A stretch of DNA of 64,000 nucleotides, from assembly GCF_007751715.1 (NCBI RefSeq), contig NZ_CP036292.1, positions 1,178,001-1,242,000 of the forward strand, read 5' to 3'. Positions 1 through 64,000 of the stretch are shown here, in pieces (position 1 is the first letter of the stretch; every line of letters starts with the position of its first letter). The notes beneath the pieces are model-generated. The model ran no database searches. It saw nothing but the letters and a program-made list of their open reading frames with translations, and was not told where the DNA came from. The DNA is from Rosistilla oblonga (GTDB taxonomy: Bacteria > Planctomycetota > Planctomycetia > Pirellulales > Pirellulaceae). Both the position numbers and the translations under genes were made by a program.

Positions 1-285
1 GCTGAGTTCTTGATTACGAGTGATGAAAAGGATGCCAAGCTGCCCGATCCGCTTGATCTCGGAACCGTGACCGTTCAGTTCTTTCACGCTTGGGCTCACA
101 ATACGCCGGTACCGAAGGTCGAACTGTTGGCCAAAAACGACCGCGGCCAATTGCAAACGACTCAAGGTGCAGTCATTGGTCAACAGAGTGGTGAGGTGCG
201 GCGTCACTTCGGGAAAACGTTACTTGCTTCGGTTAGTATTCGATACTCGAATCCAGATGATCTTCCAGAAGGGCCCGGTCTGTAA
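1..285 (+). CDS. C-terminal end of an unidentified protein (5' end outside window)
   Basis: The reading frame is open from the first base and ends at TAA 283-285, so this is the last ~94 residues of a longer protein. A TTG at 10 could be a start, but nothing favours it over continuation upstream. The fragment is soluble, mixed in charge, has no membrane segment and ends in DDLPEGPGL. I recognise no domain. The run TVTVQFFHAWAHNTPVPKVE could be beta structure, as in a carboxypeptidase-regulatory or Ig-like domain, but that is a guess. A hairpin lies 29 bases after the stop. Confidence 0.55.
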   Translation, partial: AEFLITSDEKDAKLPDPLDLGTVTVQFFHAWAHNTPVPKVELLAKNDRGQLQTTQGAVIGQQSGEVRRHFGKTLLASVSIRYSNPDDLPEGPGL

Positions 286-313
286 CCGTTGCCCATAACG
301 TGCTGCGCGATTT

Positions 314-342
314 GCTCCATGCATCGAAATGATGCGTGGAGC
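314..342 (+). terminator. Hairpin after the first gene, possible weak terminator
   Basis: GCTCCA-t-GCATC pairs with GATGC-g-TGGAGC: 11 base pairs with one mismatch around a 5-base GAAAT loop. No T tract follows, so rho-independent termination is doubtful. The position, just after a stop codon, is the main argument. Confidence 0.35.
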
Positions 343-420
343 TTCGCGGCGTGGGCGGAGGCGTTCTTTGCTCAATTGATAATTTCTGAAATAGCAAGAC
401 TTTGACTTGGAGAATCTCTT

Positions 421-897
421 ATGTTGTCTCACCTGAAAAATGTCGCTCTCACCGTTGTGGCGATTGGAATGCTTTCGCAATTCGCAATTCATGACGCGGA
501 AGCACGTTATGGTGGTCGGCAGTACTACAGCAGTTGGTCGTATCAGCCGGCGCGTTCGTATCACTACACCCGCTATTACTACAAGCCTGTCACCACGGCG
601 ACTTCTTACAGTTACCACTACTGCATCTCCTATCCTTCGCAACCTCGTTACGTTTATTACTACAACCCTGTTTCTCGGCAGTATTGGGGACGCTACGACT
701 TGGAAGGTACTGAAGGGGCACAGTATTCGTTGCTAGCGGAAAAGGATCGCAAGAAAAATCTTGAAGACATTCCTGAAAGCGCGTTTCCCGCTCCCGCAGC
801 GATGCCGCAGATTCCTGGTTCCAAGGATGGGGTCGCGATTGAACCCATCAAGGAAAAGCCAGGCGACGAACCTAAAGATCTGCCCGTCGCAAAGTAG
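421..897 (+). CDS. Small secreted tyrosine-rich protein, unknown function
   Basis: 158 residues. Residues 1-28 form a signal peptide (Lys near the start, hydrophobic VALTVVAIGMLSQFAI, probable cleavage near AEA-RY). Residues 29-90 are very rich in Tyr, Ser and Arg with repeated YY, including YHYTRYYYKP and RYVYYYNP. The C-terminal third is acidic and Pro/Lys-rich. There is no catalytic signature. Small Tyr-rich exported proteins are common in planctomycetes, but their role is unknown; surface or cell-wall association is inference. A strong terminator follows, so it is probably transcribed alone. Confidence 0.7.
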   Translation: MLSHLKNVALTVVAIGMLSQFAIHDAEARYGGRQYYSSWSYQPARSYHYTRYYYKPVTTATSYSYHYCISYPSQPRYVYYYNPVSRQYWGRYDLEGTEGAQYSLLAEKDRKKNLEDIPESAFPAPAAMPQIPGSKDGVAIEPIKEKPGDEPKDLPVAK

Positions 898-939
898 TGA
901 GTTGGTTCTTCGGTTACTCACGTTTTAAGTTGTTAAAAG

Positions 940-967
940 CGGGATGTGTTCACATCCCGTTTTTTTG
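940..967 (+). terminator. Rho-independent terminator
   Basis: CGGGATGTG is followed almost directly by its complement CACATCCCG (7-8 bp stem, 2-4 base loop) and then a run of T. It lies 42 bases after the Tyr-rich protein gene and ends its transcript. Confidence 0.85.
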
Positions 968-1028
968 TGAATTGCCAGAGCGTGATGCGGGTCGCGTCAC
1001 ACGAGTTGCCCAACCTTGCTCGTTGATT

Positions 1029-4000
1029 ATGTTTTTACGATCGCTCCCTTTTGCTGTCGCTATCGCGGTCTTCACGCTCCAGTTGTGTCCTGTCCGGTCT
1101 GCGGAGGGGCAAGACCGACCTCGTTTTTTTGTCGATCGGCAAGGTCCTCGCCAAAACGTCGAACAGCTGATTTTTTCAAACGATTCCCAACGTTTGCTTG
1201 CGTGCGGTTTTGATAAGTCGGTGCACGTCTGGGATGTGGGGGCCAATGCGAAGTCGTCGCCGGAAGCGACCGATAAAATTGCCTTCGTCAAATCTTTGCG
1301 TTGGGAGATCGCTCGAGGAATTCGTGGCGTGATTCGTTGTCTGGCGGTTGCTCCCAAGGGGGATGAGCTTGCGATCGCAGGCTATAGCGCTCGCGCGCAA
1401 CCTGGCGACATTATTTTGATGCGTGAAGGAGACGGTAGCGTGATCGCATCGCTCCCCACACCTGCGGCTCGCGCACAGAATATCGCCTTGGCAGGACACA
1501 CTCGACCGGTCCTTTCACTCGATTTTTCGCCTTCAGGCAACCGTTTAATCTCCTCCGACTTGGCTGGCGAAGTTATTGTTTGGACGTCCGCTGGTAATCG
1601 AGAAAACTGGACGCGAAGCCAATTGTTCGCCGAAGAGGGAGGCGATGATGCGCGTCAACAGATCGTTCGGTTTCTAAGCGAAGACGAAGTCTTGGTCGTT
1701 CGGCCCCGTGGCGATCAACGTATTGTGCAACGAGTCGATGTGCAGACCAAGGCGCAGAACACTGTTTCCGATTCGCAATCAACCCAAGTCGGAGCGTTAG
1801 CGGTAAGCAACGACCGCACGCGTTGGATGCACGCGGATTGGAACGGGAACGTACGGATTCGTCGAGCGGTTGACGACCGGGTCGAGTTCCAGTTTAGGAC
1901 GCGGTTGCCGATCGTGCTGGATGCGGCATGGGGACCGCACGATTTGCTTGCCATCGTTTCCAGTGAAAATTCACAGGGAAAAGGTGCCGGCATGTTGGAA
2001 CTTTGGGATGCCGGGCGTCAGCAGGCCTTGGACCAAGTGACGATCTCGAATGTTTCGCGTGTTCGTGCCGTTGCCATCAGTCCCGATGGGCAACGATTAG
2101 CGACTCACAGCGAGGACAGCGGTGAGACGCTTGTCTATCGCTTGCGAGACGACGATGGGAACCTGCTCGCGAAACCGCTCAGTGACGGTACGCCAGCACG
2201 TGTTTCAGGAAGACATCGAGAGCTCGAAAAACTCTCCATTGCGGCCGATGGTTCGGGGGTTACTTTTAATCGTGTGAATGATCCCCAGCGATTTTTATTG
2301 GAATATGAAACGGGGACTGTTCAGGCATTGGCAAAACCGATGCCATCGATTGAGGTTGAAAGTCATGGTTGGCAACCAACCATCGACGCTGCCGATGGCT
2401 GCCATGTCCTATTGAAATTGAATAATGTTGTGGCCGGAACTATCCGGTTGCATCCGACCGATCAGGGGCCTGCGCAATCTGCCTGCCTTGTTCCCGATGC
2501 ACAAGGGAATCCAATCGCCGTTGCGCTTGGCACCAGTAATTCCAATGGCGTTTTTGTCTATTCGCTGCCAAGGGATGGAGAATCGCCGCGGTTGCTGAGA
2601 TATCTCCGCGACCACGCTGATTCAGTAGTGGACCTGGTGGCCACGACTAGCGGCGACTTATTGGTATCAGCCTCCGACGATCAGACGCTGAAATTGTGGA
2701 GTCTTCGTCGGTTGGATTGGAGCCCCGTGGAGTTTCCCAATGCGTCGCACTGGGGAGCGGTGTTTGCGATTCAGGCTGGTAAAGTCAGGGTTGCCGAATT
2801 GCATCCTGACGGCGTCGCTGCGGCGCGTGGTTTAGAGGTGGGCGACGTGATCGACCGGATTCAGGGTTACGATGCCAACGATTCGCAGCGGATTATCGAT
2901 GCGGTGTTTTCACGTGTCGGAGCGGAACAGACACTTGCGACTCTAAACGCCGTGTCGGTTCTCAAACAGAACCTAATCCAAGCGACCAGCGTCCGTGGTG
3001 TCAAAAAGGCGTTTGTGATCGTGCCTGCTTGGGAGCCGTTGGTGAGTGTGGTTGTCGACTATCGCGATGAATGGGCGATTTGGGCACCCCGTGGATATTT
3101 CAATGCCTCCGCCGCCGACGGAGGCGATCTGTTTGGTTGGCAGATCAACCAAGGGCAAGACAAGACGCCGCGAATCCTGAAAGGCAGTTCGTTTCAAAAG
3201 GAGTTTGAGCGTCCCACTGTGATACAGAGGATTCTGCAGAATGCGACGATTCAAGGAGCACTGGCTGGAATCGACACTCAGGCGTCCATCGGATTGACAG
3301 CTAGTCAGATTCCGAAAGTCCGAATTGTTGCTCCCGCGGTTGGAAGCGAACTGAAAGCTGGGAGCAAAACACAGATTGTTGCTGAAATTGTCTTTCCGCA
3401 GGGGGCTTCTGACGGTTTCGACGTGCGCGGCGAAATCAGTGGCCAATCGATGGGGGCACCCGTTCGCATTTTCAGGGCTGGTGCAACGCACACCTACACT
3501 TGGTCGGTGTCGCCACGTGAGGATTTGAATCGGATTCGCGTCTTTGCCAGCGAACGCAATGGTGCATTGCGGAGCTTGTTTGCCGAAGATATTCGCCAGT
3601 ATCGAGGGGAGCCGGCGAAGTCCGATCCCTACCGTTTGCATGTTCTTGCTTTGGCGTCAGAGGACTATGCGCTAAGCAGTACCGATGGCAATCGATCGGG
3701 ATTTGCCAAGCTGGAGTTTCCGATCGACGACGTGTCGGATTTCGTGAAGTCCCTTCAGGAGAAGCAGCGGCAGAAGCTTGGGCGTTTTACCTTGGGGGAC
3801 GTGATTCAATTGGAGGACGACGAGATCACGCGGCAATCGGTTCGTGACGCGATCGATCGCTTGATACAAAATCGAACTCAAGACGATGTTATCCTTGTCT
3901 ATCTTGCTGGGCACGGAACCACGGAGGATGGACGCTTTTATTACGTCACGACTCAGGTGAAAACGGGTGATTCGCAGGACATCCGCAGCAGAGGGCTGCC

Positions 4001-4394
4001 GTGGGATGAATTGGAGCGAATCTCGCGGTTTCAGGGACGGGTGATCTGGCTGATCGACACCTGTCACAGTGGATCGGTGGTCGATGCCAAGAGCAGTGTG
4101 CGGAGCGCGAAGAGCACGGGGAATCTTGTCTTTGCTGCGGCTACGGGAGGGGCGGCAGCGTTCGAGTATCCGGCCTTGAAGCACGGTGTCTTTTCTTATT
4201 GCGTGCTGCAAGGGCTCGATGGGAAAGCCGATGGTGCACTTGACGCAAGCCGTTCTGACGGCGAGGTTTTTGTCGATGAATTGATCGGATATGTGAAGCA
4301 AACCGTTATGGAGATCACGGGAGCTCAGCAGCGCCCTGTTGCGACTCCCGCCGAATTGCAAGATCTAATTCTGCCGTTGGTCCGAGTGGAATAA
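1029..4394 (+). CDS. Secreted WD40-PDZ-caspase (peptidase C14-like) protein
   Basis: 1121 residues from ATG 1029. This start gives a clean signal peptide (MFLRSLPFAVAIAVFTLQLC, cleavage near RSA-EG); the frame is open from GTG 897, but that would place the terminator inside the gene. Residues ~35-570 carry WD40-like repeats with endings such as VHVWDVG, VIVWTS and LKLWSLR. Residues ~574-630 resemble a PDZ domain (AARGLEVGDVIDRIQGYD). Residues ~870-1115 form a caspase-like p20 domain with catalytic His962 in YLAGHG and Cys1012 in IDTCHSGS. The family would predict a cysteine peptidase acting on its own or partner proteins, with the propeller as a docking surface. Export makes a cytosolic cell-death role unlikely. 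Substrate is unknown. Confidence 0.85.
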   Translation: MFLRSLPFAVAIAVFTLQLCPVRSAEGQDRPRFFVDRQGPRQNVEQLIFSNDSQRLLACGFDKSVHVWDVGANAKSSPEATDKIAFVKSLRWEIARGIRGVIRCLAVAPKGDELAIAGYSARAQPGDIILMREGDGSVIASLPTPAARAQNIALAGHTRPVLSLDFSPSGNRLISSDLAGEVIVWTSAGNRENWTRSQLFAEEGGDDARQQIVRFLSEDEVLVVRPRGDQRIVQRVDVQTKAQNTVSDSQSTQVGALAVSNDRTRWMHADWNGNVRIRRAVDDRVEFQFRTRLPIVLDAAWGPHDLLAIVSSENSQGKGAGMLELWDAGRQQALDQVTISNVSRVRAVAISPDGQRLATHSEDSGETLVYRLRDDDGNLLAKPLSDGTPARVSGRHRELEKLSIAADGSGVTFNRVNDPQRFLLEYETGTVQALAKPMPSIEVESHGWQPTIDAADGCHVLLKLNNVVAGTIRLHPTDQGPAQSACLVPDAQGNPIAVALGTSNSNGVFVYSLPRDGESPRLLRYLRDHADSVVDLVATTSGDLLVSASDDQTLKLWSLRRLDWSPVEFPNASHWGAVFAIQAGKVRVAELHPDGVAAARGLEVGDVIDRIQGYDANDSQRIIDAVFSRVGAEQTLATLNAVSVLKQNLIQATSVRGVKKAFVIVPAWEPLVSVVVDYRDEWAIWAPRGYFNASAADGGDLFGWQINQGQDKTPRILKGSSFQKEFERPTVIQRILQNATIQGALAGIDTQASIGLTASQIPKVRIVAPAVGSELKAGSKTQIVAEIVFPQGASDGFDVRGEISGQSMGAPVRIFRAGATHTYTWSVSPREDLNRIRVFASERNGALRSLFAEDIRQYRGEPAKSDPYRLHVLALASEDYALSSTDGNRSGFAKLEFPIDDVSDFVKSLQEKQRQKLGRFTLGDVIQLEDDEITRQSVRDAIDRLIQNRTQDDVILVYLAGHGTTEDGRFYYVTTQVKTGDSQDIRSRGLPWDELERISRFQGRVIWLIDTCHSGSVVDAKSSVRSAKSTGNLVFAAATGGAAAFEYPALKHGVFSYCVLQGLDGKADGALDASRSDGEVFVDELIGYVKQTVMEITGAQQRPVATPAELQDLILPLVRVE

Positions 4395-4548
4395 ATTGGC
4401 GTCCGGGGCTTAAGACGTGCCATATCGCTGAACGGATGTGAGTTCGTGCGTTACCACGCGCTGAACAAAAGTTGCCAAGTGGCTGTCCACTATTGATCCA
4501 AGATTCGTATTCTCTGTTTGTAGTGAATGCAAACTGAGGATTTATCCG

Positions 4549-4995
4549 ATGGGTCACGCCGTTAAAATGCTGGTTGTCATCTTTGTTGTTGCGATGTTTC
4601 CCAAGCTGGGCTGCGCTCAAACGCTCGGCGGCGAGATTTCAAAGATGACACAACAACTTGTGTCGTTTCTGAATGATGAGGGATACGATGCCGTCTTTCT
4701 GGGAAGTTTCGATCGACAGTTCGAAACCGAAATGGGCCGCGATATTCACCGTCAATTCGAAGAACAACTCATTGCCAACTCGATTGTTGTTCTCGAAGAA
4801 CCTAGGAGTTTGCAACTACTAGGGGACTTTACGGTTTGCGAGCAGACGATGCATTCCATCGTAACCCTCAAGGTTGAGGTACGTAATTCCCAAGGCCGCG
4901 TGTTGAACCAATACCGCAAACGCGTGAAGGTTCTTCATGCGTCATCAGATGCCACGGTTGTTGCAGTTGGCCGGAATGGATCGGTGTACCCGTGA
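4549..4995 (+). CDS. Small secreted protein, unknown function
   Basis: 148 residues. The N-terminus (MGHAVKMLVVIFVVAMFPKLGCAQ) is a signal peptide; the Cys in LGCAQ does not make a good lipobox. The mature part has alternating hydrophobic residues and a stretch LKVEVRNSQGRVLNQYRKRVKV typical of a beta-sandwich or penicillin-binding-activator-like fold. Two tandem stops (TGA TGA) end it. It follows the caspase gene by 154 bases on the same strand and may share its transcript. No family is assigned with confidence. Confidence 0.6.
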   Translation: MGHAVKMLVVIFVVAMFPKLGCAQTLGGEISKMTQQLVSFLNDEGYDAVFLGSFDRQFETEMGRDIHRQFEEQLIANSIVVLEEPRSLQLLGDFTVCEQTMHSIVTLKVEVRNSQGRVLNQYRKRVKVLHASSDATVVAVGRNGSVYP

Positions 4996-5044
4996 TGAAG
5001 CCCAGTGTTGTTTATGCACTTTTGGCGATATTCGCGAATCAATA

Positions 5045-5074
5045 GGCATCGACCCCGAAATCGGGGGCGATGCC
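5045..5074. terminator. Hairpin between convergent genes
   Basis: GGCATCG-a-CCCCG pairs with CGGGG-g-CGATGCC, 12 base pairs with one mismatch and a short loop. It sits between the stop of the secreted protein (4995) and the stop of the chemoreceptor (5093) and could terminate both strands. Neither side has a clean T tract. Confidence 0.5.
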
Positions 5075-5092
5075 TTGGCGTTGCCGTTTGCT

Positions 5093-6868
5093 TTAGACCG
5101 AGAATTCGGTCAGCAGTTGATTGAACTCGCCACCAACCCGTTGGATTTCTCCTCCGGCTTGTTTGGTCGCGTTCACTTCACGGCTGGTTTCGGTCGCAAT
5201 CGTGCTGACCTCGGCGATCTTTTCGGCCACTTCTTGGGCGGCGGAAACGCTTTGTTCAACACCCGCGGAAACCGCTTCGGTGTTGTTGGCGATTTCGCTC
5301 AATTGTCCCACGACCGTTTGAATCGCCTGCTCCTGTTCGGCGGCCGACATCGAAATCTCGTCCGCTTTGTTGGTGACCAGTTGCGAGACCTCTTCGATCG
5401 ATTTGATCGAAGCGACGACGCGTTCTGCAATTCGTTGAATCGATTCGATCTCGTCGCGAATGCCAGTCGTCGCATCGGAAGTGCGGCGAGCCAGTTGTTG
5501 GACCTCGGTCGCGACGACTGCAAATCCTCGCCCCGCTTCTCCCGCTCGACTCGATTCAATCGTCGCATTGAGAGCCAGCAGGTTTGTCTGGCCTGCGATG
5601 TCTTCGATCAAGTCGACGATCTTGCCAACACCAGCCGTTGCGATTCCAAGTTCGCGAATTCGCTCGCTGCCATCGGCTGCTAGCGAAGAGGCCTGTTTAG
5701 TGATCGTGACCGCTTCGGTCGAATTCTTGGCGACACTTTCGGCGTTGGCGCTGATTCGCGATGTCGCCGTGGTGACGCTTTGCACGCTGGTTCCGACCTG
5801 TCGCAGCGATTGTCCCATGCTTTGCATCGCGACGTTCATCTGTTCGGCAGCGGCGGCCACCGTGTTGCTGCGCAGGCTGGTGTTCGAAGCGGCTCCTTCC
5901 ACGCGGACCGCGGTTTCGCTGAGTCCGCCGGAGACTTCGTTCAGCTCTTGCGACGTGTGCTGCATCTTGAGAATCATGCCTCGCATCCGTTCGGTCAACG
6001 CGTTGACTCCCGCTTGCAAACGGCCGACTTCGTCTTCGCTGGTCACATCCAGCTTGGTTCGCAAGTCTCCCGATACCAGTCGCGCGAACGCATCGGTGCA
6101 TTTCAGCAACGGTTTGATCAGCGAGTAGTTCAGCAGCCAGGCGAGGATCGCACAGCAGACGCCAAGTGCACATGCGATGACCATCGCTCCATTAAAGACC
6201 GCTGCCTTGGCGGCGGCGTTGGAGGCGTCCAGCGACTGAGTCACCTCATAGGCACCGTGGAGATCGCCGACGGCAAGATTCTCCATGTGGTAACCGGTGG
6301 GGTCGAGCCCTTCGTCGTTGTTCCACAGTTCCTTGCTGGTCTTTGGATCGCCGTGACAGAGCATGCATTCGCTGGTCAAGCGAATTGGGCGGAAGTAGCG
6401 AACCGCATTTTTCTCTTTGTCGATGACCGAATAGAAGGTTCGTTTGGGGTCCGCGGCAAACAGGTTAAGTGCTTCGCTCTCGATGGCATCGGGTTCGTTC
6501 GAGGGATTTCGCGGATTGAACTTCGGTGTCTTGAATTCGTAACCACCCTCTTTGGCGCGACGCATGACGGCGGTCCAAGCGGTGACGATCGGGACGGTGT
6601 CGAGGACCTTGTCGGTCTCTCCTTTTTCAGCAAATTCGGCGAGCATTTCCTGAGAGAAGACGCCCGATTTCCATTTGTCTTCCATCCCTTGTCGAACCGA
6701 TTCCGCGGTGTCGACGATGCGACTCGCTTGAGTCAGCATCTCGTTGTGCGCAGTTGTCTTGACTCGGGAGTTGAAGATCCACAAAAAGACCGCTCCCAGA
6801 CCCAGCAACATTACCGCAACGATGCCCAGCAATTTTGATCGTATTCCAATGCGTTGAAACCACTTCAT
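5093..6868 (-). CDS. Methyl-accepting chemotaxis protein with c-type haem (DUF3365/Tll0287-like) sensor domain
   Basis: 591 residues. Membrane segments lie at ~14-32 and ~228-250. Between them is a periplasmic domain containing the haem-attachment motif Cys168-X-X-Cys171-His172 (ECMLCHGDP), typical of DUF3365/Tll0287-like redox or gas sensors. A HAMP linker (~250-305) and a long coiled-coil signalling domain follow, with the conserved hairpin tip ([20 protein letters not shown]) at ~440-460. It should pass haem redox or ligand state to CheW/CheA. No che genes are in the window, so it is an orphan receptor. There is no C-terminal CheR-tether pentapeptide; the protein ends LLTEFSV. The haem assignment rests on the motif and domain position. 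Confidence 0.9.
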
Positions 6869-7344
6869 CGTCCTGCCCCTTTTTTCCTAGACTCTTAGTT
6901 CTGGTTTGTGATTGTTTCGTGCCGACACCAAAAAATTGCGCGGCCATCGTTAAACTAGGTGAATCATAGGACGCCGATGAAAACTTGGTGTCTGGCGGGC
7001 TGCTCTGGATCTCTTGCAGGGCAATTTTCTCTGGGGTCGGCTCTTGCAATCGTTACAGTGGGTTCAAGCGGAACGTTTGTAACCAGACGGCGATCCGCAG
7101 GATGAGCGGCGTGGGGCGGTGCGCTAGCGACGGCGAAATGCGTCGTGTGAAGAAGGGGGCGAAAGCGACCGATTCACGGTTCGACTAGACGCTGCGTTGG
7201 TTTGATGGCAGCCAACCCATCGCGGACGCTATCGTTTTAGCGACCGCCGGCGTCTTGGACACATGCCCAAGACGCTCTGTTTTCAGCGTCTGCTGACGAG
7301 GCCAGCCCCACGCGATTGCGGGGGCAAAAAAATGCCGGATAGTT
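6869..7344. other. Intergenic region, no gene seen
   Basis: 476 bases between the start of the chemoreceptor and the stop of argG. Short open frames here lack coding character. It should hold the chemoreceptor promoter, but I found no convincing -35/-10 pair. A GC-rich hairpin near 7304-7325 has no T tract in the argG direction. Confidence 0.6.
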
Positions 7345-8559
7345 TTAGTAAGGGCGTGGCGAGACGCGGCCTTGCACTCGGCTTGGCAGACCGTGGATTC
7401 GCAGGAAGCCTTCGGCGTCGTCTTGGTTGTACGATCCGCCACCTTCCATCGTCGCGATCTCTTCGTCGTACAAGCTGTTCGGGCTCTGGCGACTGCTGAC
7501 GATGATGTTCCCCTTGTACAGCTGCAGCGTGACGCTGCCGGTGACCGGCTTGCGGGCTTCGTTGATGAAGGCCAACAGGGCATCGAACTTCGGTGTGTAC
7601 CAGAATCCGTAGTAGACCATTTCGGAGACGTCGACGGCCAGCTTGTCGCGCAAGCGAACCAGGTCGCGATCGAGGGTCAGTTGTTCGATGTTTAGCAACG
7701 CGTCGTACAGGACCGTCATGCCGGGAGCTTCATAGACGCCGCGGCTCTTCATCCCGACAAATCGGTTTTCGATCATGTCGATCCGGCCGACGCCGTTGCG
7801 TCCGCCGATCTCGTTCAACGATTCAACCATCTCCAGGGCGCTGACGGTCTTGCCGTTCAGAGCGACCGGGACGCCGGCTTCAAAGTCGATCGTGACCTCT
7901 TCGGGCTTGTCGGGTGCCGCTTGCGGGCTGACGGTCATGCCGAAGTCGACAAGTTCGACGCCGTTGACAGTCAGGTCTTCCAGTTGGCCGGCTTCGTAGC
8001 TGATGTGCAGCACGTTTTCGTCGCTGCTGTACGGCTTCGCCGACGACGCTTTAACCGGGATCCCCTTCTCTTCGCAGTAGGCGATCAATTCGGTGCGGCC
8101 GGGGAACAGGTCGCGGAACTCTTTGATTCGCCATGGGGCGATCATCTCGATCGAAGGGTCCAAAGCTTCGGCAGCCAATTGGAAGCGGCATTGGTCGTTC
8201 CCCTTGCCGGTGGCGCCGTGAGCGTAAGCGGTCGCACCGACTTCGCGAGCGACTTCCAGCATGACTTTGCTGATCAGCGGCCGTGCGATCGAGGTGCCCA
8301 GCAGATAGATGCTCTCGTATTTAGCTTGCCACGAGAGGACGGGGAAGGCGAAGTCGCGGCACAATTCTTCGCGAACGTCGACGATCCGAGCCGATTTGGC
8401 TCCCGCATCTTGAGCCTTCTTCAGCGTCGCAGCGCGATCTTCGCAAGGTTGTCCGAGGTCGACGTAGACCGCGTGAACTTCGTATCCCTGATCTTGCAGC
8501 CAGCCTAAGATGACCGATGTATCGAGACCGCCGGAGTATGCCAATACACAGCTTTTCAT
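7345..8559 (-). CDS. argG: Argininosuccinate synthase
   Basis: 404 residues, normal for the family. It joins citrulline and aspartate using ATP to make argininosuccinate, the penultimate step of arginine synthesis, in the cytosol. The N-terminus carries the PP-loop AYSGGLDTSV (residues ~8-17). Other family segments include YAHGATGKGNDQ (citrulline/aspartate binding), APWR and GRNGVGRIDMIENRFVGMKSRG. It is divergent from larB with 225 bases between them and no other arginine gene nearby. No ARG-box operator was identified. Confidence 0.97.
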   Translation of the reverse strand: MKSCVLAYSGGLDTSVILGWLQDQGYEVHAVYVDLGQPCEDRAATLKKAQDAGAKSARIVDVREELCRDFAFPVLSWQAKYESIYLLGTSIARPLISKVMLEVAREVGATAYAHGATGKGNDQCRFQLAAEALDPSIEMIAPWRIKEFRDLFPGRTELIAYCEEKGIPVKASSAKPYSSDENVLHISYEAGQLEDLTVNGVELVDFGMTVSPQAAPDKPEEVTIDFEAGVPVALNGKTVSALEMVESLNEIGGRNGVGRIDMIENRFVGMKSRGVYEAPGMTVLYDALLNIEQLTLDRDLVRLRDKLAVDVSEMVYYGFWYTPKFDALLAFINEARKPVTGSVTLQLYKGNIIVSSRQSPNSLYDEEIATMEGGGSYNQDDAEGFLRIHGLPSRVQGRVSPRPY

Positions 8560-8784
8560 GATTCGTTATGCTTTCTAAGAGGCGTCAGATGTTGGCGGAC
8601 CAAATAAACGAGAGCCGGGTCCGCAGCGATCGATCGCGATTTTAATTGTTCTTCGGGCCAGCGTCGGGACCACCTTGGTTTCGGTTTGCCCGGCCACTGC
8701 CTCGATTGATCGCGATTTACGGCGTTTATCCAGCACATTGTGCTTCCCATTGCCCTGCCCTGACAAGCGGACCTTATTCAAAAC

Positions 8785-9579
8785 ATGAAGCCAATTTCCG
8801 AATTACTGCGATCCCTGGCCGCCGGAGAGATCTCCGTCGAGCAGGCCGAGCAATCGTTGGCGTCGCGAGAGATCGAAGCGATCGATGGAGCGACGGTCGA
8901 TCGCGGTCGCAAGGCCCGCTGCGGGTTCGGCGAAGTCATCTATGGCGAGGGGAAGTCGGCCGATTTGATCGTCCGCGTCGCCGAAAAGCTGCTCGAACTG
9001 AGCCCCTCGGTGCTGGTCACCCGCTTGGCCGCCGAAGTTTTTGCCGAGATCCAGGTTCCCCACTGGCAGATGCATTACTCCCCCCAGGCCCGGACGCTGC
9101 GGATCGCTCGGACGGCCGAGGCGTTGGCGGTTGTCGAGGAATCGTCGTCGTCGCTTCGCCCGATTGCTGTCGTCACCGCCGGGAGCACCGATGCGGCGGT
9201 TGCCGAAGAGGTGGCTGAGACGTTGACCTGGATGCGCGTTCCTTTTCGCGTGCTGACCGACATCGGCGTCGCCGGGCCGCAGCGGTTGCTGGCCAGCCTG
9301 CCGGCGCTGGAAGGTTGCGCCGCGGCGGTTGTGGTCGCGGGGATGGAAGGGGCGTTGCCGAGCGTTGTCGCCGGGCACGTTCCGTATCCCGTGATCGCGG
9401 TCCCGACCAGCGTTGGATATGGTGCGTCGCTGGGCGGTATCACCGCGTTGTTGTCTATGTTAACAAGTTGTGCGTCGAACGTTTCGGTGGTGAACATCGA
9501 TGCCGGCTTCAAAGGTGGCTACGTCGCCGGGCTGATCGCCTGCGGTCAACAAGCCCCTCCGCAATCCGATGGTGAATGA
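8785..9579 (+). CDS. larB: Nickel-pincer cofactor biosynthesis protein LarB (PurE-like)
   Basis: 264 residues. LarB carboxylates and hydrolyses nicotinic acid adenine dinucleotide, the first step in making the nickel-pincer nucleotide of lactate racemase and related enzymes. The C-terminal half resembles PurE: VVVAGMEGALPSVVAG at ~182-197, then VPTSVGYGASLGGITALLSML and VNIDAGFKGGYVAGLI. The N-terminal part has the family start (SELLRSLAAGEISVEQAEQSL) and the Arg/Cys/Gly-rich GRKARCGFGEVIYGEGK. larA, larC and larE are absent from the window. The stop overlaps the following nnrD by 11 bases, implying coupled translation. Confidence 0.92.
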   Translation: MKPISELLRSLAAGEISVEQAEQSLASREIEAIDGATVDRGRKARCGFGEVIYGEGKSADLIVRVAEKLLELSPSVLVTRLAAEVFAEIQVPHWQMHYSPQARTLRIARTAEALAVVEESSSSLRPIAVVTAGSTDAAVAEEVAETLTWMRVPFRVLTDIGVAGPQRLLASLPALEGCAAAVVVAGMEGALPSVVAGHVPYPVIAVPTSVGYGASLGGITALLSMLTSCASNVSVVNIDAGFKGGYVAGLIACGQQAPPQSDGE

Positions 9580-10444
9580 AATGACAACTCGCTCCCCTGC
9601 CCTGCCCCAACTGGCACCTCGCGACGCCGACAGCCATAAAGGCGACTACGGCAGGGTCTTGTTGATCGGCGGTTCGCCCGGAATGGCCGGTTCGATTTCG
9701 CTGTCGGCGAGCGCGTCGATTCGATCGGGAGCCGGGTTGGTGACGGTGGCGGTTCCGCGCCGCTGTCTGGAAACCGTTGCTGGATATGACCGCTGTTATA
9801 TGACGGTCGCTCTTCCCGATGACCTCAAGGGTTTTTATGAGCTAGCCGCGTCGCGAGTCGCCCAGCTTTCCGAATCGGCGACAGTCTTCGGCTGCGGTCC
9901 GGGGATGCGAACGGGCGTTGGAGCCGAGGGGATCGTGAAGACGTTGTGTTCGCAAGAGAGCGACAAGCCGCTGGTCTTCGATGCCGATGCCCTGAATTGT
10001 TTGTCGCAGTGCGACGACTGGAAATCGATGCTCGCACCGCGGATGATCCTGACGCCTCATCCCGGCGAATGGGAGCGGTTGAGTGGCGTGGCGGCCAGCG
10101 ATCGGAAGGCTCAGGAGGCCGCGGCGGTCGAGACGGGCAAGGCGACCGGTGCGACGATCGTCTTGAAGGGCTCGAAGACGTTTGTCACCGATGGCAAGAA
10201 ATCGGTTCACAATTCGACAGGCAATCCGGGGATGGCCAGCGGCGGTAGCGGCGACGTGCTGACGGGCGTCTTGTGCGGCCTGTTGGCTCAAGGCCTAGCG
10301 GTTTTCGAAGCCGCTCATTTGGGAGTCTTCGTCCACGGCCGGGCGGGCGATTTGGCGGCTGAATCGGTGGGGCAGATCAGTCTGACGGCCAGCGATCTGT
10401 TGCAGCATTTGCCGGCGGCGTTCATGTCGCTGTCGGATCAATAG
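9569..10444 (+). CDS. nnrD: ADP/ATP-dependent NAD(P)H-hydrate dehydratase
   Basis: 291 residues. It repairs hydrated NAD(P)H at the expense of ADP or ATP (YjeF C-terminal/ribokinase fold). Motifs: GDYGRVLLIGGSPGMAGS near the N-terminus, VFGCGPGMRTG, LTPHPGEWERL, and the catalytic NPGMASGGSGDVLTG near residue 218. Only the dehydratase domain is present; the epimerase domain (NnrE), often fused at the N-terminus, must be elsewhere or absent. Three ATGs (9569, 9576, 9581) cluster at the overlap with larB; 9569 and 9581 are in frame, and the shorter start (MTTRSPALPQL) is equally plausible. Confidence 0.93.
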   Translation: MVNEMTTRSPALPQLAPRDADSHKGDYGRVLLIGGSPGMAGSISLSASASIRSGAGLVTVAVPRRCLETVAGYDRCYMTVALPDDLKGFYELAASRVAQLSESATVFGCGPGMRTGVGAEGIVKTLCSQESDKPLVFDADALNCLSQCDDWKSMLAPRMILTPHPGEWERLSGVAASDRKAQEAAAVETGKATGATIVLKGSKTFVTDGKKSVHNSTGNPGMASGGSGDVLTGVLCGLLAQGLAVFEAAHLGVFVHGRAGDLAAESVGQISLTASDLLQHLPAAFMSLSDQ

Positions 10445-10568
10445 GGCTGCAATTTCCGCGACCAAACGGTGGGCGGTGGGCATCAGCGGCTTCGCAGTGC
10501 ATAATCGACCGACGTTTTTACCGCCCTCCCCTACCCTGTTCTGGCCTCCGACGGACGTTGATAAATCT

Positions 10569-11492
10569 GTGAAATTGATTCGTGATCTCGATCAGGCATC
10601 GCAAGTTGCTCGAGGAGGTGCCATCAGCATCGGCAATTTCGATGGCGTTCACCGTGGGCATGCGGTTCTGCTGAAACAATTGCGTCAGCTGGCCGATGAA
10701 GTGGGCGGGCCGGCGGTGGTGCTGACCTTCGATCCGCATCCCTCTTCGCTGCTGCGACCCGACCAGGCGCCGGTCCCGCTGACCTGGATCGAGCGACGTG
10801 CGGATCTGCTGTATCGGCTGGGAGTCGATCGCGTGATCGCATGCCGTCCGACCGCGGAACTGCTTGGGCTTTCGGCTACCGACTTTTTTCAGCAGGTGAT
10901 CCGCGAACGGTTGGATTGCCAGGCGATGGCCGAAGGACCGAATTTCTACTTCGGCAAAGATCGCCAAGGGGACGTCGAGATGCTGGGCCAATTGTGCCAG
11001 CGTGCCGCGATCCCGCTGCGGATCGTCGAACCCTTGGATAATCAAGGGCAGATGGTTTCCAGCACGATGGTTCGGGCAGCGATCGCCGACGGGCAGATCG
11101 AAGCGGCCAACGCGATGCTGACCGCACCATATCGAATCTCGGGCCTGGTCGCTGTGGGTTCACAGCGTGGCGCGGGACTCGGCTTTCCGACGGCGAATCT
11201 CTCCGATTTGCAGGTCCTTGCGCCAGCCGCAGGGGTTTATGCGGGGCAGACTTGGGTGGGCGGAACCGCATATCGTGCGGCGATTCACATCGGCCCAAAC
11301 TTGACATTTGACGAGGGCCAATGCAAAGTCGAGGTTCATCTGTTAGATTTCACGGGTGATTTGTACGGCGAAAGACTGGAAGTCCAATTCAACCGGCGAG
11401 TCCGTGGCATCGTCAAGTTCGCCTCTGTCGATGACCTTCGCAATCAACTCGGGCGCGATATCGCGACGGTTCGGAACGAACCGCTCTCGTGA
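10569..11492 (+). CDS. ribF: Bifunctional riboflavin kinase/FAD synthetase
   Basis: 307 residues from GTG 10569, which gives the usual family beginning (V/M-KLIRDLDQA) and length; the frame is open to GTG 10476 but the added residues look untranslated. The N-terminal nucleotidyltransferase domain has GNFDGVHRGH (~22-31) and TFDPHPSSLL and adenylylates FMN to FAD. The C-terminal riboflavin kinase domain begins near residue 190 with GAGLGFPTANL and continues through AAGVYAG. Together they convert riboflavin to FMN and FAD in the cytosol. The next gene, nrnA, starts 60 bases later on the same strand. No FMN riboswitch is seen upstream. Confidence 0.93.
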   Translation: MKLIRDLDQASQVARGGAISIGNFDGVHRGHAVLLKQLRQLADEVGGPAVVLTFDPHPSSLLRPDQAPVPLTWIERRADLLYRLGVDRVIACRPTAELLGLSATDFFQQVIRERLDCQAMAEGPNFYFGKDRQGDVEMLGQLCQRAAIPLRIVEPLDNQGQMVSSTMVRAAIADGQIEAANAMLTAPYRISGLVAVGSQRGAGLGFPTANLSDLQVLAPAAGVYAGQTWVGGTAYRAAIHIGPNLTFDEGQCKVEVHLLDFTGDLYGERLEVQFNRRVRGIVKFASVDDLRNQLGRDIATVRNEPLS

Positions 11493-11552
11493 TTCCCTCG
11501 CTGCCCTGTTATCCATTTCCACCTCAATCTAAGTACACGATCGGACCCTCGT

Positions 11553-12533
11553 ATGCCCGTCAATTGGAAAAAGTTCAAAGACACCATCGCCCACTACGAG
11601 AACTTTGTTTTAACCAGCCACATCCGCCCCGATTGCGATGCGTTGGGGAGCGAGTTGGGAATGGCGGAGGTGCTGCGAGCGGTCGGCAAGAAGGTGCGGA
11701 TCATCAACGCCCACGATACGCCTCCCGGTCTGCAGTTCTTGGATCCGGCGGGCAACATCGAAGTCCTGCGTCGACATGTCGAAGCCGAAGACATTGAAAC
11801 CGACTGCATCATGGTCTTGGACACCAGCGCCTGGGCTCAATTGGGGGCGATGGCTCAAGTTGTCGAAGAGACCCGCGCCGACAAATTGATCGTCGATCAT
11901 CACTTGGGTGAAGACGATATGGGAGCGTTGTTGTTCAAGGACACCAGCGCCGAAGCGACCGGTCATTTGGTCGTTCAAGCTGCCGATGCCTTGGGCGTGC
12001 CGTTGACCAAGAAGATGGCGATGCCGTTGTACGCAGCGATCGCAACCGATACCGGTTGGTTCCGCTTCAGTTCGACCAGCGCCGACACCTACCGCTGCAT
12101 CGCTCGCTTGGTCGACGCGGGCGCGTCGCCGACGGAGATCTACGGCGATCTGTACGAACGCGACACGCTTGGCCGAGTGAAATTGCGCGGCCGAATTTTG
12201 TCGCGGACCACCGCGGAGCTCGGCGGCCGATTGGTCTACACCTGGGTTCTGGCGGAAGACTTTGAGAAGACCGGCGCGTTGCCTAGCGACACCGAGGATG
12301 CGATCAACCTAACGCTTGCGATTGCCGGCACCGATGCCGCTGTGATCATGATCGAACAGCTGAAGGGAGGCTTTAAGTTGAGCTTCCGCAGTCGCTGCGA
12401 AATGAACTGCAACGACGTCGCCCGCGTCTTCGGCGGCGGCGGCCACAAAGCCGCAGCCGGCGCATTCATCGAAGGCAACATCGAAACGGTGAAAGAAAAA
12501 GTCCTGCCCGTCGTGATGGAAATGATGAAGTAA
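11553..12533 (+). CDS. nrnA: DHH-family nanoRNase/pAp phosphatase
   Basis: 326 residues, cytosolic. It degrades 2-5-nt RNA and dephosphorylates 3'-phosphoadenosine 5'-phosphate. Metal ligands of the DHH domain are visible: SHIRPDCDALGSELG (~20-34), DTSAW, the DHH triad in IVDHHLGEDD (~113-122) and DTGWFRFSST. The C-terminal DHHA1 domain ends with FGGGGHKAAAG near residue 292. It is probably the last gene of the larB-nnrD-ribF-nrnA block; an unusual accessory unit starts about 45 bases after its stop. Confidence 0.93.
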   Translation: MPVNWKKFKDTIAHYENFVLTSHIRPDCDALGSELGMAEVLRAVGKKVRIINAHDTPPGLQFLDPAGNIEVLRRHVEAEDIETDCIMVLDTSAWAQLGAMAQVVEETRADKLIVDHHLGEDDMGALLFKDTSAEATGHLVVQAADALGVPLTKKMAMPLYAAIATDTGWFRFSSTSADTYRCIARLVDAGASPTEIYGDLYERDTLGRVKLRGRILSRTTAELGGRLVYTWVLAEDFEKTGALPSDTEDAINLTLAIAGTDAAVIMIEQLKGGFKLSFRSRCEMNCNDVARVFGGGGHKAAAGAFIEGNIETVKEKVLPVVMEMMK

Positions 12534-12576
12534 TTCATCGCGGCGAACATTCCGCTTTGCTCGCGGCGTGGTGGCT

Positions 12577-12625
12577 TGGCAGAATAAAAGGATTCGATGG
12601 CGATATCGAATTCTTGATTCTGCCA
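12577..12625 (+). promoter_or_regulatory. Hairpin with GGCAGAAT arms directly before the GxxExxY gene
   Basis: TGGCAGAAT (12577-12585) pairs perfectly with ATTCTGCCA (12617-12625), and after a small bulge ATTCGAT pairs with ATCGAAT around a ~6-base loop. The outer arm is the same sequence that is repeated downstream of the gene. The purine-rich GAGGTGAAG ribosome-binding region begins right at the hairpin's end and the ATG is 14 bases downstream, so folding or protein binding here could control translation. The structure is visible; the role is inference. Confidence 0.6.
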
Positions 12626-12638
12626 GAGGTGAAGTGCC

Positions 12639-13442
12639 ATGCCGATCTATGTGGATGCGGAGATCCAGGTATTCTCGGAGCCTGAGTTTCATTCGCTGGC
12701 CGAACGGGTTGTTGGTATCGCGTTTGACGTCCATCAATCTTTTGGACGTTTGCTGGACGAAGAGATCTACAAGAATGTGATCTCTGGCCGTTGTCACGCT
12801 GCGGGAATTGTTCCGGCACGGCGTGAAGTGGAAATCGTCGTCCAGCACGACGATTTTCGAAAATCGTATTTCATGGACAGCTTGCTCGCTAACGGCCTGA
12901 TGGTCGAGGCGAAGGTGGTCGAGGAGCTTGCGGATGTTCATCGGGCCCAGGCGATCCACTATCTATTGCTGACCGGCATGCATCATGGACTGCTGCTTAA
13001 TTTTCGGCCGGGGAAAGTGGAGAAGTGGTTCGTTTCGACGTCGCTTGATTTGAACGAGCGGCGGCGGTTTGAGATCGACGATTCCGATTGGCAGCCACGC
13101 ACCGTTGCAAGTCGAAAGCTTCGGCGACTTGTCGAAGATCTGCTGCTCGACTGGGGAGCCTTTCTGCAGACTTCACTCTATCGACAAGCGATCACTCACT
13201 TTTTTGGTGGCCCTGAGATCGCGTTGCGTCGCGTTCCTGTTTACGACGCCGGGCGGCAGGTGGGCACTCACGAAGTCTGCATGCTGGAAGAAGGTACTGC
13301 AGTGGCTGTTACCGGTTTAAGTTCCGGTCAACCTGCAATGGCCGATCATCTTCGTCGGTTTCTCTGGCACACCGATCTAACAACCGTGGACTGGGTTAAC
13401 CTCGACAAACACCAGATCACCTTCCGGACAATAACAGTTTAA
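12639..13442 (+). CDS. GxxExxY-family protein with C-terminal extension (PD-(D/E)XK nuclease-like)
   Basis: 267 residues. The first ~130 match the GxxExxY family: an Ala/Val-rich helix leading to FGRLLDEEIY (equivalent of GxxExxY, with Leu in place of the Gly), then EVEIVVQHDD, a VEAK strand (~89-92; the D/E-x-K metal-site motif), AQAIHYLLLTGMHHGLLLNFRPGKVE (the most typical segment). The family is structurally related to PD-(D/E)XK nucleases, but its biochemical function is not established. Residues ~135-267 are an extension I do not recognise. A hairpin lies just upstream and a ~970-bp repeat array begins 34 bases after the stop, both carrying GGCAGAAT. Probably an accessory or mobile unit inserted between nrnA and the ABC exporter. 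Confidence 0.82.
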   Translation: MPIYVDAEIQVFSEPEFHSLAERVVGIAFDVHQSFGRLLDEEIYKNVISGRCHAAGIVPARREVEIVVQHDDFRKSYFMDSLLANGLMVEAKVVEELADVHRAQAIHYLLLTGMHHGLLLNFRPGKVEKWFVSTSLDLNERRRFEIDDSDWQPRTVASRKLRRLVEDLLLDWGAFLQTSLYRQAITHFFGGPEIALRRVPVYDAGRQVGTHEVCMLEEGTAVAVTGLSSGQPAMADHLRRFLWHTDLTTVDWVNLDKHQITFRTITV

Positions 13443-13476
13443 CGCGGTCTCTTGAAAAGAAGAAGCAGGATGATGT

Positions 13477-14445
13477 TGGCAGAATGATGGGGCGGTAGGA
13501 TTTTAGGTGAATGAATTGGCAGACTGCGCCAATACTCTGTCGCCCAAATTGCAATAGAAGCAACCTTTGTAGCTGTCTACTTAGAGAATTGCTTTCTTAT
13601 TATTCTGCCCCCATCATTCTGCCACTTGTTATTGCCTGATTCGCTCGGCAGGAATGCAGTGTAGGTTGGCAGGATGATTGGGGCAGAATGATCCGGCGGT
13701 AGACTTTTTTAGGATGAATGGGCAGAACGTATCAAAGCTCATCCGTCTGCATCGCAACTAAGCCATTCTTCGTTAGACATCTGCTTGAAACCGTTTCTTA
13801 TCATTCTGCCCCCATTATTCTGCCACTTGTTATTGCCTGATTCGCTCGGCATGAGTGCTTTGTGGGTTGGCAGAATGATTGGGGCAGAATGATCCGGCGG
13901 TAGGATTCTTTAGGATGAATGGGCTGGCCGTATCAAAGCTCATCCGTCTGCATTGCAACTAAGCCGTTCATCGTAGGCATCTGCTTGAAACCGTTTTTTA
14001 TCATTCTGCCCTCATTATTCTGCCACTTGTTATTGCCTGATTCGCTCGGCAGGAATGCTGTGTAGGTTGGCAGGATGATTGGGGCAGAATGATCCGGCGG
14101 TAGATTTTTTAGGATGAATGAATGGGCAGGACGTATCAAAGCTCATCCGTCTGCATCGCGACAAAGCCATTCTTCGTAGACATCTACTTGGAATCGTTTC
14201 TTATTATTCTGCCCCCCATTATTCTGCCACTTGTTATTGCCTGATTCGTTCGGCAGGAATGCTGTGTAGGTTGACAGGATGATGGGGGCAGAATGATCCG
14301 GCGGTCGGCTTTTTTAGGATGAATGGGCAGACCGTATCAAAGCTCATCCGTCTGCATTGCAACTAAGCCGTTCTTCGTAGACATCTACTTGGAACTGGTT
14401 CTTATTATTCTGCCCCCATTATTCTGCTACTTGCTATTCCCCGAT
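13477..14445. repeat. Tandem array of five ~200-bp units with iteron-like GGCAGAATGAT pairs
   Basis: Units begin at 13477, 13667, 13868, 14068 and 14272 (lengths ~190, 201, 200, 204 and a truncated ~170). Each opens with two direct copies of GGCAGAATGAT set 14 bases apart and, ~110 bases later, has two copies of the complement ATnATTCTGCC, again 14 bases apart, followed by CACTTGTTATTGCCTGATTCG. Neighbouring pairs face each other and form long inverted repeats. The first unit is the most diverged. The intervening segment (GTATCAAAGCTCATCCGTCTGC and onward) is also conserved between units 2-5. No coding potential is credible. Function unknown: a protein-binding array, a recombination site or RNA hairpins are possible. 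Confidence 0.92.
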
Positions 14446-14472
14446 TCCTCATTTGCCTCAGCATCGGTCGGT

Positions 14473-15333
14473 TTAGCCGCCGAAGCCGCTGTAGCGTCGG
14501 ACGCCGCGGGCGTACATGACTCGGCAGACGATGATTAGGAAGACGACCCAGCCGGCTTCGATCAGTAATTCCTGCCCGAGTTCATCGGGTGGGATCTTGC
14601 CTAAGAAGACCGCGGCGGGAAAGTAGGCTAGGTATTTCAGCGGCAGTAGCTGGACGAACCATTCGATTTCGTCGGGCAGTAGCGTGATCGGGAACATGTG
14701 GCCCGACAGGAAGAAGCTGAACAGCATGTAGATGAACAGCAGCGAGCTGACTTCGAGGAACCAGAACCCGATCAGTCCGATCGCCGCTTCTAAGAAGAAC
14801 CCGATCAAGAAGCCCATCACGAGCGTGGCGGCAAAGGCGGCGATGATCGTCGGATCGGGCCAGCCGTCGACAAAATAGCTGCGGCATAAAAAGAAGACGA
14901 GTACAAAGGGCAGCGTGGCGACTGAATAGTAGGCGACTTTGTGGGCGACGCGGCCCAGCAGCAAGAAGCCCAACAGATCGATCGGTTGGATCATGAACTT
15001 CTTGATCTCGCCGTCGCGGATCTGCCTCGCGATCCCGCTCGATAAGCCCGGCATGCTGCTGAACGCCCGAGCGACCATGGTGATCAAATAATAAGCGACC
15101 ATGTCGTGGAAGCGGAAACCGCCAAACGTCGTCTCTTCTCCCGGTTGCGCCATCGATGCAAACACCGCCGACCATAAGAAGATCTGCGTGATGATCGGCA
15201 GGAATCGCATCAGCGTTCCGAGCGCAAAATCGCCTCGATAGACCAGGCGTTCCTCTAGCGAGATCCGCACGATCATCCACCAGGTCTTCAGGCGTTGGGT
15301 GAGCGGTGAGGAGGATTGTGTTGCGGTGGACAT
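14473..15333 (-). CDS. ABC-2 type exporter permease
   Basis: 286 residues with about six hydrophobic segments; similar to the uncharacterised ABC-2/DUF990-like permeases found with COG4586-type ATPases. It begins with a cytosolic helix (LTQRLKTWWMIVRISLEERLVYRGDF), has the coupling region SGIARQIRDGEIKKFMIQPID near the middle, and ends at a periplasmic-side segment before the last membrane helix. It follows the ATPase by 72 bases and should form a complex with it in the inner membrane. Substrate is unknown. Such ATPases usually have two different permeases; here the second is not adjacent, and the repeat array begins ~30 bases beyond the stop. Confidence 0.88.
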   Translation of the reverse strand: MSTATQSSSPLTQRLKTWWMIVRISLEERLVYRGDFALGTLMRFLPIITQIFLWSAVFASMAQPGEETTFGGFRFHDMVAYYLITMVARAFSSMPGLSSGIARQIRDGEIKKFMIQPIDLLGFLLLGRVAHKVAYYSVATLPFVLVFFLCRSYFVDGWPDPTIIAAFAATLVMGFLIGFFLEAAIGLIGFWFLEVSSLLFIYMLFSFFLSGHMFPITLLPDEIEWFVQLLPLKYLAYFPAAVFLGKIPPDELGQELLIEAGWVVFLIIVCRVMYARGVRRYSGFGG

Positions 15334-15405
15334 GTTTGTCGTTCTTGGGCGTAGCGGCGAAGGGTGCGAACGGATGCAGAGGGATTGCAGCGGTGGGATG
15401 TGTCG

Positions 15406-16428
15406 CTATTGGGAATCGGCGGCGGTCGCTGCCATCGCTTGCTTCTCTTCGTCTCGGACACGATTGAACATGTCGGCGATCGCATCCTCCAGCGGCGGAT
15501 CTTCGACGACGACATCGTCGATCGGATGCTCGTTGAGCGCCGCTGCCAGTCGCTTGGGAATATCGGTTCGCGCGATCTTGATCTTCGCTTTGGGCAGGTC
15601 GATCGACAGGACTTCGCCGATGTTCGTCAGGTCGCCCGGTTGATGCCCTTCGGCAAACTGCAGCGTGACCACCTTGGAACCACTGAACGCATCGACGATC
15701 CCGGTCAGCGAGCCGTCGTATTTGATCTGCCCCGAAGCGATGATCACCACGCGTTGGCAGAGCGCGATGATGTCCTTCATGTAATGACTGGTCAGCAGCA
15801 CCGTCGTCCGCTTTTCCTGCTGATAGTGCCGCAGGAATTGTTGGATGTTGTGTTGAGCGACAACGTCCAGCCCGATCGTCGGTTCGTCCAGGAACAGCAC
15901 GTCGGGGTTGTGCAGTAGCGCCGCGATCAATTCCATCTTCATCCGCTCGCCCAGCGAAAGTTCACGGACCGGTTGGCCCAGCAAGCGGCGGACGTCCAGC
16001 AGATCGGTCAATTCATCCAACGTCCGCTGGAACGCGTTTTGATCGATGCGATAGATCTGTTGATGCAGTCGGTAGGATTCTTGCGCGGGGAGGTCCCACC
16101 ACAGTTGGTTCTTCTGCCCCATGACCAGAGCGAAGCGGCGGCGGTAGCCATTTTCTCGTTGCCAGGGCGTGTAGCCCATCACTCGAGCGGTCCCCGAGGT
16201 TGGGTTGATCACGCCCGAGAGCAGCTTCAGCGTCGTCGTTTTGCCGGCACCGTTGGGGCCCAGGAACGCGACAAATTCCCCCTCGTCAACGGTCAGGTCG
16301 ATCGATCGAACCGCCTCCACCTCGCGGTACTCGCGATGAAACAGGCCGCGCACGCTGGCCATCAGCCCTTCCTGTTTCTTGTAAACACGGTAAGACTTGG
16401 TAAGCTGCTCGATCTCGATGATAGGCAT
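15406..16428 (-). CDS. ABC exporter ATP-binding protein (COG4586-like)
   Basis: 340 residues from ATG 16428 ([13 protein letters not shown]), the normal start of the family; the frame is open to 16581 but that sequence has no domain character. Walker [10 protein letters not shown] (57-65), ABC signature LSLGERMK (157-164), Walker B VLFLDEPT (177-184), switch His in [10 protein letters not shown]. The insert [21 protein letters not shown] after the first strand is typical of this subgroup. A C-terminal ~100-residue domain follows the nucleotide-binding domain. It powers the permease encoded just downstream. Export of a lipid or polysaccharide is possible; no substrate can be read from the sequence. 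Confidence 0.92.
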
Positions 16429-16595
16429 TGGGTGTCGTCGATTGTCGGATGATGTGATTCGTGTGACAGCTGGGTTGCGGTATTCTAAACCGAAGTCCGA
16501 TCCGCCGCGATTGGCGGTCGGCGGAGCGATCGCCGCTCGGTGTGCTGTCCGATCGAATCGCCGGTTGTTGTTCCTTGTCATTTTGCCAGTAAGTC

Positions 16596-17099
16596 ATGAA
16601 TCAAGCTTCCCCCCCTGCCCTGCGGATCGGTCTGGGATACGACACCCACCGGATTGGCCCCGCGCGGCCGTTTCTGCTGGGAGGCGTTGAGATTCCCTGG
16701 GACCGCGGTCTGATCGGGCACAGCGACGCCGACGTGCTGCTGCATGCGATCACCGACGCGCTGTTGGGAGCGGCGTCGCTGGGGGATATCGGCCGGATGT
16801 ATCCCGATACCGATCCGGAGAACAAGGATCGCGACAGCGGGGAAATGCTAGCGGAGGCGATGCGTCGCGTTCGCGTCGCCGGTTGGGAGATCGTGAATCT
16901 CGACTGTGTCGTCCGAGCTCAGCAGCCCAAGATCTCGCCACACGCCGCGGCGATCTGCGCTCGGATCGCGGAAATCCTTGCAATTTCGGTCGACAGCGTC
17001 GGCATTAAGGGGAAGACGGGCGAACACGTCGGCCCGGTTGGACGCCAGGAAGCGATCGAAGCCCGCTGCGTGGCGCTGCTGTATCGGCGATTGGGGTAA
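16596..17099 (+). CDS. ispF: 2-C-methyl-D-erythritol 2,4-cyclodiphosphate synthase
   Basis: 167 residues, normal length. It cyclises the CDP-linked intermediate of the MEP isoprenoid pathway with loss of CMP, as a cytosolic trimer. Metal ligands Asp16 and His18 (GYDTHR) and His50 (HSDADVLLH) are present, followed by LGDIGRMYPDTDP and the C-terminal IKGKTGEHVGPVGRQEAIEARCVALL. It is divergent from the ABC ATPase with 167 bases between. ispD is not in the window. Confidence 0.96.
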   Translation: MNQASPPALRIGLGYDTHRIGPARPFLLGGVEIPWDRGLIGHSDADVLLHAITDALLGAASLGDIGRMYPDTDPENKDRDSGEMLAEAMRRVRVAGWEIVNLDCVVRAQQPKISPHAAAICARIAEILAISVDSVGIKGKTGEHVGPVGRQEAIEARCVALLYRRLG

Positions 17100-17178
17100 G
17101 ATTGAGATAGGTCCGTGGTGAAGAGTCGACGCAAGCGTATGTGTACCGATCGCACCTGAAAAACATCGCCTGTGTTCT

Positions 17179-20100
17179 ATGCGAAACCTACTGCTTGTCG
17201 TCTGCCTGCTGATCGCTGTCGCAGGCGTTGGGTACGCCGTTGTCGTGCTGACGTCTCCCGTCGTTCCGCTCGAACCGCCAGCGAGCGTCGGCATGGGCAG
17301 GCAAGCGTTTGAAGCGGGCGACTTTGCAGCCGCGCTTCAGACGGCTAGCGAAGTCCTGGCGACTGAGTCGGCTGGCGATCCGTCAGCTGGAAAGAACAGT
17401 GCTGCATTGATGCTCGCCGGCGAAAGCGCCACGCAATTGGGGAAGTACGATCTGGCGATCGACTTCTATTCCCAGGTCCCCGATTCCGCCGCTGAAGCCG
17501 CGGTTGCGAACTGGGCGATGGGCGAAGTTCATTTTCATCTGGGGCAAACCAATCCCGCGTTTACAGCGATTGAGAAGAGTCTCGCGTTGGATCCCAAGCT
17601 GATGGTTGGGCATCAGCGGATGATCGAGCTGTGTAATGTTCTCGGCCGCAGAAGGGAGTCGCTGCCGAGTCTGATGTACATGTTTCAGGCTCGCCAGTTG
17701 AGTCCTGAGTACCTCTTTTATATCGGCAATTTGGCCAAAGAAACCGTGGTCGAGTCGCGGTTGTTGGACTACCTCGCCAAGTCGCCCGGCGACCTGTTGC
17801 CGAATCTTGGGCTTGCGCAATTGGCGTTCCTCGACGGTGATCTGGAGCGATCCGATGCGTTGTTGGAGCCATTGCTGAAGCAGCAGCCGGACCTGGTGGA
17901 AGCACATGTTTGGGCTGGGATGATTTGGTTGCAGACGCAGCCCGATCGGCTGGAGGAATGGAATGCTGCTTTGCCCGAGGCTGCGGAGACGCATCCGGAC
18001 ATCTGGTTCATTCGCGGGCAATGGTTACGGGCGGACCACGGTCAGGAGGCGGTGCGGTGTATGGCTGAAGCGATTCGCCGCGATCCGAATCACGTGAAGG
18101 CGCATCAGGCGATGGCGCAGTTGCTGAATGCCCAGGGAGAGTCTGAGCGGGCGAAGCTGTTTGCCGACAAGGCCGATCGGTTGCAGGAGGTTAATACCAC
18201 GCTCGAGCGACTGTACGGTTCGCGCGATTCGACAGCGTTGATGCACAAGGCCGCTCAACTCACCTTCGACCTGGGGCGGCTTTGGGAATGTGTCGGTTGG
18301 AGCAGCTTGGCAAAATCGGTGGAGCCTGGGATCCGATGGCCTCAAGAGCTGGTCGCGAAGGTCGAGGCGACGGCGCCGGATCCGGAGATGCCGCAAACGC
18401 TTGCTTCGGCAAGTTTGGTCGCTGCGAGCGATTGGGTGGAAGAGTATCCGTTGCCCGTGTTTGCAGATCGCGTGATTCGCCGAAGCGATGAAGAAGCGTC
18501 GCGGCAGGATTTCGTTGGCAGTTTTGGATTCCGCGATATCGCCGATGAGGTTGGTTTGGATTTCGAGTTCGACAACCACAACAGCGCTGTGCATCAGGGG
18601 CATCGCATGTATCAGACCTCGGGCGGCGGGATCGGTGTGATCGACTACGACCTCGACGGGCGGCCCGATCTGTTCTTCAGCCAGGGCGGCGACTTTCCTG
18701 CCGACCCGGCCAGTTCGACTCATCAGGACGTGTTGTATCGGAATCGGATCTCTGTCGGCGGTAGGTTGGAGCTTGCGAACGTCACGGCTGCGGCTGGTTT
18801 GATGGATTATGATTTCGGTCAGGGAGTTGCGGTTGGCGATGTCAACGGCGACGGATTCGATGATCTTTATGTCGGCAATATCGGGGCAAATCAACTTTGG
18901 CTGAATCGTGGCGATGGGACGTTTGAAGATGCTTCCGCGCTGATTCCCGCCGATAACAGTTGGACGTCCAGCGTGATGATCGCCGACTTGAACTTGGATG
19001 GTCGGGCTGAAATCTATGAAGCGAACTATCTGGCTGGCGACGATGTCTATGCGAAGATGTGCCAGATCGGCGGCCAGCCTCGCAGTTGTTCGCCGCTCGA
19101 GTTTTTGCCAGCGGCCGATCGGTTGTTGTCGGTCGGGCCACAGGGAAGTCTGGATGTTGTCGATTTAAACGGAGCGATGGTCGCTAACAGCTTTGGCGTC
19201 GTGGCGATGAAGTTGGCCGGCCGTCGCTTGCCAAGTCTGTTTGTGGCGGCGGATCAGCAAGCGAACCTGTTGGCGGCCGTGGTTCCCGATCCGGAAGTCG
19301 ATTCGGGGTTTGGGCTTGTCGATGAAGCGATCCTGCTCGGGCTGGCTTATGACGGATCCGGGCGAGCGCAGGCCTGTATGGGGATCGCCGCGGGGGACGT
19401 CAGTGGCGATGGCGAGATCGATCTGTTCGTCACTAATTTTTATCTGGAATACAACACGCTGTACCTGCAAAATTCTGGGCTCTTCAGCGACCGGACGGCT
19501 GTCAGCGGAACGGTTGCGGCGAGCAAGCCGATGCTCGGATTTGGCACTCAGTTTTTCGACGCTCAATTGGATGGCAATCAGGATCTGTTTGTGCTCAATG
19601 GGCATATCGACGATCAGACGCACGTCGGTGTCCCCGAGAAAATGCCGCCTCAGTTTTTTGCCGGGCTGGGCGGTGGCAAGTTTCAGTTGGTGTCGCCGGA
19701 CGACGCGACTTCCGATCCGCAGAACAGCTGCCTCGCTCAGCTCGGTTTGGGGCGGGCGTTGGCGAAGGTCGACATCGACGACGATGGAATGGTCGACCTC
19801 GCCTGCGGTCAGTTAGAGGATGCTGGCACGTCTCTTATTCGGAATGAAAGCAAGCCGGAGGGGAGGTTCGTCTCGGTAAATTTGATTGGAATAAAATCGG
19901 ATCGGAATGCTTTTTTCGCGAAGGGGACACTTAGGTCAGACGGCTTCCAGCAGCAGCTTCAGTTGGTGGCGGGAAGCGGTTATCAGGCGAGCAATCAACG
20001 CGTGCTGCATTTTTCAATTCCCGAGCGCGCTCTTGGAGGAAGGGAGCCTGGCGAAACTGAGCTTGAGCTTGAGATCGAGTGGCCATCGGGAGGGGGGGAT

Positions 20101-20202
20101 TTCCACCGTGGAGTCAAGCCTGACAAGCGTTATCTCGCAGTGGAGTCGCAGGGTTTGCGTGAAGTGATCGGTACCGCTCAGTCCTCCGGCGATGCGCCTT
20201 AG
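17179..20202 (+). CDS. Exported TPR / FG-GAP (CRTAC1-like) / ASPIC-UnbV protein
   Basis: 1007 residues. An N-terminal hydrophobic segment (LLLVVCLLIAVAGVGYAVVVL) acts as signal or anchor. Residues ~35-340 are TPR-like helical repeats. From ~450 the protein becomes a beta-propeller with six calcium-loop motifs: DYDLDGRPDLFF, DVNGDGFDDLYV, DLNLDGRAEIYE, DVSGDGEIDLFV, DAQLDGNQDLFV and DIDDDGMVDLAC. The last ~100 residues match ASPIC/UnbV (VAGSGYQASNQRVLHF ... IEWPSGG). Such proteins are numerous in planctomycetes; binding or surface adhesion is presumed but unproven. A terminator follows. Confidence 0.88.
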   Translation: MRNLLLVVCLLIAVAGVGYAVVVLTSPVVPLEPPASVGMGRQAFEAGDFAAALQTASEVLATESAGDPSAGKNSAALMLAGESATQLGKYDLAIDFYSQVPDSAAEAAVANWAMGEVHFHLGQTNPAFTAIEKSLALDPKLMVGHQRMIELCNVLGRRRESLPSLMYMFQARQLSPEYLFYIGNLAKETVVESRLLDYLAKSPGDLLPNLGLAQLAFLDGDLERSDALLEPLLKQQPDLVEAHVWAGMIWLQTQPDRLEEWNAALPEAAETHPDIWFIRGQWLRADHGQEAVRCMAEAIRRDPNHVKAHQAMAQLLNAQGESERAKLFADKADRLQEVNTTLERLYGSRDSTALMHKAAQLTFDLGRLWECVGWSSLAKSVEPGIRWPQELVAKVEATAPDPEMPQTLASASLVAASDWVEEYPLPVFADRVIRRSDEEASRQDFVGSFGFRDIADEVGLDFEFDNHNSAVHQGHRMYQTSGGGIGVIDYDLDGRPDLFFSQGGDFPADPASSTHQDVLYRNRISVGGRLELANVTAAAGLMDYDFGQGVAVGDVNGDGFDDLYVGNIGANQLWLNRGDGTFEDASALIPADNSWTSSVMIADLNLDGRAEIYEANYLAGDDVYAKMCQIGGQPRSCSPLEFLPAADRLLSVGPQGSLDVVDLNGAMVANSFGVVAMKLAGRRLPSLFVAADQQANLLAAVVPDPEVDSGFGLVDEAILLGLAYDGSGRAQACMGIAAGDVSGDGEIDLFVTNFYLEYNTLYLQNSGLFSDRTAVSGTVAASKPMLGFGTQFFDAQLDGNQDLFVLNGHIDDQTHVGVPEKMPPQFFAGLGGGKFQLVSPDDATSDPQNSCLAQLGLGRALAKVDIDDDGMVDLACGQLEDAGTSLIRNESKPEGRFVSVNLIGIKSDRNAFFAKGTLRSDGFQQQLQLVAGSGYQASNQRVLHFSIPERALGGREPGETELELEIEWPSGGGDFHRGVKPDKRYLAVESQGLREVIGTAQSSGDAP

Positions 20203-20245
20203 GTTGCAGTTCGACTGGCTCAAGGGGGTTGGGCTGGAAACGAAA

Positions 20246-20278
20246 ACAGGCCGCGCCATCAACGATGACACGGCCTGT
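20246..20278. terminator. Bidirectional terminator between convergent genes
   Basis: ACAGGCCG pairs with CGGCCTGT, with further pairing inside (cGCCATC against GATGaCa is partial). TTTAAGTTTTAAA follows on the plus strand and TTTTCGTTTCC on the minus strand, serving both the CRTAC1-like gene and the DUF1559 gene. Confidence 0.75.
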
Positions 20279-20310
20279 CTTTAAGTTTTAAAGCTAGTCC
20301 TCGTCCGATC

Positions 20311-21366
20311 TTAGAAGTCAGCAGTCGGTTCCCCGCCGTCTTTGGAGCCCAGGGCACCCCAGACGCCAAACGGGCTTATGCCCGAGTCTCCGCCGGTCCC
20401 TTTCCAAGCGGCGACCGATGCGAGGTTGCCGGTATCGATCGTGTTGGAGATGAAGTGGACCGATCCGTCGCAGAAGACAGACATCACGCCACCTGGGTGG
20501 TTGCTACTGGGGGCGATCACCGAGTGAGCCGAATCCGCGTTGACGTTCGCCCCTTCGAAGCAGGAAGGACCGTTGGGCGGCGTGACTGTCGTAAAGCCGA
20601 CGCGTTCGGTTTGCCCGTCGGTCCAGCGAGTTCCGAATCGCGACTTCGCACTCGCGATATCGGTGTAGATGCCGTTGGCGTGGCTGTCCAAACACGCACC
20701 GGGGTTGGTGCGTGGGTCGAGGTTGCCCACCATCGAAACTCCAATCTTCGGTTGGCTGTTGCTGCCGAGGCTGAAGTTTCCTCGCAGATGCTCACTCATT
20801 GCGATCGTGTTGCTGGTGCCGTCGACGATTTGTGCGAATTTGATACCTCGACGGTAGGCAAAGACGCCGCGAAGGTCGGAGCGATCGCGGTTGTTGTCGA
20901 TTTGATCGCCAACGCTAAACATGTAGTTGTTGGTGGAATCGGGCGTTCCGCTGTAATTGCCCGATGGGCAGCGAAGTCCTTCGGGAGCTTGATTCCAGAC
21001 AGCCCAACCGGCCCAGCCTTCAGGGCCGCCCGCTGGGACCGACGCGTCGCCAGCCATGATCTGATCGTACATCGGTTGCTGTTCCATGAAGGGGAGCAGT
21101 CCGATGAAACCGCTGACGCGATTGCAGTTGTCTCGTGGCGAACCACAAGTGCCGGTGCCCTGCTTGCGGGGAACAAACGATTTGTAGGTGTCGTGGTAAT
21201 TGTGCAGCGAGATCCCAAGCTGTTTCAGGTTGTTGCTGCACTGCATGCGGCGAGCTGCTTCGCGAGCGGCCTGGACCGCTGGCAGTAGTAGCCCGACTAA
21301 GATGCCGATGATAGCAATCACCACCAGCAGTTCGACGAGCGTGAAGCCCATTCTTCGACGATTCAT
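20311..21366 (-). CDS. DUF1559 prepilin-like protein
   Basis: 351 residues from ATG 21366 ([16 protein letters not shown]). The N-terminus is a type IV prepilin/pseudopilin signal: basic leader, cleavage after Gly before Phe, Glu at +5 and a long hydrophobic helix. Next comes the DUF1559 signature ([19 protein letters not shown], then [13 protein letters not shown]) and near the end the family's H-X9-DG region ([13 protein letters not shown]). Planctomycetes encode dozens of these; they are thought to be pseudopilin-derived surface or envelope proteins, without known individual function. An upstream in-frame ATG at 21432 would hide the leader and is unlikely. Confidence 0.95.
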
Positions 21367-22036
21367 TTTCACGATAGATTTCCTCGACAATGAAATAGAT
21401 AAGGGAACTCCGACCAAACGCAACAACAGCATTTCTAGGTCTCAGGGTAAGGCCGACGGCCTTTGCGGCGTTCCAAGGCGCGTACCTTCTGTTGTAACGG
21501 TGCTTTTTTAGGGCCTTCAGGGTTGCGATCAAACACCGGAATGCTATTTTTGCGGAACTTGTTGCGACTTGGGGTGCTCCGGTGGGGGGGGGGCGTGTGG
21601 GGCCGAAGGTTCAAGCACTCCAAGCGGATGATTGTGACCGGCGAGGGGCGGTGATGTTTTCCTTGACGATTTGGGAGGGGGGGCTGATTGCGGAGCAGAC
21701 AGCGCTGGAAGTGTCTCTCGCCGCTAATAGAGACTGGGACGCAATGAATGCTTGAGGCGAGGCGGCTCGCTCGGCGACCCGCATTGGGATCGCTTGCGCT
21801 CCGGGTAGCAAAGCAGTAACTGGCCGCGCGAAGTGAGGTCGAACGCGGGGGTGCGACGCGCCGTGATCGGTCTGTTTTCGGGAAGTTGCTTTCCTGGTTT
21901 GTCATGCCTTTGCATGGCCTGCCCAAGCGGGGGCGATTCTTTATAATCGCCGCATCATTGATGTTTTCACTCGATCGCCGTTTCCGTTTGATCGACTGTT
22001 TGGCCTTCCCGCTCCCACTCGGGCTCCGACACTACC
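21367..22036. other. Divergent intergenic region with an AT-centred palindrome
   Basis: 670 bases between the DUF1559 start and cysS. Open frames here have no recognisable protein character. A run of ten G lies near 21586. The imperfect palindrome GGCGATtctttataATCGCC (21932-21951) has TATAAT in its centre, 85 bases before cysS; it could combine a -10 box and an operator, though no good -35 is seen. Confidence 0.5.
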
Positions 22037-23665
22037 ATGGCTGAGATTCGCGTTTACAACACTCTGTCGAAAACCAAAGAACCCTTTGCGCCGGTTCACC
22101 CTCCCAAGGTCGGGATGTATTTGTGCGGACCGACTGTCTACAAGGAAGCTCACATCGGCCACATGGTCGGCCCGGTGATCTTCGATACGATCAAACGCTA
22201 TCTCGCCTACAGCGGTTTTGACGTCACATGGGTCGTGAACATCACCGATGTCGACGATAAATTGATCGCCGAATCGCGCCGACGCGAGGTGCCGATGAGC
22301 CAGATCGCTGTCGAGATGACTGCCGATTACATGGCGAACTTGAAAGAGTTGGGCGTGAATCAGATCGATTACCTGCCCCGCGCGACCGACCACATGGACG
22401 ACATCATCGGCTTCATCCAGTCGCTGGAGTCAAAGGGCTTCGCGTATGCCAGCGATGGCGACGTCTTCTTCGACGTGGCTCGCGACAGCGGTTACGGCCA
22501 GTTGTCGAATCGATCGCCCGACGACCAGCAGGGAGCCGGTGGCGAAGCGGCGGCCAAGAAGCGTTCCGCGGCGGACTTTGCACTCTGGAAGTCGGCTCGC
22601 GAAGGCGAACCCGCTTGGGACAGTCCTTGGGGAAAAGGCCGTCCGGGTTGGCACATCGAATGCTCGGCGATGAGTCATTATTATCTGGGCGAAACGTTCG
22701 ACATCCACGGCGGCGGACTGGACCTGATGTTCCCGCATCACGAAAACGAACGGGCTCAAAGCAGCTGTTGCCACGGTTCGCCGATGGTTAAATATTGGAT
22801 GCACAATGGGCTGATGCGAGCTGGCGGCGACGCGGGCAAGCTGGGCGGACGCAGCGAACGCGAGAAGGAAGCGGCGGGCGAAACGGCGGAATCGATCGAA
22901 GAGCAAGCTGCCGGGAAGATCTCGCGCAGCAAAGGTGCGGGCGGTTTGGCCGATCAGATCCGACGCCACACCGGCGAACGGATCCGGTTCTTCCTGTTGC
23001 GATCGCACTACCGGTCGACGATCATCTTCGGCGAAGAGGGGTTGCAGGAAGCGGCGACGGCCTTGGAGGGCTTCTATCGCTTCTTCGATCGCTTCGAGAA
23101 GGGAACCGGAATCGCGTTCTACGATCTTCCGACCGCGCGATCGCGAACCCAAGGCGATCTGATTTCGGGGGACGACGCCGATCTGAAAGCTGTCCTGGCC
23201 TGCCGCGACAAATACCGCGAAGCGATGGACGACGACTTCAACACCGGAGCGGCGTCGAGCCAGTTGTTCGATATCGTGCGGGCATTGAACAAGCAAGCCA
23301 CGGCGATCAAGTTGCCCGAGCAAGCGGCGGCGCAGCAGGTTCCCGAGGATGCGACTGTCGAAGAGTTTTTGGCGTGGCTCGATTCGGCCAAGATCGCCAA
23401 CCTCGACTTCATCAAGAGCGTCTTGGTGCTGCGTGAGTTGACCGGGTTGTTGGGGTTGTTTGGAAAGCGGCCACCGAAGGCGGCTGGCGGCGACGACGAC
23501 AACGGCTTGGCTGACCAATTGGTTGGCGTGTTGATCGAACTCCGCAAGGAAGCGCGCAGCAACAAAGACTTCGCCACCTCCGATGCGATCCGCGACCGTT
23601 TGGCTGCGATTGGCGTGGCGTTGCTGGATGGCAAGGAAGGGACATCGTGGGAAATGCAAAAGTAA
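22037..23665 (+). CDS. cysS: Cysteine--tRNA ligase
   Basis: 542 residues, longer than the usual ~460-480. It charges tRNA-Cys. Zinc ligand Cys30 (MYLCGPTVY), class I HIGH motif as AHIGH (38-42), zinc-site GWHIECSAM and HHENERAQS are all present. The KMSKS loop is replaced by KISRS (~293-297), and the usual short link from HNG to the loop is expanded by ~30 residues (rich in Glu, Gly, Ala). The C-terminal helical domain ([18 protein letters not shown]) is intact. The last 19 bases overlap ruvC. Confidence 0.95.
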
Positions 23666-24186
23666 AGGGAAAGGTAGCTGCCGGCGGGTCGACTGGCGGC
23701 GCGATCCTGGGAGTCGATCCCGGACTGAACATCACCGGCTACGGCGTGATCCGCTCGACCGCCGCTGGGATCGAACTGCTGGAAGCGGGGATCATCCGCA
23801 CCAAAGCCAAGGCGTCGTTGGAGCGGCGGCTGTTGGATCTGCACGAAGGTTTGGGCGAGGTCATGGCGGCTCACAAGCCGAGTGTGCTCGCGTTGGAACA
23901 GCTCTACTCGCACTACAAGCGTCCGCAGACGGCGATCTTGATGGGGCATGCTCGCGGCGTGATCTGTCTGCTGGCGGCGCAAGCGGGGATCGCGATCGAG
24001 AGCTTTGAAGCGACTAGGGTCAAGCGGATGATGACCGGCAACGGTCACGCTCCCAAAGATCAGATGCAGATGGCGGTGAAGTTGCAGTTGAATCTGGCGA
24101 CCGTCCCCGAGCCGCCCGACGTCGCCGACGCGCTTGCGATCGCGCTGTGCCAGCAGCAGATGAGCAGCATGCAGGTGCAGCTTTAG
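23647..24186 (+). CDS. ruvC: Crossover junction endodeoxyribonuclease RuvC
   Basis: 179 residues from GTG 23647, overlapping the end of cysS by 19 bases, which implies coupled translation. RuvC resolves Holliday junctions as a dimer with RuvAB. Acidic active-site residues are visible in [31 protein letters not shown] and near the C-terminus in [13 protein letters not shown]. The ~17 residues before the first strand are not conserved. ruvA and ruvB are not in the window. Confidence 0.94.
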
Positions 24187-24218
24187 TTCTCGCAAAGCAG
24201 CAAGCAGGGAATTTTCTA

Positions 24219-24286
24219 GTTTAACCGCGTGGGCATCGCCCCCGCGTTTTTCAGGGCCGCGCGGCCCGATGGGCACGCGGTTAAAC
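24219..24286. repeat. Large inverted repeat after ruvC, probable bidirectional terminator
   Basis: GTTTAACCGCGTGggCATCG (24219-24238) and its complement at 24267-24286 match at 18 of 20 positions. Between them lie GCGTTTTT and an inner perfect palindrome, GGGCCGCGCGGCCC (24254-24267). It separates the convergent ruvC and MFS genes and can end both transcripts. Similar REP-like elements recur in planctomycete intergenic DNA as I recall; copy number here cannot be judged from one window. Confidence 0.7.
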
Positions 24287-24326
24287 GAAAAAATACAATA
24301 CGACCTGCTTGCCAGATGGACTTGCG

Positions 24327-25607
24327 CTAGGCTCGGTTCCAGCGGCGGACGATTCGCCAGAAGGCGATCGATGCGATCAGCCCGATCGCGGCGGCGACTG
24401 CAAGGGATGCGAAGAAGTATTGGTGGCCAAGTTCTCCCGGCCAGCGATCCAACAGGATGCCCATCCAAGGTCCCATGAAGACGTCGGGTGTGAAGCCGAT
24501 GACCGAGACGATGCCGACCGCGCAACCCGTGTCGGCAAACGGCACGCGGCCTTCTTCCATCATGGCGAAGTAGAGTCCTCGCAGTGCGAAGACGCAGGCG
24601 CTGGTGCTGATCATCGTGGCGAAGAAGAACATCGACATGCCCGGCGGGAACGCTCCGACCGCCAACATGCCGCTGCCAATTCCGAATCCCAGCAGGCTCA
24701 AGATCGTCAGTCGGGCGACGCCAAATCGATCGGCTAGCAGTCCTGCGGCGACCGCTGCCACAGGACGCATCCACATCGAAAGCGTGCCGACCTGAGCCGC
24801 TTGCACTTCATCGAACTCCAGCACCTCGTGCGCGTAGAGCGAGATATTGTCGAGTCCCTTGTAGCCGATGTAGGCACTGACGACGACGATCGATTGCAGC
24901 CACACCGTCGGCATCTTTAGCACGCGGCGAACCGCACCCAGCGGGCGTTTGAGTTCGATAGGATCCGACGGTTCTCCCTGTCGCGGCAAGGCGAACCAGA
25001 CCAGGACTGCGGCGGCCAGCGTGATCCCGGAGAAGAGGTAGACAACTTGTTGAAATGCGTGGGTTCGCTGCGCCGCCGATGCCGTTTGGACTTCTTCGGG
25101 CATCAATAGTGCGAACAGCGCCACTGCTCCGCTGCCAATCGCGGCGGCGACGAGGCCACGCCCTCCGTCGAGCAGTCCGAAGGCGCGGCCGGGGAGCATC
25201 TCGCCGCCCCAGGCTCGCGTCGCGCGAATCAACGGTGCCCAAAACAGCAGGATCGTGGTGGCGCCCCAGAAACCGTAGAGCAGTTTGAGGCCGCCGAGCG
25301 AAGGGATCGATGCTAGCAGCAAGCCGCCCGCTGCGGTCGCTAGCAGGGCCACGGCCATCAGCTTCCGCGCCGAGAACAGATCGGCCAGCGGGCCGCCGGG
25401 GAAATAGGCGATCATCGCCACCACGCCGTAAAGCGAAAACGCGATCCCCAGTTCGAGGTTTGTTAACTGAAAGACTTCCAGCAGAGTCGGCCTAAAGACC
25501 CGAGGCAGAACAAACGGCAAAAAGAAGATAGCTTCCCCAGCCACGACAAGCGTGAACATCGCAAACGCACGAGCGATCGGGGACGGTGGTTGTTCGAGCT
25601 TGGTCAC
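24327..25607 (-). CDS. MFS transporter
   Basis: 426 residues from GTG 25607 (VTKLEQPPSPIARAFAMF); the frame extends to 25739 but the extra N-terminus is Pro/Arg-rich with no role in the fold. About twelve membrane helices in two halves with a central loop (PRQGEPSDPIELKRPLGAVRR). The cytosolic loop between helices 2 and 3 reads GGPLADLFSARKLMAV, a variant of the MFS A motif. Nitrate/nitrite- or sugar-phosphate-type porters are similar in layout; substrate cannot be assigned. Divergent from the Pro/Gln-rich gene. Confidence 0.85.
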   Translation of the reverse strand: MTKLEQPPSPIARAFAMFTLVVAGEAIFFLPFVLPRVFRPTLLEVFQLTNLELGIAFSLYGVVAMIAYFPGGPLADLFSARKLMAVALLATAAGGLLLASIPSLGGLKLLYGFWGATTILLFWAPLIRATRAWGGEMLPGRAFGLLDGGRGLVAAAIGSGAVALFALLMPEEVQTASAAQRTHAFQQVVYLFSGITLAAAVLVWFALPRQGEPSDPIELKRPLGAVRRVLKMPTVWLQSIVVVSAYIGYKGLDNISLYAHEVLEFDEVQAAQVGTLSMWMRPVAAVAAGLLADRFGVARLTILSLLGFGIGSGMLAVGAFPPGMSMFFFATMISTSACVFALRGLYFAMMEEGRVPFADTGCAVGIVSVIGFTPDVFMGPWMGILLDRWPGELGHQYFFASLAVAAAIGLIASIAFWRIVRRWNRA

Positions 25608-25913
25608 ACGCGGTTCCGGTTCAGATAAAAATGGAAGGACTGAAAAACTGTCCTGCGGGGGTGAGCCCCTATCGCGAGACAAGCATCCGCGTGCTGGATG
25701 GCTGAAGAACGTCACCGCCGACTGGCGGGACTCTCGCAAACAGATCGCATGATAGCACGTTTGTGGTTCCGATTGAACGCGCGGCCGTTGGCGTTGGGCG
25801 ATCGATCGGACCGAGATTTGCTAGCCTTGTCTTTGGATTGGCATTGCCGAAAGATAACGATGCGATTTACAAGCGATGTTCGCTCGCACAGGAATGCCGA
25901 TTGGAGGATGATG

Positions 25914-26819
25914 ATGATTGCTCGAAACCCACTGACACTACTCGCAACCACGCTGCTGCTGCTGCAAGGCGTTGCGGTCGGGCAATATGCTCAAGACGCA
26001 TGGGGTTCGCGCAACGTGGCTCCCGCCGCGCAAGCCAAAGCGTCTAGCGCGATTCGTCCAATCGATGCGCCGAGCATCGTCGATCGGTATCGCCCGCGCG
26101 GTTTTCAGTCCAATCCGCAGCCTGCCGCGCCGGTGAATGTCGCCAGTGCTCAAGTGGGCCAATACCCGGCGCAGCAGTATCCTGTGCAGCCGAGCCCGAT
26201 CCAGCAGACCGCTTATCAAGTGCCTGGCGATCAACAGCAGCTCGCGCAACCAGCACTCCCCGGTGGTCAGACTCAAGGCCCTGCGAACCCGTTTCAGAAT
26301 CAGCAGAACCTGTCGGTTCAGGGGCAACCGCCGCAGAACTTTCAGAATCCGCAGCAGCCGATCGCTCCCAGCATCGCTCCGCCACCAATCTTAGCGCAGC
26401 CGCAGTACGGTCAGACGCAGCCGACTTATCCGCAGACGTTGTATCCGCAGCCTCAGCAGCAATACCCGCTGCCTCAGCAACAGGTCTCGGGGCAGCCGTT
26501 TGCTTCGATGGGAACCAGCCCAGCCATTTCGCCAGCATCGACTTGGACCGCCGGCGGGGCCTGGGATTGCGGGAACGTCGCACAGACAAGTGCCGTCTCG
26601 CCACAGGTTTACGTGCCGCCGAACACCTACACGCCACCGGTCATCACGCCCGACCTGGCTCCCAACGCCTACGCACCCAACAACGCGGGCTACCGTCCGT
26701 TGGTCGCCTTGGGATCGCCCTATCCCAACGTCCAAGTCGGTCGCGGAATCATCGGCCAGCCGACCGTTTACGTTCCGAACCAACCGATTCGGAATTTCTT
26801 CCGCTACCTGTCGCCCTGA
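25914..26819 (+). CDS. Secreted proline/glutamine-rich protein, unknown function
   Basis: 301 residues. GGAGG at 25903-25907 sits 6 bases before ATG 25914 (two further ATGs precede it directly), and this start gives the signal peptide MIARNPLTLLATTLLLLQG with cleavage near AVG-QY. Residues ~60-190 are low complexity, dominated by Pro, Gln, Tyr and Asn. The C-terminal ~90 residues are less biased and end PNQPIRNFFRYLSP, which appears to be a conserved tail of a planctomycete family. Possible envelope protein; function unknown. Followed directly by a triple repeat. Confidence 0.75.
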   Translation: MIARNPLTLLATTLLLLQGVAVGQYAQDAWGSRNVAPAAQAKASSAIRPIDAPSIVDRYRPRGFQSNPQPAAPVNVASAQVGQYPAQQYPVQPSPIQQTAYQVPGDQQQLAQPALPGGQTQGPANPFQNQQNLSVQGQPPQNFQNPQQPIAPSIAPPPILAQPQYGQTQPTYPQTLYPQPQQQYPLPQQQVSGQPFASMGTSPAISPASTWTAGGAWDCGNVAQTSAVSPQVYVPPNTYTPPVITPDLAPNAYAPNNAGYRPLVALGSPYPNVQVGRGIIGQPTVYVPNQPIRNFFRYLSP

Positions 26820-26838
26820 TCGCGACTGACGCAGCCTG

Positions 26839-27402
26839 CACCCGCCTAGCGGAGCTGGGAGGGTCGAAAAACAAGCGTTTAGCGAGTTTTTCGGGGAGGG
26901 CTTACTTTCATGACCAAGCGTCGTGGCTTTACCTCTCGGACTCCCCTCCCCGAACTTTGCTTCGCTCGTTCGACCCTCCCCTACAAACTGCGTTTGGGGA
27001 GGGTGAAGTCAGTTGTTAGAATCCCCTCATCTACACCCGCCTAGCGGAGCTGGGAGGGTCGAAAAACAAGCGTTTAGCGAGTTTTTCGGGGAGAGGCTTA
27101 CCGGCACCGATCGACCGGCCGGGATTTGACTCGAGAACTCCCCTCCCCGAACATCGCTCCGCTCGTTCGACCCTCCCCTACAAACTGCGTTTGGGGGGGG
27201 TGAAGTCAGTTGTTAGGATCCCCTCATCTGCACCCGCCTGGCGAAGCTGGGAGGGTCGAAAAACAAGCGTTTAGCGAGTTTTTCGGGGAGGGCTTACTTT
27301 CATGACCAAGCGTCGTGGCTTTACCTCTCGGACTCCCCTCCCCGAACTTTGCTCCGCTCGTTCGACCCTCCCCTACAAACTGCGTTTGGGGGAGGGTGAA
27401 GT
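26839..27402. repeat. Three tandem copies of a ~196-bp palindromic repeat
   Basis: Copies start at 26839, 27034 and 27231. Each begins CACCCGCCT, has GGGAGGGTCGAA paired with TTCGACCCTCCC ~110 bases later, and an inner pair TCGGGGAGGG / CCCTCCCCGA, so each can fold into a nested hairpin. Copies 1 and 3 share the same central segment (CTTTCATGACCAAGCGTCGT); copy 2 has an unrelated centre (GGCACCGATCGACCGGCC). The array ends 9 bases from the stop codon of the PVC haem protein. No open frame is credible. MITE- or REP-like origin is likely. Confidence 0.9.
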
Positions 27403-27410
27403 GTCGCCGC

Positions 27411-30400
27411 TTATTTAACCGGAGTGAAGTCGGACTGGAAGTAGGCCGACAGATCGATTATCTGTTGGTGCGTTAAGTCGTCCAGTAGTCCTTCGGGCAT
27501 CAGCGAAACTCCGGTCGCCGTGATCTCTTCGATGTCGTCTTTGGCGAGCGTGATCTTTTCTTTTGGCGTCTGCAGAACCACGCGTTGGTCATCCTGCGAT
27601 TCGATCACGCCGGCCAATACACGTCCGTCGATCGTTTCGATCGTGCTCATCTTGTAAGCCATCGGGACCAGCGTATTCGGCGAGATCACGTTTTCCAGGA
27701 AGTATTCGACGCTCTTGCGTTGACCGCCGGTCAGGTCGGGACCGATCGTGCCTCCTTCGTTTAACAGCTTATGACAGGTCGCACACTTCTGCACAAAGAC
27801 CTGCTTGCCCGCGTGCAGGTCCGCCCCCGCGATCGCGTCTTCGGTCAGCATCCGCTTCATCTGGTCGATCTGGCGGTTCCGTGTCGCGTCGGTTGCGGTG
27901 ACCGTGCCGTAGATCTTGCGGAGCTGATCTTGGACGGCTTCGTCTTTCAGGCGACTCAATTGTCCAACGGCGAACGTCGTCAGGACCGTTTCGGGAACCT
28001 GCTTGTTTTCGATCGCACTCAACAGTCGTTTGGCGTAGCTGTTCCGCGTGACCATCGCATCGATCAATGCGGTCTGTTGGTCGGCGGGCAGGTTGCCAAA
28101 GTCGGCGATCAGCTCCGCGGCGGTGTCAGGAAGTTCGACGTTGCCCAGGGCGCGAAGGGCTTGCGTGCGCAGCGACTGCAGTTCCAGTCCCTGCTGGACG
28201 ACGGCGGCGGTGTCAGCGTCGGAATACTGGACCAACAAGTCGAAGGCGTTTTGAGCGTCTTCTGCTTCGCCAGTCAGCGCGTCGGCCAGTTGTTTGCGGG
28301 CCGAAGCGTCGCCAAAAATGAGCGCCAGTTCATAGCCAAGTCGATTGCTTCGAATCGATCCATCCAGCAAGCTGTCACGCGCTTCGGACCAAGCTTGCGG
28401 GGCGTCGATCGAACGTCCTCGCAGCGCTTCCAGCAGTCCCGAGATCAGCGATTCTCTGGAAGCCGGTGGGCACTGGGCCGATGCGGCGACGGTCAGAACG
28501 AGATCGTGCGCGTCGATCGCTGCCAGTTTTTGCGAGATGCAGTGGGCCAAAATCGGTGGCTCAAAGGCTGCGTATTGTTGGCTCAGAGCCTGGATCGCCG
28601 CGGGATCCTGCTGCAACGTTTCGGCGTTGAATCGCGGTTCGATCGCATACCACATCAACTGCAGCAACCGCTTGCGGAGCTTTTCGTCGGCGATGTTCGC
28701 AACCAGTTCGGGCGTGATGTTTTCGATCGAGACATCGTCGCGACGGATCGCGGCGGCAACTTGTTCTTGCAGCAGCAAGCCTGCGGATTGGTTGGCGGTT
28801 TGGATCGTCCCGGCGGCGATCGAAGCATCTTCGCTCGCCAGTCGCGTCGCCCAGGCTTGTAAGTTGATGTCGCCGCGAGCCGCCTCTTGCAGGATCGATG
28901 GATCGGCGAGACCACAGGCGGCGGTCAGCCACAGCATCCGCAGCTTGAGCCGCGAATTTTCGAGGGGCACATCGCGATAGGCTTGGACGATTTTCGATGC
29001 CAGTTGTTTGTTGTCGGGCTGTGTGGCAACGCGATGTTGCAGCACGCGCCGGGCGGTCTGCATGAACCAGGCGTTTTCATGGTTCTGCAGTTCCAGCAGT
29101 TGATCGTCCGGCAGAGCGTTCAGGTCGCCCGACCATTGCCGTGGCGTGCCGTAAGCGATCTTGAAGATCCGCCCGGTCTCGACGTGGATGTCGACGAAGT
29201 CGTGACACTCGCCGGTGTCGTTCCAGTCGAGGACGTAAACGGTTCCGTCGGGGCCGTATTTCATTTCGACGCCGCGGAAGAAGGGATCGACCGATTGCAT
29301 GAAGTCGGCGTCGTGGCTGGCGACGTATCCGTCGGGCGATGCGACCAACCGATCGCAATTCATTCGCCGCCCGTGGATGTTGATCGTGTACAGTTTGTCG
29401 CGATACTTCTCCGGCCAGTTGTCCCCTTGGTAGATCATCGCGCCGCAGTGGGCGTGTCCGCCGCCGGCGTCGTCATGTTTGCCGCCGATCGAAACGTTCC
29501 AATAGCCGCCGGCCCAGTGGATGTGGTCGGCGCAAGAATCCATCAGAGTGAAGGTGTAGGGATTCAGGTCGTTGCCAAACATGCGTTTGAAGCGAGCCCC
29601 GGGAATCGCATGGAAGACGTGTTCGATCACACAGTTGGTGAAGAAGGCTTGGCCGACTGAATTCCAGTCGATGCCCCACGGGTTGGTGCTCCCCGCGCTG
29701 TAGGGTTCGAAGACTTTTTGAGTCGGGTGGAATCGCCAAACGCCGCAGGTCATCGGTACCGGTGGTTGATCCGGTTTGGCAGGGTTGGTGACTTGGCTGA
29801 CATCGAGGATGCCATGCATGCCGTACAGCCAGCCATCGGGTCCCCAATGCAAGCCGTTGAAAACGTTGTGCTTCATCTTCAGCGAGAAGCCCGACAGCAG
29901 AGTTTCCGCGGGGCCATCGGGAACGTCGTCGCCGTCGGCATCGGGGATGAAGATCAGGTCGGGCGAGCTGCAAAGATAGACGCCGCCAAATCCGACTTCG
30001 ATGCCCGAAAGATTGCGACCGTTGTCCAGGAAGACGGTTCGCCGATCGTGGCGTCCGTCGCCGTCGGTGTCTTCAAAAATCAGGACACGATCTTTGCCCT
30101 CGTCGACGCCGATGTCCTGCCAATCGGGATAAGAGGTGCACTCGACGACCCACAGCCGTCCACGCGTGTCGATCGTCATTGCGATCGGTTGCACGACGTC
30201 CGGTTCCGCTGCGAAAACCGTGGCACCAAAGCCGTCGGGCAGCTTCATTTCGGCAGCGGCTTGTTGAGCGGGCATCGCGGCGGGGGCTGTCTCTTGCCCC
30301 GCAGCGATCGCATGGAAACTGAGGATGAATACGAGGGGTAGGAGCCGAGTCAACGTGGTGTTCCTTCGAATGTGCCGCAGCGGGCGGGGGCCGATGTTGG

Positions 30401-30413
30401 GGAGGTCGGCCAT
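27411..30413 (-). CDS. PVC-type haem-binding CxxCH protein (membrane-bound dehydrogenase-like)
   Basis: 1000 residues. A signal peptide (RLLPLVFILSFHAIAAGQ) is preceded by ~22 basic residues, so a start slightly downstream is possible. Residues ~50-430 form a glucose/sorbosone-dehydrogenase-like propeller with calcium loops DTDGDGRHD and DADGDDVPDG and conserved WGPDGWLYGMHG. A helical HEAT-like middle follows (~450-840). The C-terminus is a cytochrome c domain with KCATCHKL near residue 875 and a Met ligand likely in PMAYKMSTI. It probably oxidises a sugar or alcohol in the periplasm; substrate unknown. Confidence 0.93.
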   Translation of the reverse strand: MADLPNIGPRPLRHIRRNTTLTRLLPLVFILSFHAIAAGQETAPAAMPAQQAAAEMKLPDGFGATVFAAEPDVVQPIAMTIDTRGRLWVVECTSYPDWQDIGVDEGKDRVLIFEDTDGDGRHDRRTVFLDNGRNLSGIEVGFGGVYLCSSPDLIFIPDADGDDVPDGPAETLLSGFSLKMKHNVFNGLHWGPDGWLYGMHGILDVSQVTNPAKPDQPPVPMTCGVWRFHPTQKVFEPYSAGSTNPWGIDWNSVGQAFFTNCVIEHVFHAIPGARFKRMFGNDLNPYTFTLMDSCADHIHWAGGYWNVSIGGKHDDAGGGHAHCGAMIYQGDNWPEKYRDKLYTINIHGRRMNCDRLVASPDGYVASHDADFMQSVDPFFRGVEMKYGPDGTVYVLDWNDTGECHDFVDIHVETGRIFKIAYGTPRQWSGDLNALPDDQLLELQNHENAWFMQTARRVLQHRVATQPDNKQLASKIVQAYRDVPLENSRLKLRMLWLTAACGLADPSILQEAARGDINLQAWATRLASEDASIAAGTIQTANQSAGLLLQEQVAAAIRRDDVSIENITPELVANIADEKLRKRLLQLMWYAIEPRFNAETLQQDPAAIQALSQQYAAFEPPILAHCISQKLAAIDAHDLVLTVAASAQCPPASRESLISGLLEALRGRSIDAPQAWSEARDSLLDGSIRSNRLGYELALIFGDASARKQLADALTGEAEDAQNAFDLLVQYSDADTAAVVQQGLELQSLRTQALRALGNVELPDTAAELIADFGNLPADQQTALIDAMVTRNSYAKRLLSAIENKQVPETVLTTFAVGQLSRLKDEAVQDQLRKIYGTVTATDATRNRQIDQMKRMLTEDAIAGADLHAGKQVFVQKCATCHKLLNEGGTIGPDLTGGQRKSVEYFLENVISPNTLVPMAYKMSTIETIDGRVLAGVIESQDDQRVVLQTPKEKITLAKDDIEEITATGVSLMPEGLLDDLTHQQIIDLSAYFQSDFTPVK

Positions 30414-30436
30414 TGTAACTGCGGCATATGCGAAAG

Positions 30437-31222
30437 TCAGTAACTTGCAATCTTTTGCCCGTTACGATCCAACAGCACATAAGTACGGCGAGCGGGTCCC
30501 GTCGAAGCCTTAGCCGCCTGTGGCTGCGGCTGCGGTTCGGACCAGCTTTCGTAGGCGTTCTGCGGTTCGCCGGCCATTGCTTCGCGTTGCACCATCGCCA
30601 GTTCGGCGCGGGCGGCAAAATAAGCGAAGATCGCAATAAAGATCAGCATCCCGTCGGTGAACAATCCGACCACGCCCATCCCGATCGCAAGCACTTGCCC
30701 GACGGACGCCGCGATCTGCGTCGCGCGAACGTAGGGGAAGAACGCGCCCAGGAAGGCTCGGAAGACGCGCCCACCATCCATCGGGAAGACCGGCAGCATG
30801 TTGAAGACGATCAGGGCGATGTTGATGTAGATCATGCTCATCAGGAACGTACTGGCGATCGATCCGCTGGCCAACAACAGCAGCGGCACCAGCAGCGCGG
30901 CGATGACAAGATTCACGGCAGGTCCAGCCAGCGCGATCGCACCTTCGGCCAACGGGCTACGGGGCATGCGGTCCAGTCGAGCGACACCGCCGATCGGATA
31001 GAGCGTGATGTCGCGAGTGCCCACGCCAAACAGACGCGCCATCATCGCGTGCCCCAGTTCGTGCAACAGGACACATCCAAAGACCGAGAAGAGGATTGCC
31101 AGGCGCATCGCCAGCGATCCGTCGGGCATCGCGGTTAAAAGAACAAATAAAGGGAGCAACCAAAACGTCCCATGGACGTTGATCGGGATGCCAGCAACAG
31201 TGCCAAGTTTCCAGTTGAACAT
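30437..31222 (-). CDS. Site-2 protease family (M50) membrane metalloprotease
   Basis: 261 residues from ATG 31222 (MFNWKLGTVAGIPINVHGTFW), the typical start of this subgroup; the open frame reaches 31375 but the extra residues are not family-like. Zinc site HELGH (His54, Glu55, His58) sits in a membrane helix, and the third ligand in NMLPVFPMDGGRVFRAFLG. Four to six membrane segments, no CBS or PDZ domain. The C-terminal tail is Pro/Gln-rich and ends TYVLLDRNGQKIASY. It cuts membrane-embedded substrates, often anti-sigma factors; none is encoded nearby. The stop is 23 bases before the PVC haem gene, so they may be co-transcribed. Confidence 0.92.
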   Translation of the reverse strand: MFNWKLGTVAGIPINVHGTFWLLPLFVLLTAMPDGSLAMRLAILFSVFGCVLLHELGHAMMARLFGVGTRDITLYPIGGVARLDRMPRSPLAEGAIALAGPAVNLVIAALLVPLLLLASGSIASTFLMSMIYINIALIVFNMLPVFPMDGGRVFRAFLGAFFPYVRATQIAASVGQVLAIGMGVVGLFTDGMLIFIAIFAYFAARAELAMVQREAMAGEPQNAYESWSEPQPQPQAAKASTGPARRTYVLLDRNGQKIASY

Positions 31223-31431
31223 ATCGGTAACGAGCCTCCTGCGACTCGGGGATTTTCTAATCCGCAGCGTTAATCCGCCGCGACATAATGCTAATTCGCT
31301 GGCTGAATGTCGATCTTGGCGTTGCCTGGGCAACCCCTTTGTCAGTTTAGGTCGGTCGCGACAAAACTGGCACATTCAACCACGAATGCACAGCAGATGC
31401 ATAAATCGCGCCAAACGCGACAGAACCGAGC

Positions 31432-32253
31432 TCAATCTTTGCTGCGAGTGAACCAGAGCAGGATCCGGTCCCCCAGAGTGGGCAGCAGATGGCCGATCGC
31501 GATGATCGGCCGCAGGTAGCCGGGCAGCAGCACATCGGTCGATCGTTTGCGGCAGGCTTTGAGGATCCGGTCGGCCACATAAATAGGATCGAGTCCTTTG
31601 ACTCGCGCTCCGCCGGCGGGGCGATTCGCACTCTCGGGCAGATCGTCGCCGACGCGGTCCTTGTAGCGATGCCCCGCGTCGTCGCGGCGGATCGGACCGG
31701 GGGAGATGAGGATCACGTTCACCCCCAGGATTCGCGACTCCAATCGCAACTGCTGCGTGATCGCAGCCAATGCGTGTTTCGCCGCAGCGTAGCCACCGAG
31801 ATATCGCGGCGCGACTTTGGCGGCTAACGATCCGATGTTGACGATCTGTCCGCCCGATTGAGCCAGCAGGAGCAAGGCGGCTTGCGAGCAGTTCAGCGCG
31901 GAGAATACGTTGGCGTTAAACAAGTCGTTCAGCCGGGCTGCGCCCAGGGCCTGGATCAGTCCCCGATCGCTGAGCCCGACGTTGTTGACTAACACATCCA
32001 ATCGCCCGAACTGCTGCTGGACATCGTCGATCAGCCGATCGACTTGCTGGCGATCAATCACATCGCAGACCATCGCCACGATCCGCGTATCGCCAGCGAT
32101 TTGGGAGGCGGCCGTTTCGGTTCGCTCGCGATCTCGTCCGACGATCACCACATCATAACCGGCGGTAGCAAAGCGTTGGGCGATAGCAAAGCCAAGGCCT
32201 GTGGAAGCACCGGTGACGAGGGCGACTTGGCGATTCGAAGGAGCTGAATTCAT
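31432..32253 (-). CDS. SDR-family NAD(P)-dependent oxidoreductase
   Basis: 273 residues, classical short-chain dehydrogenase. Cofactor motif TGASTGLG near residue 15, NNVG in place of NNAG, catalytic Ser in IGSLAA and Tyr/Lys in GGYAAAKHAL. The basic VGRDRERTE after strand 2 suggests NADP(H). The C-terminal ~40 residues (PGYLRPIIAIGHLLPTLGDRILLW) are hydrophobic and may touch the membrane, as in lipid-active members. Substrate unknown. It lies 209 bases upstream of the M50 gene on the same strand. Confidence 0.92.
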   Translation of the reverse strand: MNSAPSNRQVALVTGASTGLGFAIAQRFATAGYDVVIVGRDRERTETAASQIAGDTRIVAMVCDVIDRQQVDRLIDDVQQQFGRLDVLVNNVGLSDRGLIQALGAARLNDLFNANVFSALNCSQAALLLLAQSGGQIVNIGSLAAKVAPRYLGGYAAAKHALAAITQQLRLESRILGVNVILISPGPIRRDDAGHRYKDRVGDDLPESANRPAGGARVKGLDPIYVADRILKACRKRSTDVLLPGYLRPIIAIGHLLPTLGDRILLWFTRSKD

Positions 32254-32731
32254 GTTGAGCTTGGTCGAAGGAACGGTGGATGTTGCCGGCGGGCTGGAGT
32301 GGCGTTAACAACTGGTAGAAGCGGGGAGCGGTGTTAGATGTCAGGCAGGCGGGAAATAAGTTCTGCTGTGTCGGCTCCTCGACTCGAAATATGACGCACA
32401 CTAGAGGTAGGGCTCGAAAGCTTCGGAGCGTTAGTTTTCGAAGAAACCGAGGCAATTCGCTCGTTTTTTCGTCTCGCGTGCCAGCATTTTTAGGGCTCTC
32501 GGCCATCCCAAACCGTCTGAGCAGTGTAATCCACATAACCGCAAGCCGCCATTTGCGTCACTCATCTAAGCAGAACTCATGTCAACAGATCAAGCACTTG
32601 CCGCGGAAATCGGATACCTTAGCCAAGTAACTTCAAGCACCACTGGCAGGCCGATGAAACCGCAAGCTTACGTCAACGAAATCGGATTCTTTGGTAATCA
32701 AAATCCTGATCACGGATCGAAAGGCAAGCAG
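32254..32731. other. Divergent intergenic region upstream of pyk
   Basis: 478 bases between the SDR start and pyk. The pyk frame is open back to ATG 32579, but the 51 codons added have no kinase character and family members begin close to SRPTPDEPCTKIVATIGPA. Promoters for both genes must lie here; no clear -35/-10 pair was seen. Confidence 0.5.
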
Positions 32732-34189
32732 ATGTCGCGACCGACCCCGGATGAACCTTGTACCAAAATTGTGGCGACGATTGGGCCAGCGTGCTCGAGC
32801 GTCGACCAGCTGGCGAATCTGATCCAGCACGGCGTCGCTGTGTTCCGGATCAATTCGGCCCACGGGTCGCGTGCGTCGCATCAGGAGACGCTGGACAACG
32901 TGCGGAAGGCTTCGCTGCAGGTCGGCTTTCCCGTCGGCGTGCTGTACGATCTCGCCGGGCCTAAGATTCGCTTGGGCACCTTGGCGTGCGATCCCTATCA
33001 ATGCGAGACCGGTTCGCAGGTGACGCTGATTCGCGGCGAACAGTCGACTGTCGATAGCGAACTGACCAGCAACTACGACAAATTACTCGACGAACTGCAG
33101 GCGGGCGACAGCGTGATGCTGGCCGACGGCAATGTCTCGCTGCAAGTCGCGTCGGTCACCGCCGATCGCGTCGTCTGCGATGTCTTGGCGGGCGGAACGA
33201 TCCGCAGTCGCCAGGGAATCAATCTGCCGGGAGTGAAGTTGAGCATTTCGGCGATGCGTCGCCAGGATGTCGACAACGCGATCTGGGCCGCTCAAGAAGG
33301 CGTCGACTTCATCAGCCTCAGCTTCGTCCGCACCGCTGGCGACGTCGAATCGCTGAAGAACTTGATCAGCACCTACGAATCGAAGGCGATGGTGATCGCC
33401 AAGATCGAAAAACGCGAGGCGATGGAAGATCTCGAAGCGATCGTCGAAGCTTCCGACGGCGTGATGGTCGCTCGTGGCGATCTGGGCGTGGAGATCGACG
33501 TCGCCGAGACGCCTGTCGCACAGAAACGGATTATTCGCGTCTGCCGCGACAAGCTGAAGCCGGTGATCGTCGCGACGCAGATGCTCGAGTCGATGCACCA
33601 TTCGCCTCGCCCCACCCGAGCCGAAGCGAGCGACGTCGCCAATGCGATTCTCGACGGTGCCGACGCTTGCATGCTGAGCGGTGAGACGGCGATCGGCGAA
33701 TATCCGGTCGAAGCTGTCGACATGATGTTCCGGATTCAGCAGCATACCGAACGCGAGTTGGTTGGAGCTTCGAAAACCCTGATCAAAACGATCGATCGGG
33801 CTCATCCGATCACGTCGGCTGTCGCCTACGGTGCGACTCAGATCGCGGAATCGATCGAAGCCAAGATGCTGGTCGTGGTCACGCGCACCGGCGGTACCGC
33901 TTGGGTGAAAAGCAAGTTGCGGAGTCTGATTCCGACGCTGGGAGTCAGCGACAACGAAGATACGCTGCGACGGATGAGCCTGTTTTGGGGGATCAAGCCG
34001 CTGCGAGTAAGCCAGTTGGACGATACCGAACAACTGTTTTCGGAAGTCAGCCGCTGGGGCTGCCGGGAAGGCCATCTTGTCGCTGGGGACCGGTTGGTCT
34101 TCGTGACCGGAACCGGGGTAATGGACAATGCCCACAACCTGGTTGTCGTCCACAAAGTCACCTCCTGCGATAACAAAGCCGCTCAATAG
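32732..34189 (+). CDS. pyk: Pyruvate kinase
   Basis: 485 residues from ATG 32732. It transfers phosphate from phosphoenolpyruvate to ADP, the last glycolytic step. Family segments: KIVATIGPACSS at the start, FRINSAHGS (normally RxNFSHG; here NSAHG), DLAGPKIRLG, active-site IAKIEKREAMEDLEAI, ARGDLGVEI, and TRAEASDVANAILDGADACMLSGETAIGEYPVEAV. The C-terminal allosteric domain (ITSAVAYGATQIAESIEAKMLVVVTRTGGTA) is complete. The N-in-place-of-F substitution near the substrate site is shared by some other bacterial enzymes and is not evidence of inactivity. A terminator follows. Confidence 0.95.
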   Translation: MSRPTPDEPCTKIVATIGPACSSVDQLANLIQHGVAVFRINSAHGSRASHQETLDNVRKASLQVGFPVGVLYDLAGPKIRLGTLACDPYQCETGSQVTLIRGEQSTVDSELTSNYDKLLDELQAGDSVMLADGNVSLQVASVTADRVVCDVLAGGTIRSRQGINLPGVKLSISAMRRQDVDNAIWAAQEGVDFISLSFVRTAGDVESLKNLISTYESKAMVIAKIEKREAMEDLEAIVEASDGVMVARGDLGVEIDVAETPVAQKRIIRVCRDKLKPVIVATQMLESMHHSPRPTRAEASDVANAILDGADACMLSGETAIGEYPVEAVDMMFRIQQHTERELVGASKTLIKTIDRAHPITSAVAYGATQIAESIEAKMLVVVTRTGGTAWVKSKLRSLIPTLGVSDNEDTLRRMSLFWGIKPLRVSQLDDTEQLFSEVSRWGCREGHLVAGDRLVFVTGTGVMDNAHNLVVVHKVTSCDNKAAQ

Positions 34190-34247
34190 CCATCGGCTGG
34201 CTGGCCAATACGCCATCGCCGCCGCGGCATTTCTGGCATCTCAAACT

Positions 34248-34285
34248 GCCCGACCGGAAGGCTCATTTTTCGGTCGGGCTTCTTC
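34248..34285 (+). terminator. Terminator after pyk
   Basis: GCCCGACCG (34248-34256) pairs perfectly with CGGTCGGGC (34271-34279), 14-base loop, followed by TTCTTC. A short stretch of T inside the loop reads as part of the hairpin. It lies 58 bases after the stop. Confidence 0.7.
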
Positions 34286-34512
34286 GTGTGGGGTGTTCTG
34301 AGTACCTCTTCGGATGCGGTTTTGGGTCGGATGGGATTCGCTTGGCTAGCAATTCTTTTCACTCGGCGATCGCCTCGCCGGCTCATTTGGGGCGATTCTG
34401 CGCGAAATAGCGTGCGAATGTCGTCGTATTGACAACACGTCGAGCCTTTACGATCCTAAAGCGGTTCTTATAGAATACGTGGCTTCGTACACCTGACTGG
34501 GGATCGTTCTGC

Positions 34513-35985
34513 ATGTTTGAATCGCTGTCCGACGGACTGCAATCCGCCTTCAAGAGCTTGCGTGGTAAAGGCAAGCTCACCGAGGCGAACATGCGCGATG
34601 GGCTGAAGCTGGTCGAGCAGTCGATGCTCGAAGCGGATGTCAGCTATTCGGTTGTCCAGTCGTTCATGCAGCATGTGACCGAAAAGGCAACCGGTCGTCG
34701 CGTGCTGATGAGCCTGCGACCGGGCGAAGAACTGGTCAAGATCGTCTATGACGAGCTGGTCGATATTCTGGGGCCTGTCGATTCCTCGCTGCATCTCAAG
34801 GGCGACGGCATCACGGTCATCATGATGTGCGGCCTGCAGGGTAGCGGTAAAACGACGACTTGCGGAAAGTTGTCTCAGCTGCTGAAAGAAGAGAACATCA
34901 AGCCGTTGTTGGTCGCGGCCGACCTGCAACGCCCCGCTGCGATCGAGCAATTGCGGGTGATCGGGCGTCAGTTGGACGTGCCGGTTTATGCCGAAGATGG
35001 TGCCAGCGATCCGGTTAAGGTCTGCCAAGCGGGCGTTAAGCAAGCTCAACAGCAGGGCGCGCGAGTCGTCATCTTGGATACGGCCGGTCGGTTGGCGATC
35101 GACAAAGAGTTAATGGATCAATTGGCGCGGATCGACAAACGCGTCAAGCCGGACCAGGTTTATCTGGTCGTCGACGGCATGACCGGACAGGATGCTGTCA
35201 ACAGTGCAGGTGCTTTTAATGAAGCTCTGGAGCTGGATGGCGTCGTGATGACGAAGCTCGATGGCGACGCCCGCGGCGGCGCGTTGTTGAGTGTAAAGCA
35301 TGTCACGGGCGTGCCGATCAAGTTCATTGGTACGGGTGAGCATTTTGACGCGTTGGAGCCGTTTCGTCCCGAGGGGATGACCGGACGGATCCTGCAGATG
35401 GGCGACATGGTCGCCGCGGCGCGGGAGGCTCATCGGATCGTTGACGAAAGTCAGCGCGAAGAACTTGAAGAGAAGATGAAGTCGGGCGAGATGACGCTCG
35501 ATGATTTTAAAGGCTTGATGGAGAAGGTCGCCAAGCCGGGGCTGATGGGCAAGATGATGGGTTTGATGCCTGGCATGGGCCAGCTGAAAGACCTGATGAA
35601 CAGCGAAGAAGCCGCTGGCGGGATCAAACAGACGATCGGTGCGATCAACAGTATGACGCTGGAAGAGCGTCGCAATCCAAAAATTATTGATATCTCGCGT
35701 CGGACCCGGATCGCCAAAGGTGCTGGGGTTCAGGCGTCTGCGATCACGCAATTGGTTAAGCAGTTCGAGCAGATGAAGCCGATCATGCAAGCAATGGCGG
35801 GTGGCGGCGTAGGGGATCGGATGCAATTGATGCGTCAGCTGCAATCAAGCGGTGCATTGGATGGGTCCAATCCAGGGGCGTTGAAGATGAAAAAGTCGAC
35901 TGGGAAGCGGTTGTCGGCCGCCGAACGGGCGAAACAGAAGAAGCAGCGTGAAAAAGAGCTGCGGAAATTGAGACGATCGAAGTGA
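34513..35985 (+). CDS. ffh: Signal recognition particle protein Ffh
   Basis: 490 residues. It binds 4.5S RNA and signal sequences of nascent membrane proteins and docks on FtsY. N domain ~1-90; G domain with G1 GLQGSGKTT (~113-121), G3 LDTAGR, G4 TKLDGDARGG and the closing GTGEHFDALEPF; Met-rich M domain from ~325 (GLMGKMMGLMPGMGQLKDLM) with the RNA-binding helix segment RRTRIAKGAGV. The C-terminus is Lys/Arg-rich. First gene of a run with rpsP, trmD and rplS. The ffs RNA gene was not found in the window. Confidence 0.97.
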   Translation: MFESLSDGLQSAFKSLRGKGKLTEANMRDGLKLVEQSMLEADVSYSVVQSFMQHVTEKATGRRVLMSLRPGEELVKIVYDELVDILGPVDSSLHLKGDGITVIMMCGLQGSGKTTTCGKLSQLLKEENIKPLLVAADLQRPAAIEQLRVIGRQLDVPVYAEDGASDPVKVCQAGVKQAQQQGARVVILDTAGRLAIDKELMDQLARIDKRVKPDQVYLVVDGMTGQDAVNSAGAFNEALELDGVVMTKLDGDARGGALLSVKHVTGVPIKFIGTGEHFDALEPFRPEGMTGRILQMGDMVAAAREAHRIVDESQREELEEKMKSGEMTLDDFKGLMEKVAKPGLMGKMMGLMPGMGQLKDLMNSEEAAGGIKQTIGAINSMTLEERRNPKIIDISRRTRIAKGAGVQASAITQLVKQFEQMKPIMQAMAGGGVGDRMQLMRQLQSSGALDGSNPGALKMKKSTGKRLSAAERAKQKKQREKELRKLRRSK

Positions 35986-36119
35986 TTGCAATGATTAAGC
36001 TGTCACTCGGGATCGATTACGCGTAAAAATGCGTTTGAAAATTCAGAGTGATCCTCGCTGACCAATCAGCCGTTTGATACATAGATACGATTAAAAGACC
36101 ACTACCTGGAGAAAACCAC

Positions 36120-36509
36120 GTGGCAGTTCGAATCCGAATGAAGAAGATGGGCCGTGCCCACCGACCGTTTTACCGCTTGTGCGCCGTCGACCAACGTAAC
36201 CCTCGCGATGGCAAGGTTATCGAAGAACTGGGCTACTACGACACCAGCATCCCTGAAACCGATGCCCGTGCGATCCTCAAGGGCGAACGCATCAACTACT
36301 GGTTGGGTGTTGGCGCTCAAGCTAGCGACAAGTGCCAAATCTTGATCAAGAAGTACGGCGCCGAAGGGACTCACCTGGAAAAGCAACGCGAAGCTTTGCA
36401 ACGTTTGCAAGCCGGTCGTCCGGTTCCAGCGCCAAAGCCAGCCAAGCCAAAGGCGGAAGCTGAAGCTCCGGCCGCTGAAGCCGCACCTGCGGAAGCAGCT
36501 AGCGAATAA
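36120..36509 (+). CDS. rpsP: 30S ribosomal protein S16
   Basis: 129 residues from GTG 36120, with CTGGAGAAA as ribosome-binding site a few bases upstream. The S16 core is residues 1-~85 (AVRIRMKKMGRAHRPFYRLCAVD ... LGYYDTSIPETDARAILKGERINYWL). Compared with ~80-90 in most bacteria, there is a ~45-residue tail, of which the last 30 are Ala/Pro/Glu/Lys-rich (AEAEAPAAEAAPAEAASE). The trmD start is 4 bases after its stop. Confidence 0.97.
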   Translation: MAVRIRMKKMGRAHRPFYRLCAVDQRNPRDGKVIEELGYYDTSIPETDARAILKGERINYWLGVGAQASDKCQILIKKYGAEGTHLEKQREALQRLQAGRPVPAPKPAKPKAEAEAPAAEAAPAEAASE

Positions 36510-36513
36510 TAGA

Positions 36514-37197
36514 ATGCGCTTTGATGTCGTGACCTTGTTCCCGGCGATCTTCGATGGCTATTTAACACAGAGCTTGTTAAATAAGGCGATCGAAAATCAG
36601 CTGGTCCAGATTCATTGCCACAACTTGCGCGATTGGTCGACCGACGAGAAGCACCATAAAATTGATGATCGTCCCTTTGGCGGCGGCCCTGGAATGTTGA
36701 TCCAGGCACCTCCGGTGGTCGATTGTGTAGAAGAGATCGAAAGCAAAGAAGATCGCCCCGCCCGGCGAATTCTGCTTTCACCTCAAGGCCGTCGCTTTGA
36801 TCAGCAGTTGGCCGAAGAGTTGGCGACCGAACCGCGGCTGATGTTGCTGTGCGGCCGCTACGAAGGGTTCGATCAACGAGTGATCGATATCCTGGAACCC
36901 GAGGAACTGAGCGTTGGTGACTTTGTGCTCAATGGTGGCGAAGTCGCTGCGATGGTTGTCATCGACGCGGTGGTCCGATTGTTGCCAGGTGTGTTAGGAG
37001 ATGAGTTTAGTAGCTTTGACGATTCGTTCTCACGCGGGAATCGAATGTTGGAGTTCCCGCAGTACACTCGACCGAGAGAATTTCGGGGCCACGAAGTGCC
37101 CGAGGTTTTGTTGGGTGGAAATCATCAACAGATCGCCGCTTGGCGTGCAGATCAGATTCAAAAGAGAACAGCCGAACGTCGCAGCGACCTGCTCTGA
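36514..37197 (+). CDS. trmD: tRNA (guanine(37)-N1)-methyltransferase
   Basis: 227 residues. It methylates G37 next to the anticodon with S-adenosylmethionine, preventing frameshifts. SPOUT-knot motifs: DDRPFGGGPGMLIQAPP, LLCGRYEGFDQRV and the cofactor-binding LSVGDFVLNGGE; the basic catalytic region around LEFPQYTRPREFRGHEVPEVLLGGNH is present. Slightly shorter at the C-terminus than the E. coli enzyme. Between rpsP (4 bases) and rplS (71 bases), the classical arrangement. Confidence 0.97.
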   Translation: MRFDVVTLFPAIFDGYLTQSLLNKAIENQLVQIHCHNLRDWSTDEKHHKIDDRPFGGGPGMLIQAPPVVDCVEEIESKEDRPARRILLSPQGRRFDQQLAEELATEPRLMLLCGRYEGFDQRVIDILEPEELSVGDFVLNGGEVAAMVVIDAVVRLLPGVLGDEFSSFDDSFSRGNRMLEFPQYTRPREFRGHEVPEVLLGGNHQQIAAWRADQIQKRTAERRSDLL

Positions 37198-37268
37198 CGA
37201 CAAACCAAAATTGTTGCTAACCAGCAGCCAAACAAAAATATCACCATCAGCCAAGCGGAGTCATTCCT

Positions 37269-37622
37269 ATGAGCCAACAAGTAATGGATCTCGTCGAAAA
37301 GACGTGCCTTAAATCCGACGTTCCTCAGTTCGACATCGGCGATACCGTCGACGTGCACACCAAGATTTTGGAAGGCGCCAAAGAACGCATCCAGGTCTTC
37401 ACCGGCGTTGTGATCGCTCGCAGCGGTTCGGGAACTCGCGAGATGTTCACCGTCCGTCGTATGGTCGCTGGCGAAGGTGTGGAACGTAAGTTCCCACTGC
37501 ACTCGCCACGCGTTGAACGAGTCGAAGTCAAGCGCAGCAGCGTTGTTCGTCGTGCCAAGCTGTACTTCCTTCGCGATCGCGTCGGCAAGGCGGTTCGTCT
37601 GAAAGAACGTCGCCGCAGCTAA
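37269..37622 (+). CDS. rplS: 50S ribosomal protein L19
   Basis: 117 residues, normal length. Core segments [33 protein letters not shown] and the basic C-terminal half ([45 protein letters not shown]) are typical. It sits at the 30S-50S interface. GCGGAG upstream of ATG 37269 is a fair ribosome-binding site. Last gene of the ffh-rpsP-trmD-rplS block. Confidence 0.97.
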
Positions 37623-37840
37623 TTCGCTTGTTGGCGATCGATGGGGCGACGCGATCGACGCGTTGCCCGCTTTCTGGATGCGGCATTGGGCTGAGGGTCT
37701 CTCGGTTCGATGCCTTGTTTCTCGGGCGGATGCTTCCCTGCCCTGTACTCCCCTTGTTGGTCGCCCACGCGGCAGACAGGTCGTTGCATCGACTTGCGCT
37801 TCGACGGGTGCTCACGCTCAGCTCCGTTGATTGACTTCTT

Positions 37841-38653
37841 ATGACCAGTTCGCAACCAATCAAGCTTGCAGTTCACGGTGCCGCCGGTCGGATGGGGCGC
37901 CGCGTTGTTGCGTTGGCGACCGCTGACGAAGCATTTCAAGTGATCGCAGCGATCGATCATCAACAGCACCCGCTGCTTGGGCAGGATTCCGGCGGGCTGG
38001 CCGGTTGCGATCTGAACGAAGTTCCGCTGTCGGCCGATTGGCCAGCGGAATGCGACGCGGCGATCGATTTCTCGTTGCCCGATGCCGTGGGCAGCGCCGT
38101 TGCGAACTGTCTGGAATCGAAAACACCCCTGGTGATCGCGACGACCGGGTTGTCCGACGAAACGCAAGCGGCGATCGCCGAAGCGGTCAAGCAGATTCCG
38201 ATCGTCTGGGCACCCAGCATGAGTCTCGCGGTGAACCTGTCGATGAAGCTGGCTGAACAAGCCGCGGCGGCTTTGAAGAACGTTCCCGGCGGCGTCGATA
38301 TCGAGATCATCGAGCGACACCATCGCTACAAGGTCGACGCTCCCAGCGGCACGGCGCTGAAGTTTGGTGAACTGATCGCTGGCCAGTTGGATGGCGAGAC
38401 GAAGCACGTCCACGGCCGCGAGGGCGAGACGGGGCAGCGTTCGCTCAATGAGATCGGTTACCACGCGGTCCGCGTCGGCGACAACACCGGTGAACACACG
38501 ATTGTCTACGGCATGTTAGGCGAGACGATGGAGCTGCGCGTCGCATCGAGCAACCGCGACTGCTACGCATCGGGCGCCCTAGCCGCAGCCCGCTGGATCC
38601 AAGGCCGCCCCCCAGCCCTCTACTCGATGTTCGACGTCCTCGGCCTCTCGTAG
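37841..38653 (+). CDS. dapB: 4-hydroxy-tetrahydrodipicolinate reductase
   Basis: 270 residues. It reduces the dapA product using NAD(P)H, on the route to meso-diaminopimelate and lysine. N-terminal Rossmann motif AVHGAAGRMGRRV (~6-18); GLSDETQAAI; SMSLAVNL; and the substrate-binding catalytic segment EIIERHHRYKVDAPSGTALKFGE. The C-terminal IHSVRxGD equivalent reads NEIGYHAVRVGDNTGEHTIVY. 218 bases separate it from rplS, so it is likely expressed on its own. Its presence fits planctomycetes making diaminopimelate and peptidoglycan. Confidence 0.96.
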   Translation: MTSSQPIKLAVHGAAGRMGRRVVALATADEAFQVIAAIDHQQHPLLGQDSGGLAGCDLNEVPLSADWPAECDAAIDFSLPDAVGSAVANCLESKTPLVIATTGLSDETQAAIAEAVKQIPIVWAPSMSLAVNLSMKLAEQAAAALKNVPGGVDIEIIERHHRYKVDAPSGTALKFGELIAGQLDGETKHVHGREGETGQRSLNEIGYHAVRVGDNTGEHTIVYGMLGETMELRVASSNRDCYASGALAAARWIQGRPPALYSMFDVLGLS

Positions 38654-38962
38654 CGAAACGCGGCAAGAGTTTCGTAGGCGGTACTTGCCGCAGATCGAAA
38701 GTCTTCACGACTTCCGCGACGCCAAGATACGAGCACGACGCGCAAGCGAGTGTTTTGCGAATCGAGTGTTTTGCGAGCCGGTTGTTCCGGGCGTACACCG
38801 TTTTGTCACGACCGATAGGGCCATTGCCTTGTGACAATGGCTTGCGTTGTAACGTGTCGGGTTACTGTGGCCGGTTTCGTGATTCAACACGGCGGTTGAG
38901 TAACAATGGGTGATTGAGACGCGTTGATGCATAACGCCCTACGCGGGGTTGGTGGTTCCAAG
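38654..38962. other. Intergenic region between convergent genes, nothing seen
   Basis: 309 bases between the stops of dapB and the zinc-ribbon gene. Short direct repeats occur near 38745-38780 (GAGTGTTTTGCGA twice). No gene, RNA or clear terminator was recognised. Confidence 0.5.
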
Positions 38963-39274
38963 TTATGCTAGGTCGCGGAGGAAATCGGGAGGGCTCGCTA
39001 GGTAGGTTTGGCAGTGGGCGCATGCGGCGGACGCCTCGGAGACTGGAGTCCGGCAGATTGGGCAGGGACGCGACGCGGTGGCTGATTTTGGGGCCGGAGG
39101 TGCTAGTTCGCTCGCTTCCAGAATTCGCATCGCTCCGGTATCGGACAAACTTGTCCGCGGCATTCCTGATTCGAGCATTCCGTCGCACTGAGGGCATTGC
39201 ACCGGTGCGTCAGAGTGGTTGATAGAGACCGGAACCTGGTGGCCGGAAGGACAGGCAACGAAAAAAGTTTCCAT
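38963..39274 (-). CDS. Small double zinc-ribbon protein
   Basis: 103 residues. Residues ~7-37 carry one Cys knuckle pair (FFVACPSGHQVPV ... CPQCDGML); residues ~69-88 carry a second ribbon, CPICRTPVSEASAACAHC. The linker is Pro/Ser/Ala-rich and probably flexible. No signal peptide. Zinc binding is inferred from CxxC spacing. Similar small proteins occur in planctomycetes without known role; nucleic-acid or protein binding are both possible. Confidence 0.75.
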   Translation of the reverse strand: METFFVACPSGHQVPVSINHSDAPVQCPQCDGMLESGMPRTSLSDTGAMRILEASELAPPAPKSATASRPCPICRTPVSEASAACAHCQTYLASPPDFLRDLA

Positions 39275-39569
39275 CGTAAATGACCTTCTTGTTAGGGTGG
39301 GCTTAGGGCTTGCAGACGGCTTTGAACCCCGGGCTCGAGAGCATGTTTCGGTCGGTTTTGCTAACGCTTACAAAACGGGGAGGCAACGATTGCCAGCATT
39401 GCCACCGAATCGAATGGGCGGCCGTGCCCCGATCGACTGGTAAGACATTCGTCGCTCCACTGCAGATATTGCCTAAAAACTGTTGATTTATCGATCGAGC
39501 CGATCTGGTATGCTGCATGCGGTGTTGAACCTTAATATGACGTCAGCTTCCGCCAAACTGGGCCCGACT

Positions 39570-40259
39570 ATGCACAATCCATCGACGCGTTTTCCGTTAT
39601 CCCGTCGCTCGCTGCTCGCCGTCGGCGGGGCGGCCTTTTTTGCAACGCCCGGTTTGTTTGCTGAGCAATTGCAGTCGACGCCGCCGTTGACCGAAGGGCC
39701 GTTCTATCCCGATAAACTGCCGCTGGATCAAGACAATGATCTGATCTTGATCAATGACAGCACGACGCCGGCAGTGGGGCAGATCACTCATTTAACAGGA
39801 CGCGTTTTGACGCCGGCGGGTTCGCCCGTCCGCAATGCGACGATCGAAATCTGGCAATGCGATGCCAACGCCGTCTATCTGCACTCGCGCGACAGCAACG
39901 GCAAGAAGAAGCAACAGGATCCAAACTTCCAAGGCTTCGGGCGGTTTGAAACCGGAGCGATGGGCGAGTACCGTTTTCGCACGATCAAGCCGGTCGAGTA
40001 TCCCGGTCGCCCTGCCCCGCACATTCACATCATCGTCAAACAGAACGACCGCAAAGTGTTGACGACTCAGTTGATGATTCGTGGCTACGCCGGGAACACT
40101 CGCGATGGCGTTTTTCGACGGATTACCGATCCAGCGAAACGCGAACTGCTGGTCGCCGATTTTAACCCCGTCCCCGAATCGAAGATCGGCGAATTTGCTT
40201 GTCACTTCGACGTCGTGCTCGGTCGGACGCCCGACGACGCCGAAAAACAACGCGGTTAA
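39570..40259 (+). CDS. Tat-exported intradiol ring-cleavage dioxygenase-like protein
   Basis: 229 residues from ATG 39570 (MHNPSTRFPLSRRSLLAVGG); in-frame ATGs at 39537 and 39483 are possible but less typical. The start shows a Tat signal (SRRSLLAVGGAAFFATP). The core resembles protocatechuate 3,4-dioxygenase: TEGPFYPDK, GRVLTPAGSPVRNATIEIWQCDANAVY, then FRTIKPVEYPGRPAPHIHI. The four expected Fe(III) ligands are present: Tyr of NAVYLHS, Tyr of PVEYP and the two His of PHIH. It would cleave catechol-like rings outside the cytosol. No pathway genes are nearby, so the substrate is open. Confidence 0.88.
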   Translation: MHNPSTRFPLSRRSLLAVGGAAFFATPGLFAEQLQSTPPLTEGPFYPDKLPLDQDNDLILINDSTTPAVGQITHLTGRVLTPAGSPVRNATIEIWQCDANAVYLHSRDSNGKKKQQDPNFQGFGRFETGAMGEYRFRTIKPVEYPGRPAPHIHIIVKQNDRKVLTTQLMIRGYAGNTRDGVFRRITDPAKRELLVADFNPVPESKIGEFACHFDVVLGRTPDDAEKQRG

Positions 40260-40364
40260 CCGACACGGTCGCGGCTCATTTCGACGTTTATCTGTGGCAT
40301 CGCCAGTTCATGTTGGCGATGCTCGTTTTCTAGTTCCTCCATCTCAATCGGTTTTGTTTTTCGA

Positions 40365-40730
40365 ATGGCTCGCTGCGACGAAGGGTATTTGTGTGAAGTT
40401 TGCGGCGAGGATGTGGGGAACATCAGCGACAGCGACCTCTATCTGCGGTTTGTGATCGGCGAACTGGATCCCGAGCGTTTGCACACGACGCCCGAACGCC
40501 ACATCCGCTGCAACCCAGCGGTTGGCCAATTCATCGTGCATCCCGATTTCGAGCCGCTGGTTTGCGAAGGGGCTTTCGGCAAACAAGAGCTCGATCCGGA
40601 GTACGTTCAGCAGCGCGAGACCTTGGTCAGTCGCGGGTTCGAGCGATTGCGTGAGATCGAAGCTCAAGGTCCCGAGGGAGACATCACCTCCTATCCGCTG
40701 CCCGAAGCGATCGCGAAGTATCGGCGCTGA
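40365..40730 (+). CDS. Conserved-looking hypothetical protein with CxxC
   Basis: 121 residues, soluble, acidic. The N-terminus has EVCGEDVGN with Cys-X-X-Cys just before (YLCEVCGE), and further Cys in HIRCNP and LVCEGAFGK, giving four Cys that could bind one metal. The region DLYLRFVIGELDPERLHTTPERHIRCNPAVGQFIVHPDF reads as a compact fold. I recognise no named family, but codon use and internal pattern look like a real gene. It follows the dioxygenase by 105 bases. Confidence 0.7.
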   Translation: MARCDEGYLCEVCGEDVGNISDSDLYLRFVIGELDPERLHTTPERHIRCNPAVGQFIVHPDFEPLVCEGAFGKQELDPEYVQQRETLVSRGFERLREIEAQGPEGDITSYPLPEAIAKYRR

Positions 40731-41394
40731 GCGAGCCGGATGTTAAGGGCCTGTCACTTATACGCAAGTCGCAGGCAACGGCGAAAGGGACAGGAACATT
40801 CCTCACAGGCCTGGCGCGGGCCGAAGGTCCAGCAATTTGCATAGCCCAGCCTGCAGGGCTGGGTATTAGCCGACGTCGCCCGGTTTCATTTCACAACGGG
40901 CGAAGGGGCAACGCCCCGGGGTAGGTGGTGACAATCGACCGGGCCTACAGCCCAACCATGTCAATCATCGCCACTAGAACCCAGGCCGATGGCCTGGGCT
41001 AGGCAAATGTTCGAGCCTGCGGCCCGGACTCGGATGAATGCGATGTGGAACGGCCTGCGACGAACGAAAGACTTCTCACGAGACTGGCAAGCGTTCGGTC
41101 GCGACAACTCACAATGACTTACGTATAACTGCCAGTGTTAAAGGCTGCGGGTTAAAACGATTCCAGCGGTTGTGATGTGCGAACTTGCCGAGTCGGTCAG
41201 CTTTAACAAATTTTGCGGCGACCGAACATCGCGAGCGATCGTCGCTGGGAGACCGATCGCCGAGCAAAATCTAGGGAAAAGCAGCGGTCTGTGAACGGCA
41301 TCTCGAAGCCCCAGGCAAGCTTCGTGCTAGGGTTCATCACACCGGCGTCCAGCGGGATTTCGCGGTGTGTTTTTCGCCTCGCAAGATCTCTGCT
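40731..41394. other. Intergenic region with palindromes, possible decayed repeat
   Basis: 664 bases. Two perfect or near-perfect palindromes: CCCAGCCTGCAGGGCTGGG (40845-40863) and CCCAGGCCGATGGCCTGGG (40980-40998). The text between (CGAAGGGGCAACGCCCCGGGG and GGGCCTACAGCCCAACC) also folds. This resembles degraded intergenic repeat units. A short open frame over the right end overlaps the next gene out of frame and is not credited. Confidence 0.5.
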
Positions 41395-42984
41395 ATGCAA
41401 ACCGCCCAGCGTTCTCTGCCCGATCCTACCGCCAAGCGTCTCGCATTGTTGCTGTTAGCGGCGGCGGGATGTTTGTTTGCCGCTTGGATTGCGCAGCTGA
41501 ACTTTGTGATGCACGATATGTATCACGAATTGGCGCTCGTCCGCGAAGCGATGTTCCGAGGCGAGTTGCCATTGGACAACCCGTTTGCCTTCACGCCAAC
41601 GGTCTACCCGTCGGTGCATCATGAATGGGCGATGGGCTTACTGTTGTATGGCTTCTGCATTTCCACAGGCTGGGGCCTGATGGGACTGACGATCCTGCGA
41701 TGGATGTTGATCCTGGGGATCGTTTCAGCGACCTACATGACCGCTCGACGACGCGGCGCCAGTCCGATCGTCTTCGCGTTGGCGGCGCTCTTGATCCTGC
41801 CGATCGCTTGGGTCGGTTTCGGGACGCTGCGGGCTCAACTGGTCACGCTGCTGTTCACCGCTGTGCAACTACGCTTGGTCGATGAAGACCGCCGCGGACG
41901 ACGCGGTTGGGTTTTGATGTTGCTGCCGTTGTGGTTCGTGTGGGTCAATATTCACGCTGGCTTTTTGGTCGGCGCGGGGCTGTTGGCAATCGACACGTTC
42001 GAACGCGTTGCTGCCGATCTCGTGAACCAATGGCGACAGGGACGGCTTGGAGAGCGACGCTGGCTGATGCGGCGCTTGGTCCATCGCTATTGGCACCGCG
42101 TTGGGCTGTTGATCGCTGCGGCGGCCACGTTGGGGCTGACGCCTTATGGCGCCCAGTACGCTCCGTACGTGTTGCATGCGGTTCGCTTGCCTCGCCCCGA
42201 GATCGCCGAATGGGGACCGCTGTGGACAACGTATCAGCCAGGGCTGACGCTGCTCAGCTATCTGATGACGATTGTGCTGACGACCGTCGCTGTGGTTCAA
42301 CTTGGTTGGCGTCGCGCGATCGGAACACTCTCGTTAATCGTGACCGCTTATCTCGCCCTGCGTCACATTCGCCACGGTTCTATATACGGCGTGGTTTGGA
42401 TGTGTTACGCGCCGCCGTTGTTGTCGCGTTGCAAAATGGGGCCGGCGATCCAGGCTTGGATCTGCCAACGCCAGCGTGCTGTCCAGCGGGGCGCTGTCGC
42501 AGCGATCGTCGGTAGTTTGGCGTACTTCTTCTACGTCGGCGGATGGTACACCGTGTTGCCGGTCCAGTCGGCGGAGATGGGGAATCAGCCTGTTGGAGTC
42601 GTCGAGTACTTAAAAGAGAATCACTTCCGCGGCCGATTGCAGTTGCCCTTTGGTGCCGGTGCTTACGTGATGTGGCACATGTACCCCGACGTCTTGATCA
42701 GCATCGATGGACGATACGAAGTCGGCTATCCGCCCGAACTGCTCGACGAGCACCGCGCGTTTTATCGCGGCGAACCGGGGTGGGAACAGATGCTGGATCG
42801 CTATCCCAGCGACGCGGTCGTGGTCCCGGTGGGATCGCCGATCGTCGACGCGATGCAGTCGCAGTTGCATTGGCGTTTGAGCTACCAAGACGACGCGTAT
42901 CTGTTGATGACACCGCCCGATAGTCCGATCGTATGGACCGATCGCGATCGCCGTGGCGAGACGCTGCCGCAGAACTTTCTATAG
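41395..42984 (+). CDS. Multi-pass membrane protein, glycosyltransferase-C-like topology
   Basis: 529 residues from ATG 41395 (MQTAQRSLPDPTAKRLALLLLAAAG); GTG 41365 adds ten residues. About ten membrane segments in the first ~390 residues, with a first external loop rich in acidic and His residues (MHDMYHELALVREAMFRGELPLDNPFAF ... HHEWAMG), where GT-C enzymes hold their catalytic Asp/Glu. The C-terminal ~130 residues form an external domain (VGVVEYLKENHFRGRLQLPFGAGAYVMW ... SIDGRYEVGYP) shared by a family of bacterial membrane proteins of unknown function. A lipid-linked sugar transfer role is inference only. Confidence 0.75.
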   Translation: MQTAQRSLPDPTAKRLALLLLAAAGCLFAAWIAQLNFVMHDMYHELALVREAMFRGELPLDNPFAFTPTVYPSVHHEWAMGLLLYGFCISTGWGLMGLTILRWMLILGIVSATYMTARRRGASPIVFALAALLILPIAWVGFGTLRAQLVTLLFTAVQLRLVDEDRRGRRGWVLMLLPLWFVWVNIHAGFLVGAGLLAIDTFERVAADLVNQWRQGRLGERRWLMRRLVHRYWHRVGLLIAAAATLGLTPYGAQYAPYVLHAVRLPRPEIAEWGPLWTTYQPGLTLLSYLMTIVLTTVAVVQLGWRRAIGTLSLIVTAYLALRHIRHGSIYGVVWMCYAPPLLSRCKMGPAIQAWICQRQRAVQRGAVAAIVGSLAYFFYVGGWYTVLPVQSAEMGNQPVGVVEYLKENHFRGRLQLPFGAGAYVMWHMYPDVLISIDGRYEVGYPPELLDEHRAFYRGEPGWEQMLDRYPSDAVVVPVGSPIVDAMQSQLHWRLSYQDDAYLLMTPPDSPIVWTDRDRRGETLPQNFL

Positions 42985-43074
42985 CGGCGGCGCGGCGATG
43001 GGAGAGATTTTTCGGCGTGCAGCCCCTTTGGGGGTAGCTAGCTGGAAAGATGTGGAGAAAAAGATCTGCTAGCT

Positions 43075-43329
43075 CTAACCCTCGGCTGGGGCCGATCGGC
43101 GGAGCGTGAGGGCGTAGAGGATTGTCAACGTTCCCGCACCCATCATCGACCAAGGAAACCATTCCGAGGGGGTGAAGTTGCGCGTTGAGGGGCCCGTTGG
43201 AGCAGCCGCGAGGAACGAACCGCTAGGTTTTTCGCTGGCGGCATGCAGGGCTGCACTGTCGATCACCAGGCACTCTGCACCGACGACGGTGAGCATGATG
43301 CCCAGCGCTAAAAATAGCGAACGCCACAC
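43075..43329 (-). CDS. Small two-helix membrane protein
   Basis: 84 residues. A first hydrophobic helix at ~3-22 (LFLALGIMLTVVGAECLVI) and a second at ~57-76 (WFPWSMMGAGTLTILYAL), with an external-looking loop between (SGSFLAAAPTGPSTRNFTPSE). It matches, as I recall, a family of short planctomycete membrane proteins with FTPSEW before helix 2. Function unknown. It is convergent with the large membrane protein; GCTAGCT inverted repeats at 43036-43042 and 43068-43074 lie between the stops. Confidence 0.7.
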   Translation of the reverse strand: MWRSLFLALGIMLTVVGAECLVIDSAALHAASEKPSGSFLAAAPTGPSTRNFTPSEWFPWSMMGAGTLTILYALTLRRSAPAEG

Positions 43330-43647
43330 GGTTAAGGCTCCAGGGGGTGAGAGAATTGAGCGACTGCTTCTGATATCGGCTGATGGATAGGAGCCTCGTG
43401 AGTCTTGGGATGGCTGCCGGTAAGATCGCTAGCACTGATCTATTTGATGATCGCTCCAATCCCAGCTATCCTATAGCCGGAATAATTTCCCCATTTCGCG
43501 CCGTGTGTGGCTGAGACGGCCACCGTAGAATGGGGAACGCCAAAATTTGGGCAATTCCACGACGGCGCAAAGATTAGACCGATAACGTGTCAATTCCGTT
43601 TTGACCGGCCATCCTGTGCGATTCCCACCTTGAACTGGAGACTGTAT
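43330..43647. other. Divergent intergenic region, no gene seen
   Basis: 318 bases between the small membrane protein and the oxidoreductase. The oxidoreductase frame is open to 43507, but that stretch lacks protein character. CTGGAG at 43634-43639 is a fair ribosome-binding site for ATG 43648. No promoter assigned. Confidence 0.5.
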
Positions 43648-44985
43648 ATGAAAAAAAACAATTCACGTCGAACCTTCTTGAAAGCCACCACCGTCGCCAG
43701 TGCTGGTTATTGGGTTGCTGGTGGTATCGCACCCAAGGAGAGCTTGGCCGCAAATGAAGAGATCCGGTTTGCTTGTATCGGTGTCGGCGGCAAGGGCTCG
43801 AGCGATTCGGCTGACGCGGGCAAAGCGGGCAAAGTCGTTGCGATCTGCGATATCGACGACGAGCGATTGAACAAGGCGGGCGAACGTTTCACCGACGCAT
43901 CGAAGTATTATGACTTCCGCAAGATGCTCGACGAAAAGGACAAGAGCATCGACGCGGTGACCGTCAGTACGCCAGACCACTGCCACGGTGTTGCAACTGC
44001 CGCGGCGCTTGCGTTGGGCAAGCACTGCTACACGCAAAAGCCACTGACTCGCACGATCTGGGAATCGCGTCGTCTGGGCGAACTGGCTGCGGAGAACAAG
44101 TGCCAGACTCAGATGGGCAACCAGGGAACCGCCAACAGCGGCGTTCGCGAAGCTGCGGCGATGATCAAAGCGGGTGCCGTCGGCGATGTGAAAGAGGTGC
44201 ATGTTTGGACCAACCGTCCGGTATGGCCACAAGGCATCGGCCAACCCGCAGCCGAAGAAGTGCCAAGCTACATCCACTGGGATGAATGGATTGGCCCAGC
44301 TGAAAAGCGTCCGTACAGCAGCGCTTATCATCCATTTAAGTGGCGTGGTTTCTGGGACTTCGGTACCGGTGCGTTGGGCGACATGGCTTGCCACACGTTG
44401 AACATGCCATACATGGGTTGCGATTTGCAAAACCCAACCAGCGTGCAAGCGACGACCAGTGGTCACAACAAGATCACTTACCCGTCCTGGTCGCAGATCG
44501 TATTCGAGTTCCCCGCCAACGATTGGCGTGGCGCGACTCAGTTGTACTGGTACGACGGTGGCAAGTTGCCAGCTCAGTCGCTGTTCGCGGGATCGGAATC
44601 GTTCGCTAAGAAGGGCTTGTCCAGCAGCGGCTGCTTGGTCGTTGGATCCAAGGGCAGCCTGTATTCGCCAAACGATTACGGTGCCACCTTCGAAATGCTC
44701 GGCGGAGCAGAGACGAAGGAGGTCGATTACGACCGTTCGCCAGGTCACTTCCGCGAATTGGCGATGGCGATCAAGACGGGCAAAGAAGCGAAGAGCAACT
44801 TCCCGAACTACGCCGGTCCTTTGACCGAAACCATCCTGCTTGGAAACCTGGCTGTCTTCGCGGCTGACGAAAACGAGAAGCAAGGCGAAAAGATCAGCTG
44901 GAACGCTAAGGAAATGAAGGTTCTGGGGACCGACAAGTACGATTGGATGGTCAAGCCCGACTTGAAGAACGGCTACACCATGTAG
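43648..44985 (+). CDS. Tat-exported Gfo/Idh/MocA family oxidoreductase
   Basis: 445 residues from ATG 43648. The N-terminus is a Tat signal (NSRRTFLKATTVASAGYWVAGG). The Rossmann domain begins RFACIGVGGKGSSDSADAG and continues with ICDIDDERLNKAG; the conserved YTQKPLTRTIWESRRLGELA contains the EKP-type motif as QKP, placing a Gln for the usual Glu. The C-terminal domain includes WNRP-like WTNRPVWPQG and DMACHTLNMPYMG, with the catalytic His region. Acts on sugars outside the cytosol with bound NAD(P), as for other planctomycete homologues. A strong terminator follows. Confidence 0.93.
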   Translation: MKKNNSRRTFLKATTVASAGYWVAGGIAPKESLAANEEIRFACIGVGGKGSSDSADAGKAGKVVAICDIDDERLNKAGERFTDASKYYDFRKMLDEKDKSIDAVTVSTPDHCHGVATAAALALGKHCYTQKPLTRTIWESRRLGELAAENKCQTQMGNQGTANSGVREAAAMIKAGAVGDVKEVHVWTNRPVWPQGIGQPAAEEVPSYIHWDEWIGPAEKRPYSSAYHPFKWRGFWDFGTGALGDMACHTLNMPYMGCDLQNPTSVQATTSGHNKITYPSWSQIVFEFPANDWRGATQLYWYDGGKLPAQSLFAGSESFAKKGLSSSGCLVVGSKGSLYSPNDYGATFEMLGGAETKEVDYDRSPGHFRELAMAIKTGKEAKSNFPNYAGPLTETILLGNLAVFAADENEKQGEKISWNAKEMKVLGTDKYDWMVKPDLKNGYTM

Positions 44986-45036
44986 TTTCTTTGGGGACCG
45001 CTGAGCGGTTCTCGAGGCAACGCAACGCGATACGAT

Positions 45037-45080
45037 ATGGCACGCTGCGTCCTAGCGGGACGCAGGCGTGCCATTTTTTT
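45037..45080 (+). terminator. Strong rho-independent terminator
   Basis: ATGGCACGC-TGCGTCC pairs with GGGACGCA-GGCGTGCCAT with one bulged base and a 4-base TAGC loop, followed by seven T. It lies ~50 bases after the oxidoreductase stop and overlaps the earliest start of the next gene. Confidence 0.9.
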
Positions 45081-46645
45081 GTATCGAGGCGTCTGTTTGC
45101 ACCCTGATCCGCGGTGCCGACGCGGAACTCAATCGACACGTCGTTCTCACGGACACCCGCGCTGTGCAGGCTACTCTCCGCACCCTCTCGCTGATGGTTC
45201 TGGCAACCGCGATCGCTCTCTTGATCGGTTGGGCATACGCTTATCTTTGCGAACGTTTGGTCCGCCGCGGTCGTTGGCTGTGGCGTCTGATTCCGATCGC
45301 TGCGATCTCGCTGCCGTTGTTCATTCACGCAGCGGCGTGGGAAGCGACGCTAGGGAAATTCGGCTGGCTGCCATTGTCGGGCGTCACCGCGCGAGGCAGT
45401 TTCTTCGCCGGACTGGTCGCATCGTCTTGGATCCACGGGATCGCCGGGGCCGCCTGGGTTGCCTTGATCGTCGGTGCGTTTTTGCGCCGCGGACCGCTTC
45501 CGGGTGAAGAGGCGGCGCGGTTGGATGCCGGCCCGCTGCGAGCGGCGCTGCGTGTGACACTGCCGGGAACTTATCTGCTGACGTTGGCCAGTGGGTTGTG
45601 GGTGGCTTTGATCGCGGCGACCGAAATCTCCGTCGTCGATCTGTACGGATTTCGAACGCTCGCCGACGAAGTCTACTTTCAGTATGCGCTGTCGCCACAG
45701 CCGATTCCGATCTTGCTGGCAATGCTGTTGCCGATCGTGTTGTGTATCGGGATCGTGTTGTTGTGGTTTTTGGGGCGTCATCAGGTTTTAAGGCCACTCG
45801 GCGGCGCGACTGGGCGGACGCAGCCGTCGGTCGTCGACAACGGCCTGGCGACGGAGGTCTTTGGGCTGGCCGGTCTGGGGTGGTTGGCGACGTTGTTGAT
45901 TCTATTGCCGCTAGTCAGTTTGGGGATCAAGGCCGGCTGGACTGTGCAGGCGGTCGATGGAGAACTGCAGTCGGGATGGTCGGTTGCCCAAGCGTCCGCC
46001 ACGCTGACTCAGGCGGCGACGATGTTTCGCACCGAATATTATTGGACCGCGATGCTAGCGGCGACGTCGATCGCGATGACGCTGCCGGTATCCCTCGTGT
46101 TGTCGTGGCTGGGGCGATATCGGTTGGGTTTCGTTGCGGTTGGCTGCTTGGTGTTGCTGTTCATTCCCGGGCCCGTGATCAGCATGGGAATCATGCGGCT
46201 GTTTTCTCAGAGCGGCATCGCTTGGCTGGGGGAACTGTACGATCGCAGCTTGATTCCAGCGGGTCTGGCCGTAATGCATCGATCGGTTCCGTTGTGCTCG
46301 CTGATCCTGATCGGCAGCTTTTACGCTACCGATCGCCGCGTCGACGAAGCGGCTCGCATCGATGGAGCCGGCTGGTGGCAGCGGCTGCGATATATCGAAA
46401 TGCCACGCATCGTGTGGCCCTTGGCGATCTGTGGTTTTGTTACAGCAGTGGTTGCATTGGGGGAGGTCTCGGCAACCGAATTGGTGATGCCGCCGGGAGT
46501 CTCCACCGTCGCTCGGCGGGTTTTTGGTTTGCTGCACAGCGGCGTTCGCTATCAAGAATCGGGGCTCTGCCTGATCGCTAGCAGCTTGGTTATCGCAGCG
46601 GTTCTATTTTTTCATGTCTGTCGTTCTACGATGGGCCGTCGTTAA
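45068..46645 (+). CDS. Iron(III)-type ABC transporter permease (FbpB-like, two fused domains)
   Basis: Up to 525 residues. Two homologous permease halves with ~11-12 membrane segments; each has an EAA loop: EEAARLDAGPLRAALRVTLPGTY in the first half and DEAARIDGAGWWQRLRYIEMPRIVWPL in the second. This is the FbpB/ThiP layout. The only canonical starts near the beginning are GTG 45068, inside the upstream terminator, and GTG 45164. I kept 45068 because LTDTRAVQATLRTL before the second GTG looks family-like, but the true start is unsure and the usual first helix may be missing. No ATPase or binding protein lies beside it. Confidence 0.82.
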   Translation: MPFFCIEASVCTLIRGADAELNRHVVLTDTRAVQATLRTLSLMVLATAIALLIGWAYAYLCERLVRRGRWLWRLIPIAAISLPLFIHAAAWEATLGKFGWLPLSGVTARGSFFAGLVASSWIHGIAGAAWVALIVGAFLRRGPLPGEEAARLDAGPLRAALRVTLPGTYLLTLASGLWVALIAATEISVVDLYGFRTLADEVYFQYALSPQPIPILLAMLLPIVLCIGIVLLWFLGRHQVLRPLGGATGRTQPSVVDNGLATEVFGLAGLGWLATLLILLPLVSLGIKAGWTVQAVDGELQSGWSVAQASATLTQAATMFRTEYYWTAMLAATSIAMTLPVSLVLSWLGRYRLGFVAVGCLVLLFIPGPVISMGIMRLFSQSGIAWLGELYDRSLIPAGLAVMHRSVPLCSLILIGSFYATDRRVDEAARIDGAGWWQRLRYIEMPRIVWPLAICGFVTAVVALGEVSATELVMPPGVSTVARRVFGLLHSGVRYQESGLCLIASSLVIAAVLFFHVCRSTMGRR

Positions 46646-46697
46646 GCGTATGATAGATGCGTACGTTGGCCGGTCGCAAACCCTCTGATGGAACCTC

Positions 46698-47831
46698 ATG
46701 CTTCGCAATCGAAATTTGAATGTGTGGACGCTGCTTGGCGTGACATGGATGCTGATCTTCACGACGCTGACCGCGGGCAAGGTTGATGCAGCGGACCACG
46801 TGACGTTTGTGCAAGGGGGACAAACGTTTAAGGTTTGTGGCGAAGCGTTGTTGGAAGCTCAGGATGGCGGGTTGTTGTTTCAGGCCAACGATGGCCAGAT
46901 TTGGACGATTCAGCCCGAGGAGATTAAAGATCGCAAGCAGGATTCGATGCCTGTCGAGATCCCCAGCCCCGAGGTGGCCGTTGCCGAATTGGTCGCGACC
47001 CTTGGCAGCGAATTTCGCGTCATGCAAACCGCTCACTACGTCGTCGTCTCCAACGCCGACGCTCCGTTTGTCGAATACTGTGCCGGGTTGTTCGAGAAGC
47101 TGTACAAAGGCTTTTATGCGTTCTGGAAGAACAACGGTTGGGATCTACCCGAGCCGCGGTTTCCGTTGGTCGCGTTGGTCTTCGAGGACAAAGCTAGTTT
47201 TCAACGCTACGCTCGTCCCGAAGCGGGGGACGCCGCGGAATCGATCATCGGTTACTACAACTTGCAAACCAACCGGATGACGACCTACGACATCGGCGAG
47301 GGAGCCGGGGTGCGAGCTGGCGGCTTCTTGGTCGACCGAAACATCGCCACGTTGGTTCACGAAGCGACGCATCAGTTGGCTTACAATTGCGGGCTGCAAA
47401 AACGTTACGCCGACAATCCTTATTGGGTCAGCGAAGGGATGGCGGTCTTCTTTGAGTCGCCCGACCTGAAGCGCGGCGATGGGTGGCGCGAGATCGGCCG
47501 GATCAACGAAGTCAATCGTTTGCGGTTCGCCCAATATCTGCCTCAGCGACCAGCCGATTCGTTGGTCACGCTGCTGCAAGATGACAGCCGGTTGACCAAT
47601 TCGGCAACCGCTTCGTTTGCCTATGCCGAAGCCTGGGCGTTGACCTACTTTTTGCTGAAGACGAAACCGAAGCAGTACGTCGCCTATCTGAAGCAGCTGA
47701 GCGAAGGGGAGTACTTGGAATCGCTGGGGCCGCGCGAACGGTTGCAGATGTTCCGAGATGCGTTTGGCGACCTGCAAAAGCTCGACCGGCAATTCATCGC
47801 CTACACCCGGCGGTTTGTGCTGCGACGATAG
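46698..47831 (+). CDS. Secreted DUF1570 protein, putative zinc metallopeptidase
   Basis: 377 residues. Signal peptide or anchor at ~10-32 (NVWTLLGVTWMLIFTTLTAGKVDA). Residues ~40-75 form a small SH3-like region (FKVCGEALLEAQDGGLLFQANDGQIWTI). The DUF1570 core has LVHEATHQLAYNCGL, an HExxH site, followed by WVSEGMAVFFESPDLKRG where the glutamate of WxxEG is a likely third ligand. C-terminal helices include AEAWALTYFLLKTKPKQYVAYLKQL. Zinc protease activity is inferred from the motif. Common in planctomycetes. Substrate unknown. Confidence 0.9.
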   Translation: MLRNRNLNVWTLLGVTWMLIFTTLTAGKVDAADHVTFVQGGQTFKVCGEALLEAQDGGLLFQANDGQIWTIQPEEIKDRKQDSMPVEIPSPEVAVAELVATLGSEFRVMQTAHYVVVSNADAPFVEYCAGLFEKLYKGFYAFWKNNGWDLPEPRFPLVALVFEDKASFQRYARPEAGDAAESIIGYYNLQTNRMTTYDIGEGAGVRAGGFLVDRNIATLVHEATHQLAYNCGLQKRYADNPYWVSEGMAVFFESPDLKRGDGWREIGRINEVNRLRFAQYLPQRPADSLVTLLQDDSRLTNSATASFAYAEAWALTYFLLKTKPKQYVAYLKQLSEGEYLESLGPRERLQMFRDAFGDLQKLDRQFIAYTRRFVLRR

Positions 47832-47905
47832 CCACCGCGAGGCTGGCTGGAGCGAAGGTGCAAGCTTTTGTTCTCGTTATCAAGCACTAGCAAAATTGAC
47901 GTTAG

Positions 47906-47974
47906 CCACATCCTCAGAAGGGAGCCGGCAGGTCGATACGACGGTTCTTAGCAGAAGCGAGAGTTGAGCCATGA
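47906..47974 (+). pseudogene. hicA: Remnant of hicA toxin (C-terminal part only)
   Basis: The frame ending at TGA 47972-47974 reads PHPQKGAGRS, two residues, then RRFLAEARVEP, very close to the usual C-terminus of HicA (HRPHP..K......VRRFLxEAGVxP). The TGA overlaps the ATG of hicB in ATGA, the normal hicA/hicB arrangement. Upstream in this frame are stops at 47888, 47897 and 47903, and no HicA N-terminus with its catalytic His is found. The toxin therefore seems lost by internal deletion or frameshift. Recognition is by eye and the fragment is short. Confidence 0.6.
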
Positions 47975-48372
47975 TCGAATACAAAGGCTATGTTGGCAAA
48001 GTGGAGTTCGATGACGAAGCAGCGATTTTTCATGGGGAGATCCTCGGGACGCGTGACGTTATCACATTTCAGGGAGAGAGTGTTTCCGAGCTGACCCAGG
48101 CGTTCCGCGACTCCATCGATGACTATCTAGCGTTTTGCAAGGAGCGCGGCGAGTCTCCAGATAAGCCGTTTTCAGGCCAGTTCGTAACCCGGATCCCACA
48201 CGAACTGCATCGCCAAGTGAGTATGGCTGCGAACGTTGCGGGCAAAAGCCTCAATGCCTTCGTCAAGGAGCAACTGGAAGCGGCTGTGGAGAAGGTCGCT
48301 GCCAAGCCGAAGCGTGGCGGAACGACGAAAGTAAATACAAAAGCGAAGCCCAGAGGCAAACAGTCGGCATGA
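47971..48372 (+). CDS. hicB: HicB-family antitoxin, apparently without its toxin
   Basis: 133 residues. The N-terminal half is the degraded RNase H-like HicB fold (MIEYKGYVGKVEFDDEAAIFHGEILGTRDVITFQGES), the middle FRDSIDDYLAFCKERGE is typical, and residues ~66-100 form a ribbon-helix-helix DNA-binding domain (FVTRIPHELHRQVSMAANVAGKSLNAFVKEQL). A Lys-rich tail follows. HicB normally neutralises HicA mRNA interferase and represses its own promoter. hicA upstream looks decayed, so this copy may persist as an orphan regulator or as protection against a HicA elsewhere. Confidence 0.9.
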   Translation: MIEYKGYVGKVEFDDEAAIFHGEILGTRDVITFQGESVSELTQAFRDSIDDYLAFCKERGESPDKPFSGQFVTRIPHELHRQVSMAANVAGKSLNAFVKEQLEAAVEKVAAKPKRGGTTKVNTKAKPRGKQSA

Positions 48373-48457
48373 CGTTGCTTCTCTGGGCTGTACTTTGTTT
48401 GCGCGGCCTTCGATTGGTCATGGCACGCGACTTTGGGCGAATCTTATGTAGCGAGAA

Positions 48458-49417
48458 CTAGAGTCCCTGCTTCGCTTTCTTTTCCGCGACGTTACGGTAA
48501 TCGACGACCTTCCAGATCAGACCAACTTTTTGCATCGCTCGGATCGCCATGTAGGTCAGATCGATTTCCCACCACTTGTGCCCGTGCTTAGCCATGCGGG
48601 GATAAGCGTGGTGGTTGTTGTGCCAGCCTTCGCCGTAGGTGACCAATGCGACCCACCAGTTGTTGCGGCTCTTGTCGGTTGTTTCGTAGTTGCGGTAGCC
48701 CCACATGTGACTCGCTGAATTCACGAGCCAAGTCGAATGCAGGACGAAGACGAGTCGCAGGAACATTCCCCAAACGACCATCGAGATCGCCATCTCGCTG
48801 CCGCCGTAAAGGTAGCCGCCAACAGCCAAAGCGACGCCCAAGGCGAAGTTCAGTGGCAGGAACATCTTTTCGATAAATCGCATCCCGCGATCGGCCGCCA
48901 AATCGGGAATCCAACGCTTGAAGTAGGCTTCGCGGTCGCCGTCGTGAGTGCTGTAGGCCAGCCAGAACATGTGACTCCACCACGCCCCGTCGTTGGGCGA
49001 GTGGGGATCGCCCGGCTGATCGCTCTCGGCGTGATGCTTGCGATGGTCGGCGACCCAGTCCAGGGGCGAGCCTTCGCCAGCCAAGCTGCCAATCACGGCA
49101 AACATATATTTGACCCAGCGGTGCGATTGGAAACCTGTATGGGTCAGGTAGCGATGGTAGCCGAGGCAAATTCCCAGGCCGCCGGTGATCCAGTGGAGGG
49201 TAACCATGGCGATCAACGCAGGCCAGGTGAAGGTCCAGATCGCGAAGATCGCACCGACGTGGGCCGCAACAAGCCAGATAATCGAATACGTATTGACGAT
49301 CGTTCGCTCTTCTCGCGAAAGGTTCGCTGCCTTTTGCTTTTTGCTTTTTGCGACTTCACCAGCATCGATGCCGGTCTGTTCTGCTAGGTCAAAGGCGTCG
49401 TCGACTACGGTTGCCAT
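48458..49417 (-). CDS. Acyl-CoA (delta-9) fatty acid desaturase
   Basis: 319 residues. Membrane di-iron desaturase with the three His boxes: HRYLTHTG (first), HRKHHAES (second), and HNNHHAYP (third), between about four membrane helices. It places a double bond into saturated acyl chains using O2 and electrons from a reductase. The N-terminal ~40 residues are soluble and charged (EVAKSKKQKAANLSREE). No DesT/FabR-like regulator is adjacent; divergent from the histidine kinase across 301 bases. Oxygen dependence fits an aerobic host. Confidence 0.95.
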   Translation of the reverse strand: MATVVDDAFDLAEQTGIDAGEVAKSKKQKAANLSREERTIVNTYSIIWLVAAHVGAIFAIWTFTWPALIAMVTLHWITGGLGICLGYHRYLTHTGFQSHRWVKYMFAVIGSLAGEGSPLDWVADHRKHHAESDQPGDPHSPNDGAWWSHMFWLAYSTHDGDREAYFKRWIPDLAADRGMRFIEKMFLPLNFALGVALAVGGYLYGGSEMAISMVVWGMFLRLVFVLHSTWLVNSASHMWGYRNYETTDKSRNNWWVALVTYGEGWHNNHHAYPRMAKHGHKWWEIDLTYMAIRAMQKVGLIWKVVDYRNVAEKKAKQGL

Positions 49418-49718
49418 GGGATTTGCTTCCTAAATGAAATTGAACTCGTTTCCGATGCCCAAATCTTAAGGATCTGTCCGCAGGCGACTGTTTTCGCAAA
49501 GAGACATCGCTGTAACGGTTCTGTAACATCTCCCCAAGAAATTCGCGCTCGCGTCGTTTGAACGCGTTGTCTCGCCCAGTCGTCCCCCAAGCGAGGGCGG
49601 TGTTAGACTGGGGGGATCATCCGTTTTCGATCTGCCTGGGCAGGTCGGGTAAGTTCCGCCGCCGCGGTTCGGGGCTTGCCGGTTCGCTCGGTCCCTGCGG
49701 CTTTTTCTGTCTCTGCAT
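49418..49718. other. Divergent intergenic region, no gene seen
   Basis: 301 bases between the desaturase and histidine kinase starts. GC-rich, without a convincing promoter pair or RNA gene. Confidence 0.5.
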
Positions 49719-50999
49719 ATGTCCAGTCGAGTCTCCGCTCTGTCCACGATTCTGGGTTCGCCGATGCGAATCTTGGCGATCGTGTTGGTCCTCGTTTTTA
49801 TCACCGAAGTGGCGGTGATGTTCGCCCTCCCCTACATCGTGCCGGGCAGTTTGAACGAGGCGGGGCGGGCGATCGTCGACGCGGTTCTGCTGACGATGGT
49901 CTGTGCTCCGGCAATGTGGTTGGTGATCATTGGGCCGTTGAGACGGATCGCGGTCCAGGAGCATCAGCGCAGCGAAACGATCGTCGCCAATGCCAGCGAG
50001 AGCATCTTGACGTTCGATCGAGAGGGTTCGATCCTGTCGTGCAATCGGGCGGCGACGGAGTTGATCGCGATCGATGCCGAAGCGTTGATCGGCCAGTTCA
50101 TGCAGCAGGTGATTCCCGGTCTGCCCGATCGGTTCTTGGGGTTGCCCAACGAGTTTCGTTTGGATGCGGTTCGCGCCGATGGGCACCGGTTTCCCGTTCA
50201 GGTCTCGGTCAGCGAATATCCTTCGGAATCGCAGGCGATGCGGATCGCGATCATCCGCGATCTGACCGAATCGCAAAAAGCGGAGCAGCAGCGGCTGACG
50301 ATGGCTCGCGAAACCGAAGCCCTTCGCGCCCAACAGATGGCCACACTGGCGCAACTGGCGACCGGCGTCGCTCATGAAATCCGCAACCCGCTGACCTCGA
50401 TCAAGATGCTGATCCAAGTCAATCGCGCGAAGTGTGCCGACGAGGGTTTGCCAACCGACGACATGGAGCTTGTCGAGCGGGAGATCCGACGGATGGAGCG
50501 ATCGGTCAACAGCCTGCTCGATTACGCTCGTCCGGAACGAGGCGAATCGACCGAGTTTGCGATCCAGGATGCGGTCCGCCGAACGGTGATGCTGATCGAC
50601 GGACGCTGCAAAACGCAAAACGTCCGCCTCCAAGTTACCGCTCCCGATCCGCCGCTTTTGGTGCTCGGCGATGCCGCTCAGATTCAACAACTGTTGCTCA
50701 ATTTGATGCTCAATGCGATCGACGCGATGCCCGAGGGAGGGACGTTGGAACTTGCGGTGGTGCGCGAAGATAAGGATGTGATTCTGACGGTCTCCGACAG
50801 CGGCAGCGGGATCAGCGAAAGTGTGCTCGACCGGCTGTTCAGTCCCTTCGTTAGCACCAAGCCCAACGGTGTCGGGCTTGGGCTGGGGATCTGCCGGCGG
50901 ATCGCCGAATCGCATCGCGGCAGCTTGGTCGGATCCAACCGGGCCTCCGGCGGCGCTCAGTTTCGGTTAAGCTTACCCCTGGTCCAATCCTCAACTTAA
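49719..50999 (+). CDS. Membrane sensor histidine kinase with PAS domain (NtrB/AtoS-like)
   Basis: 426 residues. Two membrane segments (~16-38 and ~50-70) with a short external loop, then a PAS domain (~85-195: IVANASESILTFDREGSILSCNRAATELI), a dimerisation helix with phosphoacceptor His in ATGVAHEIRNPLTSIKMLI, and an HATPase domain: N box LLLNLMLNAIDAMPEGG, G1 DSGSGIS, G2 GVGLGLGICRRIAESH. Stop and start of the next gene are 9 bases apart, so the kinase surely pairs with the sigma-54 activator. The external loop is too short for a ligand domain; input is probably through PAS or membrane. Confidence 0.94.
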   Translation: MSSRVSALSTILGSPMRILAIVLVLVFITEVAVMFALPYIVPGSLNEAGRAIVDAVLLTMVCAPAMWLVIIGPLRRIAVQEHQRSETIVANASESILTFDREGSILSCNRAATELIAIDAEALIGQFMQQVIPGLPDRFLGLPNEFRLDAVRADGHRFPVQVSVSEYPSESQAMRIAIIRDLTESQKAEQQRLTMARETEALRAQQMATLAQLATGVAHEIRNPLTSIKMLIQVNRAKCADEGLPTDDMELVEREIRRMERSVNSLLDYARPERGESTEFAIQDAVRRTVMLIDGRCKTQNVRLQVTAPDPPLLVLGDAAQIQQLLLNLMLNAIDAMPEGGTLELAVVREDKDVILTVSDSGSGISESVLDRLFSPFVSTKPNGVGLGLGICRRIAESHRGSLVGSNRASGGAQFRLSLPLVQSST

Positions 51000-51008
51000 C
51001 TGTCGCCC

Positions 51009-52454
51009 ATGAACCGTCCTTCACGCCGTACCTCGCAAACACTGCTTGTCATCGACGACGAAGCGCCGATCCTGACAGCTTTCGAACGCGCGTTTGCCAG
51101 CGAATCGACGACGGTCTTGGTCGCTGAAAACGCGACCGACGGTGAAGCGGTTTTTATGGAGACCAGGCCCGACGTGGTCGTGATCGATCTCAGCCTGCCC
51201 GATATGTCGGGGCTGGAATGTTTCCGGCGGCTGCACAAAGTCGATCCCCGCGTGCCGGTGATCTTTATCACCGGGCATGGGACCGTGGAGACAGCGATCG
51301 AAGCGACTCAGTTGGGCGCCTACGACTTCCTCTTCAAGCCGCTGGAACTCGACGAGATGCGGCAGCTGCTGGAGAAAGCGTTTAATCTCAGCCGGATGGT
51401 CCGCGTGCAGCCGGTCCTCGCCGACGAAGAGGATACGGTTGCCGATGCGATCGTCGGCCGCTGCCGCGCGATGAAAGAGGTTTATAAAGCGATCGGCCGC
51501 GTCGCCTCGCAAAATCTGACGGTGCTGTTGCTGGGCGAAAGCGGAACCGGCAAGGAGGTTGTCGCTCAAGCGATCTATCATCACAGCGCTCGATCCGACG
51601 GTCCGTTCCAGGCGATCAATTGTGCGGCGATCCCCGACGCGCTGTTGGAAAGCGAGATCTTCGGCCACGAAAAAGGAGCCTTCACCGACGCCCACCGGCA
51701 GCGAATCGGCAAGCTGGAGCAAGCGGATAAAGGGACGTTGTTCCTGGATGAAGTGGGCGATATGTCGCCGATGACTCAGGCCAAGATCTTACGCGTGCTG
51801 CAGGATCAGACGTTCGAACGCGTCGGTGGCAACACGCCGATCAAAGTCGATGCGCGGATCATCGCGGCGACCAATCACGATCTGAAAAAATTGGTCTCCG
51901 AGGGGCTGTTCCGCGCCGACCTCTACTTCCGATTGAGCGTCGTGTCGATTCATCTGCCGCCGCTGCGGCAGCGCGAAGACGATCTGCGCGTGCTGGCGGA
52001 ATACTTTTTACGCAAGTACAGCAACGAGTTTGGCAAGGACATCCGCACGCTCGCTCCCGAGACGTTGGAACTGTTGGAGCAATATCATTGGCCGGGGAAC
52101 GTTCGCGAACTCGAGAGCGCGATGAAGCAGTCGTTGCTGATCGCGCGAGGGAATGTCTTGTTGCCCGAGTTTGTGCCGCGGTTGTCCGACGGCAGTACGC
52201 CGTTGATCAGCGGCAAGAGCGAAGACGAATATCTTTCGAAAAGCTTTGTCGCCGAACGGCTGGATGCGGGCAGCAAGAACCTCTACGCCGAAGCGATCCG
52301 GACCGCTGAAAGCCAGCTGTTTCGCCAGGTCTTGCAGCACACCGCGGGCAACCAATTGAAGGCCTCCTCGATTCTTGGCATCTCCCGCGTCACGCTCCGC
52401 AGTAAACTGAAGGCGTTGGGAATCGAGGCGGCTGATTTTGCCGGCGGCGGCTGA
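51009..52454 (+). CDS. Sigma-54-dependent response regulator (NtrC family)
   Basis: 481 residues. Receiver domain ~10-125 with phosphoacceptor Asp60 (VVVIDLSLPD), acidic pocket in VIDDEAP and Lys in FLFKPLEL. AAA+ domain with Walker A GESGTGKE, then the sigma-54 contact loop GAFTDA at 223-228 rather than GAFTGA, Walker B TLFLDEVGD, and arginine finger region RADLYFRLSVVSIHLPPLRQREDD. The Fis-type HTH at the C-terminus reads NQLKASSILGISRVTLRSKLKALGI. It should activate sigma-54 promoters on phosphorylation by the upstream kinase. The G-to-D change (codon 51687-51689) falls in the residue that contacts sigma-54. Convergent with the CusA-like gene. Confidence 0.94.
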   Translation: MNRPSRRTSQTLLVIDDEAPILTAFERAFASESTTVLVAENATDGEAVFMETRPDVVVIDLSLPDMSGLECFRRLHKVDPRVPVIFITGHGTVETAIEATQLGAYDFLFKPLELDEMRQLLEKAFNLSRMVRVQPVLADEEDTVADAIVGRCRAMKEVYKAIGRVASQNLTVLLLGESGTGKEVVAQAIYHHSARSDGPFQAINCAAIPDALLESEIFGHEKGAFTDAHRQRIGKLEQADKGTLFLDEVGDMSPMTQAKILRVLQDQTFERVGGNTPIKVDARIIAATNHDLKKLVSEGLFRADLYFRLSVVSIHLPPLRQREDDLRVLAEYFLRKYSNEFGKDIRTLAPETLELLEQYHWPGNVRELESAMKQSLLIARGNVLLPEFVPRLSDGSTPLISGKSEDEYLSKSFVAERLDAGSKNLYAEAIRTAESQLFRQVLQHTAGNQLKASSILGISRVTLRSKLKALGIEAADFAGGG

Positions 52455-52514
52455 CGCTGCTCGCGCCGCGGACGTTCTATCGCCCGCAACCTGGCGCTAT
52501 CCGGTAGGGCGACG

Positions 52515-55500
52515 TTAGTGTGCTGCAGCATCTAGGCGAGCGTTTTCGTCTTCGGAGCCATCTACCGAATCGTCGGTGAACCAAGGATAGATGCAGGGGA
52601 TCACCAGCGATGTCAGCAGAGTCGATGTGATCAGTCCGCCGATCACGACGGTTGCCAACGGACGCTGCATCTCGGCGCCATCGCTTGTCGATAACGCCAT
52701 CGGCAGGAAACCGAGGCTGGCGACCAACGCGGTCATCAGGATCGGTCGCAAGCGAACGAGCGCTGTTTCGTGACTGACCTCATCCAACGGCATCCCCGAT
52801 TTGCGGAGATTCTCGGCGGCGCTCACCCAGACCAGTCCGTTGAGAACCGCGACGCCAAACAGAGCGATAAAGCCGACGCCCGCGGAGATGCTGAACGGCA
52901 TCCCACGCAGATACAGTGCGATCACGCCGCCGGATGCCGCCATCGGAACGGCTAGGAAGATCAGTCCCGCCAACCGCAGCGATCCAAGGCTGGTGTGCAG
53001 CAACAGCATGATCACGACCAGCACGATCGGAGTGATGAACGCCAGGCGGCGGCTGGCCGATTGCAAGTTTTCAAAGTCGCCGCCCCAGCGAATTTCGTAG
53101 CCTGGCGGAATCGAAACCCGCTCGGGGATCAGCCGTTGCGCTTCGGTGACGAACGACGCGACATCGCGCCCGCGGACGTTTGCCGAGACAAACGTGCGGC
53201 GGCGATTTCCTTCGTGTTCGATCGCTGGCGGTGTTTCTTCCAGCCGAATCTCGGCCAGTTCTTTTAGCGGGACCGAGTTGCCGTTGGCGTCGCCGATCGG
53301 GACCTGTTCCAGCAGCGACAGGTTTTCACGCCACTGCGGCGGCACGCGAACGATGATCGGATACCTCGCCCTCCCCTCGAAGATCTGCCCGACTTGATGC
53401 CCGCCCAACGAAGAGACGACGTCCAGCACGGTTTGTGCGTCGATTCCGTATTGAGCCAACGCTTCGGCTTTGGTGCGGATGCTCAGCGTCGATAGATTCG
53501 ATTGATAGTCGGCCTTCACATCGACAGCTCCGGGGATCGTCCGCAATACCGCTTCGATCTCTTTGCCTTTCGTGCCCAGGACTTCCAAGTCGTCACCGTA
53601 CAACAGCACCGCGACGTCCGCTTTGACGCCCGCCACCAATTCGTCGACTCGCATCTCGATCGGCTGGGTGAATCCAAAAGCGACGCCGGGGACGTTGGCG
53701 TTTAATTCGGTCGACATCTCCTCGATCAACTCGTCGCGAGTTTTGGGCGTCGGCCAATCGTGGATCGGTTTTAACAGGACCCAGACATCGGTTTGGTGAA
53801 CGCCCATCACATCGTTTGCGATTTCGGGACGCCCGGTCTTGGAGAAGACTGTTTTGACTTCGGGGTACTCTTTCAGCAGGTTTTCGATCTGCGTCGACAT
53901 CTCGATCGAACCTTCCAGCGTCGCGCTGGGCAAACGGAACGCCTCGACTAACAAGTCTCCCTCTTCCAAGCGCGGCATAAACTCCGCGCCTAGATTCGCT
54001 CCGACGGGCAAGCTGATGACAAACAGCAACAATGCCGTAGCGATCGTAACCACCGGATGCTTGATCGCTCGCGTCACGATCGGTTCGTAGAACCATTTGA
54101 CGATCCGGACCAGAAAGACATCTTCTTCTTTCATCTTCTTGGGCAGGAAGATCGAAGCCATCGCAGGCATAAATGTCAGCGACAGGATCATCGAACCGCC
54201 CAAGGCAAACAGGACAGTCATCGCCATCGGGCGGAACAACTTGCCTTCGGTTCCTTCGAGCAGAAGGATCGGCAGGAAGACGACGGCGATAATCAATTCA
54301 CCAAACATCGTCGGCTTACGAACTTCGACCGCCGCGTCGCGGATGATCTGTTCGTGTTTAGTATCGCCGTTGTCGTGCGAGAGTTTGCGGATACAGTTTT
54401 CGACCATGATCACGCTGCTGTCGACGATCAGTCCGAAGTCGATCGCCCCCAGGCTCATCAGGCTAGCTGTCACGCCGGTGAACAGCATCACGTTGGTAGC
54501 GAACAGCATCGACAGCGGAATCGCCAGCGCGACGATGATCCCCGCTCGCAGATTTCCCAGCATGAACAACAGGACGATGATCACCAACATGCCCCCTTCG
54601 GTCAGGTTGGTCAGGACCGTTTTCAGCGTTCGGCCGATCAGTGCCGCGCGGTCGTAGGTGACTTCTAAGCGAACGCCTTCGGGAAGCGTCGCCTCGATTT
54701 CTTGCAGTCGTTGTTTGGCGGCCATCACGACTTCGCGGGAGTTTTCGCCGACCAGCATCATCACCAAACCGGTCACGATCTCGCCGCGGCCGTCGCGTGT
54801 CACCGCCCCTTGCCGCGTCATCGGTTCGATGCTGACCTTCGCAATGTCGCGGATCAGGATCGGATTCCCATCGGCTTCGCGGCGGACGACAACCGCTTCG
54901 ATATCGGCAGCCGATTCCAGCAGCGAGACGCCGCGGATGAATCGCTGTTCGCCATGGTGAACGACGTAACCACCGCCGGAGGTGCTGTTGTTGTTCTGCA
55001 GTCGTTGGAACAACAGATCCATCGGGATGCCATAGCTGGTCATCCGGTCCGGATCGGGTTGGACTTCGTAGGTCTTGTAGTAGCCGCCGTGCGTGTTGAT
55101 CTCGGTCACGCCGGACACTTCGCGCAGCCGGGGCGAGATGTCCCATTCCAGAATCGTCCGCAATTCCATCGGCGTATGACGCTCGCTGCGGACCTCGAAT
55201 TGCAGGATCTCTCCCAACGCGGTCGTCAGCGGGCCGACGCCTGGCGTTCCGTAACCTGGAGGAATGCGAGCGGTTGCGTCGGGCAAACGCTCGGCGACCA
55301 ATTGCCGCGCCCGGTAGATGTCGGTTCCCTCTTCGAAGACGATCGTGACGACCGAGATCCCAAATTTTGAAACGCTCCGTAGCTCTTCGACATCGGGCAG
55401 ACCACCCATCGTGTTTTCAACCGGGTAGGTGACGTAGCGTTCCACCTCCACCGGCGACAGCGATCCCGCATTGGTCACGACTTGGACCTGCACGTTGGTC

Positions 55501-55625
55501 ATGTCGGGGACCGCGTCGATCGGCAATTTGTAGGCGGAATAGAGGCCGCCGACAGCCATCAACAGCGTCATGATGATGACCAGACCGCGGTTGGCGACCG
55601 AGAATTCGATTAAACGAGTGAGCAT
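52515..55625 (-). CDS. Heavy-metal efflux RND transporter (CusA/CzcA family)
   Basis: 1036 residues, full length. Twelve membrane segments with two large periplasmic loops. HME-RND features: the N-terminal helix and DAVPDMTNVQVQV; in TM4, DFGLIVDSSVIMVENCIRKL carries the Asp/Asp/Glu proton-relay residues. The periplasmic part has Met/Glu-rich segments (FGFTQPIEMRVDELVAG), but metal cannot be told from here. It exports cations such as Cu(I)/Ag(I) or Zn/Co/Cd by proton antiport with the adaptor encoded upstream (116 bases). A CusC/TolC-like channel is not in the window. A short hairpin (52480-52512) lies between it and the regulator's stop. Confidence 0.95.
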   Translation of the reverse strand: MLTRLIEFSVANRGLVIIMTLLMAVGGLYSAYKLPIDAVPDMTNVQVQVVTNAGSLSPVEVERYVTYPVENTMGGLPDVEELRSVSKFGISVVTIVFEEGTDIYRARQLVAERLPDATARIPPGYGTPGVGPLTTALGEILQFEVRSERHTPMELRTILEWDISPRLREVSGVTEINTHGGYYKTYEVQPDPDRMTSYGIPMDLLFQRLQNNNSTSGGGYVVHHGEQRFIRGVSLLESAADIEAVVVRREADGNPILIRDIAKVSIEPMTRQGAVTRDGRGEIVTGLVMMLVGENSREVVMAAKQRLQEIEATLPEGVRLEVTYDRAALIGRTLKTVLTNLTEGGMLVIIVLLFMLGNLRAGIIVALAIPLSMLFATNVMLFTGVTASLMSLGAIDFGLIVDSSVIMVENCIRKLSHDNGDTKHEQIIRDAAVEVRKPTMFGELIIAVVFLPILLLEGTEGKLFRPMAMTVLFALGGSMILSLTFMPAMASIFLPKKMKEEDVFLVRIVKWFYEPIVTRAIKHPVVTIATALLLFVISLPVGANLGAEFMPRLEEGDLLVEAFRLPSATLEGSIEMSTQIENLLKEYPEVKTVFSKTGRPEIANDVMGVHQTDVWVLLKPIHDWPTPKTRDELIEEMSTELNANVPGVAFGFTQPIEMRVDELVAGVKADVAVLLYGDDLEVLGTKGKEIEAVLRTIPGAVDVKADYQSNLSTLSIRTKAEALAQYGIDAQTVLDVVSSLGGHQVGQIFEGRARYPIIVRVPPQWRENLSLLEQVPIGDANGNSVPLKELAEIRLEETPPAIEHEGNRRRTFVSANVRGRDVASFVTEAQRLIPERVSIPPGYEIRWGGDFENLQSASRRLAFITPIVLVVIMLLLHTSLGSLRLAGLIFLAVPMAASGGVIALYLRGMPFSISAGVGFIALFGVAVLNGLVWVSAAENLRKSGMPLDEVSHETALVRLRPILMTALVASLGFLPMALSTSDGAEMQRPLATVVIGGLITSTLLTSLVIPCIYPWFTDDSVDGSEDENARLDAAAH

Positions 55626-55741
55626 GATGGAGAGTCAAAGGGGCTGTGCGAAGAGCTCGCTGGCGGCGAAACGGCTTGGGCGGTGGGGAGCCTTGCCGTT
55701 GGTGGGTGTTGTCGGATTTGTTGTGGCGTGGCGGAGCGGCG

Positions 55742-57238
55742 TCAGTCGGCTTCGCCTTGCAGCAACAATTCCGACTTCAGCAGGAAGGCACCGTGAGTCA
55801 CGATCAGCTGGCCATCGGAGAGGCCCTCGGTAACTTCGACCCAGTCCTCGGCGGCTCGCCCGGTCGATACGTTGACGCGTTGGAACGTGCCTCCGTTCAT
55901 GTCGACAAACACAAACTCTTGGTTCTCGTGTTGAACGACCGATTCGGGTTTCACCGACAGCGTTTGGCGAGCTTCGCCGATCGGCACGGTGACGCGAACG
56001 AACATGCCCGGCCGCAGCAGGCCCTCGCGGTTGTCGATCGTGGCGATCAGAGGGACTGAGTTGGTGTCGGTTTGGACTTGGCGGCCGACATAGTGAATGC
56101 GAGCTTCGAAGCGGCGGTCGTCGAGTGCGGGGACGGTTACCGAAACGATGGTTCCCGGTTGGATGCCAACCGCCGACCAATCGCTCTCGCGGATGTTCGC
56201 TGAAACGTACAGCGTATCGGTGTTCGCTAGGACGACCAGCGAGTCGCCTCGCGAGACGCGTTCGTTGTTCGCAAAGCTGCGGGATTCGATCGTTCCGGCA
56301 AACGGAGCTCGGACTTCCAATCGCGATAGCGACGATTCGTTATCCAACGCCACCGATTGTGGATCCTGTTTGTATCCCAACAGCGTCTCGACAGCTTGGT
56401 AGGCCAAGCTAAGTTGGCGGTCGGCTTCGGCCAAGTCGGCTTCGGCGTTCAGCCGCGCCTGTTCCGCGGCAAAGGTCGCTTGATCGCGAGCGGTGCGAAA
56501 GGCGGCTTCGGCCAGCTGACGCTCGGCGCGTCGCTCGCGAATCGCACGCCCGGTGACCGCTCCCGAATTGGCCAATGGTGAGATGTTGTCGAGCAGTTCC
56601 GCCGACAATTGAAGATTTGCGTAGGCGGTCATGATCTCCTGGCGATAGCTGCCCAACGCGAGATCGGCCAGCGAATCATCGATCGCGTCGACCGATCGAT
56701 CTTGATCGAGCATCGACGACAGACGCAGCAGATTTTTCGCGACCGTCGTCTCGCGCTCCAGCACTTGCTGAGCAATCTGGTGTTGTGCCCGCCGCTTCAG
56801 AATCTCCGCTCGCGCTTGCCCGATCTCGGGGCTCCGCAAGATCGCCAGCAACTGGCCGCCCTGCACCGCCTGGCCTGGCGTGACCCGCAGTTCGGTGACG
56901 ATGGCATCCAGCGGCGCTTTGACTTCGATATGTTTGGTTTCGTCGTATCCGATCCGGCCAGGGATCGTGTGATAGTTCTGCAGCGAACGCGATTGAGCGG
57001 GGACCGTTTCGAACCCGGCAGCTTTCAACTTCCCCTCGGGCAGCGTCAGCGTATCGGCAGCCACAACGTCGTCGGTCGCCGCTTCTTGCTGATCGGATTC
57101 GGATCCGCCAGCGTTGATCTGATGAACTGCAAACCAACCCAAGCCCATCAAAGCGATCACAAATACGATCGGCCCCCCTTTGGCGAGGGGCTGGAAACGG
57201 CTGGGCTCGGTTGGCGGTTGCGTTGCAGGGTCGGACAT
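55742..57238 (-). CDS. RND efflux periplasmic adaptor subunit (CusB/CzcB family)
   Basis: 498 residues. An N-terminal membrane anchor (GGPIVFVIALMGLGWFAV, ~26-43) rather than a cleaved signal. Lipoyl/barrel halves flank an alpha-hairpin: IEVKAPLDAIVTELRVTPGQAVQGGQLLAILRSPEIGQARAEILKR leads into the coiled coil (~175-330), which returns with LEVRAPFAGTIESRSFANNERVSRGDSLVVLA. The C-terminal barrel and membrane-proximal domains follow. It links the inner-membrane pump to an outer-membrane channel. First gene of the adaptor-pump pair. Confidence 0.94.
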   Translation of the reverse strand: MSDPATQPPTEPSRFQPLAKGGPIVFVIALMGLGWFAVHQINAGGSESDQQEAATDDVVAADTLTLPEGKLKAAGFETVPAQSRSLQNYHTIPGRIGYDETKHIEVKAPLDAIVTELRVTPGQAVQGGQLLAILRSPEIGQARAEILKRRAQHQIAQQVLERETTVAKNLLRLSSMLDQDRSVDAIDDSLADLALGSYRQEIMTAYANLQLSAELLDNISPLANSGAVTGRAIRERRAERQLAEAAFRTARDQATFAAEQARLNAEADLAEADRQLSLAYQAVETLLGYKQDPQSVALDNESSLSRLEVRAPFAGTIESRSFANNERVSRGDSLVVLANTDTLYVSANIRESDWSAVGIQPGTIVSVTVPALDDRRFEARIHYVGRQVQTDTNSVPLIATIDNREGLLRPGMFVRVTVPIGEARQTLSVKPESVVQHENQEFVFVDMNGGTFQRVNVSTGRAAEDWVEVTEGLSDGQLIVTHGAFLLKSELLLQGEAD

Positions 57239-57454
57239 GGCGGGCAGGCGTTCGAAGAGGGTGTGGGGAGAGTCTTTCCCCTACACAAAGCACGAACCGT
57301 GCCAATGTCCGAAATTGCCTGGTTTACCAGCGAATCGCCGTTCCTGTTGCCGCGGCTCGCGAAATCGTCGACTCGGAATGCAAAGAAACTCTCCACCCCC
57401 GTGGACAGATTCTTTCCTCGCCGCCGCGAGCGATAGCAATTTGTGACTTTCGGC

Positions 57455-58783
57455 CTATTCGGCGGATTCCGCCACGGCCGAAGTTGATTCGACGTCGGTC
57501 GACTTGCTGCCGATCAGGATTCCGGTGCCTCGCAGTCGCCACAGGAAGAAGGCGCCGCCGGCGGCCATCATCGCTGCGCAGACGGCAAAGATCCGCTGCG
57601 GTTGGTCGCCGAACAGCGGCCGGATCGCCCAGTACATCAACGACGCGACGGTCAGGAAAGTGAACGAGACGGCGTTGGCGGTTCCCAGGAATCGACCACG
57701 CTCATTGTCGGGGGAGAGTTTCTGCAACAAGGACTGCAGCGGGATGATGTAGAAACCAGCAAAGAAGCCGGCTCCAAAAACAAAGCCAGCGGTGTTGCTG
57801 AGCGCGACGCGGACCATCGGCCCCATGTCGGGAAGCGTTGGCGTCACGAAGGCCAATAGGAGGAAGAAGAAGACCAGACCGGCGGCGCCGATCGGGACCA
57901 GTTTTGGATTGATCTGGTGGCCGGAGATCAGTCCGGCAACGGCGCATCCGACGCCGATCGCAACTCCCATCACGCCCAGCAGGACGCTCGCTTCGGTCCG
58001 ATCGATCCCCAGCACAACCGTATATTCGGGCAGGATCAACAGCGCCAGTCCGGCCAGCAGATAGAAGTAGCCCCAGGCCAACATCACCATCAGGAAACGC
58101 GACTGAGCCATCTCTTGGATCGAACTGACGTACGTGGTGAAGGGGTTCCAGTCGAACTTCATCGATCGATCGCCCGGTTCCAACCGCGGCATGAAGACCG
58201 CGGAGATCAGTCCCAAGATCGCGATCACCAGCAGAGCAGCACCGGGCAGCCACTGGATCGGCGTCAGTGATGCATCTTGTGGGCTGTAGCGATCGGCCAC
58301 AACGCCGCCCAGCAGCGTGCCGACGATCACAGCGACATTGGTCATCATGTTGATCGTGCCGTTGGCGCGGCTGAGGTCGGTGTCGTCGACAAGTTCGGGG
58401 ATCATGCCATATTTGGCTGGCCCAAAAAATGAGCTCTGGCAGGTCAGCGCGACCAACGCCAGCAGAGTGATCCAAAGGTTGCCCAGATAGAAGCCGACCA
58501 TCGCGATCAGCGCGATCGGGACCTCGGCGATCTTGACCCACAGCGTGACTTCACGCTTCGAATAGCGATCGGCGATTTGGCCGCCATATCCCGACAGAAG
58601 AATGAAGGGAATCGTAAAGCAGATACCGACGATTCCCTGGCCGCCGTCTCCCAGCATTCCCGCCCAGGCGCCGTCGATGACCATAAACGTCAACAACATC
58701 TTCAAGACGTTGTCGTTCATGGCACCTAAAAATTGGGCCGCCAGCAGGCTCAAGAAGCCGCGTTTTACCAGATTGCTCTTCAA
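57455..58783 (-). CDS. MFS transporter, LplT-like (lysophospholipid transporter type)
   Basis: 442 residues with ~12 membrane helices. The start (FLSLLAAQFLGAMNDNVLKMLLTFMVI) and FFGPAKYGMIPELVDDTDLSRANGTINMMTNVAVIVGTLLGG match the LplT family and the MFS half of Aas-type fusions. LplT flips lysophospholipids inward for re-acylation. The acyltransferase/acyl-ACP synthetase domains (PlsC, Aas) are not fused here and not adjacent, so a partner must be elsewhere if it has that role. Located between the efflux adaptor and thiC on the same strand, with 200-base gaps on both sides. Confidence 0.88.
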   Translation of the reverse strand: MKSNLVKRGFLSLLAAQFLGAMNDNVLKMLLTFMVIDGAWAGMLGDGGQGIVGICFTIPFILLSGYGGQIADRYSKREVTLWVKIAEVPIALIAMVGFYLGNLWITLLALVALTCQSSFFGPAKYGMIPELVDDTDLSRANGTINMMTNVAVIVGTLLGGVVADRYSPQDASLTPIQWLPGAALLVIAILGLISAVFMPRLEPGDRSMKFDWNPFTTYVSSIQEMAQSRFLMVMLAWGYFYLLAGLALLILPEYTVVLGIDRTEASVLLGVMGVAIGVGCAVAGLISGHQINPKLVPIGAAGLVFFFLLLAFVTPTLPDMGPMVRVALSNTAGFVFGAGFFAGFYIIPLQSLLQKLSPDNERGRFLGTANAVSFTFLTVASLMYWAIRPLFGDQPQRIFAVCAAMMAAGGAFFLWRLRGTGILIGSKSTDVESTSAVAESAE

Positions 58784-58992
58784 CGGAATCGCCTTGCGGT
58801 TTGAGAGGCAAAAGGAGTGCTGGGATGTTGCCGCGATATCCCATTCCTTCTCAAAGGAACCTCTTTAACCCAAAGCGATGCGCGAAATCAACGCCTTACC
58901 CCGATTAAATTAGCATCTGCGGCAAGGTTTCCGTGCTTGGCAGGGAAGCCGATGGCATTCCCCGCCAGGTCAGCGGCGTTATTCCGGAAGCG

Positions 58993-60796
<1,804 letters not shown>

Positions 60797-61855
60797 ATGG
60801 TCTCCGTTCGGCGTTTGGGTTGCAGTGGTTTTCTACTCGGGCTGATATCTCTCGTGGGAGTCGCCTGCGGGAACGATCCCATCCGAGTCGATGCCGACTT
60901 GCTTCCGGGCATCGGCGGCTATTCGACGGCCGAAGCCGATCTGGGCTGGTTGCCCGCGGGAAAGAAGGTCGATGTCGAGGTCCGCGTCGTCAATCGATTG
61001 TCCGACGTGGTTCAGTTTGACCGGTTGAAGCTGGACGGCAGTTTGAATAAGGCGGAGGCGACGGGGGATTCGATTCCTGTAGGGGGCGAACTCACGATTC
61101 GCGCTGGCTTGACGATTTCCAACTACAGCCATGAAGTCGATCAAAGCATCGCAATCTACTTGGCTCGTGATGGCAAGCGATCGGCTCGCGATACGGTGCG
61201 ATTGCGTTTCCAGGTTAGCGAACTGCTGCGGTTCCATGCGAAGACCGCTCAGTTCTCGCGCGACAGTTCCGACAAACAATTCGTGGAACGGATCCCTGTC
61301 ACGATTACCAAACCGATCGATGCGGCAAAGGTCCAAGTTACGGGGACCGGTGATTTTCGTAACGCCCGCGGGGCGATAGTCCATTGGCAGGATCGCGATT
61401 GGTTGCAATTCGAAGTCGATCGCGAAGATCCCAATCAGGCGGAACTGGCGGGCACTCTAACGATCGAGGATCCGGTCTCGAAACGCAAAGATATGATCAC
61501 CTGTCTGGTCAGGTATCGCGTCCCGGTGACGGTCCGCCCCGGATTGCTGTTCGCCAGGCTGGCTTCGGACGAAAAGTCGTATGCCGTGACGGCTTTCGTT
61601 CGCTTGTACCCGACCGAAGAATCGGCCGCTCGGTTTGCCGAAACGAAAACAGCCACCCAGGCTCCCGCGGTCGTCGCTGCGCATCTCGGCGAACATCCAA
61701 TGGACGTGACGACACATCCACTGGGGGCTGGCGTTTACCGTGTGGAAGCCTTTGTGCCAGAGCGATTTGTCGGGGAAGCCGACTCCGTCCAGTGGCAGAT
61801 CAAAACCGACGGGAAGGTCCATTACGTAAAAACTCGCGTCGGTTTTCCTCGCTGA
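60797..61855 (+). CDS. Secreted beta-sandwich protein (DUF1573-like), unknown function
   Basis: 352 residues. GGGAGG a few bases before ATG 60797 is a good ribosome-binding site. Signal peptide MVSVRRLGCSGFLLGLISLVGVACG; the Cys near the cleavage point could be a lipoprotein site, though the lipobox is imperfect. The mature part looks like two or three Ig-like domains of the DUF1573 type: ADLGWLPAGKKVDVEVRVVNRLSDVVQFDRLKLDGS and PVGGELTIRAGLTISNYSHEVDQSIAIYL, repeated in style further on. Such proteins are frequent in planctomycetes and lack a known role. The next gene starts 49 bases later on the same strand. Confidence 0.75.
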   Translation: MVSVRRLGCSGFLLGLISLVGVACGNDPIRVDADLLPGIGGYSTAEADLGWLPAGKKVDVEVRVVNRLSDVVQFDRLKLDGSLNKAEATGDSIPVGGELTIRAGLTISNYSHEVDQSIAIYLARDGKRSARDTVRLRFQVSELLRFHAKTAQFSRDSSDKQFVERIPVTITKPIDAAKVQVTGTGDFRNARGAIVHWQDRDWLQFEVDREDPNQAELAGTLTIEDPVSKRKDMITCLVRYRVPVTVRPGLLFARLASDEKSYAVTAFVRLYPTEESAARFAETKTATQAPAVVAAHLGEHPMDVTTHPLGAGVYRVEAFVPERFVGEADSVQWQIKTDGKVHYVKTRVGFPR

Positions 61856-61904
61856 TAATGCGCCGGCGATTTGCATCCGTCCTTTTCGTTTGAGAGCCGT
61901 GCCG

Positions 61905-62927
61905 ATGTCGATGTTCAGAAGTGGGAAGCGAACTGCAGGAGGACTGATGGTTTTTGTGCCACGGATCTTGTGTTGGCTGGTATTGCCAGCGACGATCGGC
62001 TGGGGACAGGCCGACCTGCAACAAATAGCTGATGCGCGAAGTTATATCGAAAGCATCAACGATCGAGCGGAAGCCATCACGAGATATGACGCCGCAGCGC
62101 GGCGCGAGACAATGATGCTGTTTCCCGATGGTCGCTTGTTAGAAGAGAGGTCTGTCGAGCGAGTGATGTTTGATGCGGAGGGGAATCGTTATTTGTGGAT
62201 TGCGAGAAAAAGTCAGAACTTAAAGCGGGCCTATGAGGCGAAGGACCCGGCAGCCGACGTGCCGCTGACGACGCAATACCTGGCGATCTTGTATGTGAAT
62301 GGGCAGCGGTACGAGTTGGACGGTGGCAAAGTGAGCAGGAGGATGCGGAAATCGGATCAATCGTCCTCGTTCCCCGGAGAAGGCAATGTTGACTTTCGCA
62401 AGTTGGGGATCGGCGGATCGGTCTCGGAGAATGAAATCTTGCTAAAGTTGCTCGCCTCGGCGAATTCGGCAGACGTGATCGCCAAGGGGGATCAGGTTGA
62501 GGTGCAATTGGCAACGCCCGAAGTTACTCCCTATTCGGACAAACCATTCACTGAATTGCAGTGGCGTTTTGATGCCGAAACGACAACGGTTCGTTCGTTC
62601 CAGCGGATTTACCATGCCTTCTGGCGTGACAAGTTGTATCCATCGATTCAGGCGCGGGCTCGGTTTCAGTGGCAACGGATCGACGAACACGACGTTCCCA
62701 GAACGGTCCTTGTCGAAAATCGCATTTATCCAACGCCTGGCCCAGGTAATTTGACCGGTGAGGTGGAGCCAAGCTATGCGCCGACCACGATCGATTGCCA
62801 CTGGTTTTCGCTGAACCAGCCGCTTCCCGACCAACCTTTTTCGGTCGACTTCCTCTCCGACGAGAAAAAACTCCAATCGTTTGTCGATCCTGAGCTCAAC
62901 GGTGCGATCCGTTTGGTGGATCGATAG
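61905..62927 (+). CDS. Secreted protein, unknown function
   Basis: 340 residues from ATG 61905; a TTG at 61890 is also open, and ATG 61947 (MVFVPRILCWL) is a further option. Signal peptide within MVFVPRILCWLVLPATIGWGQAD. The mature protein alternates charged helices (QQIADARSYIESINDRAEAITRYDAAARRETMMLFP) with beta-rich text and ends without a membrane helix. It follows the DUF1573-like gene by ~50 bases and may be co-transcribed. I recognise no domain. Confidence 0.7.
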   Translation: MSMFRSGKRTAGGLMVFVPRILCWLVLPATIGWGQADLQQIADARSYIESINDRAEAITRYDAAARRETMMLFPDGRLLEERSVERVMFDAEGNRYLWIARKSQNLKRAYEAKDPAADVPLTTQYLAILYVNGQRYELDGGKVSRRMRKSDQSSSFPGEGNVDFRKLGIGGSVSENEILLKLLASANSADVIAKGDQVEVQLATPEVTPYSDKPFTELQWRFDAETTTVRSFQRIYHAFWRDKLYPSIQARARFQWQRIDEHDVPRTVLVENRIYPTPGPGNLTGEVEPSYAPTTIDCHWFSLNQPLPDQPFSVDFLSDEKKLQSFVDPELNGAIRLVDR

Positions 62928-62994
62928 CGATACGGTCACTATAGTTGCTTGGCGTCTGCAACACGTTACACCGCGGTGCACAATGAAAACGCAA

Positions 62995-63029
62995 CACGCG
63001 AGGCCAAGCAATTTGCTGGGCCTCGCGTG
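62995..63029. terminator. Hairpin between convergent genes, terminator for the porin gene
   Basis: CACGCGAGGCC pairs perfectly with GGCCTCGCGTG (11 bp), and AGCA/TGCT can pair further inside the loop. On the minus strand TTGCGTTTTCATTG follows, which suits termination of the porin gene. On the plus strand there is no T tract. Confidence 0.65.
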
Positions 63030-63058
63030 GACGCATTATTGGCGTTGGCGTTGGCGAT

Positions 63059-63080
63059 GCTGCCGCAGTGCTGCGGCAGC
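63059..63080. repeat. Perfect 10-bp-stem palindrome beside the porin stop
   Basis: GCTGCCGCAG and CTGCGGCAGC are complementary with TG between, 19 bases from the porin stop codon. No T tract. It is a second fold in the same intergenic region and may slow or protect the 3' end of the transcript. Confidence 0.5.
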
Positions 63081-63099
63081 GGCGCTCTTTGGTTCGACT

Positions 63100-64000
63100 C
63101 TACAGCCGAATGTTCATCCTTGCACCGAGGATCGATGTCGGGTCCTCGAAGGTCGGAGTGTCGGAGGCCGAGCCGATCAGTTGGTAGTCGAACGTCAGGT
63201 CCATGAACGAACAGATGTTGAAGTTGTAGTACAGTTCGAGTCCTTGGCCGTCGCGGAGCGCCCCGGTTTCGTCCTTGATATCTTTTAGAAGTGCTTCGTC
63301 TTTGGTCGCGTCCAAGTAGTAATAGCCAGCGCCAAAGGAATCGTTGCGGCGGCTGCGCGAGAGCATGTTGTGACCGCCGATACCAGCGCTCAAGAACAGA
63401 CGCAGTGGGTTCACCGATTGGTCTCCAACACCGACGCGTCCGAACAGACCAAATCCGCGTCCTTGGCGGTCGCTGTAAAGGTACTGGTCGAAGTTATATA
63501 GGAAGGCGTACGTGCCCTCTTGCTTGTTGGTCAGATCGATCGTGACATCCTCCCCCGATCCAGAGAGGCTTGCACGTGGGTCGGGGACCAGTTCGCTGAA
63601 GTACTGAGTCGAATAGAGCGCGGTGAACGATTGGTGGCCAAGTTTTCCAAAGAAGTTGGTTGGCACGCGAAGACCCGCGGTCAGCAGTACGCCATTGTTA
63701 AACAGTTCATCAAAACCGCTGGTTCGCGTCGTGTCGGTTGGATTCATGATCGTGAACACGAACAGTGGCTCGTAATCGTGCAAGATCGCAAACCCGGCTC
63801 CCAGACTGGAGTAAGGTGAGGCGACGATCGCGGCTGGGTTGGTGACCAACGCGAGGTTCGAAAATTGAGAGATGCCGCGGCCATGGGCGAAGTCGTTGCG
63901 ATCGCCATCGAGCGTATCGAACTTACCCATAAAGAGAGCAAAGTTCTCCGACAGCGCCTGGGTCACGACGAGATTCGTGATGTAGAGGTTCTCGGTCTCC
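63100..64000 (-). CDS. C-terminal part of an OprB-like carbohydrate porin (5' end outside window)
   Basis: The frame is open to the window edge (it reads TENLYITNLVVTQALSE before the GTG at 63966), so the gene continues beyond 64000. About 300 residues are seen. Features of outer-membrane beta-barrels: alternating aromatic/polar strands, LGAGFAILHDYEPLFVFTIMNP, short turns with Asp/Gly, and a last strand ending ILGARMNIRL. GFGLFGRVGVGD and AGIGGHNMLSRSRRNDSFGAGYYYLD resemble the OprB/carbohydrate-selective family. It would let sugars or other solutes cross the outer membrane. A terminator-like hairpin follows the stop. Confidence 0.75.
   Translation of the reverse strand, partial: ETENLYITNLVVTQALSENFALFMGKFDTLDGDRNDFAHGRGISQFSNLALVTNPAAIVASPYSSLGAGFAILHDYEPLFVFTIMNPTDTTRTSGFDELFNNGVLLTAGLRVPTNFFGKLGHQSFTALYSTQYFSELVPDPRASLSGSGEDVTIDLTNKQEGTYAFLYNFDQYLYSDRQGRGFGLFGRVGVGDQSVNPLRLFLSAGIGGHNMLSRSRRNDSFGAGYYYLDATKDEALLKDIKDETGALRDGQGLELYYNFNICSFMDLTFDYQLIGSASDTPTFEDPTSILGARMNIRL

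Follow-up and report, generated by a model that had tools for sequence, protein, structure and literature searches.

What does a gene without an assigned function do when it stands between short repeats of one kind, and do the protein and the repeats form a single genetic element? The question is raised by a locus of Rosistilla oblonga within a 64,000-nucleotide stretch of DNA, the whole of which is called the window here. A preliminary description had noted, between nrnA and an ABC exporter, a hairpin ahead of the start codon of a GxxExxY gene and a tandem array behind it, with the same motif on both sides of the gene, and had proposed that protein and DNA belong together.

The locus and its protein

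All three parts were confirmed (Table 1). The hairpin is closed by the pairing arms TGGCAGAAT (12577-12585) and ATTCTGCCA (12617-12625), ends 13 nt before the ATG at 12639, and lies in a segment (12570-12640) whose predicted DNA folding of -17.5 kcal/mol (z -6.0) was equalled by none of 200 shuffles. The partial first unit of the array begins 22 nt past the stop codon. Array units contain a forward pair, GGCAGRATGATnnnGGCAGAATGAT (variants occur), and an inverted pair, which together fold as a hairpin, with z of -4.5 at 13595-13700, -5.4 at 13800-13900 and -1.9 for the longer piece 13866-14014. The core GGCAGAAT is common to the hairpin, the gene and the array (13465-14447), and in this sense the motif does lie on both sides of the gene, but the hairpin shares only an 8-9 nt core of it (GGCAGAATAAA). 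Its left arm and the 11 bases upstream are identical to an array copy (repeat family D7) at 17 of 20 positions. Array copies of 117 nt, spaced ~200 bp apart, are 85-95% alike, and since the adjoining stretches are still 72-91% alike (repeat families D2 and D3), the interior of the unit repeats too. A CRISPR array is ruled out, because the whole unit repeats, rather than identical repeats alternating with unique spacers.

Table 1. Coordinates of the parts of the locus, numbered from the first letter of the window.
Feature	Position	Strand	Description
Upstream hairpin	12577..12625	.	outer stem 9 bp (TGGCAGAAT/ATTCTGCCA), inner stem ~12 bp
Long GxxExxY protein gene, 267 aa	12639..13442	+	predicted N-terminal PD-(D/E)XK domain and C-terminal domain
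Array unit 1, partial	13465..13592	.	two forward repeats spaced 14 nt; repeat family D4
Tandem array	13593..14447	.	period ~201 bp, 4.2 copies
Whole block	12544..14463 (ends approximate)	.	in G000 (own genome) and G072, not G006

The protein is assigned to the GxxExxY family by its HMM scores, 73.6 bits against PF13366 (cut-off 22) and 72.8 bits against TIGR04256 (cut-off 35) over residues 20-128, and not by the literal motif: E41 and Y44 are retained, L38 occupies the glycine site, with G36 two residues early, and the glycine is also lacking at this site in 15 aligned long relatives. No Pfam family other than PF13366 exceeds its cut-off, PF01797 (Y1 transposase) went unreported at E up to 1, a sequence search of the PDB gave no relative at E up to 1, and a PHROGs search gave no match. 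The reading as a known defence gene was dropped: PADLOC gives no match for our protein, and for a 108-aa stretch of one short homologue a weak one to Cas4 (E 0.003). In the open-licence PMC papers searched, which include few subscription papers and no preprints, we found neither an assigned function for GxxExxY proteins nor a link between them and repeats.

A single-sequence structure model of the protein (pLDDT 33) was discarded. The modelled N-terminal domain matches Cas4 SSO0001 (4ic1) with a Foldseek E of 3.3e-5 and a VIA Z of 10.0 over 99 aligned residues at 3.8 A. Judged from the model, its fold is Cas4-like, that of a PD-(D/E)XK domain of the Cas4/RecB branch; the exact branch is unsettled, as the next places in the VIA ranking, at Z 7.8 and lower, go to R.SwaI (Z 7.8), a restriction enzyme, and to other proteins not far behind. 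The catalytic residues are conserved: in 69 full-length rows, our own protein included, D80 and K92 occur 69 times each and E90 68 times (one D).

Repeats specific to the gene

Compact repeat-gene-repeat anatomy recurs among the relatives. We considered 69 full-length long homologues (75 matches minus 6 partial ones) from a search that matched 47 genomes, 4 of them by partial matches only; the phylum-level matches G163 and G243, from a search that scored 6 candidates per genome, were excluded from the counts, and the L209 sequence from the analysis. A 9-mer occurs at least 4 times in the 400-bp flanks of 52 of the 69 long loci, compared with 2/68 and 3/66 shifted windows. Below this threshold fall 17 long loci and 18 of 33 short loci (32 picked by hand among many short matches, plus L051 of the own genome, hence not a random draw), and 8 long loci have no 9-mer with a count above two; some of these flanks are truncated at contig ends. 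The nearest repeated word lies at a median distance of 27 nt from the start codon and 12 nt from the stop codon, and repeated words stand on both sides of the gene at 55 of 64 long loci. Hairpin folding beside the long loci has a mean z of -2.1 and -2.0, compared with ~0 at 1.2 kb. At least 12 bases are common to both flanks at 48/64 long loci versus 1/50 and 3/45 shifted windows, and when flanks were paired within the same genomes, this held for 29/38 pairs around one gene versus 2/74 pairings of different genes. The flanking repeats are specific to the gene, not to the genome.

In the window, the 11-mer occurs 18 times with up to one mismatch (1.4 expected), 17 of them inside the array. The earlier statement that the motif is found nowhere else holds for the window but not for the genome, where GGCAGAATGAT has 80 exact copies, dispersed over ~20 places (reversed control, 0), which rules out a motif unique to the locus. 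Most of these copies are distant from GxxExxY genes, and the second GxxExxY gene of the genome has a different repeat upstream and no motif copy within ~5 kb. Random scatter of the motif relative to such genes, which had been named as evidence against a partnership, thus describes most copies in the own genome but not the distribution across genomes. The clade of the window protein (clade W; 9 proteins from 9 genomes, tree support 100/96) carries the motif pair in 9/9 genomes, whereas at least 2 copies occur in 3 of 231 others; near four of the nine clade-W genes (L144-L147) exact GGCAGAATGAT is missing. Within genus g36, all 6 genomes with a clade-W gene have 53-198 motif pairs, and all 8 without it have 0 (one of these has another long gene). 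Likewise, the motif of G083 is counted 18 times in that genome, with 7 copies next to the gene, and 0-2 times in 28 others. This test was less clean for GACAGGAAAATG: the highest count, 43, is that of G013, but G606 reaches 40 and G603 28, and in neither of these two was a gene shown to have GACAGGAAAATG as its main local repeat.

Motif and protein phylogeny run in parallel, inside phyla as well as between them. Over the 179 of 182 loci with a repeated 7-mer, motif and protein similarity correlate with a rho of 0.36 overall and 0.39 for pairs from different phyla (0/300 permutations each), compared with 0.03, 0.00 and 0.00 in shifted windows. The correlation is weaker for the long set alone (rho 0.12, 0/1000 permutations) and reaches 0.24 for short genes of the family versus other phyla, with 2/1000 permutations as high. 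At 55-70% protein identity, 31% of pairs, and also 31% of different-phylum pairs, share a motif within 400 bp of the gene, and fewer than 1% do so in windows 800-1600 bp off. In one subclade of short GxxExxY genes, CGCAAAG repeats (CGCAAAGnnGCAAAG) occur at 72 of 80 loci from many phyla versus 2/80 shifted windows; these loci, the top 80 out of at least 579, form one subclade by construction, their phylum labels were assigned by hand, and the pattern was defined after the loci had been inspected. Because related genomes are not independent, p-values throughout are descriptive.

Presence, absence and copy number between congeners

The block had been said to sit as an insert would, and a congener provides the empty site: in G006, of the same genus, it is absent, and a stretch of ~20 unrelated bases lies between the nrnA side and the exporter side. 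G072 has the gene, the array and the same upstream hairpin, and G006 lacks both gene and array, so the contrary evidence named beforehand, an array at this site that lacks the gene, was not seen in these two congeners. Taken together, the flanking repeats, their specificity to the gene, the phylogenetic signal and this joint absence bear out the proposal that protein and motif belong together. In a second case of presence and absence, a block of a short gene and an array is absent from R. oblonga. Neither empty site displays a target-site duplication by eye, the junctions not being base-exact. At L187 the flanks lie ~20 kb apart in R. oblonga and 2.7 kb apart in G006, which is not a clean empty site and was left unused. 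G006 keeps 12 motif pairs without a clade-W gene, which we read as probable gene loss.

Tandem copy number changes in a lineage-specific manner. One orthologous site has ~20 extra units of the 14-mer in G072, and another has 8, 1 and 2 units in R. oblonga, G006 and G072, respectively. In nine comparisons, covered in full except for portions of L042, L043 and the second site of L039, the species differ at L035, L037, L048, L049, L050 and the first site of L039, some of these differences not being clean. For the dispersed loci L033, L040 and L041, neither G006 nor G072 offered a matching flank among the matches listed, and for others a single flank was matched. At the motif locus L224, G072 has a 2.7-kb insert, in which open frames of more than 150 codons were examined; one of them is presumably DUF1559-like.

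A nuclease that may spread its own repeats

We suggest, with a probability of roughly 0.6, that these parts make up a small selfish element whose nuclease spreads its own repeats, in the manner of REP/RAYT systems but with an unrelated enzyme. The element would consist, in this order, of the hairpin, the nuclease gene and the repeat array. Its Cas4/lambda-exonuclease-like PD-(D/E)XK protein most likely recognises hairpins or duplexes of the 11-14-nt repeat specific to its clade and would cut or nick them, whereupon repair or replication may multiply the repeats in tandem and, more rarely, into new intergenic sites. Y1 transposases rejoin ends, but this is not anticipated of a PD-(D/E)XK enzyme, and the final steps would therefore fall to the repair or replication machinery of the host. 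The dispersed arrays would then be non-autonomous progeny, comparable to the REPs and BIMEs of RAYT transposases. Specific binding, cleavage and mobilisation, and the driving of repeat spread by cleavage, are what we infer from these patterns.

Several other explanations have to be weighed. The gene could invade pre-existing arrays of matching sequence in the fashion of homing endonuclease genes, the arrays spreading by other means. Homing enzymes exist among PD-(D/E)XK nucleases, the gene is missing from most repeat clusters, and G006 has its 12 motif pairs without it; nevertheless, we regard this as unlikely, given the all-or-none distribution of the motif pairs in genus g36, and given that array units at L112 contain the first codons of the gene and that gene fragments are found in the surroundings of other loci, as expected of internal-deletion derivatives. 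It is slightly less likely still that the protein is a DNA-binding autoregulator, with sites flanking its own gene and a regulon, whose catalytic residues are kept for another reason. The hairpin over the leader, 13 nt ahead of the start codon, would suit such a role, but arrays have up to ~20 tandem sites whose copy number changes fast, 8 of 16 classified dispersed clusters lie between convergent genes, 7 between tandem genes and only 1 between divergent ones, which is untypical of promoters, and the catalytic residues D80, E90 and K92 are virtually invariant.

Joint inheritance or transfer of the gene with neighbouring junk DNA, without functional interaction, would also give related loci both gene and flanks, as flanks travel along in horizontal transfer. 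This phylogenetic inertia seems improbable to us, since motif sharing falls from 31% to below 1% in windows 800-1600 bp away, and divergent homologues whose repeats are unrelated in sequence still have them on either side of the gene, at a distance of a few tens of nt. Least credible, and very improbable in our view, is that an IS200/IS605-like Y1 transposase encoded at another place in the genome spreads the repeats, which would then be ordinary REPs, the GxxExxY gene being a passenger. The genome does have 5 Y1_Tnp matches, but all of them are more than 97 kb away from the 22 checked places of exact motif copies, one RAYT in it has its own, different flanking repeat, and motifs shared among homologues across phyla are not what a passenger gene should show.

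The selfish nuclease element favoured here suggests a previously unrecognised kind of repeat-spreading element. Whether the whole GxxExxY family, which spans many bacterial phyla, is the enzyme half of such a class, a Cas4-like nuclease propagating clade-specific short repeats in tandem and genome-wide, is to our mind an even bet. If so, a widespread family would gain a function, and unexplained repeat families of environmental bacteria a cause, including the CACGAAG-, CACAGAG- and CGCAAAG-type intergenic repeats beside these genes. Bacterial short-repeat spread would then have a parallel to REP/RAYT with an unrelated enzyme and chemistry, and the matched protein-motif pairs would amount to a specificity code, with dozens of nucleases each having a predicted DNA partner.

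As for known systems, the modelled N-terminal fold, with its D...E-x-K site, resembles Cas4-type nucleases (SSO0001, ACE1), lambda exonuclease and AdnAB/RecB-type domains. In Cas4, four conserved cysteines hold an iron-sulphur cluster; among 16 aligned long homologues of the window type there is no invariant or nearly invariant cysteine, and therefore no sign of such a cluster. Within GxxExxY/PDDEXK_3 (TIGR04256, PF13366), the long subfamily differs by its extra C-terminal domain (~residues 130-267), absent from the short proteins. Like MITEs and internal-deletion derivatives of insertion sequences, the repeats are dispersed, mostly intergenic and inverted, with gene pieces at some loci; unlike MITEs, they have no defined ends and no target-site duplication that we saw, and the 14-mer itself grows rapidly in tandem. 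The closest parallel in organisation is REP/RAYT. In published descriptions, RAYT genes lie between short inverted repeats, which their genomes contain in excess and which form modular arrays, with repeat and enzyme coevolving (PMC2817692), and REPs are palindromes tagged with GTAG or CGTC (PMC3733652). Here, too, repeats with inverted copies stand on either side of the gene, the repeats are overrepresented and dispersed, and enzyme and repeat change together. The repeat, however, is a non-palindromic tandem word of 9-14 nt, at the window locus an 11-mer with 3-4 nt spacers rather than a palindromic 20-40-bp unit, with no constant GTAG or CGTC seen by eye at the unit ends, and it needs inverted copies to form hairpins; and the enzyme is a predicted PD-(D/E)XK nuclease where RAYT has an HUH/Y1 transposase.

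Repeats beside GxxExxY genes

The upstream hairpin, the GxxExxY gene and the tandem array that the preliminary description placed between nrnA and an ABC exporter gene are all present at the window locus (see table). None of 200 shuffles of the hairpin gave as good a DNA fold. In each array unit, two 11-mers point forward (GGCAGRATGATnnnGGCAGAATGAT, with variants) and two are inverted. Folding is good for the pieces that run from an inverted pair to the forward pair after it (z -4.5 and -5.4) and poorer for the longer piece from a forward pair to the next inverted pair (z -1.9). The hairpin has only an 8-9-nt core in common with the array, but over its left arm plus flank 17 of 20 positions agree with one array copy.

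Coordinates of the features discussed (window positions unless a locus or contig is named)
Feature	Position	Details
Upstream hairpin	12577-12625	ends 13 nt before ATG; DNA fold z -6.0
GxxExxY gene, 267 aa	12639-13442	PF13366/TIGR04256 by score
Array	13465-14447	begins 22 nt past stop codon; partial unit first, then a 201-bp unit repeated 4.2 times
Another long tandem array	26839-27402	period 197 bp, 2.9 copies, GGGAGGGTCG...TTCGGGGAGGGC-type sequence
Short GxxExxY locus of congeners	L180:4358-5514 and L179	downstream array, ~133-bp units, CACAGAG...CTCTGTG
L035	about G000:C1:388320-388360	CTCCGTGCCTTAGCGCCTCCGTGAG repeat
L036	G000:C1:573822-575786	TGGCGAGG...GTAGCAGAACGGACTT-type units
Y1 (RAYT-like) match	5935803-5936144, within G000:C1:5935579-5936580	between copies of GCGGAGCGGCG...CATAAAGCCTGG-type dispersed repeat

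The pairing of gene and repeats is general. Among 241 genomes of the host's family, 47 have matches to the long subfamily, whose proteins carry an extra C-terminal domain; these matches lie at 75 places, of which 69 hold the full-length loci used here. Across the phylum, with six candidates per genome scored, matches occur in 3 of 392 genomes, the host's own included. When repeats were counted de novo in 400 bp on either side of the gene, a 9-mer was present at least four times at 52 of 69 long loci, compared with 2 of 68 and 3 of 66 windows shifted by 1.5 and 2.5 kb, and at 15 of 33 short loci, whose proteins are without that domain, compared with 2 of 33 shifted by 1.5 kb. An exact word of at least 12 bases is common to both flanks at 48/64 long and 21/33 short loci (shifted windows 1/50, 3/45 and 1/30). 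The anatomy is compact: 55 of 64 long loci have repeated words on both sides of the gene, and the median distance to the nearest one is 27 nt upstream of the start codon and 12 nt downstream of the stop codon. The two flanks of long genes form stronger hairpins (mean z -2.1 and -2.0) than DNA 1.2 kb away (-0.1 and -0.1); for short genes the difference is smaller (-0.8 and -2.0 versus -0.3 and -0.4).

Each set of repeats goes with its gene rather than with the genome. Among 14 genomes with at least two long genes having usable flanks, 29 of 38 genes had at least 12 bases in common between their own two flanks, whereas the upstream flank of one gene and the downstream flank of another did so in 2 of 74 comparisons within a genome and 29 of 392 between genomes. 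The second GxxExxY gene (L051) of the window's genome, G000, has no copy of the window motif GGCAGAATGAT within ~5 kb; its upstream repeat differs, with three copies on one side only, below the repeat threshold used.

Covariation of motif and protein

Among the local repeats are GGCAGAATGAT in the window, G072, G016 and G603, GGCAGAAAGAT in G060 and G009, GACAGAAAGATG in G081 and G084, GACAGGAAAATG in G077 and G013, GGGGCAAGAAAATG in G083, GGGCAGAGGAAT in G051 and GGTTATAAATGA in G024. Protein identity correlates with motif similarity (rho 0.36, 0/300 permutations, 179/182 loci), also when only pairs from different phyla are taken (rho 0.39, 0/300), and no correlation appears in windows 800, 1200 and 1600 bp away (rho 0.03, 0.00 and 0.00). 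The relation is weaker within subsets: long against long (rho 0.12, 0/1000), short against short (0.29, 0/1000) and short proteins of the host's family against other phyla (0.24, 2/1000). The proportion of different-phylum pairs with a common motif is at most 1% below 45% identity, 15% at 45-55%, 31% at 55-70% and 51% above 70%.

A genome scan of one short subclade, taking the best 80 of at least 579 loci, covered Planctomycetota, Bacteroidota, Cyanobacteria, Acidobacteria, Verrucomicrobia, Chloroflexi and others. A de novo 9-mer was present at least three times beside 40 of the 80 (shifted windows 4/80, 5/80 and 6/79), and both flanks had at least 12 bases in common at 42 of 73 (controls 13/62 at 1 kb, 2/57 and 2/52). 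Tandem CGCAAAGnnGCAAAG, a pattern derived from these same 80 loci and allowed up to two mismatches, stood beside 72/80 versus 2/80 shifted windows; elsewhere it was found at 6/69 long loci (shifted 3/69) and 5/33 other short loci (shifted 1/33). Since 16 hand-assigned phylum labels need 29 changes on the tree of the 80, where 15 is the minimum possible, gene and motif seem to travel jointly between phyla.

In a tree built without reference to repeats, the window protein falls in a clade of nine long proteins (clade W; support 100/96) from nine genomes of genera g1, g16 and g36. The pair GGCAGAATGATN{2,4}GGCAG is present in all nine (G000 47, G072 57, G016 2, G603 83, G604 198, G605 198, G606 133, G608 53, G609 83), but in only 6 of 231 other genomes (G006 12, G024 6, G493 2, and G496, G509 and G510 1 each), 3 of them with at least two; its reversed control occurs once across all 240. 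Within g36, the six genomes with a clade-W gene carry 53-198 pairs, whereas all eight without it carry 0. Exact GGCAGAATGAT was not found beside four of the nine clade-W genes (L144-L147), which counts against a simple one-to-one rule of gene and motif; at L145 and L146 the repeats nearby are GGGGCAAGA and a GGCAAAACGATG-like word. Two more motifs were traced through 29 genomes. GGGGCAAGAAAATG has 18 copies in G083 and 0-2 in each of the 28 others; GACAGGAAAATG is less clean, with 43 copies in G013 and 14 in G077 but also 40 in G606, 28 in G603 and 13 in G604, and among the last three a copy beside a long gene was noticed in G604 only.

Dispersal and turnover

The preliminary description had also paired motif and gene as a purely local matter. 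The pairing survives; the local reading was wrong, as GGCAGAATGAT is genome-wide, with 80 exact copies in the single 7.25-Mb contig of G000 that contains the window, against 0 for the motif read backwards. These copies are grouped at ~20 places in tandem runs of 1 to ~20 units, often faced by an inverted set. Counting clusters of at least two units with at most one mismatch (n=24), 16 lie outside ORF calls, between convergent (8), tandem (7) or divergent (1) ORFs; the remaining eight overlap an ORF call, and some such calls may be spurious. At L036, units of another type recur several times between two GGCAGAATGAT clusters. At L035 a different repeat lies near a GGCAGAATGAT cluster, a similar one adjoining the short GxxExxY gene of L187; several repeat families seem to have intergenic sites in common.

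The whole 1.9-kb block stands at the nrnA-exporter site in G000 and its congener G072, whereas in the congener G006 ~20 unrelated bases join the two sides, with no remnant of hairpin, gene or array there. G006 retains 12 motif pairs elsewhere in its genome, as relics would be. In the opposite case, G072 and G006 have a short GxxExxY gene followed by a CACAGAG array, both missing from G000 (1781 bp versus 96 bp, flanks 94-95% alike); the layout (L180/L179) is that of the window locus, but the motif is unrelated. The number of 14-mer units at orthologous dispersed sites varies by lineage: among the comparisons listed, one site has ~20 extra units in G072, another has 8/1/2 in G000/G006/G072, and a third has four in G000 versus one or two partly degenerate ones.

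Repeat units at L112 include the first 20 bases of the gene, and gene pieces of 27-96 bases lie nearby at L132, L141, L154, L176, L186 and L193, those at L132 and L154 being the end of the gene, which continues into the repeat. Such pieces would fit deletion derivatives or gene duplicates. At the short loci L186 (G019) and L193 (G077) the pieces nearby are identical, 96 and 50 bases long, and their recurrence suggests tandem gene copies.

A predicted nuclease and the REP/RAYT comparison

The catalytic residues are kept in the long homologues (D80 69/69, E90 68/69, K92 69/69). A sequence search of the PDB, with E values up to 1 allowed, gave no relative. When the N-terminal domain was modelled together with 62 relatives (mean pLDDT 85.8), its closest solved fold was Cas4 SSO0001 (Foldseek E 3e-5; VIA Z 10.0, 99 residues, 3.8 A), followed in Foldseek by Cas4-like ACE1, AdnAB and lambda exonuclease and in VIA by R.SwaI, a restriction enzyme (Z 7.8), and a second Cas4 (Z 7.1). 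We infer that the predicted nuclease would recognise and cut its own repeat, and that repair or replication after cutting would make more repeat copies.

In the searchable full-text literature we found no report linking GxxExxY to repeats; the rare mentions of 'GxxExxY' do not, in the excerpts accessible, concern repeats, PF13366 or PDDEXK_3 is barely mentioned, and six short-family repeat strings matched only animal studies, as judged by title. G000 has five Y1 transposase matches, all of them at least 97 kb away from the motif places that were checked. A Y1 match between copies of a GCGGAGCGGCG...CATAAAGCCTGG-type repeat is apparently an ordinary REP/RAYT pair.

By analogy, the parts of the window locus are best described as a REP/RAYT-like unit, in which a gene lies between its own repeats, progeny are dispersed, and gene and repeat coevolve; these traits were used to describe RAYTs in the accessible part of that account (PMC2817692). 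Identity with RAYTs is rejected, because the window enzyme is unrelated (profile match PF13366) and the repeat has neither the palindromic form nor the GTAG/CGTC tag of RAYT-linked REPs, as the available portion of their description presents them (PMC3733652).

The only analogue known to us, REP/RAYT, uses an unrelated enzyme, and for this reason we regard the system as categorically new, although its organisation as such resembles REP/RAYT.
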